Part shown: positions 1 to 64,000 of the stretch, one piece after another
How positions within the stretch are numbered: the stretch's first letter is position 1
How the letters are laid out: every line of letters begins with the position of its first letter
Assembly: GCF_021582875.1 (NCBI RefSeq)
Contig: NZ_CP091138.1
Coordinates: forward strand, 1,798,001-1,862,000
Direction: 5' to 3'
DNA length: 64,000 nt
Source: Microbacterium sp. KUDC0406
GTDB lineage: Bacteria > Actinomycetota > Actinomycetes > Actinomycetales > Microbacteriaceae
Notes under the pieces: generated by a model
Database searches by the model: none
What the model saw: the letters and a program-made list of their open reading frames with translations, nothing else
Told to the model about the DNA's origin: nothing
Position numbers and translations under genes: made by a program

Positions 1-11
1 AAGGAGAACAG

Positions 12-692
12 ATGATCGAGGAGCCTCTGCCCACACCCGACGAAGCCTGGCAGCGCATGCTGGAGGGCAACCGGCGATTCGTGGGCGAGGCTCCCGAGCA
101 TCCGCACCAGGACGTGAGCTATCGCGCGGAGCTGACTGACGGGCAGCGGCCGGTGGCCGCGCTGCTGGGCTGTTCGGACTCGCGCCTCGCGGCCGAGATC
201 ATCTTCGATCTGGGCCTCGGCGACCTGTTCGCCATCCGCAACGCCGGGCAGATGGCGACCGACTCGGCGGTCGCCAGCATCGAGTACGCGGTCGAGCTGC
301 TGCAGACCCCGCTGCTCATCGTGCTCGCCCACGACTCGTGCGGAGCCGTTCGCGCAGCGGTGGACAGCACGGCGCTGAACGCCGATCCGCTGCCCCCGCA
401 CATCTGGAAACTCGTCGCACCGATCGTGCCGTCGGCGCGCCGTGTGCTGCGCCGGTCCGGCGGCACCTCGGTCGCCGACATCGACGCCGAGCTGGTCGGA
501 CTGGAGCACCTGCGAGGCACAGTCGCCGAGCTGCTGGAGTCCTCGGAGATCATCAGCCATGCTGTCACCTCGGGACGACTCGCCATCGTCGGCGCCAAGT
601 ACCGCCTGGCCGACGGCCTGGCCATCCCCGTGATCCAAGTGGGGTTGTCAGACCCCGACATCCCCACCCTCGTGAAGGAGCAGAGCAAGTGA
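12..692 (+). CDS. Beta-class carbonic anhydrase
   Basis: Predicted cytoplasmic zinc enzyme interconverting CO2 and bicarbonate, 226 aa, the usual length for the beta class. The zinc site is visible: Cys54 and Asp56 in the CSDSR motif, then His107 and Cys110 in AHDSCG. AGGAG at positions 3-7 lies just ahead of the ATG and supports this start. The stop overlaps the fumC start by three bases (GTGA), so the two genes are probably co-translated. Assignment to the family is from the zinc motif; physiological role (bicarbonate supply, for example for PEP carboxylase) is inference. Confidence 0.93.
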
Positions 693-2083
693 CCGACACC
701 GAGTACCGCATCGAACACGACACCATGGGCGAGGTGCGCGTTCCCGTGAACGCCCTCTACGGCGCGCAGACCCAGCGCGCGGTGGAGAACTTCCCGATCT
801 CGGGCAAGGGGCTGGAGTCGACCCAGATCGCTGCCCTGGCGCGCATCAAGAAGGCCGCGGCCCTGGCGAACAAGCAGCTCGGCACGCTCGACGGCGCCAT
901 CGCCGACGCGATCGCCCGGGCCGCCGACGAGGTCGCCGCGGGCGAGCACGACGGCGAGTTCCCGGTCGACACGTACCAGACCGGCTCGGGCACGTCGTCG
1001 AACATGAACATGAACGAGGTGCTGGCGACGCTCGCGACCGGCATCCTCGGCGCTCCCGTGCACCCGAACGATCACGTGAACGCGTCGCAGTCGTCGAACG
1101 ACGTGTTCCCCACCTCGGTGCACATCGCCGTCACGCAGGCGCTCATCGACACCCTCATCCCGTCGCTGGACCACCTGGCCGTCGCGCTCGAGGCGAAGGC
1201 GGACCTGTGGAAGTCGGTCGTCAAGTCGGGTCGCACCCACCTGATGGACGCCACGCCCGTCACCCTCGGCCAGGAGTTCGGCGGCTACGCCCGCCAGATC
1301 CGCCTCGGCATCGAGCGCGTGCAGTCGGCACTCCCCCGCGTCGCAGAGGTCCCGCTGGGCGGCACCGCCGTCGGCACCGGCATCAACACCCCGCTCGGCT
1401 TCCCGCAGAAGGTCATCGAGCTGCTGGCCACCGAGACCGAGCTGCCGATCACCGAGGCCAGGGACCACTTCGAGGCGCAGGCGAACCGCGACGGTCTCGT
1501 CGAGGCGTCCGGAGCCCTGCGCACCATCGCGGTCTCACTGACGAAGATCAACAACGACCTGCGCTGGATGGGCTCCGGCCCGAACACGGGGCTCGGCGAG
1601 CTGCACATCCCCGACCTGCAGCCGGGGTCCTCGATCATGCCGGGCAAGGTCAATCCCGTCGTCCCCGAGGCCACCCTGATGGTGTGCGCCCGTGTGATCG
1701 GCAATGACGCGACCGTCGCCTGGGCCGGCGCCTCCGGCTCGTTCGAGCTGAACGTGGCGATCCCGGTGATGGGCACCGCACTGCTCGAGTCGATCCGCCT
1801 GCTCTCGAACGCCGTGCGCGTGCTGGCCGACAAGACCGTCGACGGCCTCGAGGCCAACGTCGAGCGCGCCGCGGCCTTCGCCGGCATGAGCCCCTCGATC
1901 GTCACCCCGCTGAACAAGGTCATCGGCTACGAGGCCGCGGCGAAGATCGCCAAGCACGCTGTCGCCAAGGGCATCACGGTGCGCGAGGCCGTCATCGACC
2001 TCGGCTACGTCGAGCGCGGCGAGATCACTGAAGAGGTGCTCGACCAGAAGCTCGACCTGCTCTCCATGACGCACGCCGGCTGA
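689..2083 (+). CDS. fumC: Fumarate hydratase class II
   Basis: TCA-cycle enzyme that reversibly hydrates fumarate to malate; class II is the iron-independent homotetramer of the aspartase/fumarase superfamily. The product is 464 aa, as expected for FumC. The superfamily signature [11 protein letters not shown] is present, as are the SSND and [10 protein letters not shown] substrate-binding stretches. The frame stays open far upstream, but homology begins at the GTG at 689, which overlaps the carbonic anhydrase stop, so I chose that start. No defect seen. Confidence 0.95.
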
Positions 2084-2111
2084 CCCTGCTCGGTTCTCCG
2101 GACGGCACACT

Positions 2112-2180
2112 TGCACGGCCCGGGAACAGTTGCACGACCGACCACGCGCTCGGCCCGTGCATCCGTTCCCGGGTCGTGCG
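2112..2180. repeat. Imperfect inverted repeat, TGCACGACCCGGGAACA family, copy 1
   Basis: Arms of about 24 bases (2112-2135 and 2157-2179) centred on the GGGAAC core face each other across a short loop. A second copy lies at 3144-3212, so the two bracket the DUF559 gene. It may also terminate fumC transcription, but there is no T-run. Confidence 0.75.
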
Positions 2181-2287
2181 TCTGGGTCCGCGAGACTCGT
2201 CCTCCACAGGGGAGCGGATGCCGACGCATCTCCACAGACCCGCGGATCACGGCATCCGCGAGTCTGAGGATGAGGGAGGGTCGGAGG

Positions 2288-3125
2288 ATGCTCGATCCCG
2301 GAACTCTTCTCGAACGGCTCGGCGGCGTCGCACGCGGACGCGTGCTGCAGCGCCATGGGATCTCCAGAAAGGCTCTGGCCGCGCACGCCGCCATCGGCAC
2401 CATCCAGCGGGTGCGTGCCGGGGTCTTCGCATCGGCCGGCGCAGATCGCGACCTGGTGAGAGCAGCTGCTCACGGTGGGATGCTCACCTGCGAGGCTGCG
2501 CTGAAGCGCCACGAGATCTGGACAGTCACCGAAGACCCCGTCCCCCATGTCTGGATGGGCGAGAACGGACGTCGACATCCACATCCGAAGTGCGAGTGCG
2601 TCAATCACTTCTTCGCAGGCCCCACGCGCTTCGGGATCGCCTCGCCTGAGACCGCGCTCATCCACCTCTTCGACTGCGCCGGCGAGGAGGCGTTCTTCGC
2701 CGGCTTCGAATCAGCGTGGCGGAAGCGGAGACTCTCGAAAGCTGCCAGAGCGCGAATACGCGAGGCGCTTCCAGATTCCGCGCGCTGGCTCGTGGACCTG
2801 GCTCGTCCGGATGCGGACAGCGGCCTGGAGTCGCTGCTGAGGCTGCGACTGCACCTGCTCGGCATCCGCCTGGACTGCCAGGTCATGATCGATGGAGTCG
2901 GCAAAGTCGATTTCGTCATCGGCGGGCGATTGATCATCGAGGTGGATGGCAAGGAGAATCACGACGGCTCGACGAATCGGCACAAAGACCTCGTGCGGGA
3001 TGCCGCCGGCATCCGCCCTCAGCTACGAGACTCTGCGTTTCGACTACGCCCAGATCGTGCACGACTGGAAGACGGTGCAGCCGGCGATCCTCGCAGCGCT
3101 GGGCCGCGTGCGAGCCCGGATCTGA
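2288..3125 (+). pseudogene. DUF559-type protein with N-terminal AbiEi-like region, frameshifted
   Basis: The intact product would be about 278 aa. The N-terminal half resembles the winged-helix/antitoxin-like part of a common actinobacterial family of uncertain function. The C-terminal half has the DUF559 nuclease-like core (DFVIGGRLIIEVDGKENH). A one-base insertion near 3008 (GCCGCCGGCATCC where GCCGCCGCATCC would keep frame) breaks it; the tail resumes in another frame (YETLRFDYAQIVHDW) and stops at 3123-3125. The ATG at 2288 is preceded by GGAGG overlapping it closely, so the start is uncertain. The gene is flanked by two copies of the same hairpin repeat. It could be a true pseudogene or a sequencing error. 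Function in defence or as a Vsr-like nuclease is only suggested by the family. Confidence 0.75.
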
Positions 3126-3143
3126 CTCCCAGACAGGTACACC

Positions 3144-3212
3144 TGCACGACCCGGGAACATCTGCACGGCCAAACGGGCGATCCCGCCGTGCATCCGTTC
3201 CCAGGTCGTGCA
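3144..3212. repeat. Inverted repeat, TGCACGACCCGGGAACA family, copy 2
   Basis: Arms 3144-3170 and 3186-3212 (27 bases each, few mismatches) with a 15-base loop. Same core as the copy at 2112-2180. A further half-copy (GTGCAACTGTTCCCGAAGG) follows at about 3242-3260. Confidence 0.8.
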
Positions 3213-3258
3213 ACTGTTCCCCGAAAGGCGTCCGCGGTGAGGTGCAACTGTTCCCGAA

Positions 3259-3289
3259 GGGGCGGCCGCACCCGGGCGGCCGCCGCCCC
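3259..3289 (-). terminator. GC-rich hairpin after ybdD
   Basis: GGGGCGGC at 3259-3266 pairs with GCCGCCCC at 3282-3289, just beyond the stop of the minus-strand cstA-ybdD pair. There is no clear U-tract, which is common for actinobacterial terminators. Moderate support only. Confidence 0.4.
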
Positions 3290-3292
3290 GCC

Positions 3293-3478
3293 TCAGCAGC
3301 AGCGGGCGCCGGGGTTCGCGTCCTGGTCGGCGTAGTGCCGGCGCCAGAAGTCGCGCTCCGACATCGGCGAACGGTCCGGATGCACCGCCCGTTCGTGCTC
3401 CAGGTAAGAGGCGTACCTCGACTGGCCCGTCACGCCGTTGACGTACCAGGCCAGTCTTCGCCACGCTCGACGCAGCAT
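3293..3478 (-). CDS. ybdD: YbdD/YjiX (DUF466) family small protein
   Basis: A 61-aa protein of the YbdD/YjiX family that nearly always follows cstA. The sequence carries the family pattern: basic amphipathic N-terminus (LRRAWRRLAWYVNGVTG), then YLEHERAVHPD and ERDFWRRHYADQ. The ATG lies one base after the cstA stop codon, so translation is coupled. The family is thought to assist CstA-type pyruvate uptake, but its biochemical role is not settled. A longer in-frame start at 3550 would reach into cstA and is not supported by the family. Confidence 0.85.
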   Translation of the reverse strand: MLRRAWRRLAWYVNGVTGQSRYASYLEHERAVHPDRSPMSERDFWRRHYADQDANPGARCC

Positions 3479-3479
3479 G

Positions 3480-5714
3480 TCAGTGCCCCTGCACCGGCTT
3501 GAGATCGGCGGGCAGCTCGTCCCACTGCTTCTCCAGCGCCTTCTCCGCACGCGAGGCGAACAGCCCTGCCGGGGCGTATCGCCGCGATGGCACCGCCGGA
3601 TCCTCGTGGTCGATCACCTCGGTGGAGCGGAACGCCTGCGCCACCCGCACCAGCGAGACGATGATGACGATAACCGACAGCACGAGGAAGATGATCGACA
3701 GCGACCCCTGGATGAAGGTGTTCCGCACGACCGCCTCCATCGCCTCGACCGAGGTCGCCGTGCCGAAGCTCGTCTCCCCGGCATCCAGTGCAGCCCTGAA
3801 CGTGAAGTGCTGCGCCCAGTAGCCGACTGCGGGAACGGTCGAGAAGATCTTCTCCAGCGAGGCGGTCACGGTGATCACCGTGACGAACGCCAGAGGCAGG
3901 GCCACGATCCAGAGCTGCCGGAACGTGCGCCTTCGGGCGACGATCGTGAGCACGACGGCGAGCGCGATCGCCGCGAGCAGCTGGTTCGCGATGCCGAACA
4001 GCGGGAAGAGCGTGTTGATGCCGCCGAGCGGATCCGTCACTCCCATGATCAGCACGGCGCCCCATCCGGCGACCATGATCGCCGTGCAGATCCACGCTCC
4101 CACCCGCCACGAGGTGTCCTTGAACCGCGGCACGAAGTTGCCGATCGAATCCTGCAGCATGAACCGCGCGACGCGCGTGCCGGCGTCCACAGCGGTGAGG
4201 ATGAACAGCGCCTCGAACATGATCGCGAAGTGGTACCAGAACGCCACGAGCGCAGGCCCGCCGAGCCACTGGTGCATGATCTGCGAGAGCCCGAGTGCGA
4301 GGGTGGGCGCGCCGCCCGTGCGCGAGATGATGGTCTCCTCGCCGACCGCCGCCGCAGTCTTGGTGAGCATCTCCGGTGTGAGGTTCACCCCCGTGATGCC
4401 AAGGCTGTTCACCCACGCGACCGCGCCCTCCACGGTGCCCTGCGTGGCCGCGGGCGAGGAGTTCATCGCGAAGTAGATGCCCTGGTCGATCGACACCGCC
4501 GCGACGAGCGCCATGATCGCGACGAACGACTCCATCAGCATTCCGCCGTAGCCGATGAAGCGCGTCTGCTTCTCCTTCTCGACCATCTTCGGCGTCGTGC
4601 CCGAGGCGATCAGCGCATGGAACCCCGACAGGGCGCCGCAGGCGATCGTGACGAACAGGAACGGGAACAGCGCTCCCGCCCACACCGGTCCGGTCTCGCC
4701 CGACGCGAACTGGCTGAACGCCGGCACCGTGATCTCGGGGCGCACGAAGATGATCGCCACGGCGAGGGCCGCGATGACACCGATCTTCATGAAGGTGGAG
4801 AGGTAGTCGCGCGGCGCGAGCAGGATCCACACCGGCAGCACCGCGGCGATGAAGCCGTAGATGATGATCGCCCAGGCGATCGTGATCCGGTCGAGCGTGA
4901 AGATCGCCTGGCCCCAGTCCGTGGCCGCGACGGCCCCGCCGCCCACGATCGCGGCCATCAGCAGCACGAACCCGATGATCGAGACCTCGGTGATCTTGCC
5001 CGGCCGGATCCAGCGCAGGTACGCGCCCATGAACAGCGCGATCGGAATGGTCATCGCCACCGAGAACACGCCCCACGGGCTCTCGCCGAGGGCGTTCACG
5101 ACGACGAGGGCGAGGATGGCGGTGATGATGATCATGATGAGCAGCGTGGCCAGGATCGCCGCGGCTCCTCCGAACCGGCCGAGTTCGTCGCGCGCCATCT
5201 GTCCGAGCGAACGGCCACCGCGGCGCATGGAGAAGAACAGCACCAGGTAGTCCTGCACCGCGCCGGCCAGCACCACGCCGATGATGATCCAGATCGTGCC
5301 GGGCAGATAGCCCATCTGCGCGGCGAGCACCGGGCCGACCAGCGGACCTGCACCCGCGATCGCCGCGAAGTGGTGGCCGAACAGGACGCGCCGGTCCGTG
5401 GGCACGTAGTCCTTGCCGTCCGCCCGGTACTCGGCCGGCGTCGCGCGCCGATCATCCGGTCTCGCGATGTGCTTCTCGATGTACTTCGAGTAGAACCGGT
5501 AGAAGATCAGGTACGTGCAGACGGCCGCGAACACGAACCAGATCGCGTTCACCGTCTCGCCGCGCACGATCGCCAGCATGGTCCAGGCGACGCCGCCGAG
5601 CAGCGCGACGGCCGCCCAGATCACGATCTTCAGCGGGGTCCACTTCGGCTTCTCATCGACGGACACGGGCGGCAGCTCGCGCTCGTCGACGGTCGTATCC
5701 GCGTTCTCGCTCAT
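3480..5714 (-). CDS. cstA: Carbon starvation protein A (pyruvate/peptide transporter family)
   Basis: Integral membrane transporter, 744 aa, with a long series of hydrophobic segments starting near residue 30. The conserved CstA N-terminal block is clear: YRFYSKYIEKHI, then TDRRVLFGHHFAAIAGAGPL and GPVLAAQMGYLPG. In Enterobacteria CstA and its relative BtsT take up pyruvate, and peptides have also been proposed, so pyruvate import is the family-based expectation here. It is followed at one base by ybdD, the usual partner. The N-terminal 30 residues are charged and cytoplasmic. The intact frame is notable given how many neighbouring genes have indels. Confidence 0.93.
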   Translation of the reverse strand: MSENADTTVDERELPPVSVDEKPKWTPLKIVIWAAVALLGGVAWTMLAIVRGETVNAIWFVFAAVCTYLIFYRFYSKYIEKHIARPDDRRATPAEYRADGKDYVPTDRRVLFGHHFAAIAGAGPLVGPVLAAQMGYLPGTIWIIIGVVLAGAVQDYLVLFFSMRRGGRSLGQMARDELGRFGGAAAILATLLIMIIITAILALVVVNALGESPWGVFSVAMTIPIALFMGAYLRWIRPGKITEVSIIGFVLLMAAIVGGGAVAATDWGQAIFTLDRITIAWAIIIYGFIAAVLPVWILLAPRDYLSTFMKIGVIAALAVAIIFVRPEITVPAFSQFASGETGPVWAGALFPFLFVTIACGALSGFHALIASGTTPKMVEKEKQTRFIGYGGMLMESFVAIMALVAAVSIDQGIYFAMNSSPAATQGTVEGAVAWVNSLGITGVNLTPEMLTKTAAAVGEETIISRTGGAPTLALGLSQIMHQWLGGPALVAFWYHFAIMFEALFILTAVDAGTRVARFMLQDSIGNFVPRFKDTSWRVGAWICTAIMVAGWGAVLIMGVTDPLGGINTLFPLFGIANQLLAAIALAVVLTIVARRRTFRQLWIVALPLAFVTVITVTASLEKIFSTVPAVGYWAQHFTFRAALDAGETSFGTATSVEAMEAVVRNTFIQGSLSIIFLVLSVIVIIVSLVRVAQAFRSTEVIDHEDPAVPSRRYAPAGLFASRAEKALEKQWDELPADLKPVQGH

Positions 5715-5783
5715 CAGCTCTCACTCCATCGTCAGGGCCCCAGCGCTACGAGAGACACTAGCGCGGGACCCGTCGGATGCCGG

Positions 5784-7142
5784 TCAGCTGAGCTCTCCGC
5801 CCTCCAGGAGGTCGGTCACGAGGGCGGCGATCGCGGACCGCTCCGAGCGGGTCAGCGTGACGTGCCCGAACAGCTCGTGTCCCTTGAGCGTCTCGATCAC
5901 CGAGGCGATGCCGTCGTGCCGGCCTACCCGCAGGTTGTCGCGCTGGCCGACATCGTGGGTGAGCACGACGCGCGAGTTCTGCCCCATCCGGCTGAGGACG
6001 GTCAGCAGCACGTTGCGCTCCAGCGACTGCGCCTCGTCGACGATCACGAAGGCATCGTGCAGCGAGCGCCCGCGGATGTGCGTGAGGGGCAGCACCTCGA
6101 GCATCCCGCGCTCGACGACCTCTTCGACGACATTGCCCGAGACGACGGAGCCGAGCGTGTCGAAGACCGCCTGACCCCAGGGGTTCATCTTCTCCTCGCG
6201 ATCGCCGGGGAGGTAGCCGAGCTCCTGCCCGCCGACCGCGAACAGGGGCCGGAAGACGATGATCTTCTTCTGCTGCTGCCGCTCCAGCACGGCCTCGAGG
6301 CCGGCGCAGAGCGCGAGAGCCGACTTGCCGGTGCCGGCACGCCCGCCGAGCGAGACGATGCCCACCTCGGGGTCGAGCAGCAGATCGATCGCGATGCGCT
6401 GCTCGGCGGAGCGACCGTGCATGCCGAAGATCTCGCGGTCGCCGCGCACCAGCCGGTACTCTCCGTCGCCCGTGACCCGGCCGAGCGCCGAACCGCGTTC
6501 GGAGTGGATGATCAGCCCGGTGTTCACCGGCACGCCGCGGACGTCCTCGCTGAGGCCGATCTCGCTCTCGTACAGGTCGCTCATCTCGTCGCCGGAGAGG
6601 TCGACGGTCGCGATCCCGGTCCAGCCGGAGTCGACCGCCTGCTCGGCGAGGTACTCCTCGGCATTCAGCCCGAGCGACGCCGCCTTGACACGCATCGGCA
6701 GGTCCTTCGACACGATCGTGACGTCCTGGCCGTCCTGCGCGAGCTGAGCGGCGATAGCGAGGATGCGGCTGTCGTTGTCGCTGAGCCGGATGCCTGCCGG
6801 CAGCACCGAGAGGTCGGCATTGCCCAGCTCGACGCGCAGCGTGCCGCCCGCGCCGACCTCGACGGGGAAGTCGAGGCGCCCGTGCTCGACGCGCAGCTCG
6901 TCGAGGTGCCGCAGCGCCCTGCGGGCGAAGTAGCCGAGTTCCGGGTCGTGCCGCTTCGCCTCGAGCTCGGTGATCACGATCACCGGCAGCACGATCGAAT
7001 GCTCCGCGAAGCGGAACAGCGCCTGCGGATCGCTGAGCAGCACCGAGGTGTCGAGCACGTAGGTGCGGAGGACGGTGGCGTCGTCCTGCGTGCGGGCGGT
7101 GGCCCGGCCGGTGGACTGCTGCTGCGCGGTGCGTGTGGTCAC
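5784..7142 (-). CDS. PhoH family protein with N-terminal PIN domain (PhoH2)
   Basis: 452 aa. The N-terminal PIN domain spans roughly residues 27-160, with the acidic residue at Asp31 in YVLDTSVLL. The C-terminal PhoH ATPase has Walker [10 protein letters not shown] at 266-274 and a Walker B-like IVDEAQ near 365. PIN-PhoH proteins studied in mycobacteria act as RNA-unwinding ribonucleases, so an RNA metabolic role is plausible here. The frame remains open upstream to 7820 across the neighbouring gene; I chose the GTG at 7142 because it has GGGGGA ahead of it and gives the normal family length. No partner antitoxin (PhoAT) is seen upstream. Confidence 0.88.
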
Positions 7143-7312
7143 GATCGATCCCCCGATCCGGGCTTGACCCGGTTCTGCTGCGAGTCGACCAGGGGCCACG
7201 AGTCGCGAACCTGGAGGCCGACCCGATCGGGCGAGGTGCCCGATGCCTGTACCGTACGACCCGTGTCCCGTCGCGCCCGTGCACGACACGCGAGCAACCT
7301 GTGTCGTGCGTC

Positions 7313-8427
7313 TTAACGGGAGGCGAACGCGGCGAGCGCCTCGCCGAGCAGGTCGATCGTCGCCTCGTCGGTGCCGGCGTGCGCGGCGACGCGCACCGCT
7401 CCCCCGCGCGCCGTCGCCGAGACGCCCGCGTCCGTGAGCGCGGCGGAGAGACCGTCGACATCGTCCGGCGCGAGCGACACGATGCTCGCTCGGTGCGCGC
7501 GCTCGCGCGGCGACGCCACCGGGAGGTCGTGCTCGTCGGCGAGGGCGATGATCCGGTCGATGTGCTCGGCGATCCGCGTCTCGATCGCGGCGACGCCCGC
7601 AGCGCGGATCTCGCTGACGCCGGCGGCCAGGCGCACGGCGGCGAGGTGGTCGGGCTGGCTCACGGTGAACGCCCGGGCGGATGCCGCTGCGGCCGGCAGC
7701 TCGTCGAGGAAGAGTCCCTCCGAGACGGTGCCGGTGATGCCGCTGAGCACCGGACGGATGCGGGAGCGGGCCTGCTCCGAGTAGCGCGCGAAGCCGGCAC
7801 CGCGGCCGGCGCGGAGCCACTTGTAGCCGTGTCCGGCGATGACGTCGGCGGCCTGCCAGTCGATGTCGACGATGCCGAAGGACTGCACGGCGTCGACGAT
7901 GAGCAGGCGATCGGGACCGATCAGCTCGCGCAGGGCCGCGAGGTCGGCGCGGTAGCCGGTGCGGAAGTCGACGTGGCTCACGGCGACGGCGGTGACCTCG
8001 TCGCTGAGCGCCTCGGCCACCGCATCCGTCGTGACGAGGCCGCCGGGAGGGCTGATCCAGCGCGGGGTCAGCGCACCGTGCGACGCCTGGGCCGCACGCT
8101 CGACGGTGAGGCTGACGCTGGGGAACTCCGCGGTCGAGGCGATCACCGTCCCGGAGACGCCGTACAGCGCCTGGGCGAGCCCGTGCGTCGCGGAGCCCTG
8201 CAGGACGACCTCGTCGGGTGCTGCGCCGAGCAGCTCCGCGATCTCCTCCGCGGCGCGATCGGCTCGCGCGAAGACCGGGCCGTGCGCGGCGGGGTCGGCC
8301 TTCGAGAGCTGGTCGAGCGCCCAGATGCTCTCCGCCCGCACGGCCGGGAGATGGGTCCGAACGCCGCCCAGTTCAGGTATCCGGGTTCGCCGTCGAATGA
8401 TGCCAGGTACTCGTCGAAAGCGGTCAT
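7313..8427 (-). CDS. Class V aminotransferase-like PLP enzyme (frameshifted)
   Basis: Intact product would be 371 aa, fold type I PLP enzyme of the aminotransferase class V/cysteine desulfurase superfamily. The PLP lysine is in [15 protein letters not shown], and the preceding [12 protein letters not shown] is the cofactor-binding Asp region. Substrate unknown; kynureninase-like or cysteine-lyase-like activities cannot be separated from sequence alone. The N-terminus ([20 protein letters not shown]) lies in a different frame from the rest; restoring one base near 8343 (CGGCCGTGCGG to CGGCCCGTGCGG) joins the two. The total span is one base short of a multiple of three, which fits a single deletion. 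Confidence 0.8.
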
Positions 8428-8463
8428 CGGCTCAGTCTTGCACCACTCCGGGCCGTTGAGGGC

Positions 8464-9246
8464 TCACCGCCCGAAGCGCCGGTCACGGTCCGCGAAGTCG
8501 CGGATCGCGCGCAGGAAGTCGACCCGGCGCAGGTCGGGGCCCAGCGCCTCGACGAAGTAGAACTCGCTGTGCGCGCTCTGCCAGAGCAGGAAGTCGCTGA
8601 GCCGCTGCTCGCCGCTGGTGCGGATCACCAGATCGGGATCGGGCTGGCCGCCGGTGTAGAGGTGCTCGCCGATCATCTCTGGTGTGAGCTGCTCGGCGAG
8701 GTCCTCGAGGGTGCCGCCCGAGGCCTCGTGCTGGGAGATGATGCTGCGCACCGCGTCGACGATCTCGTTGCGTCCGCCGTATCCGACGGCGAGGTTCACG
8801 TGCAGCCCCTTGTTGTCGTTGGTGCGCTCCTGTGCCTCGGCGAGCACGCGCGCGAGCTCGGGCGGCAGGATGTCGGCGCGGCCCACGTGCTGCACCCGCC
8901 AGTCCTTCTCGCGGGAGAGCGAGTCGGCCAGCTCGGCGATGATCTCGATCAGGTCGTCGATCTCCTTGGAGTCGCGCTTGATCAGGTTGTCGCTGGAGAG
9001 CAGGTAGAGCGAGACGACCTTCACACCGAGCTCGTCGCACCAGCCGAGGAACTCGCGCATCTTCGCTGCGCCGGCGCGGTGCCCGTCGGCGACCGAGCCG
9101 TAGCCCAGCTGCCGCGCCCAGCGCCGGTTGCCGTCGATCATCATCGCGACGTGGTGCGGAACGGAGGCCGCGTCCAGCTGCCTTCGCAGCCGGTTCCCGT
9201 ACAGCCGGTAGAGCGGGCCCCGGCCATCACTCGTGCGTGCGTTCAC
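8464..9246 (-). CDS. uppS: cis-Prenyl transferase (isoprenyl/undecaprenyl diphosphate synthase family)
   Basis: 260 aa. Condenses isopentenyl diphosphate onto an allylic primer in the cis configuration to make short or long polyprenyl diphosphates for cell-wall lipid carriers. The signature MMIDGNRRWAR holds the catalytic Asp38. Substrate-site motifs further on (YLLSSDN, NLAVGYGGRNEI, DLVIRTSGEQRLSDFLLW) are intact. Starts at a GTG at 9246. Actinobacteria often carry two paralogues, one making a short-chain Z-product and one the long chain; sequence alone does not say which this is. Confidence 0.92.
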   Translation of the reverse strand: MNARTSDGRGPLYRLYGNRLRRQLDAASVPHHVAMMIDGNRRWARQLGYGSVADGHRAGAAKMREFLGWCDELGVKVVSLYLLSSDNLIKRDSKEIDDLIEIIAELADSLSREKDWRVQHVGRADILPPELARVLAEAQERTNDNKGLHVNLAVGYGGRNEIVDAVRSIISQHEASGGTLEDLAEQLTPEMIGEHLYTGGQPDPDLVIRTSGEQRLSDFLLWQSAHSEFYFVEALGPDLRRVDFLRAIRDFADRDRRFGR

Positions 9247-9323
9247 GGCTCAACGCTACCGCCGCCGGCTGTGAGCCCGGTCATGTGCCGCGCAAGGAAT
9301 ACGGCGAAGCCTAGAGTGAGCAC

Positions 9324-10058
9324 GTGAGCATGCGCCCCTCCGAACCCGCAGACGTCCCGCAGCTGCCGCTGCTCGAGGCAGCCGCGCAGGACGCCGCCGT
9401 CGAGATCAGGCCGACCTGGCGCGGATGGATCCACGCGGCGACGTTCCCCGTCGCGATCGCCGCCGGCATCGTGCTGATCGTGCTCGCACAGGGCGCTCCG
9501 GCGAAGTGGGCGGCCGCGGTGTTCATGGCGACCTCACTGCTGCTGTTCGGCAACTCGGCGCTCTACCACCGGTTCGACTGGGGTCCGAAGACCAAGATCG
9601 TGCTCAAGCGCATCGACCACGCGAACATCCTGCTGCTGATCGCCGGCACCTACACCCCGATCGCCGTGCTCGCGCTGCCTCCGCAGAAGGGCACCCTGCT
9701 GCTCGTCCTGGTGTGGAGCGGCGCGCTCCTCGGCATCCTGTTCCGGGTCTTCTGGATCCACGCACCGCGCTGGCTGTACGTCGCGCTGTACCTGCTGCTC
9801 GGCTGGGCCGCGGTGATGTACATGGTCGACCTCGTGCAGGCGAACGTCGCGATGATGGTGCTGGTGTGCGTCGGAGGACTGCTGTACACGGCGGGCGCCG
9901 TCATCTACGCGCTGAAGAGGCCCAACCCGTGGCCGGGTCATTTCGGCTTCCACGAGATCTTCCACGTATGCACGGTGCTGGCGTTCCTGTGCCACTGGAC
10001 CGCCTGCCTGCTCATCTCCCTGCAGCCGTACTCGCCCTCGCTCGGCCTCCCGGCCTGA
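9324..10058 (+). CDS. trhA: TrhA/hemolysin III family membrane protein
   Basis: 244 aa, seven hydrophobic segments, PAQR-like fold. Conserved family motifs are present: ALYHRFDWGPK with the His after TM2, KRIDHANILLLIAGTYTP, and the C-terminal FHEIFHVCTVLAFLCHW with the metal-ligand histidines. Bacterial members have been implicated in membrane fluidity homeostasis; the name hemolysin is historical. Starts GTG at 9324 or ATG at 9330. Divergently transcribed from uppS, sharing a short intergenic region. Confidence 0.88.
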   Translation: MSMRPSEPADVPQLPLLEAAAQDAAVEIRPTWRGWIHAATFPVAIAAGIVLIVLAQGAPAKWAAAVFMATSLLLFGNSALYHRFDWGPKTKIVLKRIDHANILLLIAGTYTPIAVLALPPQKGTLLLVLVWSGALLGILFRVFWIHAPRWLYVALYLLLGWAAVMYMVDLVQANVAMMVLVCVGGLLYTAGAVIYALKRPNPWPGHFGFHEIFHVCTVLAFLCHWTACLLISLQPYSPSLGLPA

Positions 10059-10138
10059 CTCACGCGGACGCACACGGCCGTCGCCGCTGCGCGGCTCGAT
10101 AGCATCGGAGCACCCGCATCCGATCAGAGGAGCACGCC

Positions 10139-10612
10139 ATGGCCGAAGTCGAGAGCTTCACGCTGGACCACACCGCCGTCAAGGCACCGTACGTACGACT
10201 GATCTCGGTCGAGCGCGGCCCGCGCGGCGACGCCATCTCGAACTTCGACGTGCGTTTCGTGCAGCCGAACGAGGGCGAGATCCCGACGGCCGGGCTGCAC
10301 ACGATCGAGCACGTGATAGCCGCACAGCTGCGCGATCACCTCGACGGCGTGATCGACATCTCGCCGTTCGGCTGCCGTACCGGCTTCCACCTGATCGTCT
10401 GGGGCGAACCTGCCGTGTCGGGCGTCGTGGCAGGCATCCGCGAGAGCCTGCGGTTCATCGCCGAGAAGGCGGAATGGGCGGATGTCCCCGGTGTCTCGGC
10501 CGTGGAGTGCGGCAACTACCGCGATCACAGCCTGCACAGCGCCCGTGAGTGGGCGCGGGTCATCCTCGACCAGGGCATCAGCCTGGACGCGTTCGAGCGC
10601 GTCGGGGTCTGA
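10139..10612 (+). CDS. luxS: S-ribosylhomocysteine lyase
   Basis: 157 aa. Cleaves S-ribosylhomocysteine to homocysteine and DPD, the precursor of AI-2, in the activated methyl cycle. The metal site is intact: His54 and His58 in HTIEH, plus a C-terminal Cys near residue 124 (AVECGNY). Catalytic Cys79 is in [14 protein letters not shown] lies about nine bases before the ATG. Convergent with a small minus-strand membrane gene, with only one base between the stops. A metabolic role is established for the family; AI-2 signalling here is not demonstrated by anything in the window. Confidence 0.95.
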
Positions 10613-10613
10613 G

Positions 10614-10856
10614 TCAGGCGTCAGTGTCGCCCTGCTCGGCCTCGCGGGCCGCTGCCTCCTCGGCGTCGAGCTCCTCGCGCACCTCTTCGCGGTACCGCAC
10701 GCGGCGGATGCGTCGGTTCATGTCCCAGATCAGCAGGATGACCGCGACCACGAGGACGGCCACGATCGCGAAGCCGACGAACCCCGGGGTCACCAGGTTC
10801 GGATCGACGGTCGACGTGGGCGTCGGCATCGGGGTCTGGTCCGCGAACGGGAGCAT
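10614..10856 (-). CDS. Small single-pass membrane protein
   Basis: 80 aa. A short Pro/Thr-rich N-terminus is followed by one strongly hydrophobic helix (about residues 25-46) and a basic then acidic cytoplasmic tail (REEVREELDAEEAAAREAE), likely helical. I chose the ATG at 10856 because AAAGG precedes it by seven bases; the in-frame ATG at 10871 has no ribosome-binding site. It sits where small Rv1083-like membrane proteins occur beside DUF4307 and greA in other actinobacteria. Function unknown. Confidence 0.7.
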   Translation of the reverse strand: MLPFADQTPMPTPTSTVDPNLVTPGFVGFAIVAVLVVAVILLIWDMNRRIRRVRYREEVREELDAEEAAAREAEQGDTDA

Positions 10857-10925
10857 GTGTGCGCCTTTCATAGACAGGTCGAATAGCCTTGTCACAACCA
10901 AGCCTAACGACGCAGCAGGAGAGCC

Positions 10926-11312
10926 GTGACCACCGCCCAGGAGCTCGATGAGCGCTACGGCCGCACCCGGAGGCGCCGGCTGCCGTGGATCATCGCCGGG
11001 TCCGTCGCCGTACTGCTGGTCGGGGCGTTCGGCTGGATGACGGTCGTCAATGAGATGAACTCCGTCGCAGCCGACGATCTGGGCTTCGAGCTCACCGATG
11101 AGCACACCGTCACGGTGTACTACCAGATCACTCCGCCGCGCGGTCAGGACGTGATCTGCGTGGTCGAGGCACTCGACGAGGAGTTCGGCATCGTGGGATG
11201 GAAGGTCGTCGAGATCCCGGCGATCGAGAAGCACTCGAAAGCGATCACGACCGTCGTCCCGACCGTCGCACAGGCGACGACCGGTTTGGTGAACTCCTGC
11301 CGAGTCGCCTAG
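10926..11312 (+). CDS. DUF4307 domain protein
   Basis: 128 aa. Basic N-terminal region (RYGRTRRRRLP), one membrane helix at about 20-40, then an extracytoplasmic domain with one Cys pair (VICVVEAL and NSCRVA) that could form a disulfide. Members of this family lie next to greA and mycothiol conjugate amidase (mca) in many actinobacteria; no mca is present here. Function unknown. Starts GTG at 10926 with AGGAG upstream. Confidence 0.8.
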   Translation: MTTAQELDERYGRTRRRRLPWIIAGSVAVLLVGAFGWMTVVNEMNSVAADDLGFELTDEHTVTVYYQITPPRGQDVICVVEALDEEFGIVGWKVVEIPAIEKHSKAITTVVPTVAQATTGLVNSCRVA

Positions 11313-11331
11313 ACTCGGTGCCAGAACAACC

Positions 11332-11357
11332 GACGCCCCGGCCAGTGCCGGGGCGTC
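11332..11357 (+). terminator. Hairpin between the DUF4307 gene and greA
   Basis: GACGCCCCGGC (11332-11342) pairs perfectly with GCCGGGGCGTC (11347-11357), a stem of 11 base pairs with a 4-base loop, followed by TTGGC. A TAGACT box at 11310-11315 just upstream could be a -10 element, so the hairpin may instead lie in a greA leader. Confidence 0.5.
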
Positions 11358-11424
11358 TTGGCATATCCCCGGCCCGTAACGGGCCGCCCATGCCCCTGAA
11401 GGGGCCAGAACGAAGGAGCACGCT

Positions 11425-11913
11425 GTGTCCACAGACGCCCAGGTGCCGTTCCTCACCCAGGAGGCCCACGACCGGCTCGTCGCCGAGCTCGAGCACCTCT
11501 CCACCATCGGCCGTGACGAGATCGCGAAGCGCATCGAAGCGGCACGCGAAGAGGGCGACCTCAAGGAGAACGGCGGCTACCACGCCGCCAAGGACGAGCA
11601 GGGCAAACAGGAGGCCCGCATCCGCACTCTCGAGCAGCTGCTGAAGACCGCGAAGGTCGGCGAAGCTCCCGCGAGCCGCGGGATCGTCGAGCCCGGCACC
11701 GTCGTCACCGCCGTCGTGGCCGGCGGCGAGGAGACCTTCTTGCTCGGCAGCCGCGAGATCGCCGGTGGCACCGACCTCGACGTCTACAGCGAGGCCAGCC
11801 CGCTGGGCACGGCCATCATCGGCCTCAAGGTCGGCGACAAGACCAGTTACGAGGCCCCGAATGGCCGCTCGATCTCGGTCGAGGTCACCGGAGTGGAGAC
11901 CTTCACCGGCTGA
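11425..11913 (+). CDS. greA: Transcription elongation factor GreA
   Basis: 162 aa. Rescues backtracked RNA polymerase by stimulating its intrinsic cleavage of nascent RNA. The N-terminal coiled coil carries the acidic tip residues in REEGDLKENGGYHAAKDEQ (Asp and Glu around 41-44), and the C-terminal FKBP-like domain ends in the usual beta-rich segment. GTG start at 11425 with GAAGGAG upstream. Followed by a hairpin terminator and two repeats before the convergent ilvA. Confidence 0.95.
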   Translation: MSTDAQVPFLTQEAHDRLVAELEHLSTIGRDEIAKRIEAAREEGDLKENGGYHAAKDEQGKQEARIRTLEQLLKTAKVGEAPASRGIVEPGTVVTAVVAGGEETFLLGSREIAGGTDLDVYSEASPLGTAIIGLKVGDKTSYEAPNGRSISVEVTGVETFTG

Positions 11914-11927
11914 TCCCGGAAACACGC

Positions 11928-11962
11928 AGAACCGCCGGCTTCGTCACGGGGTCGGCGGTTCT
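11928..11962 (+). terminator. Terminator of greA
   Basis: AGAACCGCCG (11928-11937) pairs with CGGCGGTTCT (11953-11962) a few bases after the greA stop. Typical actinobacterial hairpin without a long U-tract. Confidence 0.65.
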
Positions 11963-12013
11963 CGTATGTTCGGAGCCCGCCTCCCTGCATCCGTCCGCGC
12001 GTCTCGCCCTCGC

Positions 12014-12075
12014 GGATGCAAGGAGGAGAACGCCGGGGACGGCCGCCGCCCGGCGACGAAAACCTCCTCGCATCC
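12014..12075. repeat. Inverted repeat with AAGGAGG arms, copy 1
   Basis: GGATGCAAGGAGGAGAACGC at the left faces CGAAAACCTCCTCGCATCC at the right, with the loop CCGGGGACGGCCGCCGCCCGG that can itself pair. Same family as 12108-12169, 39288-39348 and 57409-57676. The gap 11963-12222 between greA and ilvA holds only these repeats. Confidence 0.8.
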
Positions 12076-12107
12076 CTCCGGCCCCACGCACTCTCCCGCA
12101 TCCCGTC

Positions 12108-12169
12108 GGATGCAACGAGGAAAAGGCCGGGGACACCCGCCGCCCGGCGACGAAAACCTCCTCGCATCC
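12108..12169. repeat. Inverted repeat with AAGGAGG arms, copy 2
   Basis: GGATGCAACGAGGAAAAGGC faces GACGAAAACCTCCTCGCATCC. Spacing and loop match copy 1 closely, so the two look like a tandem duplication that has since drifted. Confidence 0.8.
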
Positions 12170-12222
12170 TGTCTGCGGATTCTCGTGGGTAGGCGAGACG
12201 GCCCGAAACGCGGCGCGGCTGC

Positions 12223-13452
12223 TCAGTCGGGGACGACCTGCGGCTCGTACCCGGCCGCGCGCAGCGTGTCCAGGGTGAGCTGGGTGTGCTCCGGCCCACG
12301 GGTCTCGATCGAGAGCTGCAGGATCATCTCGTCGATCTGCAGTCCCTGCCCGTGCCGGGTGTGCAGCACCTCCATGACGTTCGCGCCCACCTGCGCCAGC
12401 AGCTCCGAGACGCGCGCCAGCTGACCCGGGCGGTCCGGCAGCGGGATGCGCACGGTGGCGTACCGGCCGGATGCCGCGAGGCCGTGCGAGACCACGCGCT
12501 GGAGCAGCATCGGGTCGATGTTGCCGCCGGACAGGACCGAGACCGTCTTGCCGGTGCCGCGCACCTTGCCGGCCAGGATCGCGGCGACGCCCACTGCGCC
12601 GGCGGGCTCGACGACGACCTTCGCGTGCTCGAGCAGCACCAGCAGCGCGCGCGCGATGTCGTCCTCCGAGACGGTGACGACCTCGTCGACGAGTTCGCTG
12701 ATGATCTGGAACGGGATCTTCCCCGGCCTGGCGACCAGAATGCCGTCGGCGATGGTCGGGTGCGTGGTGATCTCCACCGGGTGCCCGACCTCGAGAGAGG
12801 GCGGTACGGCGGCGGCGTTCTCGGCCTGCACGCCGATGACCCGCACGGTGCGCCCGGCCTCGGCCGCGGCCTGCTCGACGGCGGCAGCGACGCCGGCGAT
12901 GAGTCCGCCTCCGCCGACGCCCAGGATCACGGTGTCGAGATCGGGCACGTCCTCGATGATCTCCAGGCCCAGCGTGCCCTGTCCGATCACCACGTCGCGG
13001 TGATCGAACGGCGGGATCAGCACGGCGCCGGTGCGCTCGGCGAACTCGGCGGCCAGCCGCAGTGACGTGGCGACGGTCTCGCCCTCGAGCACGACCTCGG
13101 CGCCGTAGCCGCGGGTGGCGAGCAGCTTGGGCACCGGAACGCCCAGCGGCATGAAGATGGTCGCCGGGATGCCGAGTGCCTGCGCAGCGAGGGCGACGCC
13201 CTGGGCGTGGTTGCCGGCCGACGCGGCGACGACGCCGCGGGCGCGCTCCTCAGCGGTGAGCTGCGCCAGCCGGTAGCTGGCCCCGCGGATCTTGAAGGAC
13301 CCCGTGCGCTGGAGGTTCTCGAGCTTGAGCACCACGGGCGAGCCGAGAATGTCGCTGAGCGCCCTGGACTGCTCGGCGGGCGTGTGCGAGATCACCCCCG
13401 ACAGGCTCCGAGCCGCTTCTTCGAACTCCGCCAGCGTGGGGACTGCGCTCAT
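12223..13452 (-). CDS. ilvA: Threonine ammonia-lyase (threonine deaminase)
   Basis: 409 aa PLP enzyme converting threonine to 2-oxobutanoate, the entry to isoleucine synthesis. The PLP lysine is Lys54 in GSFKIRGASY, and the phosphate-binding glycine loop is VGGGGLIAG. A C-terminal ACT domain (about 335-405, RPGQLARVSELLAQVGANV) suggests allosteric control. The length and single ACT domain resemble the shorter IlvA/TdcB-with-ACT type; whether it is biosynthetic or catabolic cannot be fixed from sequence. The frame is open far upstream, but homology begins at the ATG at 13452, which overlaps the upstream stop (ATGA). Confidence 0.92.
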   Translation of the reverse strand: MSAVPTLAEFEEAARSLSGVISHTPAEQSRALSDILGSPVVLKLENLQRTGSFKIRGASYRLAQLTAEERARGVVAASAGNHAQGVALAAQALGIPATIFMPLGVPVPKLLATRGYGAEVVLEGETVATSLRLAAEFAERTGAVLIPPFDHRDVVIGQGTLGLEIIEDVPDLDTVILGVGGGGLIAGVAAAVEQAAAEAGRTVRVIGVQAENAAAVPPSLEVGHPVEITTHPTIADGILVARPGKIPFQIISELVDEVVTVSEDDIARALLVLLEHAKVVVEPAGAVGVAAILAGKVRGTGKTVSVLSGGNIDPMLLQRVVSHGLAASGRYATVRIPLPDRPGQLARVSELLAQVGANVMEVLHTRHGQGLQIDEMILQLSIETRGPEHTQLTLDTLRAAGYEPQVVPD

Positions 13453-14648
13453 CGATTCCTCCGTCGCCGCTCCCGCGGCACTGTGCTCCAGATAAGGTCT
13501 GCGTCGGGTGTCTTCTTCCCAGTCTTCCACGACCCCGAACCGAGTGTGACCGCCACGACGTTGACGAACGCTGCCAGGGGCACGGCGAACAGGGCACCCG
13601 GTATGCCGGCGATCATCGCGCCTCCGGCCACGACCAGCACCACGGCGAGCGGATGCACCTTGACCGCCGATCCCATCAGCAGCGGCTGCAGGATGTGGCC
13701 TTCGAGCTGCTGCACACCGAGCACGACGGCGAGCATGATGATGGCGATCCACAGGCCGTTGTAGACCAGGGCGAGGAACACGGCGATCGCCCCCGTGACG
13801 ACGGCGCCGACGATCGGCACGAAGGAGCCGAGGAAGACCAGCACGGCGACCGGCAGCGCCATCGGCACGCCCAGCAGTGCCGCGCCGATGCCGATGCCTG
13901 TGGCGTCGATCGCGGCGACGAGCAGCTGCGTCCGCGCGTAGTTGATGACGGTGGCCCAGCCGGCACGGGCGGATGCGTCGGCGGCAGGACGGGCGGCGCG
14001 AGGGAAGAGCTTGACCGTCCAGCGCCAGATCCCTGCGCCGTCGGCGAGCAGGCAGATCAGGATGAACAGCGCGAGCACGGCGCCGGTGAGCACGTGCGCG
14101 GTCGTCGTCGCGACGCCGAGGGCACCCGACCAGAGCAGCGACGCCTGGTCGTTGAGGAGCTCCATCCCCTGGTCGATCCATTCCTGGATCTGCTGCTCGG
14201 TCAGGTTGAGCGGCCCGTCGAGCAGCAGCTGCTTGAGCTGCTCGATGGACGCCGCGGTCTTCGCCTGCACGTCGGGCAGCTGCTGCTTGATCTGCCAGAC
14301 CACCAGCGTCATCAGGCCGCCGACGATGGCGGCGACGCCGATCAGCGAGGTCGCGACCGCGAGCCAGCGGGGCCAGCGGTGCCGCAGCATCCAGCCGAAC
14401 GCCGGCCACAGCAGCGCGGTGACGAGGATGCCGACCAGGAGCGGCACCACCAGCAGCTTCAGCAGCATGACGAGCCAGATGAACACCGCGATGACCGCGA
14501 CGATCACCAGGATCCGCCAGGAGTAGCCGGCCGTCACGCGCAACGGCATCGGCACGTACTCGTCGGCCGGCGTGGAGACGGTGCGTTCCGTCGAAGGCGG
14601 CTCGGCACGGAACGGATTGCGGAATCGCGGCCTGCGCTCGTCGCTCAT
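13449..14648 (-). CDS. AI-2E family transporter (PerM/UPF0118-like)
   Basis: 399 aa membrane protein with about eight hydrophobic segments and the family's C-terminal signature region (FVPIVGAVV, GHILQPLLMG). The central soluble stretch (about 130-190) is rich in Gln and Leu and likely helical. Despite the name, family members include sodium/proton antiporters and permeases with unknown substrate; luxS lies nearby, but nothing ties this gene to AI-2 export. Overlaps ilvA by four bases, so the two form an operon. Confidence 0.85.
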   Translation of the reverse strand: MSDERRPRFRNPFRAEPPSTERTVSTPADEYVPMPLRVTAGYSWRILVIVAVIAVFIWLVMLLKLLVVPLLVGILVTALLWPAFGWMLRHRWPRWLAVATSLIGVAAIVGGLMTLVVWQIKQQLPDVQAKTAASIEQLKQLLLDGPLNLTEQQIQEWIDQGMELLNDQASLLWSGALGVATTTAHVLTGAVLALFILICLLADGAGIWRWTVKLFPRAARPAADASARAGWATVINYARTQLLVAAIDATGIGIGAALLGVPMALPVAVLVFLGSFVPIVGAVVTGAIAVFLALVYNGLWIAIIMLAVVLGVQQLEGHILQPLLMGSAVKVHPLAVVLVVAGGAMIAGIPGALFAVPLAAFVNVVAVTLGSGSWKTGKKTPDADLIWSTVPRERRRRNR

Positions 14649-14673
14649 CGCCTCAGTTTACGGGGCACGCGAG

Positions 14674-14731
14674 ACTGCACCACCGCGCCGAGACCGGGCT
14701 GCTCCGCCCCCGTCTCGGCGCGGGCGTGCAT
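14674..14731. repeat. Inverted repeat, CCGCGCCGAGAC family
   Basis: ACTGCACCACCGCGCCGAGAC faces GTCTCGGCGCGGGCGTGCAT. Related copies at 35633-35691 and 61360-61418. Lies between the divergent AI-2E transporter and ycaQ-like genes, so it is not simply a terminator. Confidence 0.7.
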
Positions 14732-14766
14732 TCTCGACGTCGGATGCCGCCGGATACGCTGGCGGC

Positions 14767-16034
14767 ATGACCGCCAGCCTGAGCGCCGCCGAAGCCCGCC
14801 GCATGACGCTCGGCGCCCAGGGGTTCTCCCGGCGCCGCCCCGAGGCGGTGTCATCGCGGCACCTGCACCGGGCGATGGAGCGCATGGGCGTGCTGCAGAT
14901 CGACTCGGTGAACGTCTTCGCCCGATCGCACTACCTGCCGGTGTTCGCCCGGCTCGGCGGCTACGATCCGGCGCTGTTCGACCGAGTGTTCTTCTCGCCG
15001 TCGAGCCGGTACGTCGAGTACCTCGCCCATGAGGCGGCGTTCATTCCCGCCGACGACTGGCCGCTGTGGCGATTCCGGATGGACGACTTCCGCGGCAAGT
15101 GGGAGCGCGACCCGGATTCCTGGCTGAACGCGAACGGCCGGACTCTGGAGTGGGTGCGTTCCGAGCTGCGGGATCGCGGACCGCTGCGCCCGGCCGACCT
15201 GCGCGAGGACGCGCCACGGGAGCGCGGCGGATGGTGGGACTGGGACGACGTCAAGATGGCACTGGAGCACCTCTGGCGCCTCGGCGATGTCGCCGTGTCG
15301 GGCCGGCGCGGCTTCGAGCGCAGCTATGCGCTCGCCGACCAGGTGATCCCCGGCGACGCGCTCGCGCGCGAGGTGACCAGGGGTGCAGCGATCCGCGAGC
15401 TCGTCCTCAGGGCGGCGCGCTCCTACGGCGTCGCAGCCGAGTCCGACCTCGCCGACTACCACCGCATCCGCGACCGCGCGGCGGTGCGCCGGGCGATCGA
15501 CGACCTCACCGACGCCGGAGAGCTCGCGCCCGTCGTCGTGCGCGGCTGGGAGCGCGGTGGCCGGCCGGTGGCGGCGTGGATGCACACGGGGGCGGCGCTC
15601 CCCGCCGCATCGACGGTGCCGCTCTGCTGACCCCGTTCGATCCCGTGGTGTGGTTCCGCGACCGCGCGCTGCGGGTGTTCGATCTCGACTACCGGATCGA
15701 GATCTACGTGCCGGCCGACAAGCGCCGCTTCGGGTACTACTCCCTGCCGGTGCTGGTCGGCGACAGGATCGTGGCGCGCATCGATCTGAAGGCCGATCGC
15801 CAGACGTCCGCCCTTCTCGTGCAGTCGGCGTGGTGGGAGCCGCAGTCCAGGGCATCCGACGCCGACGAGATCGCGGGCGAGCTGGTGCGTGCGGCCTCCT
15901 GGCAGGGGCTGGAGCGCATCAGCGTCTCAGGCTGGGGCGATGCAGCAGAACCGCTCGCACAGGCCCTGCACGAGGGCGTGGTGGCAGTGGAGCGGCACCG
16001 GCATCCGCGGGAGAGCGCCCTGGCGGGTCGTTGA
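14767..16034 (+). CDS. YcaQ-like winged-helix protein (DUF1006; DNA interstrand crosslink glycosylase family), frameshifted
   Basis: Intact product would be 422 aa. The first part shows the family start (RHLHRAMERMGVLQIDSVNV, then RSHYLPVFARLGGYD) and the second part the conserved ALLTPFDPVVWFRDRA and IEIYVPADKRRFGYYSLPVL. E. coli YcaQ/AlkX and Streptomyces AlkZ are glycosylases that unhook interstrand crosslinks, using a QxD/QxQ motif; the QID in MGVLQIDSVN fits. A single lost base near 15600 (in the CCCC of GCGCTCCCCGCC) moves the frame; span is one base short of a multiple of three. The stop codon TGA at 16032-16034 lies inside the left arm of a palindromic repeat. Confidence 0.8.
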
Positions 16035-16688
16035 GCGAGGGAGCGCAGCGACCGAGACGAAACGCCTCCAGCGAACTGAAGGCGTTTCGTCTCGCTCCGC
16101 TCGCTCAACGACCGGATGATGTCGAAACTGCACGCGGGGCGGCTCCGAGACGGCGCTGCCGTCGGCGACCTCGAAGAACTCGCGCTCGGTGAACCCGAGT
16201 CCGCGGGCGAAGAGGTTGTTCGGGAACACCTTGATCTTGGTGTTCAGCTCGCGCACTCCGCCGTTGTAGAACCGGCGCGAGGCCTGGATCTTGTCCTCGG
16301 TGTCGACCAGCGACGACTGCAGATGGAGGTAGTTCTGGCTGGCCTGCAGCTGCGGGTACGCCTCGGCGACCGCGAACAGTCCTCGCAGCGCCTGCTGCAT
16401 GTGCCCCTCCGCGATACCGGCCTCCGCCGGCGCGGTCGCGGAGAGCGTCTCGGCCCTGGCGCGGGTGACGCTCTCGAAGACCGACTTCTCATGCGCGGCG
16501 TAGCCCTTCACCGTCTCGATGAGGTTCGGGATCAGGTCGGCCCGTCGCTTGAGCTGCACGGTGATGTCGCTCCACGCCTCATCGACGCGGACGTTCGCCT
16601 GCACGAGCGAGTTGTAGGTCGACCACAGATAGATGCCGACGAGCACGAGCACGCCGACGACGATCAGTACCGGTACGAGCCATTCCAT
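15927..16688 (-). CDS. lemA: LemA family protein with an unusual C-terminal run-on
   Basis: The frame encodes 253 aa, but LemA homology ends at Val-Gln-Phe near 16125 (about 188 aa), which is where family members normally stop. N-terminal membrane helix (residues 3-23), then the LemA helical domain (YNSLVQANVRVDEAWSDI, RRADLIPNLIETVKGY, FPNNLFARGLGF). Beyond 16125 the frame reads through a palindromic repeat and 108 bases into the antisense of the ycaQ-like gene. The extension is probably a consequence of repeat insertion removing the stop, or of a sequence error there. LemA function is poorly known; the family is linked to membrane or peptidase-associated roles. Confidence 0.8.
   Translation of the reverse strand: MEWLVPVLIVVGVLVLVGIYLWSTYNSLVQANVRVDEAWSDITVQLKRRADLIPNLIETVKGYAAHEKSVFESVTRARAETLSATAPAEAGIAEGHMQQALRGLFAVAEAYPQLQASQNYLHLQSSLVDTEDKIQASRRFYNGGVRELNTKIKVFPNNLFARGLGFTEREFFEVADGSAVSEPPRVQFRHHPVVERAERDETPSVRWRRFVSVAALPRSTTRQGALPRMPVPLHCHHALVQGLCERFCCIAPA
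16026..16113. repeat. Palindromic repeat, GTTGAGCGAGC/GAGACGAAAC family
   Basis: GGTCGTTGAGCGAGGGAGCG at the left and its complement CGCTCCGCTCGCTCAACGACC at the right, with GAGACGAAACGCC facing GGCGTTTCGTCTC inside. It lies between the convergent ycaQ-like and lemA genes and supplies the stop of the former. A related sequence is inside mazG at 39656-39703. Confidence 0.8.
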
Positions 16689-16781
16689 GGGACAGACCTT
16701 TCCACACGAGTGCTCTCAATCCTGAAGCGCGACCGACTGCACGGCCGCTGGGTGTCGCGCAGCGGCGCGGCATCCGCCGGT

Positions 16782-18095
16782 TCAGGCGCCGAGGATGCGC
16801 TCCAGATGCCGGTTCCCGAACATCCGATCCGGGTCGAGCCGGTCGCGCAGCGCGACGAAGTCGTCGAAGCGGGGGTAGCGCTCGCGCAGCTGGTCCGCCG
16901 TCAGCGAGTGCAGCTTGCCCCAGTGCGGCCTGCCGCCGTAACCGGCCATGATCTGCTCGACCGCGTCGAAGTACTCCCGCGGATCGGTGCGCCAGTAGCG
17001 GTGCACCGCGATGTAGGCGCTGTCACGCCCGGACGCCGTGGACAGCCACAGGTCGTCGGCCTTCGCGAAGCGCACCTCGACCGGGAACTCGATCCTCCAG
17101 CCCCTGTCGGCGATCAGCTGCTGCACCTCGCGGAACGCCGGCACGACGTTCTCGGCCGGGATGGCGTACTCCATCTCGCGGAACCGCACGGTCCGGCGGT
17201 GGATGAGCACCCTGTGGGACCGGTCGGAGTAGGTCGCATCACCGGTGAGCTTCACCGCGAGCCGGTTGAACGGCGGGATGATGCCCGGTGCGAATCGGCT
17301 GCTCGCGCAGAACACCCGGAACACGCCGTTGCTCAGCACGGTCTCGTCGACCCAGTGCCCGAAGGCGGGCAGCGGTTCGCGCCGGGTCGACTCCGGCAGC
17401 CGGGTCTGCGTCTTGGTGAGCGCGACGTCGGTGTGCGGATGCCAGTAGAACTCGAGGTGGTCGGATGCCGCGACTTGCTCGTGGACCGTCTCGAGGGTCG
17501 CATCCAGCGGCTGCGGTGCATCGACAGCCTGGAGAACGAACGCGGGCACGCACTGCAGAGTGACCTCGACGACGATTCCGAGAGCGCCGAGCCCGACGAC
17601 CGCGCCGGGCAGGAGCTCGCTGTTCTGAGTGCCGTCGATGCGCAGGAACTCGCCGTCGGCGGTGATGAGCGTGAGCCCGCGCACCTGCGTGGCGATGCCG
17701 CCGAACTGCGCGCCGGTGCCGTGCGTCCCCGTCGAGATCGCCCCCGAGATCGACTGCCTGTCGATGTCGCCGAGGTTCTCCATCGCGAGACCGAAGGGCG
17801 CGAGCAGCCCGGGGATGCGGTGCAGCCGCGTGCCGGCGAGGAGCGTGACCAGCCCGGTCTCACGGTCGGCCGAGACCAGCCCCTGCATGTCGTCCAGTTC
17901 GAGCAGCACTCCGGGCGCGACGGCGATGCCGGTGAAGCTGTGTCCGGCGCCGACCGCCTTCACGGTGAGGCCCTGCTTCGCGGCCGCCTTCACCGCTCGC
18001 TGCACGCCCTCCGGGGTGCGGGGACGTTCGACCCGCACGGGACGGATCTGCGCGGACCGCCCCCAGTTCTGCCAGGTTCCGCCCGGTCGTGTCAC
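16782..18095 (-). CDS. FAD-dependent sugar 1,4-lactone oxidase (D-arabinono/L-gulonolactone oxidase family)
   Basis: 437 aa. N-terminal FAD-binding (PCMH/VAO) domain with VGAGHSFTGIAVAPG and the SGAISTGTHGTG flavin loop, then a C-terminal ALO domain ending in the typical HWGKLH and FGNRHLERIL. Expected to oxidise an aldonolactone or alditol; the exact sugar is not determined. In alditol-oxidase-type members a Ser or His carries the FAD; His in SGAISTGTHG may serve. The GTG start overlaps the upstream DSD1-like stop (GTGA), so the two are co-translated and possibly act in the same catabolic route. Confidence 0.87.
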   Translation of the reverse strand: MTRPGGTWQNWGRSAQIRPVRVERPRTPEGVQRAVKAAAKQGLTVKAVGAGHSFTGIAVAPGVLLELDDMQGLVSADRETGLVTLLAGTRLHRIPGLLAPFGLAMENLGDIDRQSISGAISTGTHGTGAQFGGIATQVRGLTLITADGEFLRIDGTQNSELLPGAVVGLGALGIVVEVTLQCVPAFVLQAVDAPQPLDATLETVHEQVAASDHLEFYWHPHTDVALTKTQTRLPESTRREPLPAFGHWVDETVLSNGVFRVFCASSRFAPGIIPPFNRLAVKLTGDATYSDRSHRVLIHRRTVRFREMEYAIPAENVVPAFREVQQLIADRGWRIEFPVEVRFAKADDLWLSTASGRDSAYIAVHRYWRTDPREYFDAVEQIMAGYGGRPHWGKLHSLTADQLRERYPRFDDFVALRDRLDPDRMFGNRHLERILGA

Positions 18096-19322
18096 AGGAA
18101 GGCCTTTCCTTCGCCTCGGTAGGTGGGGATCTCGTCGATGACGGCGTCGTGTGACACGACCTGGTACGCGGCGATGCGCTCGGCCGGCTCACCGCTCTTG
18201 GAGTGCCGGAACCAGACCCGGTCGCCGATGCGCAACGCACGGGCCTCGGGTCCCTGCAGCGGCGTCTGGACCTCGCCCGCGGCCTCCCGGGGAAGCGTAC
18301 GGAGCCCCGCGGGCCAGGCGGGGATCGGCTGACGGGACGCCACGGCGGGGCCGGAGGCGATCCAGCCGCCGCCGAGCACCGTGGCGATGTCGGCGGTGGG
18401 CTTCCGCACCACGTCGAACGCGAACGCGGTGGCGGGCGCGGGCCGGAACGACCGGTACCCGTCGAACAGATGCCCCGCGAGAAGTCCGCTGCCCGCGGTG
18501 GCCTCCGTGACGGCCTCGTCGCTGCCGGTGAACTCCAGGGAGCCGGTGCCTCCGCCGTTGATGAACTCGAGCGGGGCGATGTCGAGCACGGCCGCGGAGA
18601 TCGCGGCGCGGCGAACGCGGAGCTCTTCGCGGGATCGCGCCTGCATGAGCCGGATGACCGGGGCATCCGCTCCGGCGTTGTCGGGCTGCCCGGCGATCTG
18701 CGCCTCGTACATCTGCAGGCCGATCAGCCGGAAGCCGGGGCGCTTCACCACCTCGGCGGCGAAGCCGGCGACATCCGCTGCGGTGAACAGCGGCGAGCGG
18801 CGCACCCCGAGGTGCCCGAGGGCCGGGGCGCGGTACGAGGCGTCCACGTCGATCACGACGCGGATCTCGGGGCGCGAGCCGGGCGCGGCGATGCTGTCGA
18901 TCAGATCGAGTTGCTCGGTCTCATCGACCATCAGCGCCACCCGCGACGCGAGGCGCTCGTCATGCAGCAGTCGCTCGAGATTCGCCCGGTCGACGCTGGG
19001 ATAGCCCACCACGATGTCGTCGTGCGTCTCGGCGAGCCACAGCGCCTCGGCGAGGGTGAAGGCGAGGATGCCGCCGGAATCCCGGGATGCGCAGGACGGC
19101 ATCGAGGACGCCGCGCACGCGCACCGACTTCGAGGCGACGCGGATCGGGATGCCGCCGGAGCGCACCAGCAGGTCCATCGCGTTGTGCCGCAGCGCTTCG
19201 CGTTCGATGACCCCCACGGGGGCGGGCAGGTGCGACGTCGCCTCGGTGAGCCCGCGCCAGAAGCGGGCGGGCTCCTGCCAGGGCTGGCGGTCGGGGCTCA
19301 GTTCGTCGATGAGGTCGAGCAC
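18092..19322 (-). CDS. D-threonine aldolase/D-serine dehydratase-like (DSD1) PLP enzyme, frameshifted
   Basis: Intact product would be 409 aa, fold type III PLP enzyme with an alanine racemase N-terminal barrel. The PLP lysine is probably in IRVASKSVRVRGVL. The C-terminal DSD1-like metal-binding region is represented by VWFRHSKSGEPAE and VVSHDAVIDEIPTYRGEGKAF. A one-base insertion near 19076 (GGATTCCGGCGGC where GGATTCGGCGGC keeps frame) splits it; span is one base over a multiple of three. GTG start at 19322 follows GGGGGAG. Annotated in relatives as amino-acid deaminase/aldolase; substrate not known. Confidence 0.78.
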
Positions 19323-19410
19323 TCCCCCACCTTACGATGACTTCGGACGGCGAATCATCTCGGATGGCACCCGGTCGCACCGTCATCGTCGTCGCTAGGC
19401 TGGCGACCGG

Positions 19411-19486
19411 GCCCCCATAGCCCAACGGCAGAGGCAGGCGTCTTAAACACGCTTCAGTGTCGGTTCGAATCCGACTGGGGGCACCA
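19411..19486 (+). tRNA. tRNA-Leu, anticodon UAA, with encoded CCA
   Basis: 76 bases. Acceptor GCCCCCA pairs with TGGGGGC, discriminator A19483 and CCA encoded at 19484-19486. Anticodon stem GGCGT/ACGCT encloses the loop CTTAAAC, anticodon TAA at 19444-19446. T arm GTCGG-TTCGAAT-CCGAC is perfect. The variable region is only about five bases, whereas leucine tRNAs are usually class II with a long arm, so the identity call rests on the anticodon and discriminator A. Confidence 0.9.
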
Positions 19487-19521
19487 GCGTCATGCGGCCG
19501 GATGGCGGATGGCGCTGAACG

Positions 19522-19556
19522 ACGAACGCCCCGGCTCGCGGAGCCGGGGCGTTCGT
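19522..19556. terminator. Strong bidirectional hairpin between tRNA and ndh
   Basis: ACGAACGCCCCGGCTC (19522-19537) and GAGCCGGGGCGTTCGT (19541-19556) form a perfect 16-base-pair stem with a GCG loop. It lies between the plus-strand tRNA and the minus-strand ndh stop, so it can terminate both. Confidence 0.8.
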
Positions 19557-19565
19557 GTGGTCGGA

Positions 19566-21179
19566 TCACTTCGCGGCGGAAGTCTCCTTCACTTCGGCAG
19601 GCTCAGTACGACGCGCGGCAGCGGGCTTGCGCGCCGGGGCCTTCTTCGCCGGTGCTTTCTTGGCCGGTGCGGCGACGGTCGCCTTGTCGTCGGCGGCCGC
19701 GTCGGCGACGGCATCCGTCTTCGCGGAGGCCTTCTTCGCTGCCGGAGCCTTGGCGGCCGGCGCCTTGGCGGCGGGCTTCTCCTCGGCGGGCTTCTCCGGG
19801 GCCTTGGCCGGCGCGGGCGCCGGAGCGGGCGCATCCGCCGCCGGGCGCGGGCGAGCCGCGAACTCCTCGAAGACGTAGCGCGGGTTCTGCACGGTCTGCA
19901 GGTTCACCAGGTCGCGGCCCAGCCAGAGGTTGTTCCACCAGCCCCACAGCACGCGCCACTTGCGCTCCCACGACGGCATGGCCAGGCCGTGGTAGCCACG
20001 GTGCGCGAGCCAGGCGATGAAGCCCTTCAGGGCGATCTTGCCGGACTGGAACACACCGTTGTAGAGACCGAGGCCCGCGACGGCGCCGAGGTTCTTGTGG
20101 AAGTAGTCCTTCGTGCCCTCGCCGCGCAGCACGGCGACGAGGTTCTTCGCGAGCAGCTTCGCCTGGCGCACGGCGTGCTGGGCGTTCGGCACGCAGTAGC
20201 CGCCGACGCCGCCGCCGGTCAGGTCGGGCACGGCCGAGACGTCACCGGCCGCCCAGGCGCCCTCGACGGGCTCCTCGGCGGTGCCGACGCGCAGGTCGGC
20301 GCGGGTGCGGATGCGACCGCGCTCCTCGACCGGCAGGTCGCCGCCGCGCACGACGGTCGGGTTGGCCATGACGCCGGCGGTCCACACGATGAGGTCGGTC
20401 GGGATGACCTCGCCGGTGGAGAGCTCGACGTTGCCGTCGATCGCACCGGTGACCTGAGTGTCGAGGTGCACGTTGGCGCCGCGCTTGGCGAGGTCCTTCA
20501 GCACCCACTCGCTGGTCTTCAGCGAGACCTCGGGCATGATGCGGCCCATCGCCTCGATGAGGTGGAAGTGCGTGTCCTCGAACGACAGCTGCGGGTACTT
20601 CGAGATCAGGGCCGATGCCAGCGAGCGCAGCTCGGCGAACACCTCGATGCCCGCGAAACCGCCGCCGACGACGACCGTGGTCAGCAGACGATCGCGCTCG
20701 GGGCCGGCCGGCACGGATGCGGCCTTGTCGAAGTTCGACATCAGCTTGTCGCGGACGGCGACGGCCTCTTCGATGGTCTTCAGGCCGATCGCGTTGTCGG
20801 CGATGCCGGGGATCGGGAACGTGCGCGACACGGCGCCGGCGGTGACGACGATCTGGTCGTACGCGAATTCGTAGGAGTCGCCGACCGGCGGAGTGATCGT
20901 GGCGACCTTGTTCGCGTGGTCGATGCCGGTGATCTTCGCCGTGATGACGTTGGTGCGCTTCAGGTGGCGACGGTGCGCGACGACCGCGTGACGCGCCTCG
21001 ATCGAGCCGGCCGCGACCTCGGGCAGGAACGGCTGGTACGTCATGTACGGCAGCGGATCGACCATGGTCACGTCTGCTTCGCCCTTGCGGAGGTGCTTCT
21101 CGAGCTTCCACGCGGTGTAGAAGCCCGCGTAACCACCGCCGACGATCAGAATCTTGGGGACAGTGCGATTCTCAGGCAC
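19566..21179 (-). CDS. ndh: Type II NADH dehydrogenase with Ala/Lys/Pro-rich C-terminal tail
   Basis: 537 aa. Single-subunit, non-proton-pumping NADH:menaquinone oxidoreductase on the inner membrane face. FAD site ILIVGGGYAGF near the N-terminus, NADH site VVVGGGFAGIE near 170, and AWAAGDVSAVPD binding FAD in the second half; C-terminal amphipathic region with RVLWGWWNNLWLGRD for membrane contact. About the last 93 residues (19566-19845) are a low-complexity tail rich in Ala, Lys and Pro with AKKAP repeats, unlike ordinary NDH-2. The GTG at 21179 follows AGGAG by ten bases; an ATG at 21203 is an alternative start. Confidence 0.9.
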   Translation of the reverse strand: MPENRTVPKILIVGGGYAGFYTAWKLEKHLRKGEADVTMVDPLPYMTYQPFLPEVAAGSIEARHAVVAHRRHLKRTNVITAKITGIDHANKVATITPPVGDSYEFAYDQIVVTAGAVSRTFPIPGIADNAIGLKTIEEAVAVRDKLMSNFDKAASVPAGPERDRLLTTVVVGGGFAGIEVFAELRSLASALISKYPQLSFEDTHFHLIEAMGRIMPEVSLKTSEWVLKDLAKRGANVHLDTQVTGAIDGNVELSTGEVIPTDLIVWTAGVMANPTVVRGGDLPVEERGRIRTRADLRVGTAEEPVEGAWAAGDVSAVPDLTGGGVGGYCVPNAQHAVRQAKLLAKNLVAVLRGEGTKDYFHKNLGAVAGLGLYNGVFQSGKIALKGFIAWLAHRGYHGLAMPSWERKWRVLWGWWNNLWLGRDLVNLQTVQNPRYVFEEFAARPRPAADAPAPAPAPAKAPEKPAEEKPAAKAPAAKAPAAKKASAKTDAVADAAADDKATVAAPAKKAPAKKAPARKPAAARRTEPAEVKETSAAK

Positions 21180-21199
21180 AGAGGGACAACTCCTCGTCG

Positions 21200-22543
21200 T
21201 CATGGGGAAGGCGTGCGTCGATCGCGCGCCGAACGGATGCGCCGGGCAGCTGCGGTGACGCCAAGCCCGATCAGAATACCAGGTACCGTGAGCGCAAGAA
21301 GCGGCAGGGTACCGTACCGCAGTGATTCGGCACTCGGCAGCAGCGGCGAACCGGGCTTCGTCGGGGCGTCCGCCGCGGGCAGCGGCGGCACCGCGATCGG
21401 CGTCACCGTCGGCTCGGGCTCGGGGTCGCTCTTGGCCCGGCGGTACAGCCGGATCCACTCCTCGAGGTCGCCCATCGGGTTCTTCGACACCTTGGCCACG
21501 TCGGCGGTCACCGCGGCCTCGGCGTCCAGAAGCCCGTACCCGTAGAGCGGATCGGGCAGCTTCTTCACCCCCGGCACCGGGATCGCGGTCCGGATGATCC
21601 GGTTGATGACGTTGTTCGCGTCCAGCCCGGGGTGCGCGGAGCGCACCAGTGCCGCCACGCCGGCCACGATGGGTGCCGCTCCGCTGGTGCCGTCCCAGGT
21701 GACGACGGTGCCGTCGGCGGAGACTCCGCGCAGTCCCTCGCTCGGCGCCGAGATGCCGATCGTGATGCCCTGCGTCGAGGCCTCGACGCTCGCGTTGCCG
21801 TGCTGGTCGACGCCGCCGACGGTGAGAACCCCGGGGATCGTCGCCGGGGCGCCGACGATCGACGTGCCGCTGCCGCGGTTGCCCGCCGCGACGACCACGA
21901 CGACGTCGTGGTCGTAGGCGTACAGGAACGCCTCGTCCCAGCTCTCGTCCCAGTCCAGGGTGTTCGTCGTCAAGGACAGGTTGATGACGTCGGCGCCGTG
22001 GTCGACGGCCCAGCGCATCGCCTTCGCGATCTGCTCAGTGAACGGCACGACGGCGGCGGCCTCGAAGCCGATCGAGATCGAGAGCAGCTTCGCCTCGGGG
22101 GCGATGCCGATCATGCCCGTGCCATCCTCCTGACCTCGCGCGCCCGCCAGAGAGGCGACCCAGGTGCCATGGTTCTTGTCCTTGGTGCCCAGCGGGGTGC
22201 GGCCGTCCGGCGTGCCGCTGCCGGACACATCGGTGCCGTCCGCGACGGCGCCGTCGAAGACGCCGGGCGGGCGCCCGATGCCCGTGTCGATGATCGCGAT
22301 CGTCGCGCCCTTGCCTCGTGTGGTGTGCCAGGCCTCGCGGACGCGGGCGCCGTCGAGCCAGTACTCGGACGCCCGGACGGGATCGGCCGGATCGTCGGCG
22401 ACCGGCGGCGGCGTGGGATCGGTCGTGGCGACGGGCGCCGGCGTCGGCGTCGCGGCCGAGGCCGGTGCGACCCCTGTCAGGGCGAGGGATGCCGCCACCG
22501 TCGCGATCGCGACGATGCCGCGCAGCGTCCTGATCGGGCTCAT
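21200..22543 (-). CDS. Secreted, membrane-anchored subtilisin-like serine protease (S8)
   Basis: 447 aa. Signal peptide at residues 1-31 ending ASAATP. Catalytic triad visible: Asp86 in IIDTGIG, His125 in KNHGTWVAS, Ser287 in DGTSGAAPIVAG. After the catalytic domain comes a Pro-rich linker and one C-terminal membrane helix (about 415-435) with a basic end, so the protease is outside and tethered. Architecture resembles mycosins, but no type VII secretion genes are in the window. The start overlaps the DUF501 stop by four bases (ATGA), placing it in the ftsB-DUF501 operon. Confidence 0.9.
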   Translation of the reverse strand: MSPIRTLRGIVAIATVAASLALTGVAPASAATPTPAPVATTDPTPPPVADDPADPVRASEYWLDGARVREAWHTTRGKGATIAIIDTGIGRPPGVFDGAVADGTDVSGSGTPDGRTPLGTKDKNHGTWVASLAGARGQEDGTGMIGIAPEAKLLSISIGFEAAAVVPFTEQIAKAMRWAVDHGADVINLSLTTNTLDWDESWDEAFLYAYDHDVVVVVAAGNRGSGTSIVGAPATIPGVLTVGGVDQHGNASVEASTQGITIGISAPSEGLRGVSADGTVVTWDGTSGAAPIVAGVAALVRSAHPGLDANNVINRIIRTAIPVPGVKKLPDPLYGYGLLDAEAAVTADVAKVSKNPMGDLEEWIRLYRRAKSDPEPEPTVTPIAVPPLPAADAPTKPGSPLLPSAESLRYGTLPLLALTVPGILIGLGVTAAARRIRSARDRRTPSP

Positions 22544-23070
22544 CCGGCGGAGTCTCCGCGCGCGGCGCCGGGCTCGGTGCAGGCGCAGCGTCCGGGCGAC
22601 CAGCTCGACCGCGCCAGTGCGGCGTCGCCGATCGGGTTCACGCCGGGACCCGCCGCGAGGGCGTGACCGGCCAGCGCGTGCAGGCACTTCACGCGCGTCG
22701 GCATGCCTCCGGAGGAGACGCCCGCGATCTCGGGCACGTCGCCGAACTGCGCGCGATCGGCGAGGAACGCCTCATGCGCACGCCGGTACTGAGCGGCGAC
22801 GTCTTCGTCCTCGAGCATCGCGGCGAGCTCCGGCATGACGTGCTCCGCCTCGAGCGTGGACATCGCCGCCGTCGCGGCAGGATGCGTGAGGTAGTAGAAC
22901 GTGGGGAACGGCGACCCGTCATCCAGCCGGGGGGACGTGGCGACGACCGTCGGGTTGCCGCACACGCAGCGCGCGGCGATGCCCACGACCCCGCGAGCGG
23001 TGCGGCCCAGCTGTGCGGAGACGACCGCGATCTCGGCGGGAGTGGGGGCGTCGAAGGGCGGAGTCGTCAC
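22540..23070 (-). CDS. DUF501 domain protein
   Basis: 176 aa. Conserved blocks of the family are present: RCVCGNPTVVATSPRL, PFPTFYYLTHP, SSGGMPTRVKCLHAL and GPGVNPIGDAAL. The Cys residues in RCVCG and KCLH might bind metal. DUF501 genes typically follow ftsB/divIC and eno in actinobacteria, as here, suggesting a link to the division operon, but no function has been assigned as far as I know. Overlaps the protease gene by ATGA. Confidence 0.85.
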   Translation of the reverse strand: MTTPPFDAPTPAEIAVVSAQLGRTARGVVGIAARCVCGNPTVVATSPRLDDGSPFPTFYYLTHPAATAAMSTLEAEHVMPELAAMLEDEDVAAQYRRAHEAFLADRAQFGDVPEIAGVSSGGMPTRVKCLHALAGHALAAGPGVNPIGDAALARSSWSPGRCACTEPGAARGDSAG

Positions 23071-23116
23071 CCGACCAGCCTACGGGAGCGCGGCTGGGCG
23101 AAGGCTCAGGGCCGCG

Positions 23117-23676
23117 TCAGCGCAGCGGTGTCTCGACGGCGTTCTTCGCGAGACCGGCGCCGGCGATGCTGCGCAGCAGCTGCGGCATCCAATCGGCCCT
23201 TCGCTCGACGAGCTCGTCGCTCACCGGGACCTGCTCCTTGGGCAGTGCGGCGGGGTCGAGGTCGTTGTCGACGAGGTAGGGCACCTCGCCGGGCTTGACG
23301 TAGTACAGCCGCTCGCGCGCCTGCGTGCTGATGTACGCCGGATCGTTCCATCGCTCGCGCTCCTGCTCGAGCGCTGCGATCTGCTCCTCGGTGACCTGCA
23401 CCGACGCCTCGACGGCGGCGATCTTCTGCCGCTGGTCGAGGTAGGTGCCGAGACTCGGCACCAGCACCCAGGCGCCCAGCACCACCAGCGACAGCATGAT
23501 CGCCGAGAAGGCCGACAGCCGGATGCCGCTGGTCCACTCCCCACGTCGACGCGACGCGTGCGCGGCTCGCGCGCGGCGCGCGAGGATGCCGACGGCCGCG
23601 CGGCATCCGCTCGGGAGGGCGCCTTCGGTGATGCTTCGCCCGGGGACGGCAAAAGGGGAGCCGGTCGTCTGGCCAT
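23117..23676 (-). CDS. ftsB: Septum formation initiator family protein (FtsB/DivIC-like), frameshifted
   Basis: Intact product would be 186 aa. A long polar, Pro/Ala/Arg-rich cytoplasmic N-terminus is followed by one membrane helix (SAIMLSLVVLGAWVLVP), a coiled coil (QKIAAVEASVQVTEEQIAAL) and the family motif ERWNDPAYISTQARERLYYV. It should act in the FtsB-FtsL-FtsQ divisome subcomplex. One G appears missing near 23540 (GTGGGGAGTGG where GTGGGGGAGTGG joins VDVG to EWTSG), and the span is one base short. The ATG at 23676 has a good AAGGGGAG site, which lies inside a hairpin arm (see 23652-23687). Confidence 0.85.
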
Positions 23677-23687
23677 GGCTCCCCTTT
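23652..23687 (-). terminator. Hairpin between eno and ftsB that overlaps the ftsB start
   Basis: On the transcript, AAAGGGGAGCC pairs perfectly with GGCTCCCCTTT (11 base pairs) and the second arm runs into TTTT, so it looks like an intrinsic terminator of eno. The first arm is the ftsB ribosome-binding site and the ATG is in the loop, so formation of the hairpin would also hide the ftsB start. Confidence 0.6.
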
Positions 23688-23715
23688 CGTCGTTCAGCAG
23701 AATGGAATCAGCTGA

Positions 23716-25056
<1,341 letters not shown>

Positions 25057-25062
25057 TCAGTC

Positions 25063-25087
25063 GGGCCCTTCGACAAGCTCAGGGCCC
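25063..25087. repeat. CCTTCGACAAGCTCAGG repeat, intergenic copy
   Basis: GGGCCCTTCGACAAGCTCAG with GGGCCC at both ends, between eno and the O-methyltransferase stop. The same sequence occurs in frame inside hisS, nhaA, ppc and mfd. Confidence 0.8.
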
Positions 25088-25113
25088 AATGCGTTGCTGA
25101 GCCCGCCGAAGCA

Positions 25114-25773
25114 TCAGACCACGAGGGCGATCGCGACGCCGTCCCAGCCCTTGAGCCCCACGGTCTGCAGCGCGGTGGCGTCGAAGCGCGGGTCCGCGCC
25201 CAGCATCCGCAGTGCGTCCTGGGTGCCGACCACCATCGAGTCGGTGCTGCCCGCATTCGCGATCTCACCGTCGCGGCCGATGTTGTCGACGACGACCACG
25301 GTGCCCGGGTGCCCCAGCTTCGCCGCCCAGTCCAGGTAGATCGTGTTGGACTCCTTGTCCGCGTCGATGAAGACCAGGTCGAACCCGCCGACGAGGGTCG
25401 GCAGCACGTCGGCGGCCCGTCCGATGCGGATGTCGACCCGCTCGCCGACTCCCGCGGCGTCGATGCTCGCCCTGGCGACCGCGGCGTTCTCGGCCTCGGC
25501 CTCGATCGTCACGACCCTTCCTTCGTCGCCGACGCCCCTGGCCATCCAGATCGTGGAGTACCCGCCGAGCGTGCCGATCTCGAGCACGCGGCGCGCACCG
25601 CTGATCCGCACCAGCAGGTTCAGCAGCTTGCCGGAGACCGGGGCGACCTCGATCGCCGGCATCCCGGCATCCTGCTGCGCGACGAGCGCGGCCTCGAGCG
25701 CGGGATCGTGCCCGACGAGCGTCTCGGACAGGTAGTCGTCGGCCGAGCGCCAGTTCTCGCGTGTGGGATCCAT
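25114..25773 (-). CDS. SAM-dependent O-methyltransferase (class I, catechol/caffeoyl-CoA type)
   Basis: 219 aa. The SAM-binding glycine loop is VLEIGTLGGYST, with the acidic residue at VVTIEAEAENA, and the metal-binding Asp is in LVFIDADKESN followed by VVVVDNIGRDG. Family members methylate small catechols or related hydroxyls; the substrate here is unknown. The reading frame continues upstream, but homology begins at the ATG at 25773. Upstream 25774-25892 shows nothing recognisable. Confidence 0.88.
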   Translation of the reverse strand: MDPTRENWRSADDYLSETLVGHDPALEAALVAQQDAGMPAIEVAPVSGKLLNLLVRISGARRVLEIGTLGGYSTIWMARGVGDEGRVVTIEAEAENAAVARASIDAAGVGERVDIRIGRAADVLPTLVGGFDLVFIDADKESNTIYLDWAAKLGHPGTVVVVDNIGRDGEIANAGSTDSMVVGTQDALRMLGADPRFDATALQTVGLKGWDGVAIALVV

Positions 25774-25892
25774 GCCCCCAGCCAACCCCGCGCGCCGGGG
25801 CAGGTCAACAGGTCGACGCCCCCTCCGGCCGTCGAGCCCCCTCGGGCTGACGTGAATGCGAGGGGCGTCGATGAGCAGGAGAGGCGACGACC

Positions 25893-26906
25893 TCACGTTG
25901 CCGGCGGCAGCCGAGGCGGCGGCGCGGAAGCCGGGGCGCGCGGCGCCCGGGGCCCGGCGAGTGCCGGCTGCTTCCGGAACTGACCGGTCAGCAGCAGAAC
26001 GACGATGACGATCGCGCAGGCGATCCAGCCGGAGACGCCGAGCGCGATCGCGAACCCGGGATCGAACGGTGCTCCCGCCGCGCGGAACAGCATCGGCAGT
26101 CCCGCCGCGGCGTTCAGCGCTCCGTGCGCGAACACGGCCGGCCACATCGATCCGGTGCGCAGACGCGTCCAGCCGAAGAGGACGCCCCAGGCCATGCACC
26201 CGCCCGTCATCAGCAGCACGCCGGTGATGTCGGTGCGGCCGAAGTTGTACCCGAGCAGGATGACGGGCGCGTGCCACAGCCCCCAGATCGCGCCGCTGAC
26301 CAGCAGCGCGGTCCAGGTGCCGTATCGGCGCAGCGCCGGAACGAGGAATCCGCGCCACCCGAGCTCCTCGCCGAACGCGGCGAGGGCGTTGATCGTCGCG
26401 GCCGCGAACGGGATCGCCACCAGCTGGGCGGCGACGAGGATCCAGGCGGGCGGCAGCGCGGTGCCGGGAGGCACAGCCGCCTGCAGCGTCTCCGTGTAGC
26501 CGGACAGCCCTGCGAAGTCGGCCCGCAGCCAGCCGAACGCCAGCGCGATCAGCATCGCGAGCACGACGACCGCCACCGTGCCGAACAGGGCGATCACGCT
26601 CAACCACACCACCCGCTTCGCGGGCCGCAGCGGCCACATACCGAGGAAGCGCAGGCGCTGGCCGCGCGGCACCGGGCGCATCGCCAGCATGACGATCAGC
26701 ACAGCGGCGGCCGGCGCGTACATCATCACCGGCAGCAGCGCTCCCGCGAAAGGCGTAGCCAGGCCGTCGCCCAGCCAGAGCGGCAGCGCGACCAGCCAGG
26801 CCAGAGCGCAGGCAAGCACCACGTAGGCGACGATCGCACCGAGGCCGATGCGCACCGGGACGCTGTCCGACTCGGTCCGCTCGACGGCGGGATTCTGATC
26901 GGTCAT
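25893..26906 (-). CDS. CPBP family intramembrane glutamic endopeptidase
   Basis: 337 aa with about eight membrane helices. The CPBP motifs are all present: EELGWRGFLVP (motif 1 EExxR), LWHAPVILLG (motif 2) and FAHGALNA (motif 3). CPBP proteases process prenylated or other membrane-embedded peptides; bacterial members often confer bacteriocin immunity or regulate signalling. Last gene of an operon gntR-DUF1648-CPBP with ATGA overlaps. The C-terminus is a Pro/Ala-rich tail. Target unknown. Confidence 0.87.
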   Translation of the reverse strand: MTDQNPAVERTESDSVPVRIGLGAIVAYVVLACALAWLVALPLWLGDGLATPFAGALLPVMMYAPAAAVLIVMLAMRPVPRGQRLRFLGMWPLRPAKRVVWLSVIALFGTVAVVVLAMLIALAFGWLRADFAGLSGYTETLQAAVPPGTALPPAWILVAAQLVAIPFAAATINALAAFGEELGWRGFLVPALRRYGTWTALLVSGAIWGLWHAPVILLGYNFGRTDITGVLLMTGGCMAWGVLFGWTRLRTGSMWPAVFAHGALNAAAGLPMLFRAAGAPFDPGFAIALGVSGWIACAIVIVVLLLTGQFRKQPALAGPRAPRAPASAPPPRLPPAT

Positions 26907-27976
26907 GCTCCTTCTCCTTCACGGTCGGTCAGGCTCTGCGATGCCGCACCCTCGGCGCGGGCGAGGTAGGCCTGGAGCACGGCGGCGCCCACCTCGGCGC
27001 CGTCGACGGTCACCACCAGCGGGCGTTTGTCGCGCCGTTCCACCTCGATGGCGGGTCCGGTGCGGAGCACGATGCCGGTGCGTCCGTCCAGCCCGAGGCG
27101 CCAGCCGAAACTGCCGAACTCCCCGAAGGGATGGCACTCGACGGCACGCGCAGCGACGATCTCGTCGAGAGGCACCTGCGTGCGCGGCCAGCCGATCTGG
27201 GAGCGGACGGACAGCCCGTCGGGGCCCGCCTTCACCCGGAACGATGCCGATGACGCGAACGCGAAGCCGATGATGAGCAGCGTCAGCAGCGGAATCCAGG
27301 CAGCCTCGGCGGCCTGGACGACCAGCACTGCCGTGACGCCGACGACGAGGAGCACGACCACCCCGATGACGGTCATCGCGACCCGCGACATCGTCGCCGT
27401 CGCCATCCAGACCACTCGCTCGCCGGCCGAGATCGACGCCATGTGAACCGGCTGCAGCGGCGCTGCCGGGATGGGATGCACGTGCGGCTGCACGAACCAG
27501 CCGACTGCGCCCAGCCCGAGCAGCACCACGAATCCGAGGATCACGATGCCGCCGATGCCGCCCACCTCCGACGCGTCCTTCAGGCCGCGCTGGATCGCCA
27601 CCGACCCGCCGTTGATGACGGCGCTGAAACCGGAGAGACCCAGGGCCATCGCCCCGAGCAGACGCGCGGCGCCGCCCCACTGGTGCCGGGCCGCACCGAG
27701 CGTGCTCAGCACCATCAGCAGCGGCAGCCCCAGCCCGAGGCCGACGGCCAGCCAGACGTAGGTGGCCGGTGCTCCGAACCCGTCGACGCCGTTCACCCCC
27801 CAGTGCGTGGCGGCGGGGTCGGGCAGTTCAGGCAGCCAGGCGAGGATCAGGCCGGTCGCGATCGCCGTGATCACCACGGGCGCGACGAGGCCCACCAGCA
27901 CGAGGGCCCGGCGCGCGCGACAGAGGTCGGCCGCGGGCACCGCGGTCACCTGGCGGTCAGCAGGATGTTCGGTCAT
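26903..27976 (-). CDS. DUF1648 domain membrane protein
   Basis: 357 aa. The N-terminal DUF1648 segment shows the family pattern (LPELPDPAATHWGVNGVDGF) between the first two helices, followed by three more helices and then a C-terminal beta-rich PH-like domain (LSVRSQIGWPRTQVPLDEIVAA) in about the last 120 residues. Typical of YtrA-type GntR operons in actinobacteria. Function unknown; possibly an envelope stress or transport regulator. Overlaps both neighbours by four bases. The ATG at 27976 lies in an ATGA overlap. Confidence 0.83.
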   Translation of the reverse strand: MTEHPADRQVTAVPAADLCRARRALVLVGLVAPVVITAIATGLILAWLPELPDPAATHWGVNGVDGFGAPATYVWLAVGLGLGLPLLMVLSTLGAARHQWGGAARLLGAMALGLSGFSAVINGGSVAIQRGLKDASEVGGIGGIVILGFVVLLGLGAVGWFVQPHVHPIPAAPLQPVHMASISAGERVVWMATATMSRVAMTVIGVVVLLVVGVTAVLVVQAAEAAWIPLLTLLIIGFAFASSASFRVKAGPDGLSVRSQIGWPRTQVPLDEIVAARAVECHPFGEFGSFGWRLGLDGRTGIVLRTGPAIEVERRDKRPLVVTVDGAEVGAAVLQAYLARAEGAASQSLTDREGEGA

Positions 27977-28323
27977 GGCGTCGTCTCCTTGATGAGTGCG
28001 GCGATGGTCGCGGGGGTGAGGCCGAGGAGCGCGCCCCGGCGCACGAGGTCGGTGATGTCGTCGGCGAGCTCGGCGAGGGGTTCCGCGGTCGCGGCGACCA
28101 CTGCCCCGCGCCCGCGGCGCAGGTCGACGAGCCCTTCGGCGCGCAGCTCCTGATAGGCGCGCAGCACGGTGTGCACGTTCACGTCGATCGCGTCGGCGAC
28201 CTCGCGCGCGGCGGGGAGCCGGTCGCCGGGACGCAGCCGCCCGGCGAGCACCTCGCCGCGCACGGATGCCGCGATCTGCTCGAACAGCGGCCGGGAGCTC
28301 TCGGGATCGATCCGGATCAGCAT
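27973..28323 (-). CDS. GntR family regulator, YtrA-type
   Basis: 116 aa. N-terminal winged helix (SRPLFEQIAASVRGEVLAG, LPAAREVADAIDVNVHTVLRAYQEL) with only a short C-terminal dimerisation stretch, as in the YtrA subfamily that represses adjacent membrane genes. The ATG at 28323 has GGAGG five bases upstream; an in-frame GTG at 28329 has its site too close. The AT-rich inverted repeat just upstream is the likely operator and promoter. Confidence 0.88.
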   Translation of the reverse strand: MLIRIDPESSRPLFEQIAASVRGEVLAGRLRPGDRLPAAREVADAIDVNVHTVLRAYQELRAEGLVDLRRGRGAVVAATAEPLAELADDITDLVRRGALLGLTPATIAALIKETTP

Positions 28324-28337
28324 GCCCACCTCCTCTG

Positions 28338-28375
28338 CGCACTTATTCTATTATAACTAGAACAATCTTTGTGCG
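28338..28375. promoter_or_regulatory. AT-rich promoter/operator of the GntR operon
   Basis: TTCTA (28346-28350) and TAGAA (28358-28362) form an inverted repeat around a 7-base AT spacer, itself flanked by CGCAC and GTGCG. On the minus strand TATAAT provides a good -10. Such an AT-rich island is exceptional in this genome and lies directly before gntR, consistent with autorepression. Confidence 0.6.
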
Positions 28376-28426
28376 GAGAGTCCAACCGATCCCGTTCCGC
28401 ACGAGACAGACCGGCAGACTGACGCC

Positions 28427-28897
28427 ATGCGCATCACTCCCCGTCGCCTCGCCGTGGGCATGTCCCTGTGGATCCCGAACCTGTTCAGCGGCATCCGCGT
28501 GCGCCGCTTCGCCGACGACTGGACGCACGCCACCGTCGAGCTGCACGTGAACCTGTTCACCCGCAACTATGTGAAGACCGCCTTCGGCGGCTCGATGTCG
28601 GCGATGACCGATCCGTACTTCTTCATGCTCGTGATGCACCAGCTCGGCCGCGACCACGTCGTCTGGGACACCCGCGGCGAGATCGAGTTCCTCAAGCCGG
28701 GGCGCGGCGTGCTCACCGCGGAGTTCTCGGTGACGCGCGAGAAGGCCGAGGAGCTGCGCGAGCGCGCCCGCGGCGGCGCCAAGGTGCTGGAGTGGTTCGA
28801 GACCGCCATCACCGACAGCGACGGCGATGTCGTCGCCCGGGTGCGGCGCGAGGTCTACGTGCGGGAGAAGAAGCGGGTCACCGCAGCGCGCGGCTGA
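28427..28897 (+). CDS. DUF4442 (hotdog-fold) protein
   Basis: 156 aa. Related to hotdog-fold thioesterase-like proteins: VELHVNLFTRNYVKTAFGGS and FFMLVMHQLGRDHVVWDTRGEIEF correspond to the family core. Enzymatic activity and substrate are not established. Divergent from gntR, and could share the AT-rich regulatory region. Convergent with the following DUF5655 gene. Confidence 0.8.
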   Translation: MRITPRRLAVGMSLWIPNLFSGIRVRRFADDWTHATVELHVNLFTRNYVKTAFGGSMSAMTDPYFFMLVMHQLGRDHVVWDTRGEIEFLKPGRGVLTAEFSVTREKAEELRERARGGAKVLEWFETAITDSDGDVVARVRREVYVREKKRVTAARG

Positions 28898-28903
28898 GTT
28901 CGC

Positions 28904-29290
28904 TCACCGGAGCGGCGGCCCGGCGAGATGCATCCCCCGACCCACCTCGTATGCCTCGGCCAGCCACTGGGCGAACGTGTCGTCCATCTCGTCGAGCGAC
29001 GTGACACGGAAGTAGTGCACGAACAGGCGGCTGACGTAGGGAGCCGACCGCCGGATGCGCGGGTCGGACTCGATCGTGCGCGGCAGGTCGAGGTAGCCGC
29101 GCAGGTGTCCGTCGCCCGGGATCACGCCGGCGAAGCCCCGCCGTTCACCCTTGATCGTGATCGCGGACTTGTTGACCGCGTAGACGAACGGCCCGCACTC
29201 TTCAGCCATCTCGATGAAGCGGTCGTAGAGAGCCACGACCTCCGCCGACTTCCCGGTCAGATACTGCTCGACAGTCCATTCCTGGTCCAT
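28904..29290 (-). CDS. DUF5655 domain protein
   Basis: 128 aa. The family core is visible: YDRFIEMAEECGPFVYAVNKSAITIKG region, then FAGVIPGDGHLRGYLDLPR and FVHYFRVTSLDEMDDTFAQWL. DUF5655 domains are found as small stand-alone proteins or fused to others and have no assigned activity. Its stop lies seven bases from that of the DUF4442 gene, transcribed toward it. Confidence 0.75.
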   Translation of the reverse strand: MDQEWTVEQYLTGKSAEVVALYDRFIEMAEECGPFVYAVNKSAITIKGERRGFAGVIPGDGHLRGYLDLPRTIESDPRIRRSAPYVSRLFVHYFRVTSLDEMDDTFAQWLAEAYEVGRGMHLAGPPLR

Positions 29291-29329
29291 CCGGCGATGC
29301 TAGCCGAGACCCCGGACATCGGGACGGGG

Positions 29330-29727
29330 TCACCGATTCCACTGACGAAGCTTGTCCGGGTTGCATACCATCCAGATCCTCGAGATCAGGGCGGACCGGC
29401 CCTCGGCGGTCAGCACGGCGACGACCGTCTGTTCCCGAGCCAGGACCAGCCCCGGAACTCCGTTGACCGAGGCGATGGTGAACGTGGTTTCCGGAGCGGC
29501 GAAGGCGAGCAGCTCGGACGCGGTGTCGAACCGTCCCTCCAGGGGCATGGCCGGGGCGGGGTGCGGCCGCCGCCGTCGACGATCATGACGACATCGGGGT
29601 GAAGAAGGTCTCGAGCCGCGCCCTCGTCGTGAGAGAGCAGAGCGCCGGCAAGTCGTTCCAGCGCCTCGCGGTCAGCAGCATCGTGGCGTCGCCGGCGCAG
29701 CCACGCGGGGTGATGGCCTCGGCTCAT
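29330..29727 (-). CDS. Stand-alone SnoaL-like protein resembling the ECF41 sigma C-terminal domain (frameshifted)
   Basis: Intact product would be 132 aa. It aligns by eye along its length with the C-terminal domain of the sigma factor encoded just upstream: DVVMIVDGGGR versus DVVSYSDGNGA, then a GR/AF stretch, VNG, a TA-containing strand, and the ending NPDKLRQWN versus SPEKLSRLN. DGGGR and NPDKL are motifs known from ECF41 sigma C-terminal domains, and here the separate protein has them in canonical form. The ATG overlaps the sigma stop (ATGA), so translation is coupled. One base is missing near 29555 in a GC-rich run; the span is one base short. Role as a regulator of the sigma factor is inference. 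Confidence 0.75.
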
Positions 29728-30647
29728 GCGCCGACCGCGTTGAGCCGGCTGAGCTTCTCGGGACTCATGACCCAGAGCAGCTGGAGAATCCCTTCGCTCG
29801 ACGTCGTCGCCGTCACCAGCGTCGTGATCCGCCCCTCCTCCTCGAGCGTCGCCGCCGACTGCCCGTTCACGTGCACCCACTCGATCTTCTTGCCCGTCCA
29901 GAAGTGACTCGCGAACGCGGCGACGAACTTCGCCACCCGGCTGCGCCCGATCACCGGAATACGCGCCGCGAGTCTCGCACCGTTCCCGTCGCTGTAGCTC
30001 ACGACGTCGGCGGCGAACAGCGCTTCGAGTTCTTGGGCGTCGCCCTTCTGCGCCGCCGTCAGGAAGGCCTCCAGCAGATGACGCTGCGCAGCGGTGTCCA
30101 CCGGGGTGTTCCGGGGCGAGGACAGGTGCGCTCGTGCGCGGCTGACCAGTTGTCTGGCGTTCACGACGCTGCTGGAGATCACCTCGGCGATCCGTGGATA
30201 GGGGTAGTCGAAGGCCTCCCTCAGGATGTACGCGGCGCGCTCTGTCGGCGTGAGCCTCTCCAAGGTCAGAAGGATCGCGAACTGCAGCGCCTCGGCGCGC
30301 TCTGCTCCGAGGGCGGGATCGTCCTCGGTGTTGACCGGCTCCGGAAGCCACGGTCCGATGTAGGTCTCCCTGCGTGCGTGGGAGGATCGCAGCACGTTGA
30401 TCGCCAGGCGCGTCGTGATGGTCGTGAGGAAGGCCACGGGCTCCTGGATGCTCGTCCGATCGGTGTTCTGCCACCGGATCCATGTCTCCTGCAGGATGTC
30501 CTCCGCATCGGCGACAGTGCTCAGCATCCGATACGCGATACCGAAGAGATGCCGGCGGTGCGCGTCGAAGACCGCGAGCGCGTCGTCGAGATCGGCGCCG
30601 TCGTCGGTCGCAGAGGTGCGAGCGCGCTTCCCGTCGTCCATTCCCAT
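29724..30647 (-). CDS. sigJ: ECF41-type RNA polymerase sigma factor (SigJ-like) with fused SnoaL domain
   Basis: 307 aa. Sigma2 region HRRHLFGIAYRMLSTVADAEDILQETW, sigma4 region LERLTPTERAAYILREAFDYPY, joined by a linker carrying WLPEP, the hallmark of group ECF41. The C-terminal SnoaL/NTF2-like domain (about 200-307) takes the place of an anti-sigma factor in this group and modulates activity. Here its usual DGGGR and NPDKL motifs are altered (DGNGA, SPEKL). It is the second gene of an operon NmrA1-sigJ-SnoaL; the intergenic gap to NmrA1 is three bases. ECF41 factors recognise TGTCACA-N16-CGTC promoters, and close matches lie nearby. Confidence 0.9.
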   Translation of the reverse strand: MGMDDGKRARTSATDDGADLDDALAVFDAHRRHLFGIAYRMLSTVADAEDILQETWIRWQNTDRTSIQEPVAFLTTITTRLAINVLRSSHARRETYIGPWLPEPVNTEDDPALGAERAEALQFAILLTLERLTPTERAAYILREAFDYPYPRIAEVISSSVVNARQLVSRARAHLSSPRNTPVDTAAQRHLLEAFLTAAQKGDAQELEALFAADVVSYSDGNGARLAARIPVIGRSRVAKFVAAFASHFWTGKKIEWVHVNGQSAATLEEEGRITTLVTATTSSEGILQLLWVMSPEKLSRLNAVGA

Positions 30648-30650
30648 GAC

Positions 30651-31421
30651 CTATCGCGCTCCGACGAGGGCGCGGCGGCCCTGGTCGTGCACCCAGGACT
30701 CGAGTGTCGTGGCCGCGACTCGCATCGGCTCCCTCGGCAGCAGGAGGTCACCGGAGATGTTGAACCCGACGGGCGCCGTCGCGTCGTCGTCGACGACGTA
30801 GCGCGGGTCGTGATCGCGCCGCAGAACGCGACGCACGAATTCGGGAAGCGCCATCCTCTCCGGACCGGCGAAGTCGAAGGCGTCGTTGAGAGGATGCCCC
30901 AGCGCGAGTTCCGCGAGAGCGCCGGCGACGTCGGATGCCGCGATGGGCTGCACGTGTTTCGACGGGAGGTGCACCGTGTCCTCCTTCGTGTTCCATTCGG
31001 CGATCCTGCGTGCGAAGTCGTAGAACTGGGTTGCTCGCACGATGGAGAATCCGGTCGACCCTGCCTTCACCAGGTCTTCCTGTGCGCCCTTCGCGGCGAA
31101 GTATCCGTCATCGGTCACGCGATCCGCCCCGACGATCGACAGCACGATGTGATGCCTCACGCCCGCCCGCGCTTCGGCATCCAGGAGGTGGCTGGTCGAG
31201 TCCTCGAAGAAGCGACGCGCCGCGGCGCCCGAGAGGTCAGGAGTGTTGGTCGCGTCCACCACGGCATCGGCGTACTCGAGCGCGGCGTCGAGCCCCTTCC
31301 CCGTCGTCGCGTCGACTCCCGTACTCGGCGATGCCACGACCACCGCCTGAGCTCGTCGCTGCAACTCCTCGACGACCATTCGCCCCACCTGGCCGGTTCC
31401 ACCCGCCACAACGATCCGCAT
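30651..31421 (-). CDS. NmrA-like NAD(P)-binding protein, paralogue 1
   Basis: 256 aa atypical short-chain dehydrogenase. The nucleotide-binding loop is VVAGGTGQVGR at the N-terminus; VLSIVGADR and GFSIVRATQFYDF are shared with two further paralogues in this locus. It lacks an obvious YxxxK pair (YFAAKGAQEDL is the nearest), so NAD(P) sensing or reduction of an unknown substrate are both possible. First gene of the operon with sigJ, with an ECF41-type promoter about 60 bases upstream. ECF41 loci commonly carry such oxidoreductases. Confidence 0.87.
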   Translation of the reverse strand: MRIVVAGGTGQVGRMVVEELQRRAQAVVVASPSTGVDATTGKGLDAALEYADAVVDATNTPDLSGAAARRFFEDSTSHLLDAEARAGVRHHIVLSIVGADRVTDDGYFAAKGAQEDLVKAGSTGFSIVRATQFYDFARRIAEWNTKEDTVHLPSKHVQPIAASDVAGALAELALGHPLNDAFDFAGPERMALPEFVRRVLRRDHDPRYVVDDDATAPVGFNISGDLLLPREPMRVAATTLESWVHDQGRRALVGAR

Positions 31422-31479
31422 CTCGCCCGCTCCGTCTCTGGACCTGCGCCCGTTGCGCGGTCCGTCCTCTGCAACGACT

Positions 31480-31506
31480 GACCGCGCAGCCCGTCGAACT
31501 GTGACA
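31480..31506 (-). promoter_or_regulatory. ECF41-type promoter of the NmrA1-sigJ operon
   Basis: TGTCACA (31506-31500 on the minus strand), exactly 16 bases, then GGTC (31483-31480). Differs from the published ECF41 consensus TGTCACA-N16-CGTC at one base. Makes sigJ autoregulated. Confidence 0.7.
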
Positions 31507-31607
31507 ACACGTCAAGATCCCTGCACCGACAGACCCATCATCCGCCCATTCCTGCGAGCGTGGTGTCCCGCACCGCAGCATCACGCGGGACACCACGCAC
31601 GGGTCGG

Positions 31608-32350
31608 TCATGCCACGGTCGGCTGCGGATTCGCGACGTACGCCCTGCCCGCCGAGGCGATGACCTCGGCGACGATGTCGGGATGGGACACGGGCGTCGC
31701 GTGGGATGCGCCGGCGATCTCCCGCGTGCCCCGCGATGCGGCGCGCTCGGCACCGGCACGCAGCACCGCGACCGGGATGTTCAGGTCCTGATCGCCGAAC
31801 ACGTGCCATGACGGGATGCTCTTCCATGCGGGGTTCGGTGCGGACACACTGTCCGAGAGCGCAGCCTCGGTGACCGGCCGCTGAGTGGCGGCCATGAGCG
31901 CTGCGACCTCTGCCGGGACGTCGGCGGCGAACTGGTGGTGGAACACCTCCTGCCGGATTGCGAACTCGTTGCCCCCGTTGCCACGGGGTATGCGGCGAGC
32001 GCCTCGCCGAGAGTGCTGCCGGGCTCGCTGGTGGACAGTTCGAAGGCGCTCTGGCCCGTCTCCGGGACGAAGGCGGATACGTAGACCAGTCCGATGACGG
32101 CGGTGCTGTCCGCCGCGGCCTCGGTGATGACGAGACCGCCGTAGGAGTGACCGACGAGGACGACGGGGCCGTCGATCGAGGCGATCACGTCGCGGACGTA
32201 TGCGGCGTCTCCGGCGAGACTGCGCAGCGGATTCGCGACGGCGACTGCGGTGACTCCGTGGCTCTGCAGCCGTTCGATGACGCCGTTCCAGGAAGCGGAC
32301 TCCGCGAACGCGCCGTGGACGAGGACGATGGTCGGTCTCTGATCGGTCAT
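31608..32350 (-). CDS. Alpha/beta hydrolase (frameshifted)
   Basis: Intact product would be 247 aa. VLVHGAFAESASW gives the oxyanion region, GHSYGG the nucleophile elbow with the catalytic Ser, and the C-terminal ASHATPVSHPDIVAEVI the likely catalytic His. Resembles esterase/haloperoxidase-like hydrolases often seen next to ECF41 or TetR regulators; substrate unknown. A one-base deletion near 31981 (GTGGCAACGGGGG where GTGGCCAACGGGGG keeps frame) splits it, and the span is one base short. Has its own ECF41-type promoter upstream. Confidence 0.8.
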
Positions 32351-32435
32351 GATCTTCTCTCTTGTCGGGTGTGACTCGGATCGGGCCCCGACCGCACGCG
32401 GTCGCGTGCGGTCATGCAGAGGCCCTTGCAGACAA

Positions 32436-32462
32436 GACCGGGCAGCCCGGGCGACTGTGACG
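32436..32462 (-). promoter_or_regulatory. ECF41-type promoter of the hydrolase gene
   Basis: CGTCACA (32462-32456 on the minus strand), 16 bases, GGTC (32439-32436). One mismatch in the -35 relative to the other three sites in this locus. Confidence 0.6.
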
Positions 32463-32494
32463 ATGCGCTGCCACCGGGACTCTCGGAGCCGGCC

Positions 32495-32521
32495 TGTCAC
32501 AGATGAAGCGAGTCGCGTGTC
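32495..32521 (+). promoter_or_regulatory. ECF41-type promoter of NmrA2
   Basis: TGTCACA (32495-32501), 16 bases, TGTC (32518-32521), about 50 bases before the NmrA2 start. Divergent from the hydrolase promoter, with 32 bases between the two -35 boxes. Confidence 0.65.
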
Positions 32522-32574
32522 ACCCAGGTGCGCGAGGAATTCCCCGCGCATCCATCTGGCGATGAAGGAGCGAC

Positions 32575-33345
32575 ATGAGAATCACGGTCATCGGAGGAAC
32601 GGGACTGATCGGCACGAAGCTCGTCAGAGCGCTGCGAGAGGCGGGGCACGACGTCCTCGCCGCCGCGCGGGCGACCGGCGTCAACTCCTACACGGGCGAG
32701 GGACTGAGCGATGCGCTGGAAGGCGCAGAGGTCCTGATCGACGTCTCCAATTCGTCGTACACCGACGAGGCTGCAGCGCAGGAGTTCTTCTACGTCTCCA
32801 CCATCAACCTGCTCAGTTACGGCGAGGCGGCGGGCGTGAAGCACCACGTCGCGCTCTCGGTGGTCGGCACCGACCGCCTGGCTCGCGCGGAGGGCGGATA
32901 CTTCGTCGCCAAGCAGGAGCAGGAGCGGCTCATCATGGCGTCGGGACGGCCGTACTCCCTCGTCCACGCCACCCAGTTCTTCGAGTTCATCCGCAACATC
33001 ACCGACCATGCCGTCCGCACCGGCGCGGTGCGCGTCGCCGACGTCCTCGTGCAGCCCATGGCCGCCGACGATGTGGCCGACGCCGTCGCTCGGGTCTCCC
33101 TCGGTCAGGCGCGCTACGCCACCGTCGAGTACGGCGGGCCGGAGATCTTCAGCCTCACCGAGCTGGCGAAGATCGATCTCCGATCGCGCAAGGACGACCG
33201 TGAGGTCGCCCCCGACCCTCTGGGCACGTATTTCGGCGCGCGCCTGGCGAGCCGCGACCTGCTTCCGGAGGCGACCGCGACGATCGCTCCGACCAGATAT
33301 CACGACTGGCGCCTCCGGAGGCCTCTGGTCGACGCCGTCGAGTGA
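32575..33345 (+). CDS. NmrA-like NAD(P)-binding protein, paralogue 2
   Basis: 256 aa, same family as the genes at 30651 and 33446. Nucleotide-binding loop ITVIGGTGLIGTKLV, then the shared blocks VDVSNSS-like (LIDVSNSSYTDEA), HHVALSVVGTDRL, YSLVHATQFFEFIRNI and VLVQPMAADDVADAV. An oxidoreductase or redox-sensing role is expected from the family only. Divergent from the hydrolase gene and preceded by its own ECF41-type promoter. Confidence 0.87.
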   Translation: MRITVIGGTGLIGTKLVRALREAGHDVLAAARATGVNSYTGEGLSDALEGAEVLIDVSNSSYTDEAAAQEFFYVSTINLLSYGEAAGVKHHVALSVVGTDRLARAEGGYFVAKQEQERLIMASGRPYSLVHATQFFEFIRNITDHAVRTGAVRVADVLVQPMAADDVADAVARVSLGQARYATVEYGGPEIFSLTELAKIDLRSRKDDREVAPDPLGTYFGARLASRDLLPEATATIAPTRYHDWRLRRPLVDAVE

Positions 33346-33364
33346 ACCCCTCTTCCTGCCGCCC

Positions 33365-33391
33365 TGTCACACCTGTCGGCCTCGCCCGGTC
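33365..33391 (+). promoter_or_regulatory. ECF41-type promoter of NmrA3
   Basis: TGTCACA (33365-33371), 16 bases, GGTC (33388-33391), about 55 bases before the NmrA3 ATG. Same spacing as the other three sites, which argues against chance. Confidence 0.7.
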
Positions 33392-33445
33392 ATGACTGGT
33401 GTACGCCGCCTCGGCGTCACGGAACGAAGAACGAAAGGGCATGTC

Positions 33446-34201
33446 ATGGCAAAGATCGTCGTCATCGGAGGCACCGGCCTCATCGGGTCCAAGGTCGTCG
33501 CGAAGCTGACCGAACACGGCCACGAGGCCGTCGCGGCCTCACCGAACACCGGCGTCAACGCCGTCACGGGTGAGGGTCTCACGGAGGTGGTCGAAGGCGC
33601 CTCGACGGTCGTCGACGTCTCCAACTCCCCTTCTTTCGCACCGGATGACGTGCTCGAGTTCTTCACGACCTCGACCCGGAATCTGATCGATGCCGAGCGC
33701 ATCGCCGGAGTCACCCACCACGTCGCCCTCACGATCGTCGGCACCGATCGTCCGCAGAGCATCCCCTATTTCGCGGCGAAGGTCGCTCAGGAAGAGCTCA
33801 TCCGCGAGTCCGGCATCCCCTACTCGCTGGTCCACGCGACGCAGTTCTTCGAGTTCGTCGGCAGCATCGCCGACATCTCGACGAAGGACGACAGGGTCTT
33901 GCTTCCTGGAGCGCTCATCCAGCCGATCGCGGCCGAAGACGTCGCAACCGCCGTTGCGCGTGCGGCTGCCGGCGCTCCTACCGGCGACGTCGAGATCGCC
34001 GGTCCCGAGGCCTTCGGAATGGACGAGTTCGCACGTCGCGCACTGTCCTTCCGCGGCGATTCGAGGACCGTTGTGCGCGACGACAGCGCGGCGTACTACG
34101 GCGCGCAGATCGAGGAGCGCACGCTCATCCCTCTCGACGGTGCTCAGATCTTCGGAACAACTCTGGCGGAGTGGCTTCCGCTGAACCCGCCACGCCGGTG
34201 A
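33446..34201 (+). CDS. NmrA-like NAD(P)-binding protein, paralogue 3
   Basis: 251 aa. IVVIGGTGLIGSKVV, VVDVSNSPSF, HHVALTIVGTDRP and YSLVHATQFFEFVGSI match paralogue 2 closely, so the two plus-strand genes look like a recent tandem duplication, while paralogue 1 is more distant. The frame is open back to 33008, but the ATG at 33446 has AAAGGG upstream and begins the family homology. Convergent with the AraC-type gene. Confidence 0.87.
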   Translation: MAKIVVIGGTGLIGSKVVAKLTEHGHEAVAASPNTGVNAVTGEGLTEVVEGASTVVDVSNSPSFAPDDVLEFFTTSTRNLIDAERIAGVTHHVALTIVGTDRPQSIPYFAAKVAQEELIRESGIPYSLVHATQFFEFVGSIADISTKDDRVLLPGALIQPIAAEDVATAVARAAAGAPTGDVEIAGPEAFGMDEFARRALSFRGDSRTVVRDDSAAYYGAQIEERTLIPLDGAQIFGTTLAEWLPLNPPRR

Positions 34202-34256
34202 AAGGTGGCCTCGGCCCGGCCGGCGACTCCGGTTCCGGTGCCCGTCCCGCGCGACG

Positions 34257-35046
34257 TCAGACGCCGTCCGCGGGCCGGGACGCCGTCCGGTAGGAGGACG
34301 GCGAGAACCCGAGCACGGTGCGGAAGTCGGTGCTGAGGTGCGCGTGATCGGCGTAGCCGAACTCCGCCGGCGACTGCGGCCAGATCCGCGGAGGGATCGG
34401 TGCGCATCCGTTCGGCGGCCTCCTGCAGGCGCCGGCGGCGGATCATCGCCGCCGGCGGCAGACCCACGTGACGGTGCACGACTCGCTGCAGGGTGCGCAC
34501 CGAGACGGACAGGCGCGCGGCCGCCTCCTCCGGCGAGCGCACGTCGGTCGCCATGAGCAGATCCGCCGCGGCGTTCGCCAGCCGTGCGGCATCCGTCGGC
34601 TTCCCGGCCCTTGCGAGCATCCACTGCGAGAAGACGGCGACCGCGCGCTCCCGGCGCCCGTCGCCGCCCGCCATGGCTGCGACGACGCCGTCGAGGAGCG
34701 CGGTATCGCTCAGTGCGATCTCCTGATCGAGGAGGGATGCCGGGTCTCCGGTCAGCGCGACGACCGCGGCCGGCCGCAGCAGGGCGCCGACCGCCCAGCC
34801 CCGGCCGGCGAGGTCGCGATGGGTCGCTCGCGTCGTCGCGCCGACCAGCGAGACACCACTCGGCTCGACGACCAGGTTCAGAGCCGGGTACGCGACGACC
34901 TCCTGGCGAGACGAACGACCGGGCTGGATGTCCCACTCCGGGATCCAGAACCACACGACGAGGTCCGCGACCTCCGCGGGCGCGGGAAGACGGTGGAACT
35001 CGGGGAGCCGGGCCGGATAGAGCACGCCGCGGGTGGGATCGACCAT
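34257..35046 (-). CDS. AraC family transcriptional regulator (frameshifted)
   Basis: Intact product would be 262 aa. N-terminal sensory domain with the DUF6597-like pattern (VADLVVWFWIPEWD, GVSLVGATTRATHRDLAGRGWAVGALLRP), C-terminal double helix-turn-helix (AARLSVSVRTLQRVVHRHVGLPP, then EFGYADHAHLSTDFRTVLGF). One base is inserted near 34368 (GCCGGCGGAG where GCCGCGGAG keeps frame); the span is one base over. Divergent from the VOC gene, which is the likely target. Stop at 34257-34259. Confidence 0.82.
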
Positions 35047-35118
35047 CCGCTCAGCCTAGGGCGAGGATGTCGCGGATCTTCAAGCGCGCCGGGCCCGAGC
35101 ATCCGTAGCGTGATCCGC

Positions 35119-35625
35119 ATGAATACCGACATCAGAACCGGTGCGACCGGAGAGCACACCACCAACGGCCGCCCGAACACGGCGACGTCCCTCACCCCGT
35201 TCCTCGCGATCCCGGACGCGCGAGCCGCGATGGAGTTCTACCGCGACGTGTTCGGCGCCCGCATCACCGACGTGACCGAGTTCGACGGTGTCGTCGCGCA
35301 CGCCGGGCTCGACTTCGGAACCGGACTGCTGCAGCTCGGCGAGCCCAGCCCGGACTACAACCTGGTCGCCCCGCCCGGCGGTGAGGACGACTGCTACTCG
35401 ATGGGCCTGTACGTGCCCGATGTCGACGCGGTGGTCGAGCGGGCCGTCGCCGCCGGTTCGACGGTGCGCGAACCGGCATCCGACTTCGTGTCGGGCGACC
35501 GCTTCGCCAGCATCCGCGACCCGTTCGGGGTGCGCTGGTCGATCATGACCCGCGTCGAGGACATCAGCGAGGAGGAGAGCGCACGCCGCGTCGCCGAGTG
35601 GGCCGCGTCGTACAGCGCCGGGTGA
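35119..35625 (+). CDS. VOC (glyoxalase/bleomycin resistance) family protein
   Basis: 168 aa, single-domain or PhnB-like VOC protein. TPFLAIPDARAAMEFYRDVF is the usual first strand-helix unit, and ASIRDPFGVRWSIMTRVED the C-terminal metal-site strand. PhnB-like members have no firmly assigned substrate. Divergent from the AraC-type gene with 72 bases between; ATG at 35119 is chosen as the only start near the promoter region. Confidence 0.85.
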   Translation: MNTDIRTGATGEHTTNGRPNTATSLTPFLAIPDARAAMEFYRDVFGARITDVTEFDGVVAHAGLDFGTGLLQLGEPSPDYNLVAPPGGEDDCYSMGLYVPDVDAVVERAVAAGSTVREPASDFVSGDRFASIRDPFGVRWSIMTRVEDISEEESARRVAEWAASYSAG

Positions 35626-35632
35626 TCGCAAG

Positions 35633-35691
35633 ACTGCACGCCCGCGCCGAAACGTGGCGGTCAGACCCCGGTCTCGGCGCGGGCGTGCCGT
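35633..35691. repeat. Inverted repeat, CCGCGCCGAGAC family
   Basis: ACTGCACGCCCGCGCCGAAAC faces GTCTCGGCGCGGGCGTGCC between the convergent VOC gene and hisS. Could serve as a bidirectional terminator, but the same family also occurs between divergent genes at 14674. Confidence 0.75.
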
Positions 35692-35699
35692 TTCGGGAC

Positions 35700-37002
35700 T
35701 CAGGCGAGGGGCTTGACCTCGAGAGCGCCGGGCTCGTCGCCGGCGCGCACCGTCGCGAACCCGGTGTAGCCGTCGGCGGATGCCCGCTCCAGCAGCGCCT
35801 TGAGGTTCTTCGTGCGGCGCTCCAGACGCACGCGCCCGCCGCCCTTCGACAGGCTCAGGGACCCAAGCAGAGACGCCTTGTGTGCGAGCAGTTCAGGCAG
35901 CGGAACGTCGGCGTCGTGCACGAGGACGACCGACTCCGTGGCATCCGCTTCGAGTGAGGCGACGAGATCGACGATGCGCTCGAAGCCGATCGAGAAGCCG
36001 ACCGCGGGAACCTGCTGACCGAGGAACCGGCCGATCATGCCGTCGTAGCGGCCGCCGCCGCCGAGCGAGTAGTCCACCGACGGGTGGGCGAGCTCGAAGA
36101 TGGTGCCGGTGTAGTAGCCCATGCCCCGCACGAGGAACGGGTCGAACACCAGCGGGATCTCCCCGCCTCCGGGCGGGATGCCGCGACCGCGTCCCCGAGC
36201 GAGACGAGGTCGCCGACGAGCTCGTCGGGCGCCCCCTCGGGCAGCGCCTTGCGGATCTGCCGTTCCCCGTAGGGGTTGTACTCGAGGGTCTGCGGCCGCA
36301 TCAGGAAGGCGCGGAACGCCTCGACCGCCGCGGCTGAGGCGCCGCGCTCGGAGAGCTCCTTGACGACCCCGTCCGGCCCGATCTTGTCGAGCTTGTCGAT
36401 CGTGATCAGCACCCCGGGGCGCTCGTCGGCCGCGAAGCCGAACGAGTCGAGCATCCAGTCCAGGGCCCGGCGGTCGTTCACGCGCACCGTGCCCCCTCGA
36501 GGCCGAGGGCGTCGATCGTGTCGAGAGAGGCGACGATCAGCTCGGCCTCTGCGCGCGCGGAGTCGTCGCCCATGATGTCGATGTCGCACTGCACGAACTG
36601 GCGGTAGCGGCCCTTCTGCGGGCGTTCGGCGCGCCACACCGGGCCGATCTGGATCGAGCGGAACACAGTCGGCAGCTGCCCGCGGTTGGTCGCGTAGAAG
36701 CGGGCCAGCGGCACGGTGAGGTCGTAGCGCAGGCCCAGGTCGCTGAGTGCGGCCGGATCGTCGGCGCCCTGGCGGATCGCGTCGGCGTCGAGGCCCCGTC
36801 GCAGGATGTTGTACGAGAGCTTCTCGTTGTCGCCACCGATGCCGGCATGCAGCCGGTCGTACTCCTCGACCACCGGCGTCTCGATCTCGTCGAAGCCGTG
36901 TGCACGGTAACGCTCGCGGATGACGGCGAGCACGCGCTCGCGACGGGCCTTGTCAGCGGGGAGGAAGTCGCGCATTCCGCGCGGCGGGTTCACGGTTGCC
37001 AC
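35700..37002 (-). CDS. hisS: Histidyl-tRNA synthetase (two frameshifts)
   Basis: Class II aminoacyl-tRNA synthetase charging tRNA-His; intact product would be 434 aa. Motif 1 region PPRGMRDFLPADKARRE, motif 2 PVWRAERPQKGRYRQF, the histidine-A motif region RGMGYYTGTIFEL, motif 3 AVGFSIGFERIVDL, and a C-terminal anticodon-binding domain. Two single-base deletions, near 36490 (a run of five G where six are needed) and near 36184, put the gene in three frames; the span is two bases short, as expected. An essential gene cannot really be broken, so these are probably sequence errors. The peptide SLSLSKG in the C-terminal domain comes from a repeat insertion (35842-35863). Confidence 0.9.
35842..35863. 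repeat. CCTTCGACAAGCTCAGG-type repeat inside hisS
   Basis: CCCTTCGACAGGCTCAGGG within the hisS coding sequence, read in frame as SLSLSKG. It lies between the Leu-rich helix and the RLERRTKNLKALLERA block of the anticodon-binding domain. Confidence 0.75.
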
Positions 37003-37025
37003 GGGTCCATCCTTCCAGGTCTCGC

Positions 37026-37047
37026 GAGTATGACAATCGGTATACTC
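37026..37047 (+). promoter_or_regulatory. Operator-like inverted repeat before the antitoxin gene
   Basis: GAGTAT (37026-37031) and ATACTC (37042-37047) with TATACT overlapping as a probable -10, six bases before the antitoxin start. Consistent with autorepression by the antitoxin. Confidence 0.55.
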
Positions 37048-37052
37048 AGGGT

Positions 37053-37289
37053 ATGACCATGACGACGATCAAGGTCTCGTCCGAACTGCGGGACCGGCTG
37101 AAGGAACAGGCACGGGCAGAGAACCGTACGATGGGCGAGCAGCTGGCGTTCCTCGTCGACGCACATCGCCGAGAGCGCGACTTCGAGGCCATGCGAGAAG
37201 CCATGTCCCGGATGACGCCGGAGGACTGGGCCGATTACCACGAGGAGACCGCGTGGTGGGACGCCGCGCAGGGCCCCATTCAGGACTGA
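37053..37289 (+). CDS. Antitoxin of a MazEF-type module
   Basis: 78 aa. The N-terminus (TIKVSSELRDRLKEQARAEN) is typical of a ribbon-helix-helix DNA-binding domain, and the acidic C-terminus (MTPEDWADYHEETAWWDAA) would bind and neutralise the toxin. It is followed nine bases later by a MazF-like gene. Starts ATG at 37053, with a possible second ATG at 37059. Tight, autoregulated operons are usual for such modules and the upstream inverted repeat fits. Confidence 0.8.
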   Translation: MTMTTIKVSSELRDRLKEQARAENRTMGEQLAFLVDAHRRERDFEAMREAMSRMTPEDWADYHEETAWWDAAQGPIQD

Positions 37290-37298
37290 CCGCCGAGG

Positions 37299-37628
37299 AT
37301 GACGAACCTGACACCCGGTGACATCGTGTGGATGTCTCCCGACGGCGCGGTCGGTCGCGAGCAGCGCGGCCGACGCCCCGCCGTCGTCGTCGTCGCCAGC
37401 GAGTTCCTGACACTCGTCGACTCCCTGGCCCTTGTCGTCCCGGTCACGTCACGCGACCGCGGCTGGCCGAATCACATCCCGTTGCGCGGCCTGCCCGGAC
37501 CTTCCTGGGCGATGACGGAACAGCTCCGCGTCATCTCCCGCGAACGCCTTCACGACATAGTCGGAGTAGCCGGCGACGACGAGATGCAGCGCATCCGGTA
37601 CTGGCTCAAGCGCTTTCTCGACCTGTGA
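37299..37628 (+). CDS. MazF/PemK family endoribonuclease toxin
   Basis: 109 aa. PGDIVWMSPDG near the start and REQRGRRPAVVVVASEF give the MazF SH3-like barrel and catalytic Arg; VVPVTSRDRGWPNHIPL and the C-terminal dimer helix follow. MazF toxins cleave single-stranded mRNA at short motifs. The sequence is complete and the active-site Arg and Ser/Thr positions appear intact, so the pair is probably functional. It sits next to a decayed region. Confidence 0.87.
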   Translation: MTNLTPGDIVWMSPDGAVGREQRGRRPAVVVVASEFLTLVDSLALVVPVTSRDRGWPNHIPLRGLPGPSWAMTEQLRVISRERLHDIVGVAGDDEMQRIRYWLKRFLDL

Positions 37629-37655
37629 GTCCCCGCTGACGTAGTGGGTTCATGG

Positions 37656-37840
37656 CGGCGACGAGTTCCTGAGGTTCCTCGCGCCGCGTGCTCGAGGTCG
37701 GTGAAGCGCTGTCGGAGCCCGAGCTGAACGCCCGCCTCGGCGCGCGCACTGACGACGTGCCGCTGCTGCGAAGGCCGCTCGTCGATCACGGCATCCTCGA
37801 TCGCGGTGCCGCGGGAACGAGCTATCGGCTCTCGGCGTAG
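37656..37840 (+). pseudogene. Remnant of a DUF2087 protein
   Basis: Reading EFLRFLAPR then, after a one-base shift near 37688, VLEVGEALSEPELNARLGA and a stop at 37838. This corresponds to the C-terminal third of the intact DUF2087 protein at 38090-38587 (EFLRLLAPR, ALSEPDLNARLAA). The N-terminus is gone. Looks like the leftover of a duplication. Confidence 0.65.
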
Positions 37841-37878
37841 ACCCGTTCCCTCGTAACGAACAGGTCATCGGACCCGCG

Positions 37879-38082
37879 GTGCGTGAACGTCTGCTGCGCG
37901 TCGACGGCGCGCGGATGGACTACTTGCGCGAGCAGTTCGGCACCTGCATCGAAGAGCCCGACGAGGTCGAGGCGCGCAGCATCCTCGCATTCATCTTCGC
38001 GATCGGTCGGCATTTCCTGGCCGTGCGGCCGAAGGACTCCCCCGCCGCGTTCGCCCGGGCCGGGGAGCGCATCCTGAGATAG
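37879..38082 (+). pseudogene. Truncated TetR-type regulator (C-terminal part only)
   Basis: 67 aa in frame. LRVDGARMDYLREQFGTC, then ILAFIFAIGRHFLAV, is typical of the C-terminal ligand-binding and dimerisation helices of TetR proteins. No N-terminal helix-turn-helix precedes it; upstream is the DUF2087 remnant. It ends seven bases before the intact DUF2087 gene, so the ancestral order was probably tetR-DUF2087. Confidence 0.5.
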
Positions 38083-38089
38083 TGGACGG

Positions 38090-38587
38090 ATGCCCGCACT
38101 CGAAATCGCCGTCCGTCCGATCCTCGCGGCTCTCGCCAATACCGAGACGCGGGCGGCCTTCGCCCGCGTCGTGCTCGGTCAGTTGCCCGCCGAGCCGGCG
38201 CCCCGTGAGAAGCGCGCACTCTCACAGTTGGAGTCGGCCGGCCTGATCGCCGCAGGCGGTGACGGGTGGACAGCAGACGAGGAACACTTGCGCGCGCTGC
38301 TGCTGCAGGGCGCGGTGCCACAGCCGAAGGCCGGACCGGAGAGATTCCTCGACCAGGATGGCCGCATCGAGCGGATGCCCCCGCACGGGGAGGGCGAGGA
38401 GTTCCTGCGCCTTCTCGCCCCTCGCGTCGTCGACGACGCGGAGGCACTCTCCGAACCCGACCTGAATGCTCGCCTGGCCGCGCTCACCGACGACGTCCCA
38501 CTGCTGCGCCGAATGCTCGTGGACTGCGGCATCCTCGTCCGCGATCCCGCCGGGACGGCGTACCGCCGGGCGGTGGGCGCCTCGTGA
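38090..38587 (+). CDS. DUF2087 domain protein
   Basis: 165 aa. N-terminal winged-helix-like stretch (RPILAALANTETRAAFARVVL, RALSQLESAGLI), then a DUF2087 C-terminal domain (RFLDQDGRIERMPPHGEG, LNARLAALTDDVPLLRRMLVDCGILVRD). DUF2087 proteins are often small regulators or linked to them. The C-terminal portion is duplicated as a remnant at 37656. Function unknown. Confidence 0.78.
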   Translation: MPALEIAVRPILAALANTETRAAFARVVLGQLPAEPAPREKRALSQLESAGLIAAGGDGWTADEEHLRALLLQGAVPQPKAGPERFLDQDGRIERMPPHGEGEEFLRLLAPRVVDDAEALSEPDLNARLAALTDDVPLLRRMLVDCGILVRDPAGTAYRRAVGAS

Positions 38588-38666
38588 GGGATGGGTTTCG
38601 CGGGTCCGGCGCCTTCCGAACCGCGAAAAGCATCTTTGAGCCCGCGAGAATGACGAGAATCGACGG

Positions 38667-39212
38667 ATGCCGCTGATCCTGCCGTCCCGCGACCGCTTCG
38701 CCGACTGGGTGGACCTCATCGAGGAGTACGGTGGCCCGGCCTCGACCGAACTCGCCGGCTCCGGCTTCCACGGCAACCGCGAGCCGCGCACGCCGGTGCT
38801 CACCGAGACGGGCTACGCCGAATGGCTGACCATGCTCGAGGAGGAGGCCGACGAGACTGTGCCGCTCCTGACCGGGCGGGTGCACAGCTCGTGGTTCTGG
38901 ATCGTCGACGACGCCGGCGCCTGGGTCGGGTTCCTCTCCCTGCGGCGCAGCCTGAACGACTTCCTGCGCGAGTACGGCGGGCACATCGGGTACTCGATCC
39001 GCCCGTCCCGCCGCCGCGAGGGGCATGCCGCCCGCGCGCTGCACCATGCGCTCGACGAGGCGGCCGCGCTCGGACTCGACCGCGTGCTGATCACCTGCGA
39101 CGAGGACAACGTCGGCTCCGCCCGCACGATCGAGCGCAACGGCGGCGCGTACGAGGACACCCGCGGTGGCAAGCGCCGGTACTGGGCTCTCACGCCCCCT
39201 GCATCCGACTGA
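38667..39212 (+). CDS. GNAT family N-acetyltransferase
   Basis: 181 aa. FWIVDDAGAWVGFLSLRRSLNDF gives strands 2-4 and GYSIRPSRRREGHAARAL the acetyl-CoA pyrophosphate loop (R-x-x-G-A pattern, here RREGHA). NVGSARTIERNGGAYE is the typical C-terminal element of a GNAT resembling RimJ-like or YncA-like enzymes. Acceptor unknown. ATG at 38667. Confidence 0.87.
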   Translation: MPLILPSRDRFADWVDLIEEYGGPASTELAGSGFHGNREPRTPVLTETGYAEWLTMLEEEADETVPLLTGRVHSSWFWIVDDAGAWVGFLSLRRSLNDFLREYGGHIGYSIRPSRRREGHAARALHHALDEAAALGLDRVLITCDEDNVGSARTIERNGGAYEDTRGGKRRYWALTPPASD

Positions 39213-39229
39213 CCCTTCAGGTCCGCGTC

Positions 39230-39266
39230 CTCACGCATTGATGCTCCCAACGCATCAATGCGTGAG
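39230..39266. terminator. Perfect hairpin between GNAT gene and mazG
   Basis: CTCACGCATTGATGC (39230-39244) and GCATCAATGCGTGAG (39252-39266) form a perfect 15-base-pair stem with a 7-base loop. Lies between convergent genes and can terminate both. Confidence 0.6.
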
Positions 39267-39287
39267 CATGCTGTGCCTGCTGCTCCG

Positions 39288-39453
39288 GGATGCAAGGAGG
39301 AAAACGCAACCGTGTGCGCCGCAGTAACTGCACTTTCATCCTTGCGACAGCGCGCTTCGCCGGCCGCGTGAGCGACGCACTCACGCTTTGACCGTGGAAG
39401 GAGGAGAACGTCGCTCCACGGCCGACGGCACCGGCGTTTCTCTCCTGCACCGG
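39288..39453. repeat. Two inverted repeats with AAGGAGG arms
   Basis: First: GGATGCAAGGAGGAAAACGC (from 39288) with a decayed right arm GCACTTTCATCCTTGCG. Second: GGAAGGAGGAGAACGTCG (from 39398) facing GGCGTTTCTCTCCTGC. Both are degenerate compared with the 12014 and 57409 copies. The rest of 39213-39485 shows nothing else. Confidence 0.65.
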
Positions 39454-39485
39454 GCGAGACGGCAAGGAGGCTCCGTGAGAACGGG

Positions 39486-40158
39486 TCAGGTGCCGGACTC
39501 CGCGGCGCGCACCTCGTCCTCGAGCAGGCGCAGGCGCTCGCGAAGCGCGCGCTCGGCATCCCAGCCGTTCGCGCGGGCGTGCGCGACGAGGGCGAGCAGA
39601 GCGTCGCCGAGTTCGGCTTCGGATGCCGGGAGATCGGACTGCTCGGCCAGCTGAATGCGTTTCGTCTCTGCGTTTCGACTCGCAGGCTCGCTCAACGACC
39701 ACGACGCGGCGACGGCGCCCGCCCGGCCGAGCAGCTTCTGCGCGAGCGCCAGCGCGGGCATGCCCCGCGGCACGCCGTCGAGCACACTCCGCCGCTCGCG
39801 CTTCTCCGCGGCCTTCGCCGCGTGCCAGTGCACGAGCACCTCTTCGGTGTCGTCGCGACGGCATCGCCGAACACGTGCGGATGCCGGCGCACCATCTTCT
39901 CGGTGAGGCCGCGCGCGACATCGTCGATGTCGAACTCCGAGACCTCCGCCGCGATCGCAGCATGGAACAGCACCTGCCAGAGCAGATCCCCGAGCTCTTC
40001 GCGCAGCTCCTCCGCGGTTCCGCCCTCGACCGCGTCGATGACCTCGTGCGCCTCCTCGATCAGATACGGCACGAGGTCCCGGTGCGTGATGCGCTGAGAC
40101 CACGGGCACTCGGCCCGCACCCGCCGCATGACCTCGGCGGCATCCCGCAGCGGATCGG

Positions 40159-40162
<4 letters not shown>
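39486..40162 (-). CDS. mazG: MazG family nucleoside triphosphate pyrophosphohydrolase (frameshifted)
   Basis: Intact product would be 225 aa. Hydrolyses non-canonical or excess NTPs to NMP and pyrophosphate. N-terminal helical core with CPWSQRITHRDLVPYLIEEA, EELREELGDLLWQVLFH with the metal-binding EExxE-type acidic residues, and PHVFGDAVA. After a one-base deletion near 39857 (GTCGCGACGAC where GTCGCGGACGAC keeps frame) the sequence resumes with DDTEEVLVHW. The C-terminal half holds an extra 20-plus residues (SLSEPASRNAETKRIQLAE) encoded by a repeat. Overlaps the nhaA stop (ATGA). Confidence 0.82.
39656..39703. repeat. GTTGAGCGAGC/GAGACGAAAC repeat inside mazG
   Basis: GCGTTTCGTCTCTGCGTTTC then GACTCGCAGGCTCGCTCAAC within the coding sequence, read in frame as SLSEPASRNAETKRIQ. 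Same end sequences as the intergenic palindrome at 16026-16113. Confidence 0.7.
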
Positions 40163-41339
<1,177 letters not shown>

Positions 41340-41415
41340 GCTCTCATCACCACCCTCGTCGGCAGCGGATGTCACGCGGTCCGAGGCGCCGTTCGCGTCG
41401 GGATACGCTCGAAGG

Positions 41416-44106
41416 ATGACCCCCGAGCCCACACCCACCGAGGCCATCCGCGTCATCACCCGATTCGAGGCGTCCAGCGGCATACCCGACGAGATGCGGG
41501 CCGATGTGCGGATGCTGGGCGGACTGCTCGGCCAGGTCCTGCGCGAATCGGGATCGCCCGGTCTGTTCGAGGACGTCGAGCGGCTGCGACTGGCGACGAT
41601 CCAGGCGTATGACGAGGAGTCGGATGCGGCGTTCCGACGCGCCGCCGAGATCGCGGACGGCTTCACGATCGAGCGCGCCGACGAGGTGGCCCGCGCGTTC
41701 ACCTGCTACTTCCACCTGGTGAACCTCGCCGAGGAGCACCAGCGCGTGCGCATCCTGCGCGAACGCGCAGGCAAGCCCGGCCCTTCGACGGGCTCAGGGA
41801 GCCAGGAGAAGCTGCCCGACACCGTCGCGACCGCGTTTGCGCGGCTGCGCTCCGAGGTCGGCGAGGACGAGGCCCGGCGCCGGCTCGAGGGCCTGCGATT
41901 CCACCCCGTCTTCACCGCGCACCCCACCGAGGCGCGACGTCGGGCCGTCTCCGGCAGCATCCGCCGGATCGCCGAGCTGCTCACCCAGCACGACGCGGCC
42001 AGCGACGGCGGGGCCGAGCAGCGCCGCGCGCTGCGCCGGATGCTGGAAGAGGTCGACACCCTGTGGCGCACCGCACCGCTGCGCGCGCAGAAGCCGACGC
42101 CCACCGACGAGGTGCGCACGGTGATGAGCGTGTTCGACGAGACGCTGTTCACGACGGTGCCGCACATCTACCGCCGCATCGACGACGACCTGCGCGGTGA
42201 CGAGTCCGGCGACTCCGCCCCGGTCGTGCCGGCGTTCGTGCGCATCGGCTCCTGGGTCGGCGGCGACCGTGACGGTAACCCGTTCGTCACCTCCTCGGTG
42301 ACTCGCGAGGCATCCGCGATCGCCTCCGAGCACGTGCTGCGCGGTCTGGAGCGCGCGATCGAGCGCATCGGCCGCACGCTCACGCTGGACGCCGAGGACA
42401 CTCCGCCCAGCACCGAGGTGCAGGAGATCTGGGACGGGTTCGCGCGATCCGACGCCGCCCTGGCCGAGGAGGTCGCCACCCGCTCCCCGGCGGAGCCGCA
42501 CCGCCGCGTGCTGCTCGTGCTCGCGCACCGTGTGCGGGCCACCCGGCACGAGGCCCGTGACGCCTACGGCGCCCCCGAGGAGCTGCTCGCCGACCTGCGC
42601 GCCGTGCAGCGGTCGCTCGCGGAGGCCGGGGCCCGTCGGCACGCCTTCGGCGGCGTGCAGCACCTGATCTGGCAGGTCGAGACGTACGGCTTCCACCTCA
42701 CCGAGCTCGAGGTGCGGCAGCACTCCAAGGTGCACCGCCAGGCGCTCGCCGAGCTGGAGGCCGGTGGTCCGATCGGAGCGCAGACCGAGGAAGTGCTCGA
42801 GGTGTTCCGCGCGGTCGCCGACATCCAGAAGCGCTACGGTCTGCGCGCCGCGGGCCGCTATGTGGTGTCGTTCACCCAGTCGGCCGAGGACCTCGCGAAC
42901 GTGCACCTGCTCGCGCGCCATGCGCTCGGCGAGGACGCCCCCGTGCTCGACGTCGTGCCGCTGTTCGAGACGTTCGCCGACCTGAAGGCCGCGCCGGGCA
43001 TCATGAGCGAGGCCGTCACGACGCCGGAGTTCCGGGCACGGCTCGCCGAGACCGGCAACCGTCTCGAGGTGATGCTCGGCTACTCCGACTCGTCCAAGGA
43101 CGTCGGCCCGGTGGCCGCGAATCTCGCCCTGTACGAGGCGCAGCGTGAGATCGCCCTGTGGGCGAAGGACGCCGGCTTCGAACTGACCCTGTTCCACGGT
43201 CGCGGCGGAGCGCTCGGCCGCGGCGGCGGCCCCGCGAACTCGGCGATCCTCGCTCAGCCGCCGCACTCGGTGGACGGCCGGTTCAAGCTCACCGAGCAGG
43301 GTGAGGTGATCTTCGCGCGGTACGGCGAGCCGGCGATCGCCATGCGGCACATCGACCAGGTCGCCGCGGCGACGCTGCTGGCCTCCTCGCCCACCGTCGA
43401 GGAGCGCACCAGCGGAGCGGCATCCCGCTTCGCGCGCATCGCCGACGTGATGGATGCCGCCTCTCGCGAGCGGTTCTTCTCGCTGGTCGCGGCCGACGGC
43501 TTCGCGCCCTGGTTCGCGACCGTCACCCCCATGGAGGAGATCGGACTGCTCGCGCTGGGCTCCCGCCCCGCGCGACGCGGGCTGTCGGTCGAGTCCCTCG
43601 AAGACCTGCGGGCCATCCCGTGGGTGTTCGCCTGGACGCAGGCGCGCATCAACCTCGCCGGCTGGTTCGGCCTGGGCTCAGCGCTCGAGGCGGTCGGCGA
43701 CGAGCAGGCACTGGTCGAGGCGTACCGCGAGTGGCCGCTGCTGCGCACCATGGTCGACAACGTGGCGATGAGCCTGGCGAAGACCGACGAGCGCATCGCC
43801 CGCGAGTACCTGGCGCTCGGCGACCGGGACGATCTCGCGAAGCTGGTGCTCGACGAGCTCGAGCTCACGCGGGACTGGGTGATCCGTCTCACGGGCGGCG
43901 ACCGCCTGCTCGCGAACAAGCCCGTGCTGCAGCGCGCCGTGCAGCTGCGCAGCCCGTATGTGGACGCCCTGTCCCTGCTGCAGCTGCGGGCGCTTCGCGC
44001 CCTGCGCACGAACGCCACCACCGAACCCGCGGCCTCGCCCGACCTGCAGCGCCTCCTGCTGCTGTCGGTCAGCGGTGTGGCCGCAGGGCTGCAGAACACG
44101 GGGTGA
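41416..44106 (+). CDS. ppc: Phosphoenolpyruvate carboxylase
   Basis: 896 aa anaplerotic enzyme carboxylating PEP to oxaloacetate with bicarbonate. Catalytic His169 is in FTAHPTEARRR, further active-site signatures are RIGSWVGGDRDGNPF, GYSDSSKDVGP and the glycine-rich FHGRGGALGRGGGP. The C-terminus ends in NTG, as in the family, which is needed for allosteric inhibition. The frame is open back to 41176, but homology begins at the ATG at 41416 with GAAGG ahead. A loop peptide PGPSTGSGS at about 121-129 comes from a repeat insertion. Confidence 0.95.
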   Translation: MTPEPTPTEAIRVITRFEASSGIPDEMRADVRMLGGLLGQVLRESGSPGLFEDVERLRLATIQAYDEESDAAFRRAAEIADGFTIERADEVARAFTCYFHLVNLAEEHQRVRILRERAGKPGPSTGSGSQEKLPDTVATAFARLRSEVGEDEARRRLEGLRFHPVFTAHPTEARRRAVSGSIRRIAELLTQHDAASDGGAEQRRALRRMLEEVDTLWRTAPLRAQKPTPTDEVRTVMSVFDETLFTTVPHIYRRIDDDLRGDESGDSAPVVPAFVRIGSWVGGDRDGNPFVTSSVTREASAIASEHVLRGLERAIERIGRTLTLDAEDTPPSTEVQEIWDGFARSDAALAEEVATRSPAEPHRRVLLVLAHRVRATRHEARDAYGAPEELLADLRAVQRSLAEAGARRHAFGGVQHLIWQVETYGFHLTELEVRQHSKVHRQALAELEAGGPIGAQTEEVLEVFRAVADIQKRYGLRAAGRYVVSFTQSAEDLANVHLLARHALGEDAPVLDVVPLFETFADLKAAPGIMSEAVTTPEFRARLAETGNRLEVMLGYSDSSKDVGPVAANLALYEAQREIALWAKDAGFELTLFHGRGGALGRGGGPANSAILAQPPHSVDGRFKLTEQGEVIFARYGEPAIAMRHIDQVAAATLLASSPTVEERTSGAASRFARIADVMDAASRERFFSLVAADGFAPWFATVTPMEEIGLLALGSRPARRGLSVESLEDLRAIPWVFAWTQARINLAGWFGLGSALEAVGDEQALVEAYREWPLLRTMVDNVAMSLAKTDERIAREYLALGDRDDLAKLVLDELELTRDWVIRLTGGDRLLANKPVLQRAVQLRSPYVDALSLLQLRALRALRTNATTEPAASPDLQRLLLLSVSGVAAGLQNTG
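41779..41803. repeat. CCTTCGACAAGCTCAGG-type repeat inside ppc
   Basis: GGCCCTTCGACGGGCTCAGG within the ppc coding sequence, read in frame as GPSTGSGS, in a surface loop after the first helical region. Confidence 0.8.
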
Positions 44107-44221
44107 TCGATCGGGCGTCCTCGTGCTGCTGACGCGCGGACGAGGGCACCCTGGTGGTCGTTGTACAGTGAAACTCCGCCCGATCCGGCGGATCCTCACG
44201 CGACACGATCGCTCCGCATGA

Positions 44222-45619
<1,398 letters not shown>

Positions 45620-45637
45620 CGCATCCGTCTTCCTCTT

Positions 45638-45701
45638 CGCCGAGACCCCGCCTGAATGACGTCATTCAGGCGGGGTCTCGGCGATTCAGGCGGGGTCTCG
45701 C
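45638..45701. repeat. 46-base perfect palindrome plus a partial third arm
   Basis: Arms 45638-45660 and 45661-45683 are exact reverse complements with no loop; the core is TGACGTCA and the ends are CGCCGAGACC. A further partial right arm follows to 45701. Lies between convergent gdhA and the hexapeptide-repeat gene, so it may terminate both. Confidence 0.8.
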
Positions 45702-45726
45702 CGCGCGCGGCGGCGGATGCGGCGAA

Positions 45727-46323
45727 TCAGACCTCGCGGTCGCCACCGTGCCGGGCGAGCGACCGGGCGTAGCGCTCGGTGAGCTGCACCATCAGATCGG
45801 GCGTGGAACGATCCACTCCGAAGACGTATCCGGGGAAGTCGAGCTCGTGCTGCGCCTCCCAGATCTCCTCGTGCCGATCGGGCGAGAGGATGCGGAGCGG
45901 GTCGCCGACCGCGACCCAGCCGATCGGCACCACCGTCTCCGGCGGCAGCGTGGTGCGCAGATGCACCACGCCGTTGATCCGCACCTCGCTGCGCTCCCGG
46001 ATCACGGCGCCGTTGAAGATGCGCACGCCGGTGGCGAGGAACACCTCCTCGGCGATCGTCGCACCGGAGATGCTCGCCATCGGGCCCACGAGCACGTGGT
46101 CTGCGATGTGCACGGGGTTCGCCGCCGTGGCGCGGATCAGTGCGTTCTCCATCACGATCACGTGCTCGCCGAGGGTGATCGGGCCGCCCTCGGCGGTGAT
46201 CACGGCGCCGTGCAGCACCTGACAGTTCTCGCCGATCGTGACGTCGCCCGAGATCACGGCGGAGCGTGCGACGACGGCTGTCTCATGGATGCGGGGTCGA
46301 GCCCCGAGGTGCTCATAGATCAT
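45727..46323 (-). CDS. Hexapeptide-repeat (gamma-carbonic anhydrase/transferase-like) protein
   Basis: 198 aa with left-handed beta-helix hexad repeats: AVISGDVTIGENCQVLHGAV, then ITLGEHVIVMENAL, HIADHVLVGPMASI. In true gamma-carbonic anhydrases three His bind zinc; here HGAV and HIADHV supply candidates, but the pattern is incomplete, so carbonic anhydrase activity is doubtful. The C-terminal third is an added helical segment. ATG at 46323. Confidence 0.8.
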   Translation of the reverse strand: MIYEHLGARPRIHETAVVARSAVISGDVTIGENCQVLHGAVITAEGGPITLGEHVIVMENALIRATAANPVHIADHVLVGPMASISGATIAEEVFLATGVRIFNGAVIRERSEVRINGVVHLRTTLPPETVVPIGWVAVGDPLRILSPDRHEEIWEAQHELDFPGYVFGVDRSTPDLMVQLTERYARSLARHGGDREV

Positions 46324-46401
46324 GCCGCCAGACTAACCGGGCGCTGCCGGAACCTGCGCGACGCCGTCGCACCGGACCGCGCCGATGCGGGAGGATGAGC
46401 T

Positions 46402-47226
46402 ATGCCCGTCGTCCCGTTCGTGCCGCTCGTCCTCGATCCGGACGGCGTCACGTACGCGCACGGCCCCGACTCGGAACCGCGGCTGGATGTGCGCCCCGGC
46501 ACCGTCCGGGAGTTCGTGATCGATGACAGTCGCGCCTACCCCGGAACCGTCCGGCGCATCTGGGTGCACACCGCTGCCACACACGACCCGTCGTCGCCGG
46601 CGGCAGTGATGCTGTTCAACGACGGGTGGTGGTACCTGGATCCGGGCGGTGACGTGCGCACCGGCATCGTGCTGGACAACCTCGCCGCGCAGCACGCGAT
46701 CCCTCCGATGATCGGCGTGTTCGTCGATCCCGGCGTGGTCCCGGATTCGGCGACGCCGAAGAACCGCAACGACGAGTACGACCCGGGTGACGCCCGCTAC
46801 GCCGACTTCCTGCTCCACGAGGTGCTCCCGAGCGTTGCGCAGGATCTGGCGCTCGGCGGCGGCATCGGGATCTGCGGCGGCAGCTCGGGCGGAAACGCAG
46901 CCTTCACCGCCGCCTGGCACCGGCCCGACGCGATCGCGCGGGTGATCGCGTTCAATCCGAGCTTCGCGCAGATCCCCGGCGGCAACCCCTACCCCGCTCT
47001 GCTCGCCGACGGCGAGACGCGGCGGATCCGCACGTTCCTGCACGCCGCGCACCACGACATCGGATGGAACGAGCGCGAAGCGAACTGGTTCGCCGAGTCG
47101 CTCGAGACCGCGGCCGCGATGGCCCGCTCGGGGCATGACGTCCGCCTGGTCGTCGGCGACGGCGGGCACAGCCCGAACCACGGCGGCGTGCTGCTGCCCG
47201 ACGCGCTGCGCTGGCTCTGGCGCTGA
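46402..47226 (+). CDS. Esterase (Fes/EsteraseD-like alpha/beta hydrolase)
   Basis: 274 aa, no signal peptide. GICGGSSGGNAAF holds the nucleophilic Ser of an alpha/beta hydrolase. VFVDPGVVPDSATPKNRNDEYDPG and YADFLLHEVLPSV match enterochelin-esterase-like enzymes, and the C-terminal DGGHSPNHGGVLLPDALRW contains the likely catalytic His. Substrate uncertain; could be ferric-siderophore hydrolysis or a sugar ester. Divergent from the hexapeptide gene. Confidence 0.85.
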   Translation: MPVVPFVPLVLDPDGVTYAHGPDSEPRLDVRPGTVREFVIDDSRAYPGTVRRIWVHTAATHDPSSPAAVMLFNDGWWYLDPGGDVRTGIVLDNLAAQHAIPPMIGVFVDPGVVPDSATPKNRNDEYDPGDARYADFLLHEVLPSVAQDLALGGGIGICGGSSGGNAAFTAAWHRPDAIARVIAFNPSFAQIPGGNPYPALLADGETRRIRTFLHAAHHDIGWNEREANWFAESLETAAAMARSGHDVRLVVGDGGHSPNHGGVLLPDALRWLWR

Positions 47227-47235
47227 CCGGGCCGG

Positions 47236-47991
47236 TCAGGATCGTCGGGCCTCGATCAGGTGCCGCGAGGAGTGGGCGACGAACGGACCTTCTCGCCGGA
47301 TCTGCTCGTGAAGGTCGCGCAAGCGGTCACGGTATCGCTCGACGGTGAAACCCGGGACCCACCAGATCAGCTTGCGCAGGAGATAGACGACCGCGCCGAC
47401 GTCATGGATCTCGATCCTCAGTCGCGCTGCGCGCAGATCCACGATCTCCAGGCCGGCGGCGCGGGCCGCATCCGTCTCCGCCCGCGGGTCACGACCGCGC
47501 CGCTGCTCGGGCAGCGGCCCGAGGAAGAACTCGATCAGCTCGAAGCCGCTGGCGGGGCCGACGTGCTGTGCGAAGTAGGTGCCGCCGCGCGCGAGCACGC
47601 GCGCGATCTCCGGCCAGTCCGGCGCGACCGGATGCCGGCTGGTGATGAGGTCGAACCCGCCGTCCGCGAACGGCAGCGGCTCCCCGGCTGTGGTCCGCAC
47701 GACCGCGACGCCGCGTGGATGCAGCCGGGCAGTGGCCTCCGCGGCGTTCGGTGGCCAGGCCTCCGTGGCGACGGCGACCGGCGGGAAGGCGGTGGCCTCG
47801 GCGAGCACCTCTCCTCCGCCGGTGTCGAGGTCGAGTGCGGCATGCGCCGCAGCCCAGCGTTCCGCGAGGAGGCGGGCATACCCCCACGGCGGGCGCTCCT
47901 CTGACGCACGGCCGTCGAGCCAGTCGAAGCCCCAGCCGGTGACGTCGGCGGTCTCCGCGTCTGCGATGAGTTCTTCGAAGGTGCCAGCCAC
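47236..47991 (-). CDS. SAM-dependent methyltransferase, class I
   Basis: 251 aa. LDLDTGGGEVLAEATA is a degenerate motif I (DTGGGE), GFDLITSRHPVAPDWPEIARVL the motif IV region, and the ending RHLIEARRS is typical. Resembles uncharacterised methyltransferases annotated in many actinobacteria; substrate unknown. GTG at 47991 was chosen because it lies after GGATCGAGAG and the frame upstream belongs to the Nudix region. Convergent with the esterase. Confidence 0.82.
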   Translation of the reverse strand: MAGTFEELIADAETADVTGWGFDWLDGRASEERPPWGYARLLAERWAAAHAALDLDTGGGEVLAEATAFPPVAVATEAWPPNAAEATARLHPRGVAVVRTTAGEPLPFADGGFDLITSRHPVAPDWPEIARVLARGGTYFAQHVGPASGFELIEFFLGPLPEQRRGRDPRAETDAARAAGLEIVDLRAARLRIEIHDVGAVVYLLRKLIWWVPGFTVERYRDRLRDLHEQIRREGPFVAHSSRHLIEARRS

Positions 47992-48024
47992 CTCTCGATC
48001 CTCGCATGCGGTTATCGTGGCGGG

Positions 48025-48468
48025 ATGCCGGTCTCGCCCTACATCGCCTCGCTCCGCGCCCATGTCGGGCACGCCCTGCTGCTGATCCCGGCGGTCACCG
48101 CGGTGATCCGTGACGGGGAGCGGTTCCTGCTCGCCCGGCACGCGGATTCCGGGCAGTGGGGGCTCGTCGGCGGCAGCATCGAACCCGGCGAGCACCCTGC
48201 CGACGCTCTGGTCCGCGAGGTGCACGAAGAGATCGGCACCGGCATCCGCGTCCTCGGGATCGTCGGCGTCTACGGCGGCGAGGAGTTGACCGTCGAGTAT
48301 CCGAACGGCGACCGCGTCGCCTACGTGACCACGGCTTATTCCTGCACCCTGACCGGCGCACCGCGACCGGATCTCGACGAGATCCTCGAGGTCGCCTGGT
48401 TCTCGAGGGACGAGGCCGTCGCTCTCGACCTGCAGCCCTATGTCGAACGGGTGCTCGCCGACGCCTGA
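48025..48468 (+). CDS. NUDIX hydrolase
   Basis: 147 aa. The Nudix box is intact: GGSIEPGEHPADALVREVHEEIG, with the RExxEE metal ligands. N-terminal strand AVTAVIRDGERFLLARH precedes it. Family members hydrolyse nucleoside diphosphates linked to other groups; the substrate cannot be assigned. Divergent from the methyltransferase with about 33 bases between. ATG at 48025. Confidence 0.87.
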   Translation: MPVSPYIASLRAHVGHALLLIPAVTAVIRDGERFLLARHADSGQWGLVGGSIEPGEHPADALVREVHEEIGTGIRVLGIVGVYGGEELTVEYPNGDRVAYVTTAYSCTLTGAPRPDLDEILEVAWFSRDEAVALDLQPYVERVLADA

Positions 48469-48472
48469 CGTC

Positions 48473-48634
48473 TCAGGTGCGGTTCTTGCGCGCGCCTCTG
48501 ATGATTCCGTAGACGAGGGTCACCAGGAACAGGATGATCCCGAGCACCGCCAGCCAGAGAAGGCCCTTCACCACGAACCCGAGCACTGAGAAGCCCAGCC
48601 AGATGAGCAGGAGCACGATCAGAAGAATCCACAT
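48473..48634 (-). CDS. Small hydrophobic membrane protein
   Basis: 53 aa. Two hydrophobic segments (ILLIVLLLIWLGFSVLGFVV and LLWLAVLGIILFLVTLVYGI) with a basic C-terminus RGARKNRT. Occurs as an unannotated hydrophobic protein in related actinobacteria. No clear ribosome-binding site before the ATG at 48634. Convergent with the Nudix gene, four bases apart. Confidence 0.6.
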   Translation of the reverse strand: MWILLIVLLLIWLGFSVLGFVVKGLLWLAVLGIILFLVTLVYGIIRGARKNRT

Positions 48635-48723
48635 GGCCCGAGTCTCGGCGTCCGTCGAGGCCCGCGACACCCCGTTGACGAGCACAGGCGGATCCGTTAG
48701 CGCCGTAGACTCGATGCCATGCA

Positions 48724-48802
48724 ATGCCGGTGAGTCGCCTCCGTCCCCGCCTTCGGGCGCCGTTCGTCGCGTCCGGGCATCCTTCGACAGGAAAGACTCA
48801 CC
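48724..48802 (+). promoter_or_regulatory. Structured leader before the SDR gene, possible pseudoknot
   Basis: ATGCC (48724-48728) can pair with GGCAT (48776-48780), while the adjacent GGTGAGTC (48729-48736) is the exact complement of GACTCACC (48795-48802), which abuts the ATG at 48803. The two stems interleave as an H-type pseudoknot and would cover the start codon. TAGACT at 48706 is a plausible -10. I do not recognise a named riboswitch class. Confidence 0.4.
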
Positions 48803-49663
48803 ATGCAGCATCCTCTTGCGGGCCGTACGGCCCTCGTCACCGGCGTCTCCCGCCGGGCCGGAATCGGCTACGCGACCGCCACGACTCTCGCCGCGCTCGG
48901 CGCGAATGTGTTCATCCACCACTTCCGTGCACACGACCTCGATCAGCCCTGGGGCGGCGACGACCTCGACGAGGTGCGCGCCGGAGTGTCCGACGCGCTG
49001 ATCCCCGGTGCCGTCTCCGGCGACCAGCACGCCGACCTTCGCGATCCCGCGTCGATCGAGCCGCTGCTGGATGCGGCGTCCGAGCTGACCGGATCGCTCG
49101 ACATCCTGATCTGCAATCAGGCCATGAGCGGCAGCGACGGCGGCATCCTCGACATGACCGCTGACCGGCTCGACGCGCACTGGCAGGCCAACGCCCGGGC
49201 GACGCTGCTGCTGACCGCCGGCTTCGCCCGGCGGAAGACGGCGACGGATGCCGCCGAGCAGCGCCCCGGCGACCGCGTGGGCTCCGGCCCGTTCGAGAGG
49301 CCCACCGGGCACGTCATCTGGATGACCTCGGGCCAGGCCGACGGCCCGATGCGCGGCGAGGTCGCCTACGCCACGAGCAAGGCCGCACTGGCCGGCGTCA
49401 CGAAGACCGTCGCCGCCGAGCTGCTCGACCTCGGCATCGTGCTGAACACGGTGAACCCCGGCCCTGTCGACACGGGTTATCTCGATCCCGCGACGACGGA
49501 CCGCGACCTGAGCTGGTTGCCGGAGTTCCTGGCGAAGACCCCGTTCGGGCGATTCGGACGGCCCGACGATCCGGCCCGGCTGATCGGCTGGCTGTGCACG
49601 GATGCCGGGTCGTGGGTGGTCGGGCAGGTGCTCACCACCGACGGCGGCTTCGCGCTGCGCTGA
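48803..49663 (+). CDS. Short-chain dehydrogenase/reductase
   Basis: 286 aa. TALVTGVSRRAGIGYA is the nucleotide-binding motif, ILICNQAM the NAG-like strand, and YATSKAA the catalytic YxxxK. TTDGGFALR at the C-terminus is typical. An insert of about 30 residues between the glycine loop and DLRDPASIE is longer than usual. Substrate unknown. The leader may regulate translation. Confidence 0.88.
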   Translation: MQHPLAGRTALVTGVSRRAGIGYATATTLAALGANVFIHHFRAHDLDQPWGGDDLDEVRAGVSDALIPGAVSGDQHADLRDPASIEPLLDAASELTGSLDILICNQAMSGSDGGILDMTADRLDAHWQANARATLLLTAGFARRKTATDAAEQRPGDRVGSGPFERPTGHVIWMTSGQADGPMRGEVAYATSKAALAGVTKTVAAELLDLGIVLNTVNPGPVDTGYLDPATTDRDLSWLPEFLAKTPFGRFGRPDDPARLIGWLCTDAGSWVVGQVLTTDGGFALR

Positions 49664-49770
49664 ACCGGCGGCCGGGCGTGCCCGACTTCGGATCCGGCGG
49701 GCGACACGCCGGACGATGACCGGATGCCACGGCGCGTCGCGACCCAGCATTCGAAGTCGGGTCCGCCGGC

Positions 49771-50574
49771 TCAGCGGCCGGACGCGTCCCACCCCCGGAT
49801 GATGTCGAGGAGCGCCTCGGACGCCGCAGCGGGGGCATCCAGCATCACGACGTGACCGGCGCCGGGAATCGTGTGCAGCGGCGCGCCCTCGACGTCGGCC
49901 CACGCCTGCATCGCCGTGCGGATGTTGCCGGTGCGGTCCTCCGCGCCGACGACCAGCGCGAGCGGAACCGGCGTTCGGTACGCGGGATCGGGCGCGACGA
50001 ACGAGGCGGTCGCGCGCCACACGTCGAGGAACATCGGCTTCGGCATCCTGGCGAAGGTCGCGCTGATGGACTCGACGGCCTGCGGTGTCACCGCCGAGGC
50101 ATCCGCCATCAGCCTCGGCAGCTTCGACGCCGGAATGAGCCGGAGCATCGGCGCGGCCAGGCGCAGCCCGAACCGCTCGCCGCGGGTGAGCGGTCCGCTG
50201 TTCCAGGTCGTGCCGACGGCGATCAGCCCGCCGACCCGATCGGGGTGGGCGCGCACGTACGCCTGGGAGAGGTTGCCGCCCAGCGAGTGCCCCACCAGGA
50301 TCGGATGCTCCAGCTGCAGCTCCTCGAGAAGCGCGCCAAGATCGGCGAGGGCGTCCTCCGCCGTGAAGCGGGTGCCGGCGGCGAGCACAGAGGCGCCGTG
50401 CCCGCGCAGATCCCAGCGGATGCCACGGTATCCGACATCCTGCACGGCCTGCGCCTGCGTGGCGAAGGACGCGCTGTCCATCCCCGCGCCGTGCGTGAAC
50501 ACGACCGGCCGGCCGGGGCCTCCGCCGTCGACGTAGTGGATGGTCGCTGTGCCGCGCCGGAGGATGCCCGTCAT
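49771..50574 (-). CDS. Alpha/beta hydrolase
   Basis: 267 aa. PVVFTHGAGMDSASF gives the oxyanion hole, LVGHSLGGNLSQAYV the nucleophile elbow, and GAGHVVMLDAPAAAS the catalytic His. The Asp in VVGAEDRTGN is the likely acid. Substrate unknown. Followed by mfd on the same strand. ATG at 50574. Confidence 0.87.
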   Translation of the reverse strand: MTGILRRGTATIHYVDGGGPGRPVVFTHGAGMDSASFATQAQAVQDVGYRGIRWDLRGHGASVLAAGTRFTAEDALADLGALLEELQLEHPILVGHSLGGNLSQAYVRAHPDRVGGLIAVGTTWNSGPLTRGERFGLRLAAPMLRLIPASKLPRLMADASAVTPQAVESISATFARMPKPMFLDVWRATASFVAPDPAYRTPVPLALVVGAEDRTGNIRTAMQAWADVEGAPLHTIPGAGHVVMLDAPAAASEALLDIIRGWDASGR

Positions 50575-50602
50575 GACTCGAGCCTAGGAGACCCTCCGAG
50601 GC

Positions 50603-53600
50603 TCAGGACGCCTCGGCCTTGACCGGCTCCGGGAACAGCGCCGTGAACAGGTTGCCGACCCACTCCACCAGGTCGATGTCCTCGGGCATCGGCACCAGCA
50701 GCGCCTCTCCCCGGCGACGAACTTCGCCTTAGGGTACAGCCGCTGCAGCCGCACCTGCATCGAATCGGGGAGGTTCGCCGGCGCGATGCGCAGGTTCGAC
50801 CCCATCGCGACGACGTCCGAGAGCCCGGCGCGAGCGGCGCGGCGGCGCAGCCGCGCCACCGCGACGAGCCCGTCCACCTCGTCGGGCAGCGCGCCGTACC
50901 GATCGGTGAGCTCCTCGACCACGAGGTCGATCGCGTCGTCGGCGGCCGTCGTCCCTGCCGCGGCGGAGAGCTTCTGGTACGCCTCGAGACGCAGGCGCTC
51001 GCTGTCGATGTAGTGCTCCGGGATGCGGGCGTCCACCGGCAGCTCGAGCCGCAGCTCGACATCCGACGAGGTGTCCTCGCCGCGGAAGGTGGCCACGGCC
51101 TCGCCCACCATCCTCAGGTACAGGTCGAAGCCCACCCCGGCGATGTGCCCGGCCTGTTCGGCGCCGAGCATGTTGCCTGCGCCGCGCAGCTCGAGGTCCT
51201 TCAGCGCCACCTGCATGCCAGAGCCGAGGTCGTTGTTCACGGCGATGGTCTGCAGGCGGTCGGCAGCGGTCTCGCTGAGCGGCTTCAGCTCGTCGTAGAG
51301 GAAGTACGCGTACGCCCGCTCGCGGCCTCGGCCGACGCGCCCGCGCAGCTGGTGCAGCTGCGACAGGCCGTACTTGTCGGCACGGTCGATGATGATCGTG
51401 TTCGCGTTGGAGATGTCGAGGCCGGTCTCGATGATGGTCGTCGAGACGAGCACGTCGTACTTGCGCTCCCAGAAGTCGTCGACGACCTGCTCGAGCTGAT
51501 GCTCAGCCATCCTGCCGTGCGCGACGGCGATGCGCGCCTCGGGCACGAGCTCGGCGAGCTCGGATGCCACGCGCTGGATCGACTGCACCCGGTTGTGCAC
51601 GAAGAACACCTGCCCCTCGCGCAGGATCTCGCGGCGGATCGCCGCGGCGATCTGCTTGTCGCTGCGCGCGCCCACGAACGAGAGGATCGGATGCCGGTCC
51701 TCGGGCGGCGTCTGCAGCGTGGACATCTCACGGATGCCGGTGACGGCCATCTCGAGCGTTCGAGGGATGGGCGTCGCGCTCATCGCGAGGATGTCGACGT
51801 TGGTCTTCATCTTCTTCAGGGCGTCCTTGTGCTCGACGCCGAACCGCTGCTCCTCGTCGATGATCATCAGGCCGAGGTCCTTGAAGATCACCTGGTCGGT
51901 GAGCACACGGTGCGTGCCGATGACCATGTCGACCGTGCCGTCGGCCAGCCCTGCCAGGGTGAGGCGCGCCTCCTTGTCGGTCTGGAACCGCGACAGCGGC
52001 CGCACCTTCACGGGGAACCCGGCGAACCGCTCGGTGAACGTCTCGAGGTGCTGCTTCACCAGCAGCGTGGTCGGCACCAGCATCGCGACCTGCTTGCCGT
52101 CCTGGATCGCCTTGAACGCAGCGCGCACGGCGACCTCGGTCTTGCCGAAGCCGACGTCGCCGGAGAGCAGCCGGTCCATCGGGATCGGCCGTTCCATGTC
52201 GGCTTTGATCTCGTCGATGGTCTGCAGCTGATCGTGCGTCTCGGCGAAGGGGAACGCCTCCTCCAGCTCGCGCTGCCAGGGGGTGTCCGGACCGAAGGCG
52301 TGCCCCTTCGCGCTCATCCGGGCGGAGTACAGCTTGACCAGTTCGACGGCGATGTCGCGCACCGCTCTGCGGGCCTTGCCCTTCGCCGCGGCCCAGTCGC
52401 TGCCGCCCATCTTCGAGAGCACCGGGGCCTCGCCGCCGACGTACTTCGAGAGCAGATCGAGCTGGTCGGTGGGCACGAACAGCTTGTCGCCCGGGTAGCC
52501 GCGCTTGGACGGCGCGTACTCCAGCACGAGGTACTCGCGGGTGGTCACTGCGCGCCGCCCTGAGCTTGTCGAAGGGTTGCGGCCGCCCGACGAGACCTCG
52601 CGCTTGGTCATCTCGACGAACTTTCCGATGCCGTGCGTGTTGTGCACCACGTAGTCGCCCTGCTTGAGCTGCAGCGGGTCGACGACGTTCTTCCTGCGCG
52701 AGGCGAGCTTGCGCACCACGCGCTGATCGCCGCCGATGGTGCGACCGTAGAACTCGTTGTCGGTGAGCACGGCGAGGCGGGCCTCCGGGACCTGGAATCC
52801 GGATTCGACCGATCCTGTCACCAGAGTCGCGACGCCGGCATCCGGCTCCGCGTCGAGGTCCTCGAGGATGCGGGCGGCGATGCCGCGGTCGCCGAGCACA
52901 TCGAGGGCGCGTTCGGTGAGGCCCTGCCCTGAGGCGATCACGACCACGCGCCAGCCGTCCTGCAGCCGTGCGTCGACGAACGAGATCGCACCGTCGACGT
53001 TGCCGTGGAACGACGGGATGATCGACGCATCGATGTTCGCGGCGTCCTGATCGTCGGTGGCGAACGCGCTCAGCCGCCACCACACGCCGTCGCGGTCGCG
53101 CACGACGTCGCGCAGCTGCGCGATGGTGCGGAAGTCGCCGGCCCCGAGATCGATCGGGGCGGATGCCCCGGAGGTCGCGGCGCTCCAGGCCGCTTCGAGG
53201 AACTCGCGGTTGGTCTCGCCGAGGTTCTGTGCACGGGCGGTCGCGCGTTCGGGATCGACGATCGCGGCAGCGGAGCCCTTCGGCAGGTACTCGGCGAGGG
53301 TGACGAGCGGACCGGCGACCGCCGGCAGCAGCGATTCCATGCCCTCGACGGGGATGCCCTCGCTCATCTTCTCGAGCATCCCGGCGATCGCCGGGTACCG
53401 GCCGACGAGCTCGCCGGCGCGCTCGCGCACCTCGGCGGTGAGCAGCAGTTCGCGGCTGGCGGGCATGTCGATGACCGTGATCTCACCGGGCAGAGAGCGC
53501 TGGTCGGCGACGGAGAAGGCACGGATCTGGTCGACCTCGTCGCCGAAGAACTCCACCCTGGACGGATGCTCGGCCGTCGGCGGGAACACGTCGAGGATGC

Positions 53601-54153
53601 CGCCGCGCACCGCGAACTCGCCGCGGCGCGAGACCATGTCCACACGGGAGTACGCCCGCTCCACCAACTGCTCGACGGCCTCTTCGAGCTCGAGGCCGCG
53701 GCGGCCGACGCGCAGCTCGAGCGGGGCGGCGTCACCGAGGTTGGCGGCGAGCGGCTGCAGCGCGGCGCGCACCGAGGCGACGACCACCAGCGGCTTCGCA
53801 CCGTCCCAGGTGGTGATGCTGCGCAGCGTCTCGAGCCGGCGGCCGACGGTGTCGGGGCTCGGACTCAGACGCTCGTGCGGCAGGGTCTCCCAGGCCGGGA
53901 AGGTGAGGATCTCGGCATCCGCGAGGTACGTGCCCAGCGCCGCCGCGACCGACTCGGCGCGCCGGCCGGTGGGCGTGACGACGAGCACGGCGGCGGGATG
54001 CCCGGCATCCGCACGTCTGCGGAGCAGACCGGCGATCACGGGAGCGTCGAGCCCGTCGACCAGCGAGATGTCGGCGTCGGTGGATGCCCAGCTGAGAGCA
54101 TCGCGGTACAGGTTCGCCTCTTCCAAGGCGCGCAGAATCCCCGGAACAGTCAC
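50603..54153 (-). CDS. mfd: Transcription-repair coupling factor (frameshifted near the C-terminus)
   Basis: Intact product would be 1183 aa. Removes stalled RNA polymerase and recruits UvrA. N-terminal UvrB-like domains, an RNA-polymerase-interacting CarD-like stretch (DYVVHNTHGIGKFVEMTKRE), then the translocase with Walker A SGDVGFGKTEVA, DEEQ box IIDEEQRFGVEH, and TRG motif region GRVGRGRERAYAYFLY. One base is missing near 50710 (VAG joins to GEALLVPMPEDIDLVEW if one G is added), and the span is one short. The peptide NPSTSSG after KREVSSGGR comes from a repeat. GTG at 54153. Confidence 0.92.
52558..52576. repeat. CCTTCGACAAGCTCAGG-type repeat inside mfd
   Basis: CCCTGAGCTTGTCGAAGGG in the mfd coding sequence, read on the gene strand as NPSTSSGR. 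It lies between the CarD-like segment and TTREYLVLEYA. Confidence 0.8.
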
Positions 54154-54210
54154 CGGACAAGTGTATTGCGGGTCGCCGACATGCGGGACCTGGCGATTAC
54201 ACTGACCGGC

Positions 54211-54544
54211 ATGACGCTCCCTCCGCCGAACCAGTCCCCGCACGCGCACCCGGCGGCCGTCGTCTCCGAGCCCGGCTCGCCCGTGCTGGGGCGCTGGGCG
54301 ATGGGCTCTGGGTCTGGGGATCACCGCGCTCGTGTGCGGAGCGGTGAGCGCGATCGGCGCTGTGCTCAGCCTGTTCAGGATCCTTCCCTTCGATTTCAGC
54401 CCGGCGACCTCACTAGGCACTCTCGTCGGGCTCACCGCCATCGGCTTGGGCATCGCGGCGGCGGTGTCGCGCCGCGGGCGCAGGGCCGGGATCTTCGGCA
54501 TCGTGACGGCGCTCGCGGGGGCTCTGGTGTGGGGACTCGTCTGA
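54211..54544 (+). CDS. Small membrane protein, two helices (frameshifted)
   Basis: Intact product would be 110 aa. Pro/His-rich N-terminus, then hydrophobic segments GITALVCGAVSAIGAVLSLF and TSLGTLVGLTAIGLGIAAAV, with FGIVTALAGALVWGLV at the end. An inserted T near 54307 (ATGGGCTCTGGG where ATGGGCCTGGG keeps frame) joins the frames, and the span is one base over. Divergent from mfd. Function unknown; a DUF4190-like arrangement is possible. Confidence 0.6.
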
Positions 54545-54738
54545 GGTGGACTGATGCGGTACACGCTGATCGGCTTCGGGGCGGTCATCGTCGACCAGAG
54601 CTCCTGATCATCGGTCAGACGTCCTGACGGAGGCGTGCGGCATGGCCTGACAGGTGAGCGCGACCGCAACGACGGTTGGACGGGAGTTATCCACAGGGCG
54701 TGAACGGCGCGCCGCTCCGGGCGAATACGGTGGCGGTC

Positions 54739-55128
54739 ATGTCGCAGCGTGCAGAAGATGGAGCCGTCACAGAGCGCGGATCGTCGAGGCTCGCCTGGGC
54801 CTCCGTCGGCCTCGCCGCCGTTTCGATGACCGTCGCATTCTTGGATGCCTGGGACGTCATCGAGCTCTATCTCTGGGGCGATTCCCTCGCCCTGCTTGAC
54901 GTTCGTCCAGCCGGACGAATGGGTGTCGTTGTCGTCGTTCTCAGCCTCATCGCATCGATCACGGCCATCTACACACGGAGGACACTCCAAGGAGGACGAC
55001 CCGCGATCTGGGCGATCATCCTCTCCGCGGCCGCGTTCTCATTGGAGCTGTTGGTCCCCCTGATCATGCAGCTGCTGCTCATTCTGTTCCCGATCGGTTA
55101 CGCCCTCTATCGGCTGTGGACCGCGTGA
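54739..55128 (+). CDS. Hypothetical membrane protein
   Basis: 129 aa with four probable helices: RLAWASVGLAAVSMTVAFLD, MGVVVVVLSLIASITAIY, IWAIILSAAAFSLELLVPLI and MQLLLILFPIGYALYRLW. No domain recognised. I chose the ATG at 54739 because the upstream part of the frame lies in a region with no conservation signal I can see and the ATG precedes the first charged segment (MSQRAEDGAVTERG). Base composition is slightly lower in GC than neighbours. Confidence 0.55.
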   Translation: MSQRAEDGAVTERGSSRLAWASVGLAAVSMTVAFLDAWDVIELYLWGDSLALLDVRPAGRMGVVVVVLSLIASITAIYTRRTLQGGRPAIWAIILSAAAFSLELLVPLIMQLLLILFPIGYALYRLWTA

Positions 55129-55248
55129 CTCGATCGGCCAGCGTCCCAGGCACGGGCACGGTCAGGGATGCCTCCGCGCGCAAGGGTGCCCGACGGACGA
55201 TGAAGACCCCGGGTGCTCCGCGACCGCACCCCTGACGCGCCGCTCCGG

Positions 55249-55488
55249 TCAGCGCGTGCGGCGGGCGACGCGGAAACCGTCGACGGCGAGCACGGTCAGT
55301 GCGACGGCGAGGATGCCGTACACGAAGACGTCCGCGCCCTGCATGCGCTCGCCGAGCAGCACCCGCCAGGCGAAGACCACCTCCGCGGAGACCGAGACCA
55401 GCCCCGCGAGCAGGAACATGCCGCCGAACAGCACGGAGGCGGCGATCGACGCGAGCACACCGCCCGCGGAGGAATGCTGCACCGCCAC
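55249..55488 (-). pseudogene. EamA/RarD-like transporter remnant (internal deletion)
   Basis: 79 aa in frame. The first part (GVLASIAASVLFGGMFLLAG, then VVFAWRVLL) resembles the N-terminus of RarD-type EamA transporters, and the second part (LLGERMQGADVFVYGI, VLAVDGFRVARR) the C-terminus. About 200 residues between them are absent, with no frameshift, so an in-frame internal deletion is likely. Could also be a genuine small protein. Confidence 0.5.
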
Positions 55489-55575
55489 GCCCGTCTCCGT
55501 CCCTCGCGACGTCGTGCCGCCCTCTCAGGATATCCGCGCCCGACGCGACGGCCGGCTGCTCAGTACGCTGGCCCG

Positions 55576-56145
55576 ATGGAACCCGTCACCCTGCGCACCG
55601 ATCGCCTCGTCCTCAGCATCCCGACGGAGGCCGACGTCGACGAGATCACCTCGGCCTGCCAGGACCCAGAGGTGCCGCGCTGGACGCCGATCCCGAGTCC
55701 CTACTCGCGCGCCGACGCCGAGGCCTTCGTGGAGAAGGTCGCACGCTGGTGGGACGATGGTTCGGAGGCGGTGTGGGCCGTGCGGATCGACGGCGCGCTC
55801 GCGGGCATGGTCGGCCTGCATCAGATCGCCGGCCACCACACCGGCGGCAACGCCGAGCTCGGCTACTGGAGCGTCGTACGCTTCCGCGGGCAGGGCGTGA
55901 TGACCGAGGCGGCACGCGCGGTCGTGGACTGGGGCTTCGCGGAGCTCGGCCTGGCCCGCATCGGCTGGCGCGCGACCGTGGGCAACATCCCGTCCGCCCG
56001 CACCGCGCGTACGCTCGGCTTCCGCTACGAGGGGATGCTGAGGCAGGGGCTCACCGGTCCGCGCGGCCGCGACGACGGCTGGATGGCCGCGCTGCTGGCA
56101 TCCGACGACCGGACTCCGGTGGAGTGGCCGGTGCTCGCCGGCTGA
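55576..56145 (+). CDS. GNAT family N-acetyltransferase (RimJ/RimL-like)
   Basis: 189 aa. VTLRTDRLVLSIPTEADVDEI is the usual RimJ/RimL start; ELGYWSVVRFRGQGVMTEAARAV carries the acetyl-CoA loop (RGQGVM), and NIPSARTARTLGFRYEG the last conserved motif. The acceptor may be a ribosomal protein N-terminus or a small molecule. ATG at 55576. Confidence 0.88.
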   Translation: MEPVTLRTDRLVLSIPTEADVDEITSACQDPEVPRWTPIPSPYSRADAEAFVEKVARWWDDGSEAVWAVRIDGALAGMVGLHQIAGHHTGGNAELGYWSVVRFRGQGVMTEAARAVVDWGFAELGLARIGWRATVGNIPSARTARTLGFRYEGMLRQGLTGPRGRDDGWMAALLASDDRTPVEWPVLAG

Positions 56146-56193
56146 CACGCGGGGAATCGGCCCGTCCGCCCGCGCGCCGCTACGGTGTTGCGG

Positions 56194-56457
56194 ATGGAAG
56201 CCGTCACCATGCGCACCGCCCGTCTCGTCCAGCGCCGCTACGCGCGCGTCTCCGCCGAACTCGCGGCCGACTTCTCTGCGCTGCGCGACGAAGGGATGCT
56301 GCGCGCCGGCGTCTCACCGGAGAGCGCGGCGCGCATCACGATGGCGGCGCTCGACGGCCTGCAGCTGCAGTGGCTGCTGGCGCTCTCTGACGAAGGGGCG
56401 GAGCCCGTCGACATGGTCGCCGAGGCGCGGCAGTTCCTCTCACTGCTGGTGCGGTAG
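56194..56457 (+). pseudogene. TetR C-terminal domain fragment
   Basis: 87 aa. FSALRDEGMLRAGVSPESAA, then ITMAALDGLQLQWLLAL and MVAEARQFLSLLVR, corresponds to the C-terminal ligand-binding helices of a TetR regulator. No DNA-binding domain precedes it in any frame back to the acetyltransferase gene. ATG at 56194 or 56209. Could be expressed as a small dimerisation peptide, but a remnant is simpler. Confidence 0.55.
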
Positions 56458-56501
56458 ACGCCCCCTGGCCGGATGTCGCAGACCGGTGGCAGGATGAACC
56501 C

Positions 56502-57365
56502 ATGCCCGAGATGCCGGAGGTGCAGGGGCTCGTCGACTACCTCGGCGACCGCGCGGTCGGCCACGCGATCACCCGCACGAGCGTGGGCGAGATCGCCGCG
56601 CTGAAGACCTACGACCCGCCGAACACGGCCCTGCACGGCGCGACGATCACCGCGACCGCGCGGTACGGAAAGTTCGTCGATCTCGCCTGCGGCGACGAGT
56701 TGCACCTGGTCTTCCATCTCGCCAAGGCCGGCTGGCTGCGCTGGTACGACGATCTGCCGTCCACGCTCATCAAGCCCGGCAGGAGCCCGATCGCGCTGCG
56801 CGTCGCGATCGACGACGGGAGCGGCTTCGACCTCACCGAGGCGGGCACCAAGAAGTCACTGGCGGTGTACGTGACGCGCGATCCGCAGGACGTGCCCGGC
56901 ATCGCCCGGCTCGGTCCCGACCCCTTCGATCCGGCGTTCACGCGCGACGCGTTCGCCGCTGTGCTGGCCGGACGCCGCACGCAGATCAAGGGACTGCTGC
57001 GCGATCAGGGGCTGATCGCCGGCATCGGCAACGCCTACTCGGATGAGATCCTGCACGCCGCGAAGATGTCGCCGTACGCCCCGGCGGCGAACCTCGACGA
57101 CGCCGAGATCGATCGGCTCTACGACGCGATGCAGACGACGCTGCGGGAGGCGACGGCCGAGGCGTCCGGCAGACCGCCCGCCAGTCTCAAGGACGCCAAG
57201 CGGTCGGGCTTCCGCGTCCACGCGCGTCGCGGAGAGGCCTGCCCCGTGTGCGGCGACACCATCCGCAGCGTCTTCTTCGCCGATCGCAGCCTGGAGTACT
57301 GTCCCACCTGCCAGACCGGCGGCAAGCTCCTCGCCGACCGCCGGCTGTCCCGCCTGCTGAAGTAG
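56502..57365 (+). CDS. DNA glycosylase, Fpg/Nei family
   Basis: 287 aa. The N-terminus is PEMPEVQ rather than the PEGPE typical of Fpg; Pro2 and Glu3 remain as nucleophile and acid. The H2TH region is LRDQGLIAGIGNAYSDEIL, and the zinc finger at the end is CPVCGDTIRSVFF, then SLEYCPTCQTGGK with all four Cys. Glycosylase and AP-lyase activity on oxidised bases are expected. Closer to the Nei-like group found beside mutM in actinobacteria than to Fpg itself, so the substrate is uncertain. Confidence 0.88.
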   Translation: MPEMPEVQGLVDYLGDRAVGHAITRTSVGEIAALKTYDPPNTALHGATITATARYGKFVDLACGDELHLVFHLAKAGWLRWYDDLPSTLIKPGRSPIALRVAIDDGSGFDLTEAGTKKSLAVYVTRDPQDVPGIARLGPDPFDPAFTRDAFAAVLAGRRTQIKGLLRDQGLIAGIGNAYSDEILHAAKMSPYAPAANLDDAEIDRLYDAMQTTLREATAEASGRPPASLKDAKRSGFRVHARRGEACPVCGDTIRSVFFADRSLEYCPTCQTGGKLLADRRLSRLLK

Positions 57366-57408
57366 CGCATCGGCGGGTGCACGGCCGGACGGCTTCGCGC
57401 GCAGACAA

Positions 57409-57676
57409 TGCGCCAGGAGGAAAACGCCGCTCCCCCGGCATCCGCACCTGCGATTTCCTCCTTGCACCGCGACACGTCCGCCCACGGACTCCGCCGCAGT
57501 CGTCCACGAACTCCAGCAAGGAGAAAAACGCCGCGTCGCCCACATCCGCAGCGGCGTTTCCCTCCTTGCATGTGGGGCCCGCCGTACCCTCCCACGATCC
57601 GCTCGGCCTCTGCGAAACCGCGGCAAGGAGGAAAACGCACCCCGCGGTGCCGGCGGCAGGGGCACTTTCCTCCTTG
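57409..57676. repeat. Three tandem inverted repeats with AAGGAGG arms
   Basis: Copy 1 57409-57468 (CAGGAGGAAAACGCCG/CGATTTCCTCCTTGCA), copy 2 57516-57569 (GCAAGGAGAAAAACGCCGC facing GCGGCGTTTCCCTCCTTGC), copy 3 57623-57676 (GCAAGGAGGAAAACGCACC/GGCACTTTCCTCCTTG). They fill most of the 400-base gap between the glycosylase gene and the FMN riboswitch. Confidence 0.82.
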
Positions 57677-57764
57677 TGCGAACCGGGGCAGCGAGGCCTG
57701 CAGAAAACGAGCGCATGCGCGGGAATGAATCGACGGATGCCGCGTTGACTAGACTCAGAGCATC

Positions 57765-57904
57765 AACGTGCTCCGGGGTCGGTGAGAATCCGAACCGGCG
57801 GTGACAGTCCGCGAACGCCCGCCAGGGCGCCGATCCGGTGGAACTCCGGAACCGACGGTGATGCGGGAGGCGACTCCTGCTAGTCCGGAAGAGAGGAAGC
57901 ACGG
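57765..57904 (+). promoter_or_regulatory. FMN riboswitch (RFN element)
   Basis: The conserved RFN core is recognisable: GTGCTCCGGGGTCGGTG, GAATCCGAACCGGCGGTGAC, AGTCCGCGA, GATCCGGTGGAACTCCGG, ACCGACGGTGATG and the closing GGAAGAGAGGAAGCACG. It precedes the riboflavin operon and should turn it off when FMN is bound. TAGACT at 57750-57755 is a likely -10. Confidence 0.95.
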
Positions 57905-57952
57905 CGTGCACACGCGCGCCTCGGCACCCCCGGAGTCCGGAAAGGACCGCGG

Positions 57953-58980
57953 ATGACAGCGACCGAGGCGGAGCGCGACGCGATGTCGCGCGCGCTCGCA
58001 CTGGCCGCGAACGGCCCCCGCGGACTGAACCCGCAGGTGGGCGCCGTCATCCTCTCCCCGCGGGCGAGATCATCGCCGAGGGCTGGCATCACGGCGCCGG
58101 CACCCCGCATGCCGAGGTGGACGCGCTCTCGAGGCTCGCACCCGGCGCCGCGCAGGACGCCACGGCGATCGTCACGCTCGAGCCCTGCAATCACACCGGC
58201 CGCACAGGTCCCTGCTCCCAGGCACTCATCGACGCCGGCGTCGCCCGCGTCGTGTACGCCCTCGACGATCCGAGCGAGAGGGCCGGCGGCGGCGCCGAAC
58301 GGATGCGCGCGGCCGGTGTGGACGTGCAGTCCGGCGAGCAGGCGGATGCCGCGCGCGACCTGATCGGCGACTGGCTCGCCGTGCAGCGCCTCGGCCGCCC
58401 GCACGTCACCGTGAAATGGGCGCAGAGCCTCGACGGTCGCGCCGCGGCATCCGACGGCACCAGCCAGTGGATCACCGGACCGGCAGCGCGCGCCGACGTG
58501 CACGCGCGGCGCGCGGCATCCGACGCGATCGTCGTCGGCACCGGGACGGTGCTCGCCGACGACCCCTCCCTCACCGCCCGCGACGGCGAGGCCCTGTACC
58601 CGCGGCAGCCGGTTCCCGTCGTGATCGGATCCCGCGAGACACCGGCGGATGCCGCGGTGCGGCGCCATCCGCATCCACCGCTGTTCTACGGCACGCGTGA
58701 CCTGACCGCCGTGCTCGACGACCTGCGCGAGCGCGGTGTGCAGCGCGTGTTCGTGGAGGGCGGCCCGACTCTCGCGAGCGCGTTCCTGGCTCAGGGGTTC
58801 GCCGACGAGATCCTCGCGTACCTCGCCCCCGTGCTGCTCGGCGGCGACCGGCTCGCACTCACAGACATCGGCGTCGACACGATCTCCGGCGCCCGCAGAC
58901 TCACGATCGACGAATGGCTGCCGCTCGGCGACGACCTGCTCGCGATCGCGCATCCGTCCACTGCTGCAGAAGGAGCATGA
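57953..58980 (+). CDS. ribD: Bifunctional riboflavin deaminase/reductase RibD (frameshifted)
   Basis: Intact product would be 342 aa. N-terminal deaminase with the zinc motif HAEVDAL and EPCNHTGRTGPC, C-terminal reductase with VKWAQSLDGRAAASDGTSQWITG and VFVEGGPTLASAFL. Catalyses the two steps from the pyrimidine product of GTP cyclohydrolase II. One base is missing near 58062 (CCGCGGGCGAG where CCGCGGGGCGAG keeps frame), and the span is one short. The stop overlaps the ribE start by one base. First gene of the operon under the riboswitch. Confidence 0.9.
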
Positions 58981-59603
58981 TGTTCACCGGAATCATCGAG
59001 GAGATCGGCGAGATCACCGCCATCACGCCCTCGGGCGACGGCTGGCGCCTCACCGTGCGCGCGCCGAAGGCCGCCTCCGACGCCGTGCACGGCGAGTCGA
59101 TCGCCGTCAGCGGCGTCTGCCTGACCGTGGTCGGCTCCACCGCCGACACCTTCGACACCGACGTGATGAAGCAGACGCTCGACGTCTCGGCCCTGGCATC
59201 CGTCGAGGTCGGCACCCGCGTCAACATCGAGAAGGCGATGCCCGTGGGCGCGCGTCTCGGCGGCCACATCGTGCAGGGGCACGTCGACGGCACGGGAGAG
59301 GTGCTCGAGGTGCGCCCCGGCGACCAGTGGCGAGTGCTGCGCATCTCGCTGCCCGCCGACCTCGCCCCGCTCGTGGTCGACAAGGGCTCGATCACCGTCG
59401 CCGGCACGTCGCTCACGGTAAGCGCCGTGAGCGACCCCGGTGCGCCCGACGCCTGGTTCGAGGTCTCTCTCATCCCCGAGACCCTGATCGCCACCATCCT
59501 GGGCGCGCTCGCCGTCGGCGACCGCGTCAACCTCGAGACCGACATCCTGGCCCGTCATGTCGAGCGCCTGCTCGCGTTCCGATCCGAAGGAGGCTCGCGA
59601 TGA
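58980..59603 (+). CDS. ribE: Riboflavin synthase, alpha subunit
   Basis: 207 aa. Two lumazine-binding repeats: MFTGIIEEIGEI, SIAVSGVCLTVV, then the second copy with GSITVAGTSLTVSAV. Dismutates two 6,7-dimethyl-8-ribityllumazine molecules to riboflavin. Starts ATG at 58980 within the ribD stop (ATGATG); the ATG at 58977 is an alternative. Overlaps ribBA by ATGA. Confidence 0.95.
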   Translation: MFTGIIEEIGEITAITPSGDGWRLTVRAPKAASDAVHGESIAVSGVCLTVVGSTADTFDTDVMKQTLDVSALASVEVGTRVNIEKAMPVGARLGGHIVQGHVDGTGEVLEVRPGDQWRVLRISLPADLAPLVVDKGSITVAGTSLTVSAVSDPGAPDAWFEVSLIPETLIATILGALAVGDRVNLETDILARHVERLLAFRSEGGSR

Positions 59604-60874
59604 GCCTGTCCACCATCACCGAAGCCGTCGACGCGCTGCGCGCCGGCAGGCCGATCATCGTCGCCGACGACGAGAACCGCGAGAACGAGGGCGACATCAT
59701 CATCTCGGCCGAGCTCGCGACGCCTGAGACGATGGCCTGGATGGTGCGCTGGACCTCGGGTCTGATCTGCGCGCCGATGCCTGCCGATCTCGCCGACCGG
59801 CTGAACCTGCCGCCGATGGTCGAGGCGAACGAGGACGCCCGCTCGACGGCCTACACGGTCAGCGTGGATGCCGCGGAGGGCGTGACCACGGGCATCAGCG
59901 CGCACGACCGTTCGCACACGCTGAACGTGCTGGCAGATCCGGAATCGACCGCGAAGAGCGTCATCCGGCCCGGTCACATCCTGCCGCTGCGCGCCGTCGA
60001 CGGCGGCGTGCGCCAGCGCGGCGGGCACACCGAGGCCGGCGTCGAGCTGATGCGCCTCGCGGGCCTGCAGCCGGTCGCCGCGATCGCCGAGGTCGTGGCC
60101 GAGGACGGCAGCATGATGCGGCTTCCCGCCCTGCTCGAGCTGGGAGAGCGCGACCGGGTGCCGGTGATCACGATCGAGCAGCTGATCGGATACCTGAACG
60201 AGACCGATCCTCGCGACGAGGCCGACTGCGTCGCGACCAGCAGCCGGCGCCGGGTGAGCCTGCGCGCCGACGCCACCGTGCCCACGGAGCACGGGACCTT
60301 CCGCTTCCTCGCGTACAAGGACCGCATCACCGGCACCGACCACATCGCGGTCGTCTCCGGCGAGCCCGCTGAGACGGCGCTCGTGCGGGTGCACTCCGAA
60401 TGCCTGACCGGTGAGGCGTTCGGCTCGCTGAAGTGCGAGTGCGGGCCGCAGCTGCAGGCCGCGCTCGACGCGATCGAGCAGGACGGCGGCGTGGTCATCT
60501 ACATGCGCGGCCACGAGGGCCGCGGCATCGGCCTGATCAACAAGCTGCGCGCGTACAGCCTGCAGGAGGAGGGACTCGACACGGTCGACGCCAACCTCGC
60601 CCTCGGGCTGCCCGCCGACGCCCGTGAGTACGCTGCGGCCGCCGGCATCCTCGCCGACCTCGGCGTGTCCAAGGTGCGGCTGCTGACGAACAACACCGAC
60701 AAGGTGAAGCAGCTGCGCGAGCTGGGCCTCGACGTCGTCGAGCAGGTTCCGCTGATCGTCGGCGTCGGACCGAACAACCACCAGTACCTCGAGACCAAGC
60801 GCGACCGCATGGGCCACATCATCGGCGAGTCCGAACTCGCCGAGGCTCTCGCGCAGGGAAAGGACCACGCATGA
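59600..60874 (+). CDS. ribBA: Bifunctional DHBP synthase/GTP cyclohydrolase II
   Basis: 424 aa. N-terminal RibB domain (about 1-205) with DDENRENEGD and the acidic metal site, RQRGGHTEAGVELMRLAGL; C-terminal RibA domain with zinc Cys in SECLTGEAFGSLKCECG and YMRGHEGRGIGLINKLRAY. Supplies both precursors of riboflavin. Overlaps ribE and ribH by four bases each. Confidence 0.96.
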   Translation: MSLSTITEAVDALRAGRPIIVADDENRENEGDIIISAELATPETMAWMVRWTSGLICAPMPADLADRLNLPPMVEANEDARSTAYTVSVDAAEGVTTGISAHDRSHTLNVLADPESTAKSVIRPGHILPLRAVDGGVRQRGGHTEAGVELMRLAGLQPVAAIAEVVAEDGSMMRLPALLELGERDRVPVITIEQLIGYLNETDPRDEADCVATSSRRRVSLRADATVPTEHGTFRFLAYKDRITGTDHIAVVSGEPAETALVRVHSECLTGEAFGSLKCECGPQLQAALDAIEQDGGVVIYMRGHEGRGIGLINKLRAYSLQEEGLDTVDANLALGLPADAREYAAAAGILADLGVSKVRLLTNNTDKVKQLRELGLDVVEQVPLIVGVGPNNHQYLETKRDRMGHIIGESELAEALAQGKDHA

Positions 60875-61347
60875 GCGGCGCAGGAGCCCCCACCCCGCAG
60901 AGCCCGATCGCCGGAACCGGCCTGCGCGTCGTGGTCGTCGCCGGAACCTGGCACGACGTCATCACGGACGGGCTCATCGCTGGCGCCCAGCGCACGCTCG
61001 ACGCCGCCGGCGCCGCACACTCGCTGGTGCGCGTGCCCGGTTCGTTCGAGCTGGCCGTCGCCGCGCAGGCGGCGTTCGCCGGCGGCGCCGATGCGGTCGT
61101 CGCGTTGGGCGTGATCATCCGCGGCGGCACCCCGCACTTCGAATACGTCTCCGCCGCCACCACTGACGGGCTCACCCGGGTGGCACTGGATGCCGGCAAG
61201 CCGGTCGGCTTCGGCGTGCTCACCCTCGACGACGAGCAGCAGGGCATCGACCGCGCGGGCCTTCCCGGCTCGAAGGAGGACAAGGGCGCCGAGGCGGCGG
61301 ATGCCGCGCTGCGGACCGCACGTGTGATCGCGGAGCTGCGCGGCTGA
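60871..61347 (+). CDS. ribH: 6,7-Dimethyl-8-ribityllumazine synthase
   Basis: 158 aa. Condenses DHBP with the ribitylaminouracil; forms a large shell in many bacteria. AGTWHDVITDGLIAGAQ contains the substrate-binding Trp, RVPGSFELAVAAQ and GVIIRGGTPHFEYVS the active-site loop with His, and the C-terminus matches the family. Last gene of the operon; a perfect 21-base-pair hairpin follows. Confidence 0.96.
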   Translation: MSGAGAPTPQSPIAGTGLRVVVVAGTWHDVITDGLIAGAQRTLDAAGAAHSLVRVPGSFELAVAAQAAFAGGADAVVALGVIIRGGTPHFEYVSAATTDGLTRVALDAGKPVGFGVLTLDDEQQGIDRAGLPGSKEDKGAEAADAALRTARVIAELRG

Positions 61348-61359
61348 CGCCCTCTCGAA

Positions 61360-61418
61360 ACTGCAAGCCCGCGCCGAGACGGGGCGGCAACGCCGCAGTC
61401 TCGGCGCGGGCTTGCAGT
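61360..61418. repeat. Perfect inverted repeat after ribH, CCGCGCCGAGAC family
   Basis: ACTGCAAGCCCGCGCCGAGA at 61360 and its exact complement at 61398-61418, 21 base pairs, with a 17-base loop. Probably also terminates the rib operon. Confidence 0.8.
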
Positions 61419-61460
61419 CTGGGGGCTTCGAAGCGTCGTCCGCTCGGCTAGCCTGAAGCC

Positions 61461-61823
61461 ATGGAAACCCTCCGCGATGTCGTCGTGTTCGTCCACCTTC
61501 TCGGGTTCGCCGTGCTCTTCGGAGCCTGGGCGGCTCAGGCGTTCGGCGGCAAGCGGCAGTTCACGCAGCCGATGAACGTCGGCCTGGCGATCGCCGGAGT
61601 CGCCGGCCTCGCACTGGCGGCGCCGTGGGGCATCGACTGGACGCCGGGCATGAGCTTCTACATCAAGATCACGGTGAAGCTCGTGGTCCTGATCATCATC
61701 GGCGGCCTGATCGGCATGGGCATGGCGAAGCAGAAGCGCGGCGAGGCGGTGCCCGCCGGCGTGTTCTGGACAGTCGGCGTGCTCGCCCTGCTGAACGCGG
61801 CGCTCGGCTTCTTCTGGCACTGA
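61461..61823 (+). CDS. Hypothetical membrane protein
   Basis: 120 aa with four predicted helices (VVVFVHLLGFAVLFGAWAAQ, NVGLAIAGVAGLALAAP, ITVKLVVLIIIGGLIGMGM, GVFWTVGVLALLNAALGFFW). Conserved as an unannotated membrane protein next to ribH in relatives, from memory, not verified. The first His-containing helix could bind a cofactor. Function unknown. Confidence 0.75.
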   Translation: METLRDVVVFVHLLGFAVLFGAWAAQAFGGKRQFTQPMNVGLAIAGVAGLALAAPWGIDWTPGMSFYIKITVKLVVLIIIGGLIGMGMAKQKRGEAVPAGVFWTVGVLALLNAALGFFWH

Positions 61824-61893
61824 AATCCGCGGCCGCGCGACCGTGTCCGCGCGGATCAGTATGATCGACTCACCTGCGCACTGCGCCGTTCAT

Positions 61894-61983
61894 CATCGAG
61901 GCTGATACCGACGCGGACGCGGGCATCCGGAACTCCCCCGGATCCGTCCCGCACCACGACGGTCCCCATTCCGAGCCTCGATG
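61894..61983 (+). promoter_or_regulatory. Structured leader before livK
   Basis: CATCGAGGCT (61894-61903) is the exact complement of AGCCTCGATG (61974-61983), closing a 70-base region that contains a smaller hairpin ATCCGG/CCGGAT (61925-61943). The stem ends five bases before the GGAGG of the livK ribosome-binding site. TATGAT at 61860 is a candidate -10. No named riboswitch recognised. Confidence 0.4.
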
Positions 61984-61997
61984 TCATGGAGGTTCTC

Positions 61998-63173
61998 ATG
62001 CGCAAGACGTTCCGCACCGCTGCTCTGCTCTCAGCATCCGTTCTCCTGCTCGCCGGTTGCAGCCAGACCGGCGGAGGCTCAGAAGGCAGTGCGGATGGCG
62101 GGCTGAAGGGCAGCGGCTCCGGCGACACCTGCACCATCGACGGCACCGTGCCCGTCGCGGCGGCGCTCAGCCTGACCGGCGCGGCGGCGAGCTACGGCGA
62201 GTCCCAGCAGAAGGGGCTCGAGCTGGCGGCCGAAGAGCTGAACGCGCAGGACGGCGTGAAGTACAAGCTCACCGTCGAGGACGACGGCACCGACCCGCGG
62301 CAGGCGATCGGCCTGTTCGAGCAGTTCGTCGGCGACGGCACCAGCCTGGTGATCGGCCCCACCCTGTCGAACACCGCGTTCCAGGCGCAGCCGGTCGCGC
62401 AGGACGGCGGTCTGCCGGTGCTCGCGATCTCGAACACCGCTGCGGGCATCACCGAGCAGGGCGACTTCATCTTCCGCGACTCGCTCACCGAGGGACAGGT
62501 GATCCCGCAGACGATCGCGGCGGCCACCGAGAAGCAGGACCTGAAGAAGGTCGTGGTGATGTACTCGAACGACGACGCCTTCACCAAGTCGGGCTACGAC
62601 GTGATGGCGCAGTCGCTCGAGGACAACGGCGTGGAGGTCGCCGACACGCTCACCTTCTCGGTGAAGGACACCGACTTCCGCAGCCTGCTCACCGCGGCGA
62701 AGCAGAAGAACCCCGACGCGCTCGTCGTCTCAGCGCTGATCGAGGCGGCGATCCCGCTGGTCACCCAGGCCCGTGAGCTCGGCATCGACGTGTCGATCAT
62801 CGGCGGCAACGGCTTCAACAACCCGCAGCTGATGGCGGATGCCGGCGACGCGGCCGAGGGCGTCATCGTCGGCGCAGCCTGGAACTCGGCGTCCGACAGC
62901 CCGGAGAACACCGCGTTCATGGAGGCGTTCCAGAAGAAGTTCGACTCCGCGCCCGACCAGTTCGCCGCCCAGGCCTACACCGGCCTGAAGGTCGTCGACC
63001 ACGCCGTGCGCACCAACTGCTCCGGCGAGCGCGACGACATCCGTGACGGGCTGACCAAGGTCAAGGACCTGCCCACCCCGCTCGGGTCGCTCAGCATCAA
63101 CGAGAACCGCGACGCCGAGCACGCCGCCGTGGTGCAGATCGTGCAGGACGGGAAGTTCGCGGTCCTGAACTGA
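61998..63173 (+). CDS. livK: Branched-chain amino-acid ABC transporter, substrate-binding lipoprotein
   Basis: 391 aa. Lipobox LLLAGC for lipid attachment, then the Leu/Ile/Val-binding type I periplasmic fold (AALSLTGAAASYGESQQKG, LVIGPTLSNTAFQAQP, IIGGNGFNNPQLM). GGAGG at 61988-61992 lies five bases before the ATG at 61998, so I prefer it over the in-frame ATG at 61986. Followed 28 bases later by the permease gene. The substrate could be another small amine or amide, as in urea-type (UrtA) relatives. Confidence 0.9.
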   Translation: MRKTFRTAALLSASVLLLAGCSQTGGGSEGSADGGLKGSGSGDTCTIDGTVPVAAALSLTGAAASYGESQQKGLELAAEELNAQDGVKYKLTVEDDGTDPRQAIGLFEQFVGDGTSLVIGPTLSNTAFQAQPVAQDGGLPVLAISNTAAGITEQGDFIFRDSLTEGQVIPQTIAAATEKQDLKKVVVMYSNDDAFTKSGYDVMAQSLEDNGVEVADTLTFSVKDTDFRSLLTAAKQKNPDALVVSALIEAAIPLVTQARELGIDVSIIGGNGFNNPQLMADAGDAAEGVIVGAAWNSASDSPENTAFMEAFQKKFDSAPDQFAAQAYTGLKVVDHAVRTNCSGERDDIRDGLTKVKDLPTPLGSLSINENRDAEHAAVVQIVQDGKFAVLN

Positions 63174-63201
63174 CGCCGTCCGCTCCACAGAGGGAACCAC
63201 C

Positions 63202-64000
63202 ATGCAGCAGCTGCTGAACGGCCTGTTCCTCGGCTCGATCTACGCCCTTTTCGCCATCGGATTCACGTTGGTGTTCGGCATCCTGGATCGGCTGAACCTG
63301 GCCCATCCCGCGGTCTTCACCGCCTCGGCGTTCGTGGGCATCTGGGTCAGCGATGCCTTCGACCTGCCGATCGCCCTCGTGCTCGTCATCGTGTTCGCCT
63401 TCGGGGCGGTGATGGGTCTGCTCATCGAGCGCATCGCGTTCCGCCCGCTCAAGGACCGGCCGGATGCGCACTTCGCGGGGCTGATCTCGTCAATCGCGAT
63501 GGCGGGCATGATCGTGGCGCTGCTGCAGGCCGCCTTCGGCCCGAACACGCGGCGGTTCCCTCCCGGCACCGTCTCGGAGAGCACCGTCGAGTTCGCCGGT
63601 CTCACCGCCAGCGTGCTGCAGATCGGCATCCTGGTGGTGTCGCTGGGCCTGATGGTGGCGCTGAGTCTGCTGGTGCACCGCTCGTCGCTGGGCCGCTCGA
63701 TGCGCGCGGTCGCCGAGAACCCCACCGCCGCGCGAGTGCTGGGGGTGAACGTCGATCGGGTCACCGCCCTGACATTCGCCATCTCGACCGCGCTCGGCGC
63801 CGTGGCCGGCGTGCTGTTCGCGCTGAACGTGAACAGCGCCCAGCTCGGCATGGGCAGTGCGATCGAGTTGAAGGGCCTCGCGGTGATCATCGTCGGAGGC
63901 ATGGGGTCGCTGTCGGGCTCGCTCGTAGGCGGCCTCATCCTCGGCGTCGCCGAGGTGTTCGCGATCCAGTACATCGGCTCGAGCTGGCGCGATCTGATCG
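63202..64000 (+). CDS. livH: Branched-chain amino-acid ABC transporter permease LivH (partial)
   Basis: At least 266 aa; cut by the window end. LivH/LivM membrane permease with SIYALFAIGFTLVFGILDRL, AHPAVFTASAFVGIWV, RSMRAVAENPTAARVLGVN, and VIIVGGMGSLSGSLVGG, the conserved EAA-like cytoplasmic loop. AGGGAACC lies before the ATG at 63202. The rest of the operon (livM, livG, livF) is expected beyond the window. Confidence 0.92.
   Translation, partial: MQQLLNGLFLGSIYALFAIGFTLVFGILDRLNLAHPAVFTASAFVGIWVSDAFDLPIALVLVIVFAFGAVMGLLIERIAFRPLKDRPDAHFAGLISSIAMAGMIVALLQAAFGPNTRRFPPGTVSESTVEFAGLTASVLQIGILVVSLGLMVALSLLVHRSSLGRSMRAVAENPTAARVLGVNVDRVTALTFAISTALGAVAGVLFALNVNSAQLGMGSAIELKGLAVIIVGGMGSLSGSLVGGLILGVAEVFAIQYIGSSWRDLI

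Follow-up and report, generated by a model that had tools for sequence, protein, structure and literature searches.

The locus: a sigma factor gene and an overlapping partner gene

The DNA that we analyzed, referred to here as the window, is a stretch of 64,000 nt from Microbacterium sp. KUDC0406 (GCF_021582875.1, NZ_CP091138.1, positions 1,798,001 to 1,862,000 of the forward strand). A presumed operon on its minus strand begins with a gene at 30651–31421 for an NmrA/epimerase-like NAD(P)-binding protein (PF13460 NAD_binding_10, 42.2 bits). NmrA/epimerase-like neighbors, as found around the sigma gene of the window, are the kind typical of ECF41, whose genes lie near those for carboxymuconolactone decarboxylases, oxidoreductases or epimerases. 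The sigma gene follows at 29724–30647 (minus strand) and encodes an ECF41-type sigma factor of 307 aa with a sigma2 region, a WLPEP linker, a sigma4 region and a fused SnoaL-like domain. It scores above the cut-offs of TIGR02957 (SigX4; 336.8 bits, cut-off 323.25) and NF007214 (SigJ; 287.5 bits, cut-off 271). Among the Pfam models, sigma2 and sigma4 were matched, and SnoaL_2 fell just below its cut-off (26.7 against 27).

The WLPEP motif, described for the sigma2–sigma4 linker of ECF41 factors (PMC3426412), is present in the window sigma as YIGPWLPEP at 30336–30362 (minus strand). The C-terminal extension is present too, and the motifs expected there, DGGGR and NPDKL, read DGNGA (29976–29990, minus strand) and SPEKL (29751–29765, minus strand). 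NPDKL is reported to connect the ECF41 C-terminal domain with the linker motif (PMC7730460); DGGGR is the earlier note’s name for a motif, and it does not appear in the available text of PMC3426412 or PMC8999054. SigJ, which is also an ECF41 protein and whose structure is solved, has DSNGK at this position, so DGNGA lies in the normal range and is no clear sign of decay. A structure model of the sigma factor (mean pLDDT 81.0) has a folded fused domain with pLDDT mostly above 90; its pTM of 0.50 means that the packing of the domains in the model is not reliable.

Downstream, at 29330–29727 (minus strand), lies what we call the partner gene, which in congeners encodes a free-standing ECF41 C-terminal domain. 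Its start overlaps the stop codon of the sigma gene by 4 nt (ATGA). DGGGR is found in a first frame at 29563–29577 and NPDKL in a second frame at 29348–29362, both on the minus strand. The motif readings of the earlier note are thus correct for both proteins, and so is its claim of an ECF41-type sigma gene followed by a stretch resembling the ECF41 C-terminal domain, given the matches to TIGR02957 and NF007214. The single small protein that it described is another matter: the stretch is 398 bases long, which is not a multiple of three, and the two motifs had been joined by eye. The frame opened by the ATG loses register just past DGGGR, around 29560, and the second half of the gene is the ORF at 29548–29330. 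With this frame shift, no intact partner protein can be read in the window. Both pieces match the ECF41 models (TIGR02957/NF007214) in their C-terminal part, and both have dN < dS relative to the partners of loci L039 and L002.

Frame changes in the window

A codon-usage scan of the 64-kb window found nine places where the frame changes within a gene, on the same strand and without a stop (8348, 13494, 19075, 22613, 31980, 36180, 39852, 41043 and 50705). As a control, 182.6 kb from 49 congener loci gave three, two of them at the same place. In-gene frame changes are therefore roughly eight to nine times denser in the window, in a comparison that is rough: the short partner gene went unflagged, and the control loci were selected and lie around the same locus. 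This density suggests an indel-prone assembly. One of the nine positions falls in an alpha/beta-hydrolase gene at about 31608–32352 (minus strand), which is split in two frames, with Abhydrolase_6 positions 1–121 matched in one and 129–217 in another. A gene for an AraC-type regulator (DUF6597 and HTH_18; 34144–35046, minus strand) may be frame-shifted too, as its HTH match ends at position 53 of 80. The completeness of the window genome is 96.12; 30 of the 34 congeners compared have 99 or more.

The excess of frame changes suggests assembly error or recent loss. The break in the partner gene probably stems from an indel in the assembly or from a loss that is very recent, and an assembly indel is more likely than an old loss. 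A genuine loss in this strain, as opposed to an assembly error, seems improbable. Absence of or damage to the partner at six other loci (L005, L008, L109, L126, L127 and L133) would fit a real loss, but the density of frame changes, the similar split in the neighboring hydrolase gene and the completeness value all argue against it.

The partner in related genomes

Sigma matches with an E value no higher than 1e-60 were present in 84 of 366 Microbacterium genomes. The sigma counts are based on loci L001 to L189 (n = 189), where L001 is the window. We counted distinct sigma rows with a sigma core of at least 200 bits and a nearly complete fused domain; there were 100 of these, or 98 after the duplicates L118 and L175 were dropped. 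A row was excluded if its fused domain was short or broken, which removed L049 and L086 although the partner is intact in both. Rows with no partner and fewer than 420 bases downstream were excluded as well.

The window sigma belongs to a clade of 78 rows (support 96), 71 of which have a partner. Seventy-six of the 78 are from Microbacterium, and a partner match accompanies 69 of these. Microbacterium sp. M28 has a protein with exactly the sequence of the L002 partner, and all 13 of the named loci with close partners come from records of Microbacterium. At the place of the partner, congeners have one intact ORF of 122–153 aa in the counted set, mostly 130–140. Two of the 69 Microbacterium matches have a broken frame: that of the window and that of L043, where the break is close to the N-terminus.

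The earlier note had described the partner gene as coupled to the sigma gene, and the relatives support this. Beyond the 4-nt overlap in the window, 65 of the 69 Microbacterium pairs have a partner reading frame that stays open from the stop codon of the sigma gene onward (48 with ATGA, 17 with GTGA); the exceptions are L001 (the window), L043, L067 and L076. Because seven Microbacterium rows with no counted partner also have ATGA or GTGA at the sigma stop, the overlap string proves nothing by itself, and it is the open partner frame that does. Among the seven sigmas of the 76 with no counted partner, there was no partner match at L005, L008 or L126. L109 has a short remnant, L127 a 45-bit fragment and L133 pieces in two frames. 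At L144 a partner is on the other strand.

Outside the genus, adjacent sigma–partner pairs occur in at least nine of 396 genomes of the order, a lower bound from candidates selected among the matches listed. Seven are from the same family (G720, G513, G499, G594, G652, G662 and G634) and two from another family (G453 and G630).

We estimated selection from 30 partners in seven groups of close relatives, keeping pairs with an identity of 70% or more and a dS of 0.05–1.5. In 23 pairs dN/dS was 0.11–0.39 (median 0.28), indicating purifying selection. Where partner and sigma were compared side by side, in eight pairs, dN/dS was 0.11–0.32 for the partner and 0.07–0.10 for the sigma. Judged by its sequence, the partner is a working protein that evolves faster than the sigma factor.

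Several related ORFs were seen along the way. At L089 (661–1899, minus strand) the partner ORF continues without a stop into the NmrA-like gene that follows it, giving one frame of 413 aa. Free-standing SnoaL-like ORFs also form a second lineage, a divergent one, with members at L181 (3537–4056, minus), L183 (1841–2360, plus), L184 (1823–2378, plus), L185 (1715–2357, minus) and L100 (1356–1827, plus), all in strand coordinates. They measure 157–214 aa from stop to stop, four of the five end in an HWN motif, and those of L181 and L183 are near a sigma–partner pair. ECF41 paralogs with a shortened fused domain lie at L130 (1455–2100), L142 (1419–2208) and L143 (1356–2109), again in strand coordinates, with open frames of 215, 263 and 251 aa, respectively. 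The first two adjoin a paired sigma, and all three resemble published hyperactive truncations.

Relationship and origin of the partner

NF007214 (SigJ) and TIGR02957 (SigX4) were both matched by all 60 intact partners that we scanned. Positions are available for one of these, the first member, whose matches cover positions 172–289 of 293 and 167–279 of 281, which is the C-terminal part. SnoaL_2 was reached by 12 of the 60 at E up to 0.01. Partner and sigma profiles aligned with an hhalign probability of 99.2 over 128 columns, and the partner of L002 is 27% identical to its own sigma over 109 aa. By sequence, the best PDB match of the partner is SigJ (E 1e-11).

The structure model of the L002 partner has an NTF2-like fold (pLDDT 87.6). 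Foldseek placed SigJ at ranks 4 and 7 and SigG1 at rank 25; its other matches were designed NTF2 proteins and ketosteroid isomerases. VIA-align placed SigG1 first, and SigJ, though listed by Foldseek, was absent among its best 50 entries. In the partner alignment D51, W119, P124 and K126 are invariant and G53, N123, L127 and W130 nearly so; the ECF41 motif positions are among them. The earlier note had placed the small protein in the ECF41 C-terminal domain family and had named membership in an unrelated SnoaL clade as the result that would count against it. The profile matches and the SigJ hit indicate that the partner is a member of the ECF41 C-terminal domain family and of no unrelated SnoaL clade.

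The same note had seen in the partner a detached copy of the ECF41 C-terminal domain. In a tree of 90 domains, the partners and the fused domains of the window clade fall into two separate groups (SH-aLRT 98 and 96, respectively). The partner thus appears to be an old lineage and no recently detached copy; recent duplication of the neighbor’s own domain is unsupported. The tree is a subset of 135 rows, in which every second partner was kept and 13 rows were omitted. Seven of the omitted rows are free-standing (a divergent lineage of five, a fragment, and a sigma’s own out-of-frame domain) and six are fused domains that are fragmentary or odd. Constraining the partners and the window-clade fused domains to group together gave a log-likelihood 3.09 higher (p-AU 0.589), so an older origin common to both is compatible with the data. 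Since this joint grouping is no worse, we withdrew our own suggestion that the partners attach to canonical ECF41 domains and not to the window clade. In the 135-row tree the free-standing label needed three changes.

Candidate promoters

The published ECF41 promoter, found before the sigma gene or its neighbor, is TGTCACA-n16-CGTC (PMC3426412). A strict TGTCACA-CGTC pattern occurred at only one of the loci listed (L181) and was rejected; the form found in its place was GTCACA-N15-CGGTC. Three sites of this form were found in the window by pattern search, and they lie within 2 kb. One candidate ECF41-like promoter (31480–31505, minus strand) lies upstream of the NmrA, sigma and partner genes, a second (32436–32461, minus strand) upstream of the frame-shifted alpha/beta-hydrolase gene, and a third (33366–33391, plus strand) upstream of an NmrA-like gene that starts at 33446. 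These sites resemble the published promoter but have GGTC/CGGTC and not CGTC at −10.

Shuffled windows had a mean of 0.46 matches, and two of 100 reached three. In the whole genome a slightly stricter pattern gave eight matches, against four for a reversed control, so it is only the cluster of sites that stands out. Within 1.3 kb upstream of the sigma gene, a site on either strand was present in 50 of 76 clade loci; the reversed pattern was present in none of the 76. Four loci (L004, L040, L054 and L058) have back-to-back ECF41-like promoters between the sigma gene and a divergent NmrA-like gene.

Distribution of the NPxKL motif and the linker

We compared sigma and partner at the asparagine of NPxKL in 81 pairs. 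In 63 the partner has it and the sigma does not, so that 63 of the 71 partners whose sigma is without it carry it. The reverse holds in nine pairs, from seven genomes of three related genera plus G330 and G142; in those three genera the partner deviates from both motifs and the sigma does not. The residue is missing on both sides in eight pairs (the two genomes of the other family and six Microbacterium pairs) and present on both sides in one (G254). Fisher’s test gives p = 8e-7 for this table if kinship is ignored. However, the tree holds only one independent contrast for the exchange, which allows no statistical test, and kinship can explain the table. Reciprocal motif loss was therefore rejected as a statistical result.

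Among relatives with no counted partner, the sigma has the asparagine at L013, L135, L136, L139, L140 and L141 and is without it at L010, L011, L012, L138 and seven loci of the window clade. At L010–L012 no partner was found within 1.5 kb on each side, and the sigmas still are without the residue. In the sister groups, WLPEP is replaced by WLP(S/T/A)P in at least one sigma each of L082, L134–L136 and L138–L143. This changed linker is found in several sigmas that carry NPxKL, two of which are accompanied by a partner (L082 and L134). The rows listed for the window clade retain WLPEP, apart from L133 (WSPEP).

Proposed function of the partner and alternatives

Homology to the ECF41 domain together with coupling to the sigma gene makes a trans-acting regulator of the ECF41 sigma factor our leading reading, and it is also the simplest account of a free NPxKL protein made along with a WLPEP/SPxKL sigma. 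We would give an even chance to the proposal that the partner is a free-standing ECF41-domain protein of the NTF2/SnoaL fold that acts in trans on the sigma factor encoded before it. Its binding, sign and signal we infer as follows. The partner would bind the sigma, most probably with its NPxKL end at the sigma2–sigma4 linker (WLPEP) and/or by pairing with the fused SnoaL-like domain. It may then restrain the sigma until a small ligand or a partner protein releases it. Whether it would act as inhibitor or co-activator is the least certain step, because both positive and negative roles are reported for the fused ECF41 domain: in Ecf41Bli, partial deletion of this domain made the factor about 20-fold more active, and full deletion abolished activity (PMC3426412).

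The observed support for a trans-acting regulator consists of homology, coupling, conservation, purifying selection and the ECF41-like promoters, along with the retained WLPEP linker of the sigma and the asparagine in 63 of the 71 partners whose sigma is without it. Against it stand the seven of 76 clade sigmas with no counted partner, the sigmas of L010–L012 with neither the asparagine nor a partner nearby, the reversed motif pattern in three related genera, and the changed linkers in sigmas with NPxKL. Moreover, the sigma retains its own folded domain, so a second copy may be unnecessary.

The partner might instead serve the regulon as an accessory enzyme or as a ligand carrier, with an NTF2 fold like that of ketosteroid isomerase or SnoaL, which shares a substrate with the NmrA-like reductases and makes no contact with the sigma. 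We consider this unlikely. The fold is common to ketosteroid isomerases and limonene epoxide hydrolases, the partner often lies between the sigma and an NmrA gene, and the partner ORF of L089 continues into an NmrA gene, all of which would fit this reading. By sequence, on the other hand, the partner is related to the ECF41 sigma domain (SigJ/SigX4 are matched by 60 of 60 partners, SnoaL_2 at E up to 0.01 by 12 of 60), and its conserved residues include the positions of the ECF41 motifs.

A narrower form of the trans-acting regulator, which does not exclude the general one, is a handover: in Microbacterium the fused domain would have lost its contact with the linker (NPxKL to SPxKL) and the free protein would supply it, which implies that the sigma is regulated only together with the partner. 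The earlier note had likewise suggested that function may have moved from the fused domain to the separate protein. The 63 of 81 pairs with the asparagine on the partner alone fit this, as does the Fisher p value with kinship ignored. The nine reversed pairs, the eight with the residue on neither side and the one with it on both do not, nor do L010–L012, where the residue is gone and no partner was found nearby; and with one independent contrast, kinship suffices to explain the table. Taken together, the pattern is only suggestive of a shift from the fused to the free domain, and a handover in this specific form seems doubtful to us.

A further idea, which we consider improbable, is an asymmetric two-part ECF41 system, in which the fused and the free NTF2-like copies pair and only one of them needs NPxKL. 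Lineages would then have made opposite choices, the free copy in Microbacterium and the fused copy in the related genera. If true, a regulatory domain once fused to a sigma would here have given rise to an anti-sigma factor.

Finally, that the partner is a non-functional remnant of a second ECF41 gene is very improbable and, given its conservation, largely refuted: the broken frames of the window and L043 and the remnant in L109 point that way, but the partner is intact in most counted relatives, with a median dN/dS of 0.28 and a frame open from the overlap in 65 of 69 pairs, and even the window pieces keep dN < dS.

Comparison with known systems

Classical ECF anti-sigma factors such as RsrA and RsiW are encoded beside the sigma gene, often on the same transcript. 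The partner gene is likewise next to the sigma gene. In contrast to these factors, the partner has a predicted NTF2-like fold, and none of 60 partners gave a match to a Pfam anti-sigma domain at E up to 0.01.

Set against the ECF41 group (Ecf41Bli, Ecf41Rsp and M. tuberculosis SigJ, 5XE7), the window sigma is a member and the partner is homologous to the fused domain, with the Asp-x-Gly-Gly and NPxKL positions mostly retained in Microbacterium. The NmrA/epimerase neighbor of the window locus fits this group as well, and the candidate promoter resembles that of the group. What sets the locus apart from ECF41 as described (PMC3426412) is that it encodes a second, separate copy of the domain and that the −10 element reads GGTC/CGGTC in place of CGTC. 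In its available text, that founding study concluded that a second protein seems uninvolved and knew of no inducing condition (PMC3426412). Our literature search found no description of a free-standing ECF41 domain; it did not cover subscription literature, and an earlier description is possible. A conserved and naturally separate copy makes the role of the ECF41 domain directly testable in trans. ECF41 is a widespread sigma group, and the partner would show how regulators fused to a sigma and free anti-sigma factors can interconvert.

A similar system is that of the ECF56 factor SigG1 and RsfG in Streptomyces tsukubaensis, where a sigma with a fused SnoaL_2 domain also has a separate, co-transcribed 17 kDa binding protein (PMC7730460). 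It differs in that SigG1 belongs to another sigma group and is described without NPDKL, and RsfG, which we compared by its description, without a conserved Pfam domain (PMC7730460). A search of 198 genomes with a piece of SigG1 found relatives in 37 (best identity 63%), and in the 14 loci examined no gene was assignable to RsfG. SigG1–RsfG is, as described, a precedent for a sigma factor with a fused SnoaL_2 domain and a separate small binding protein (PMC7730460).
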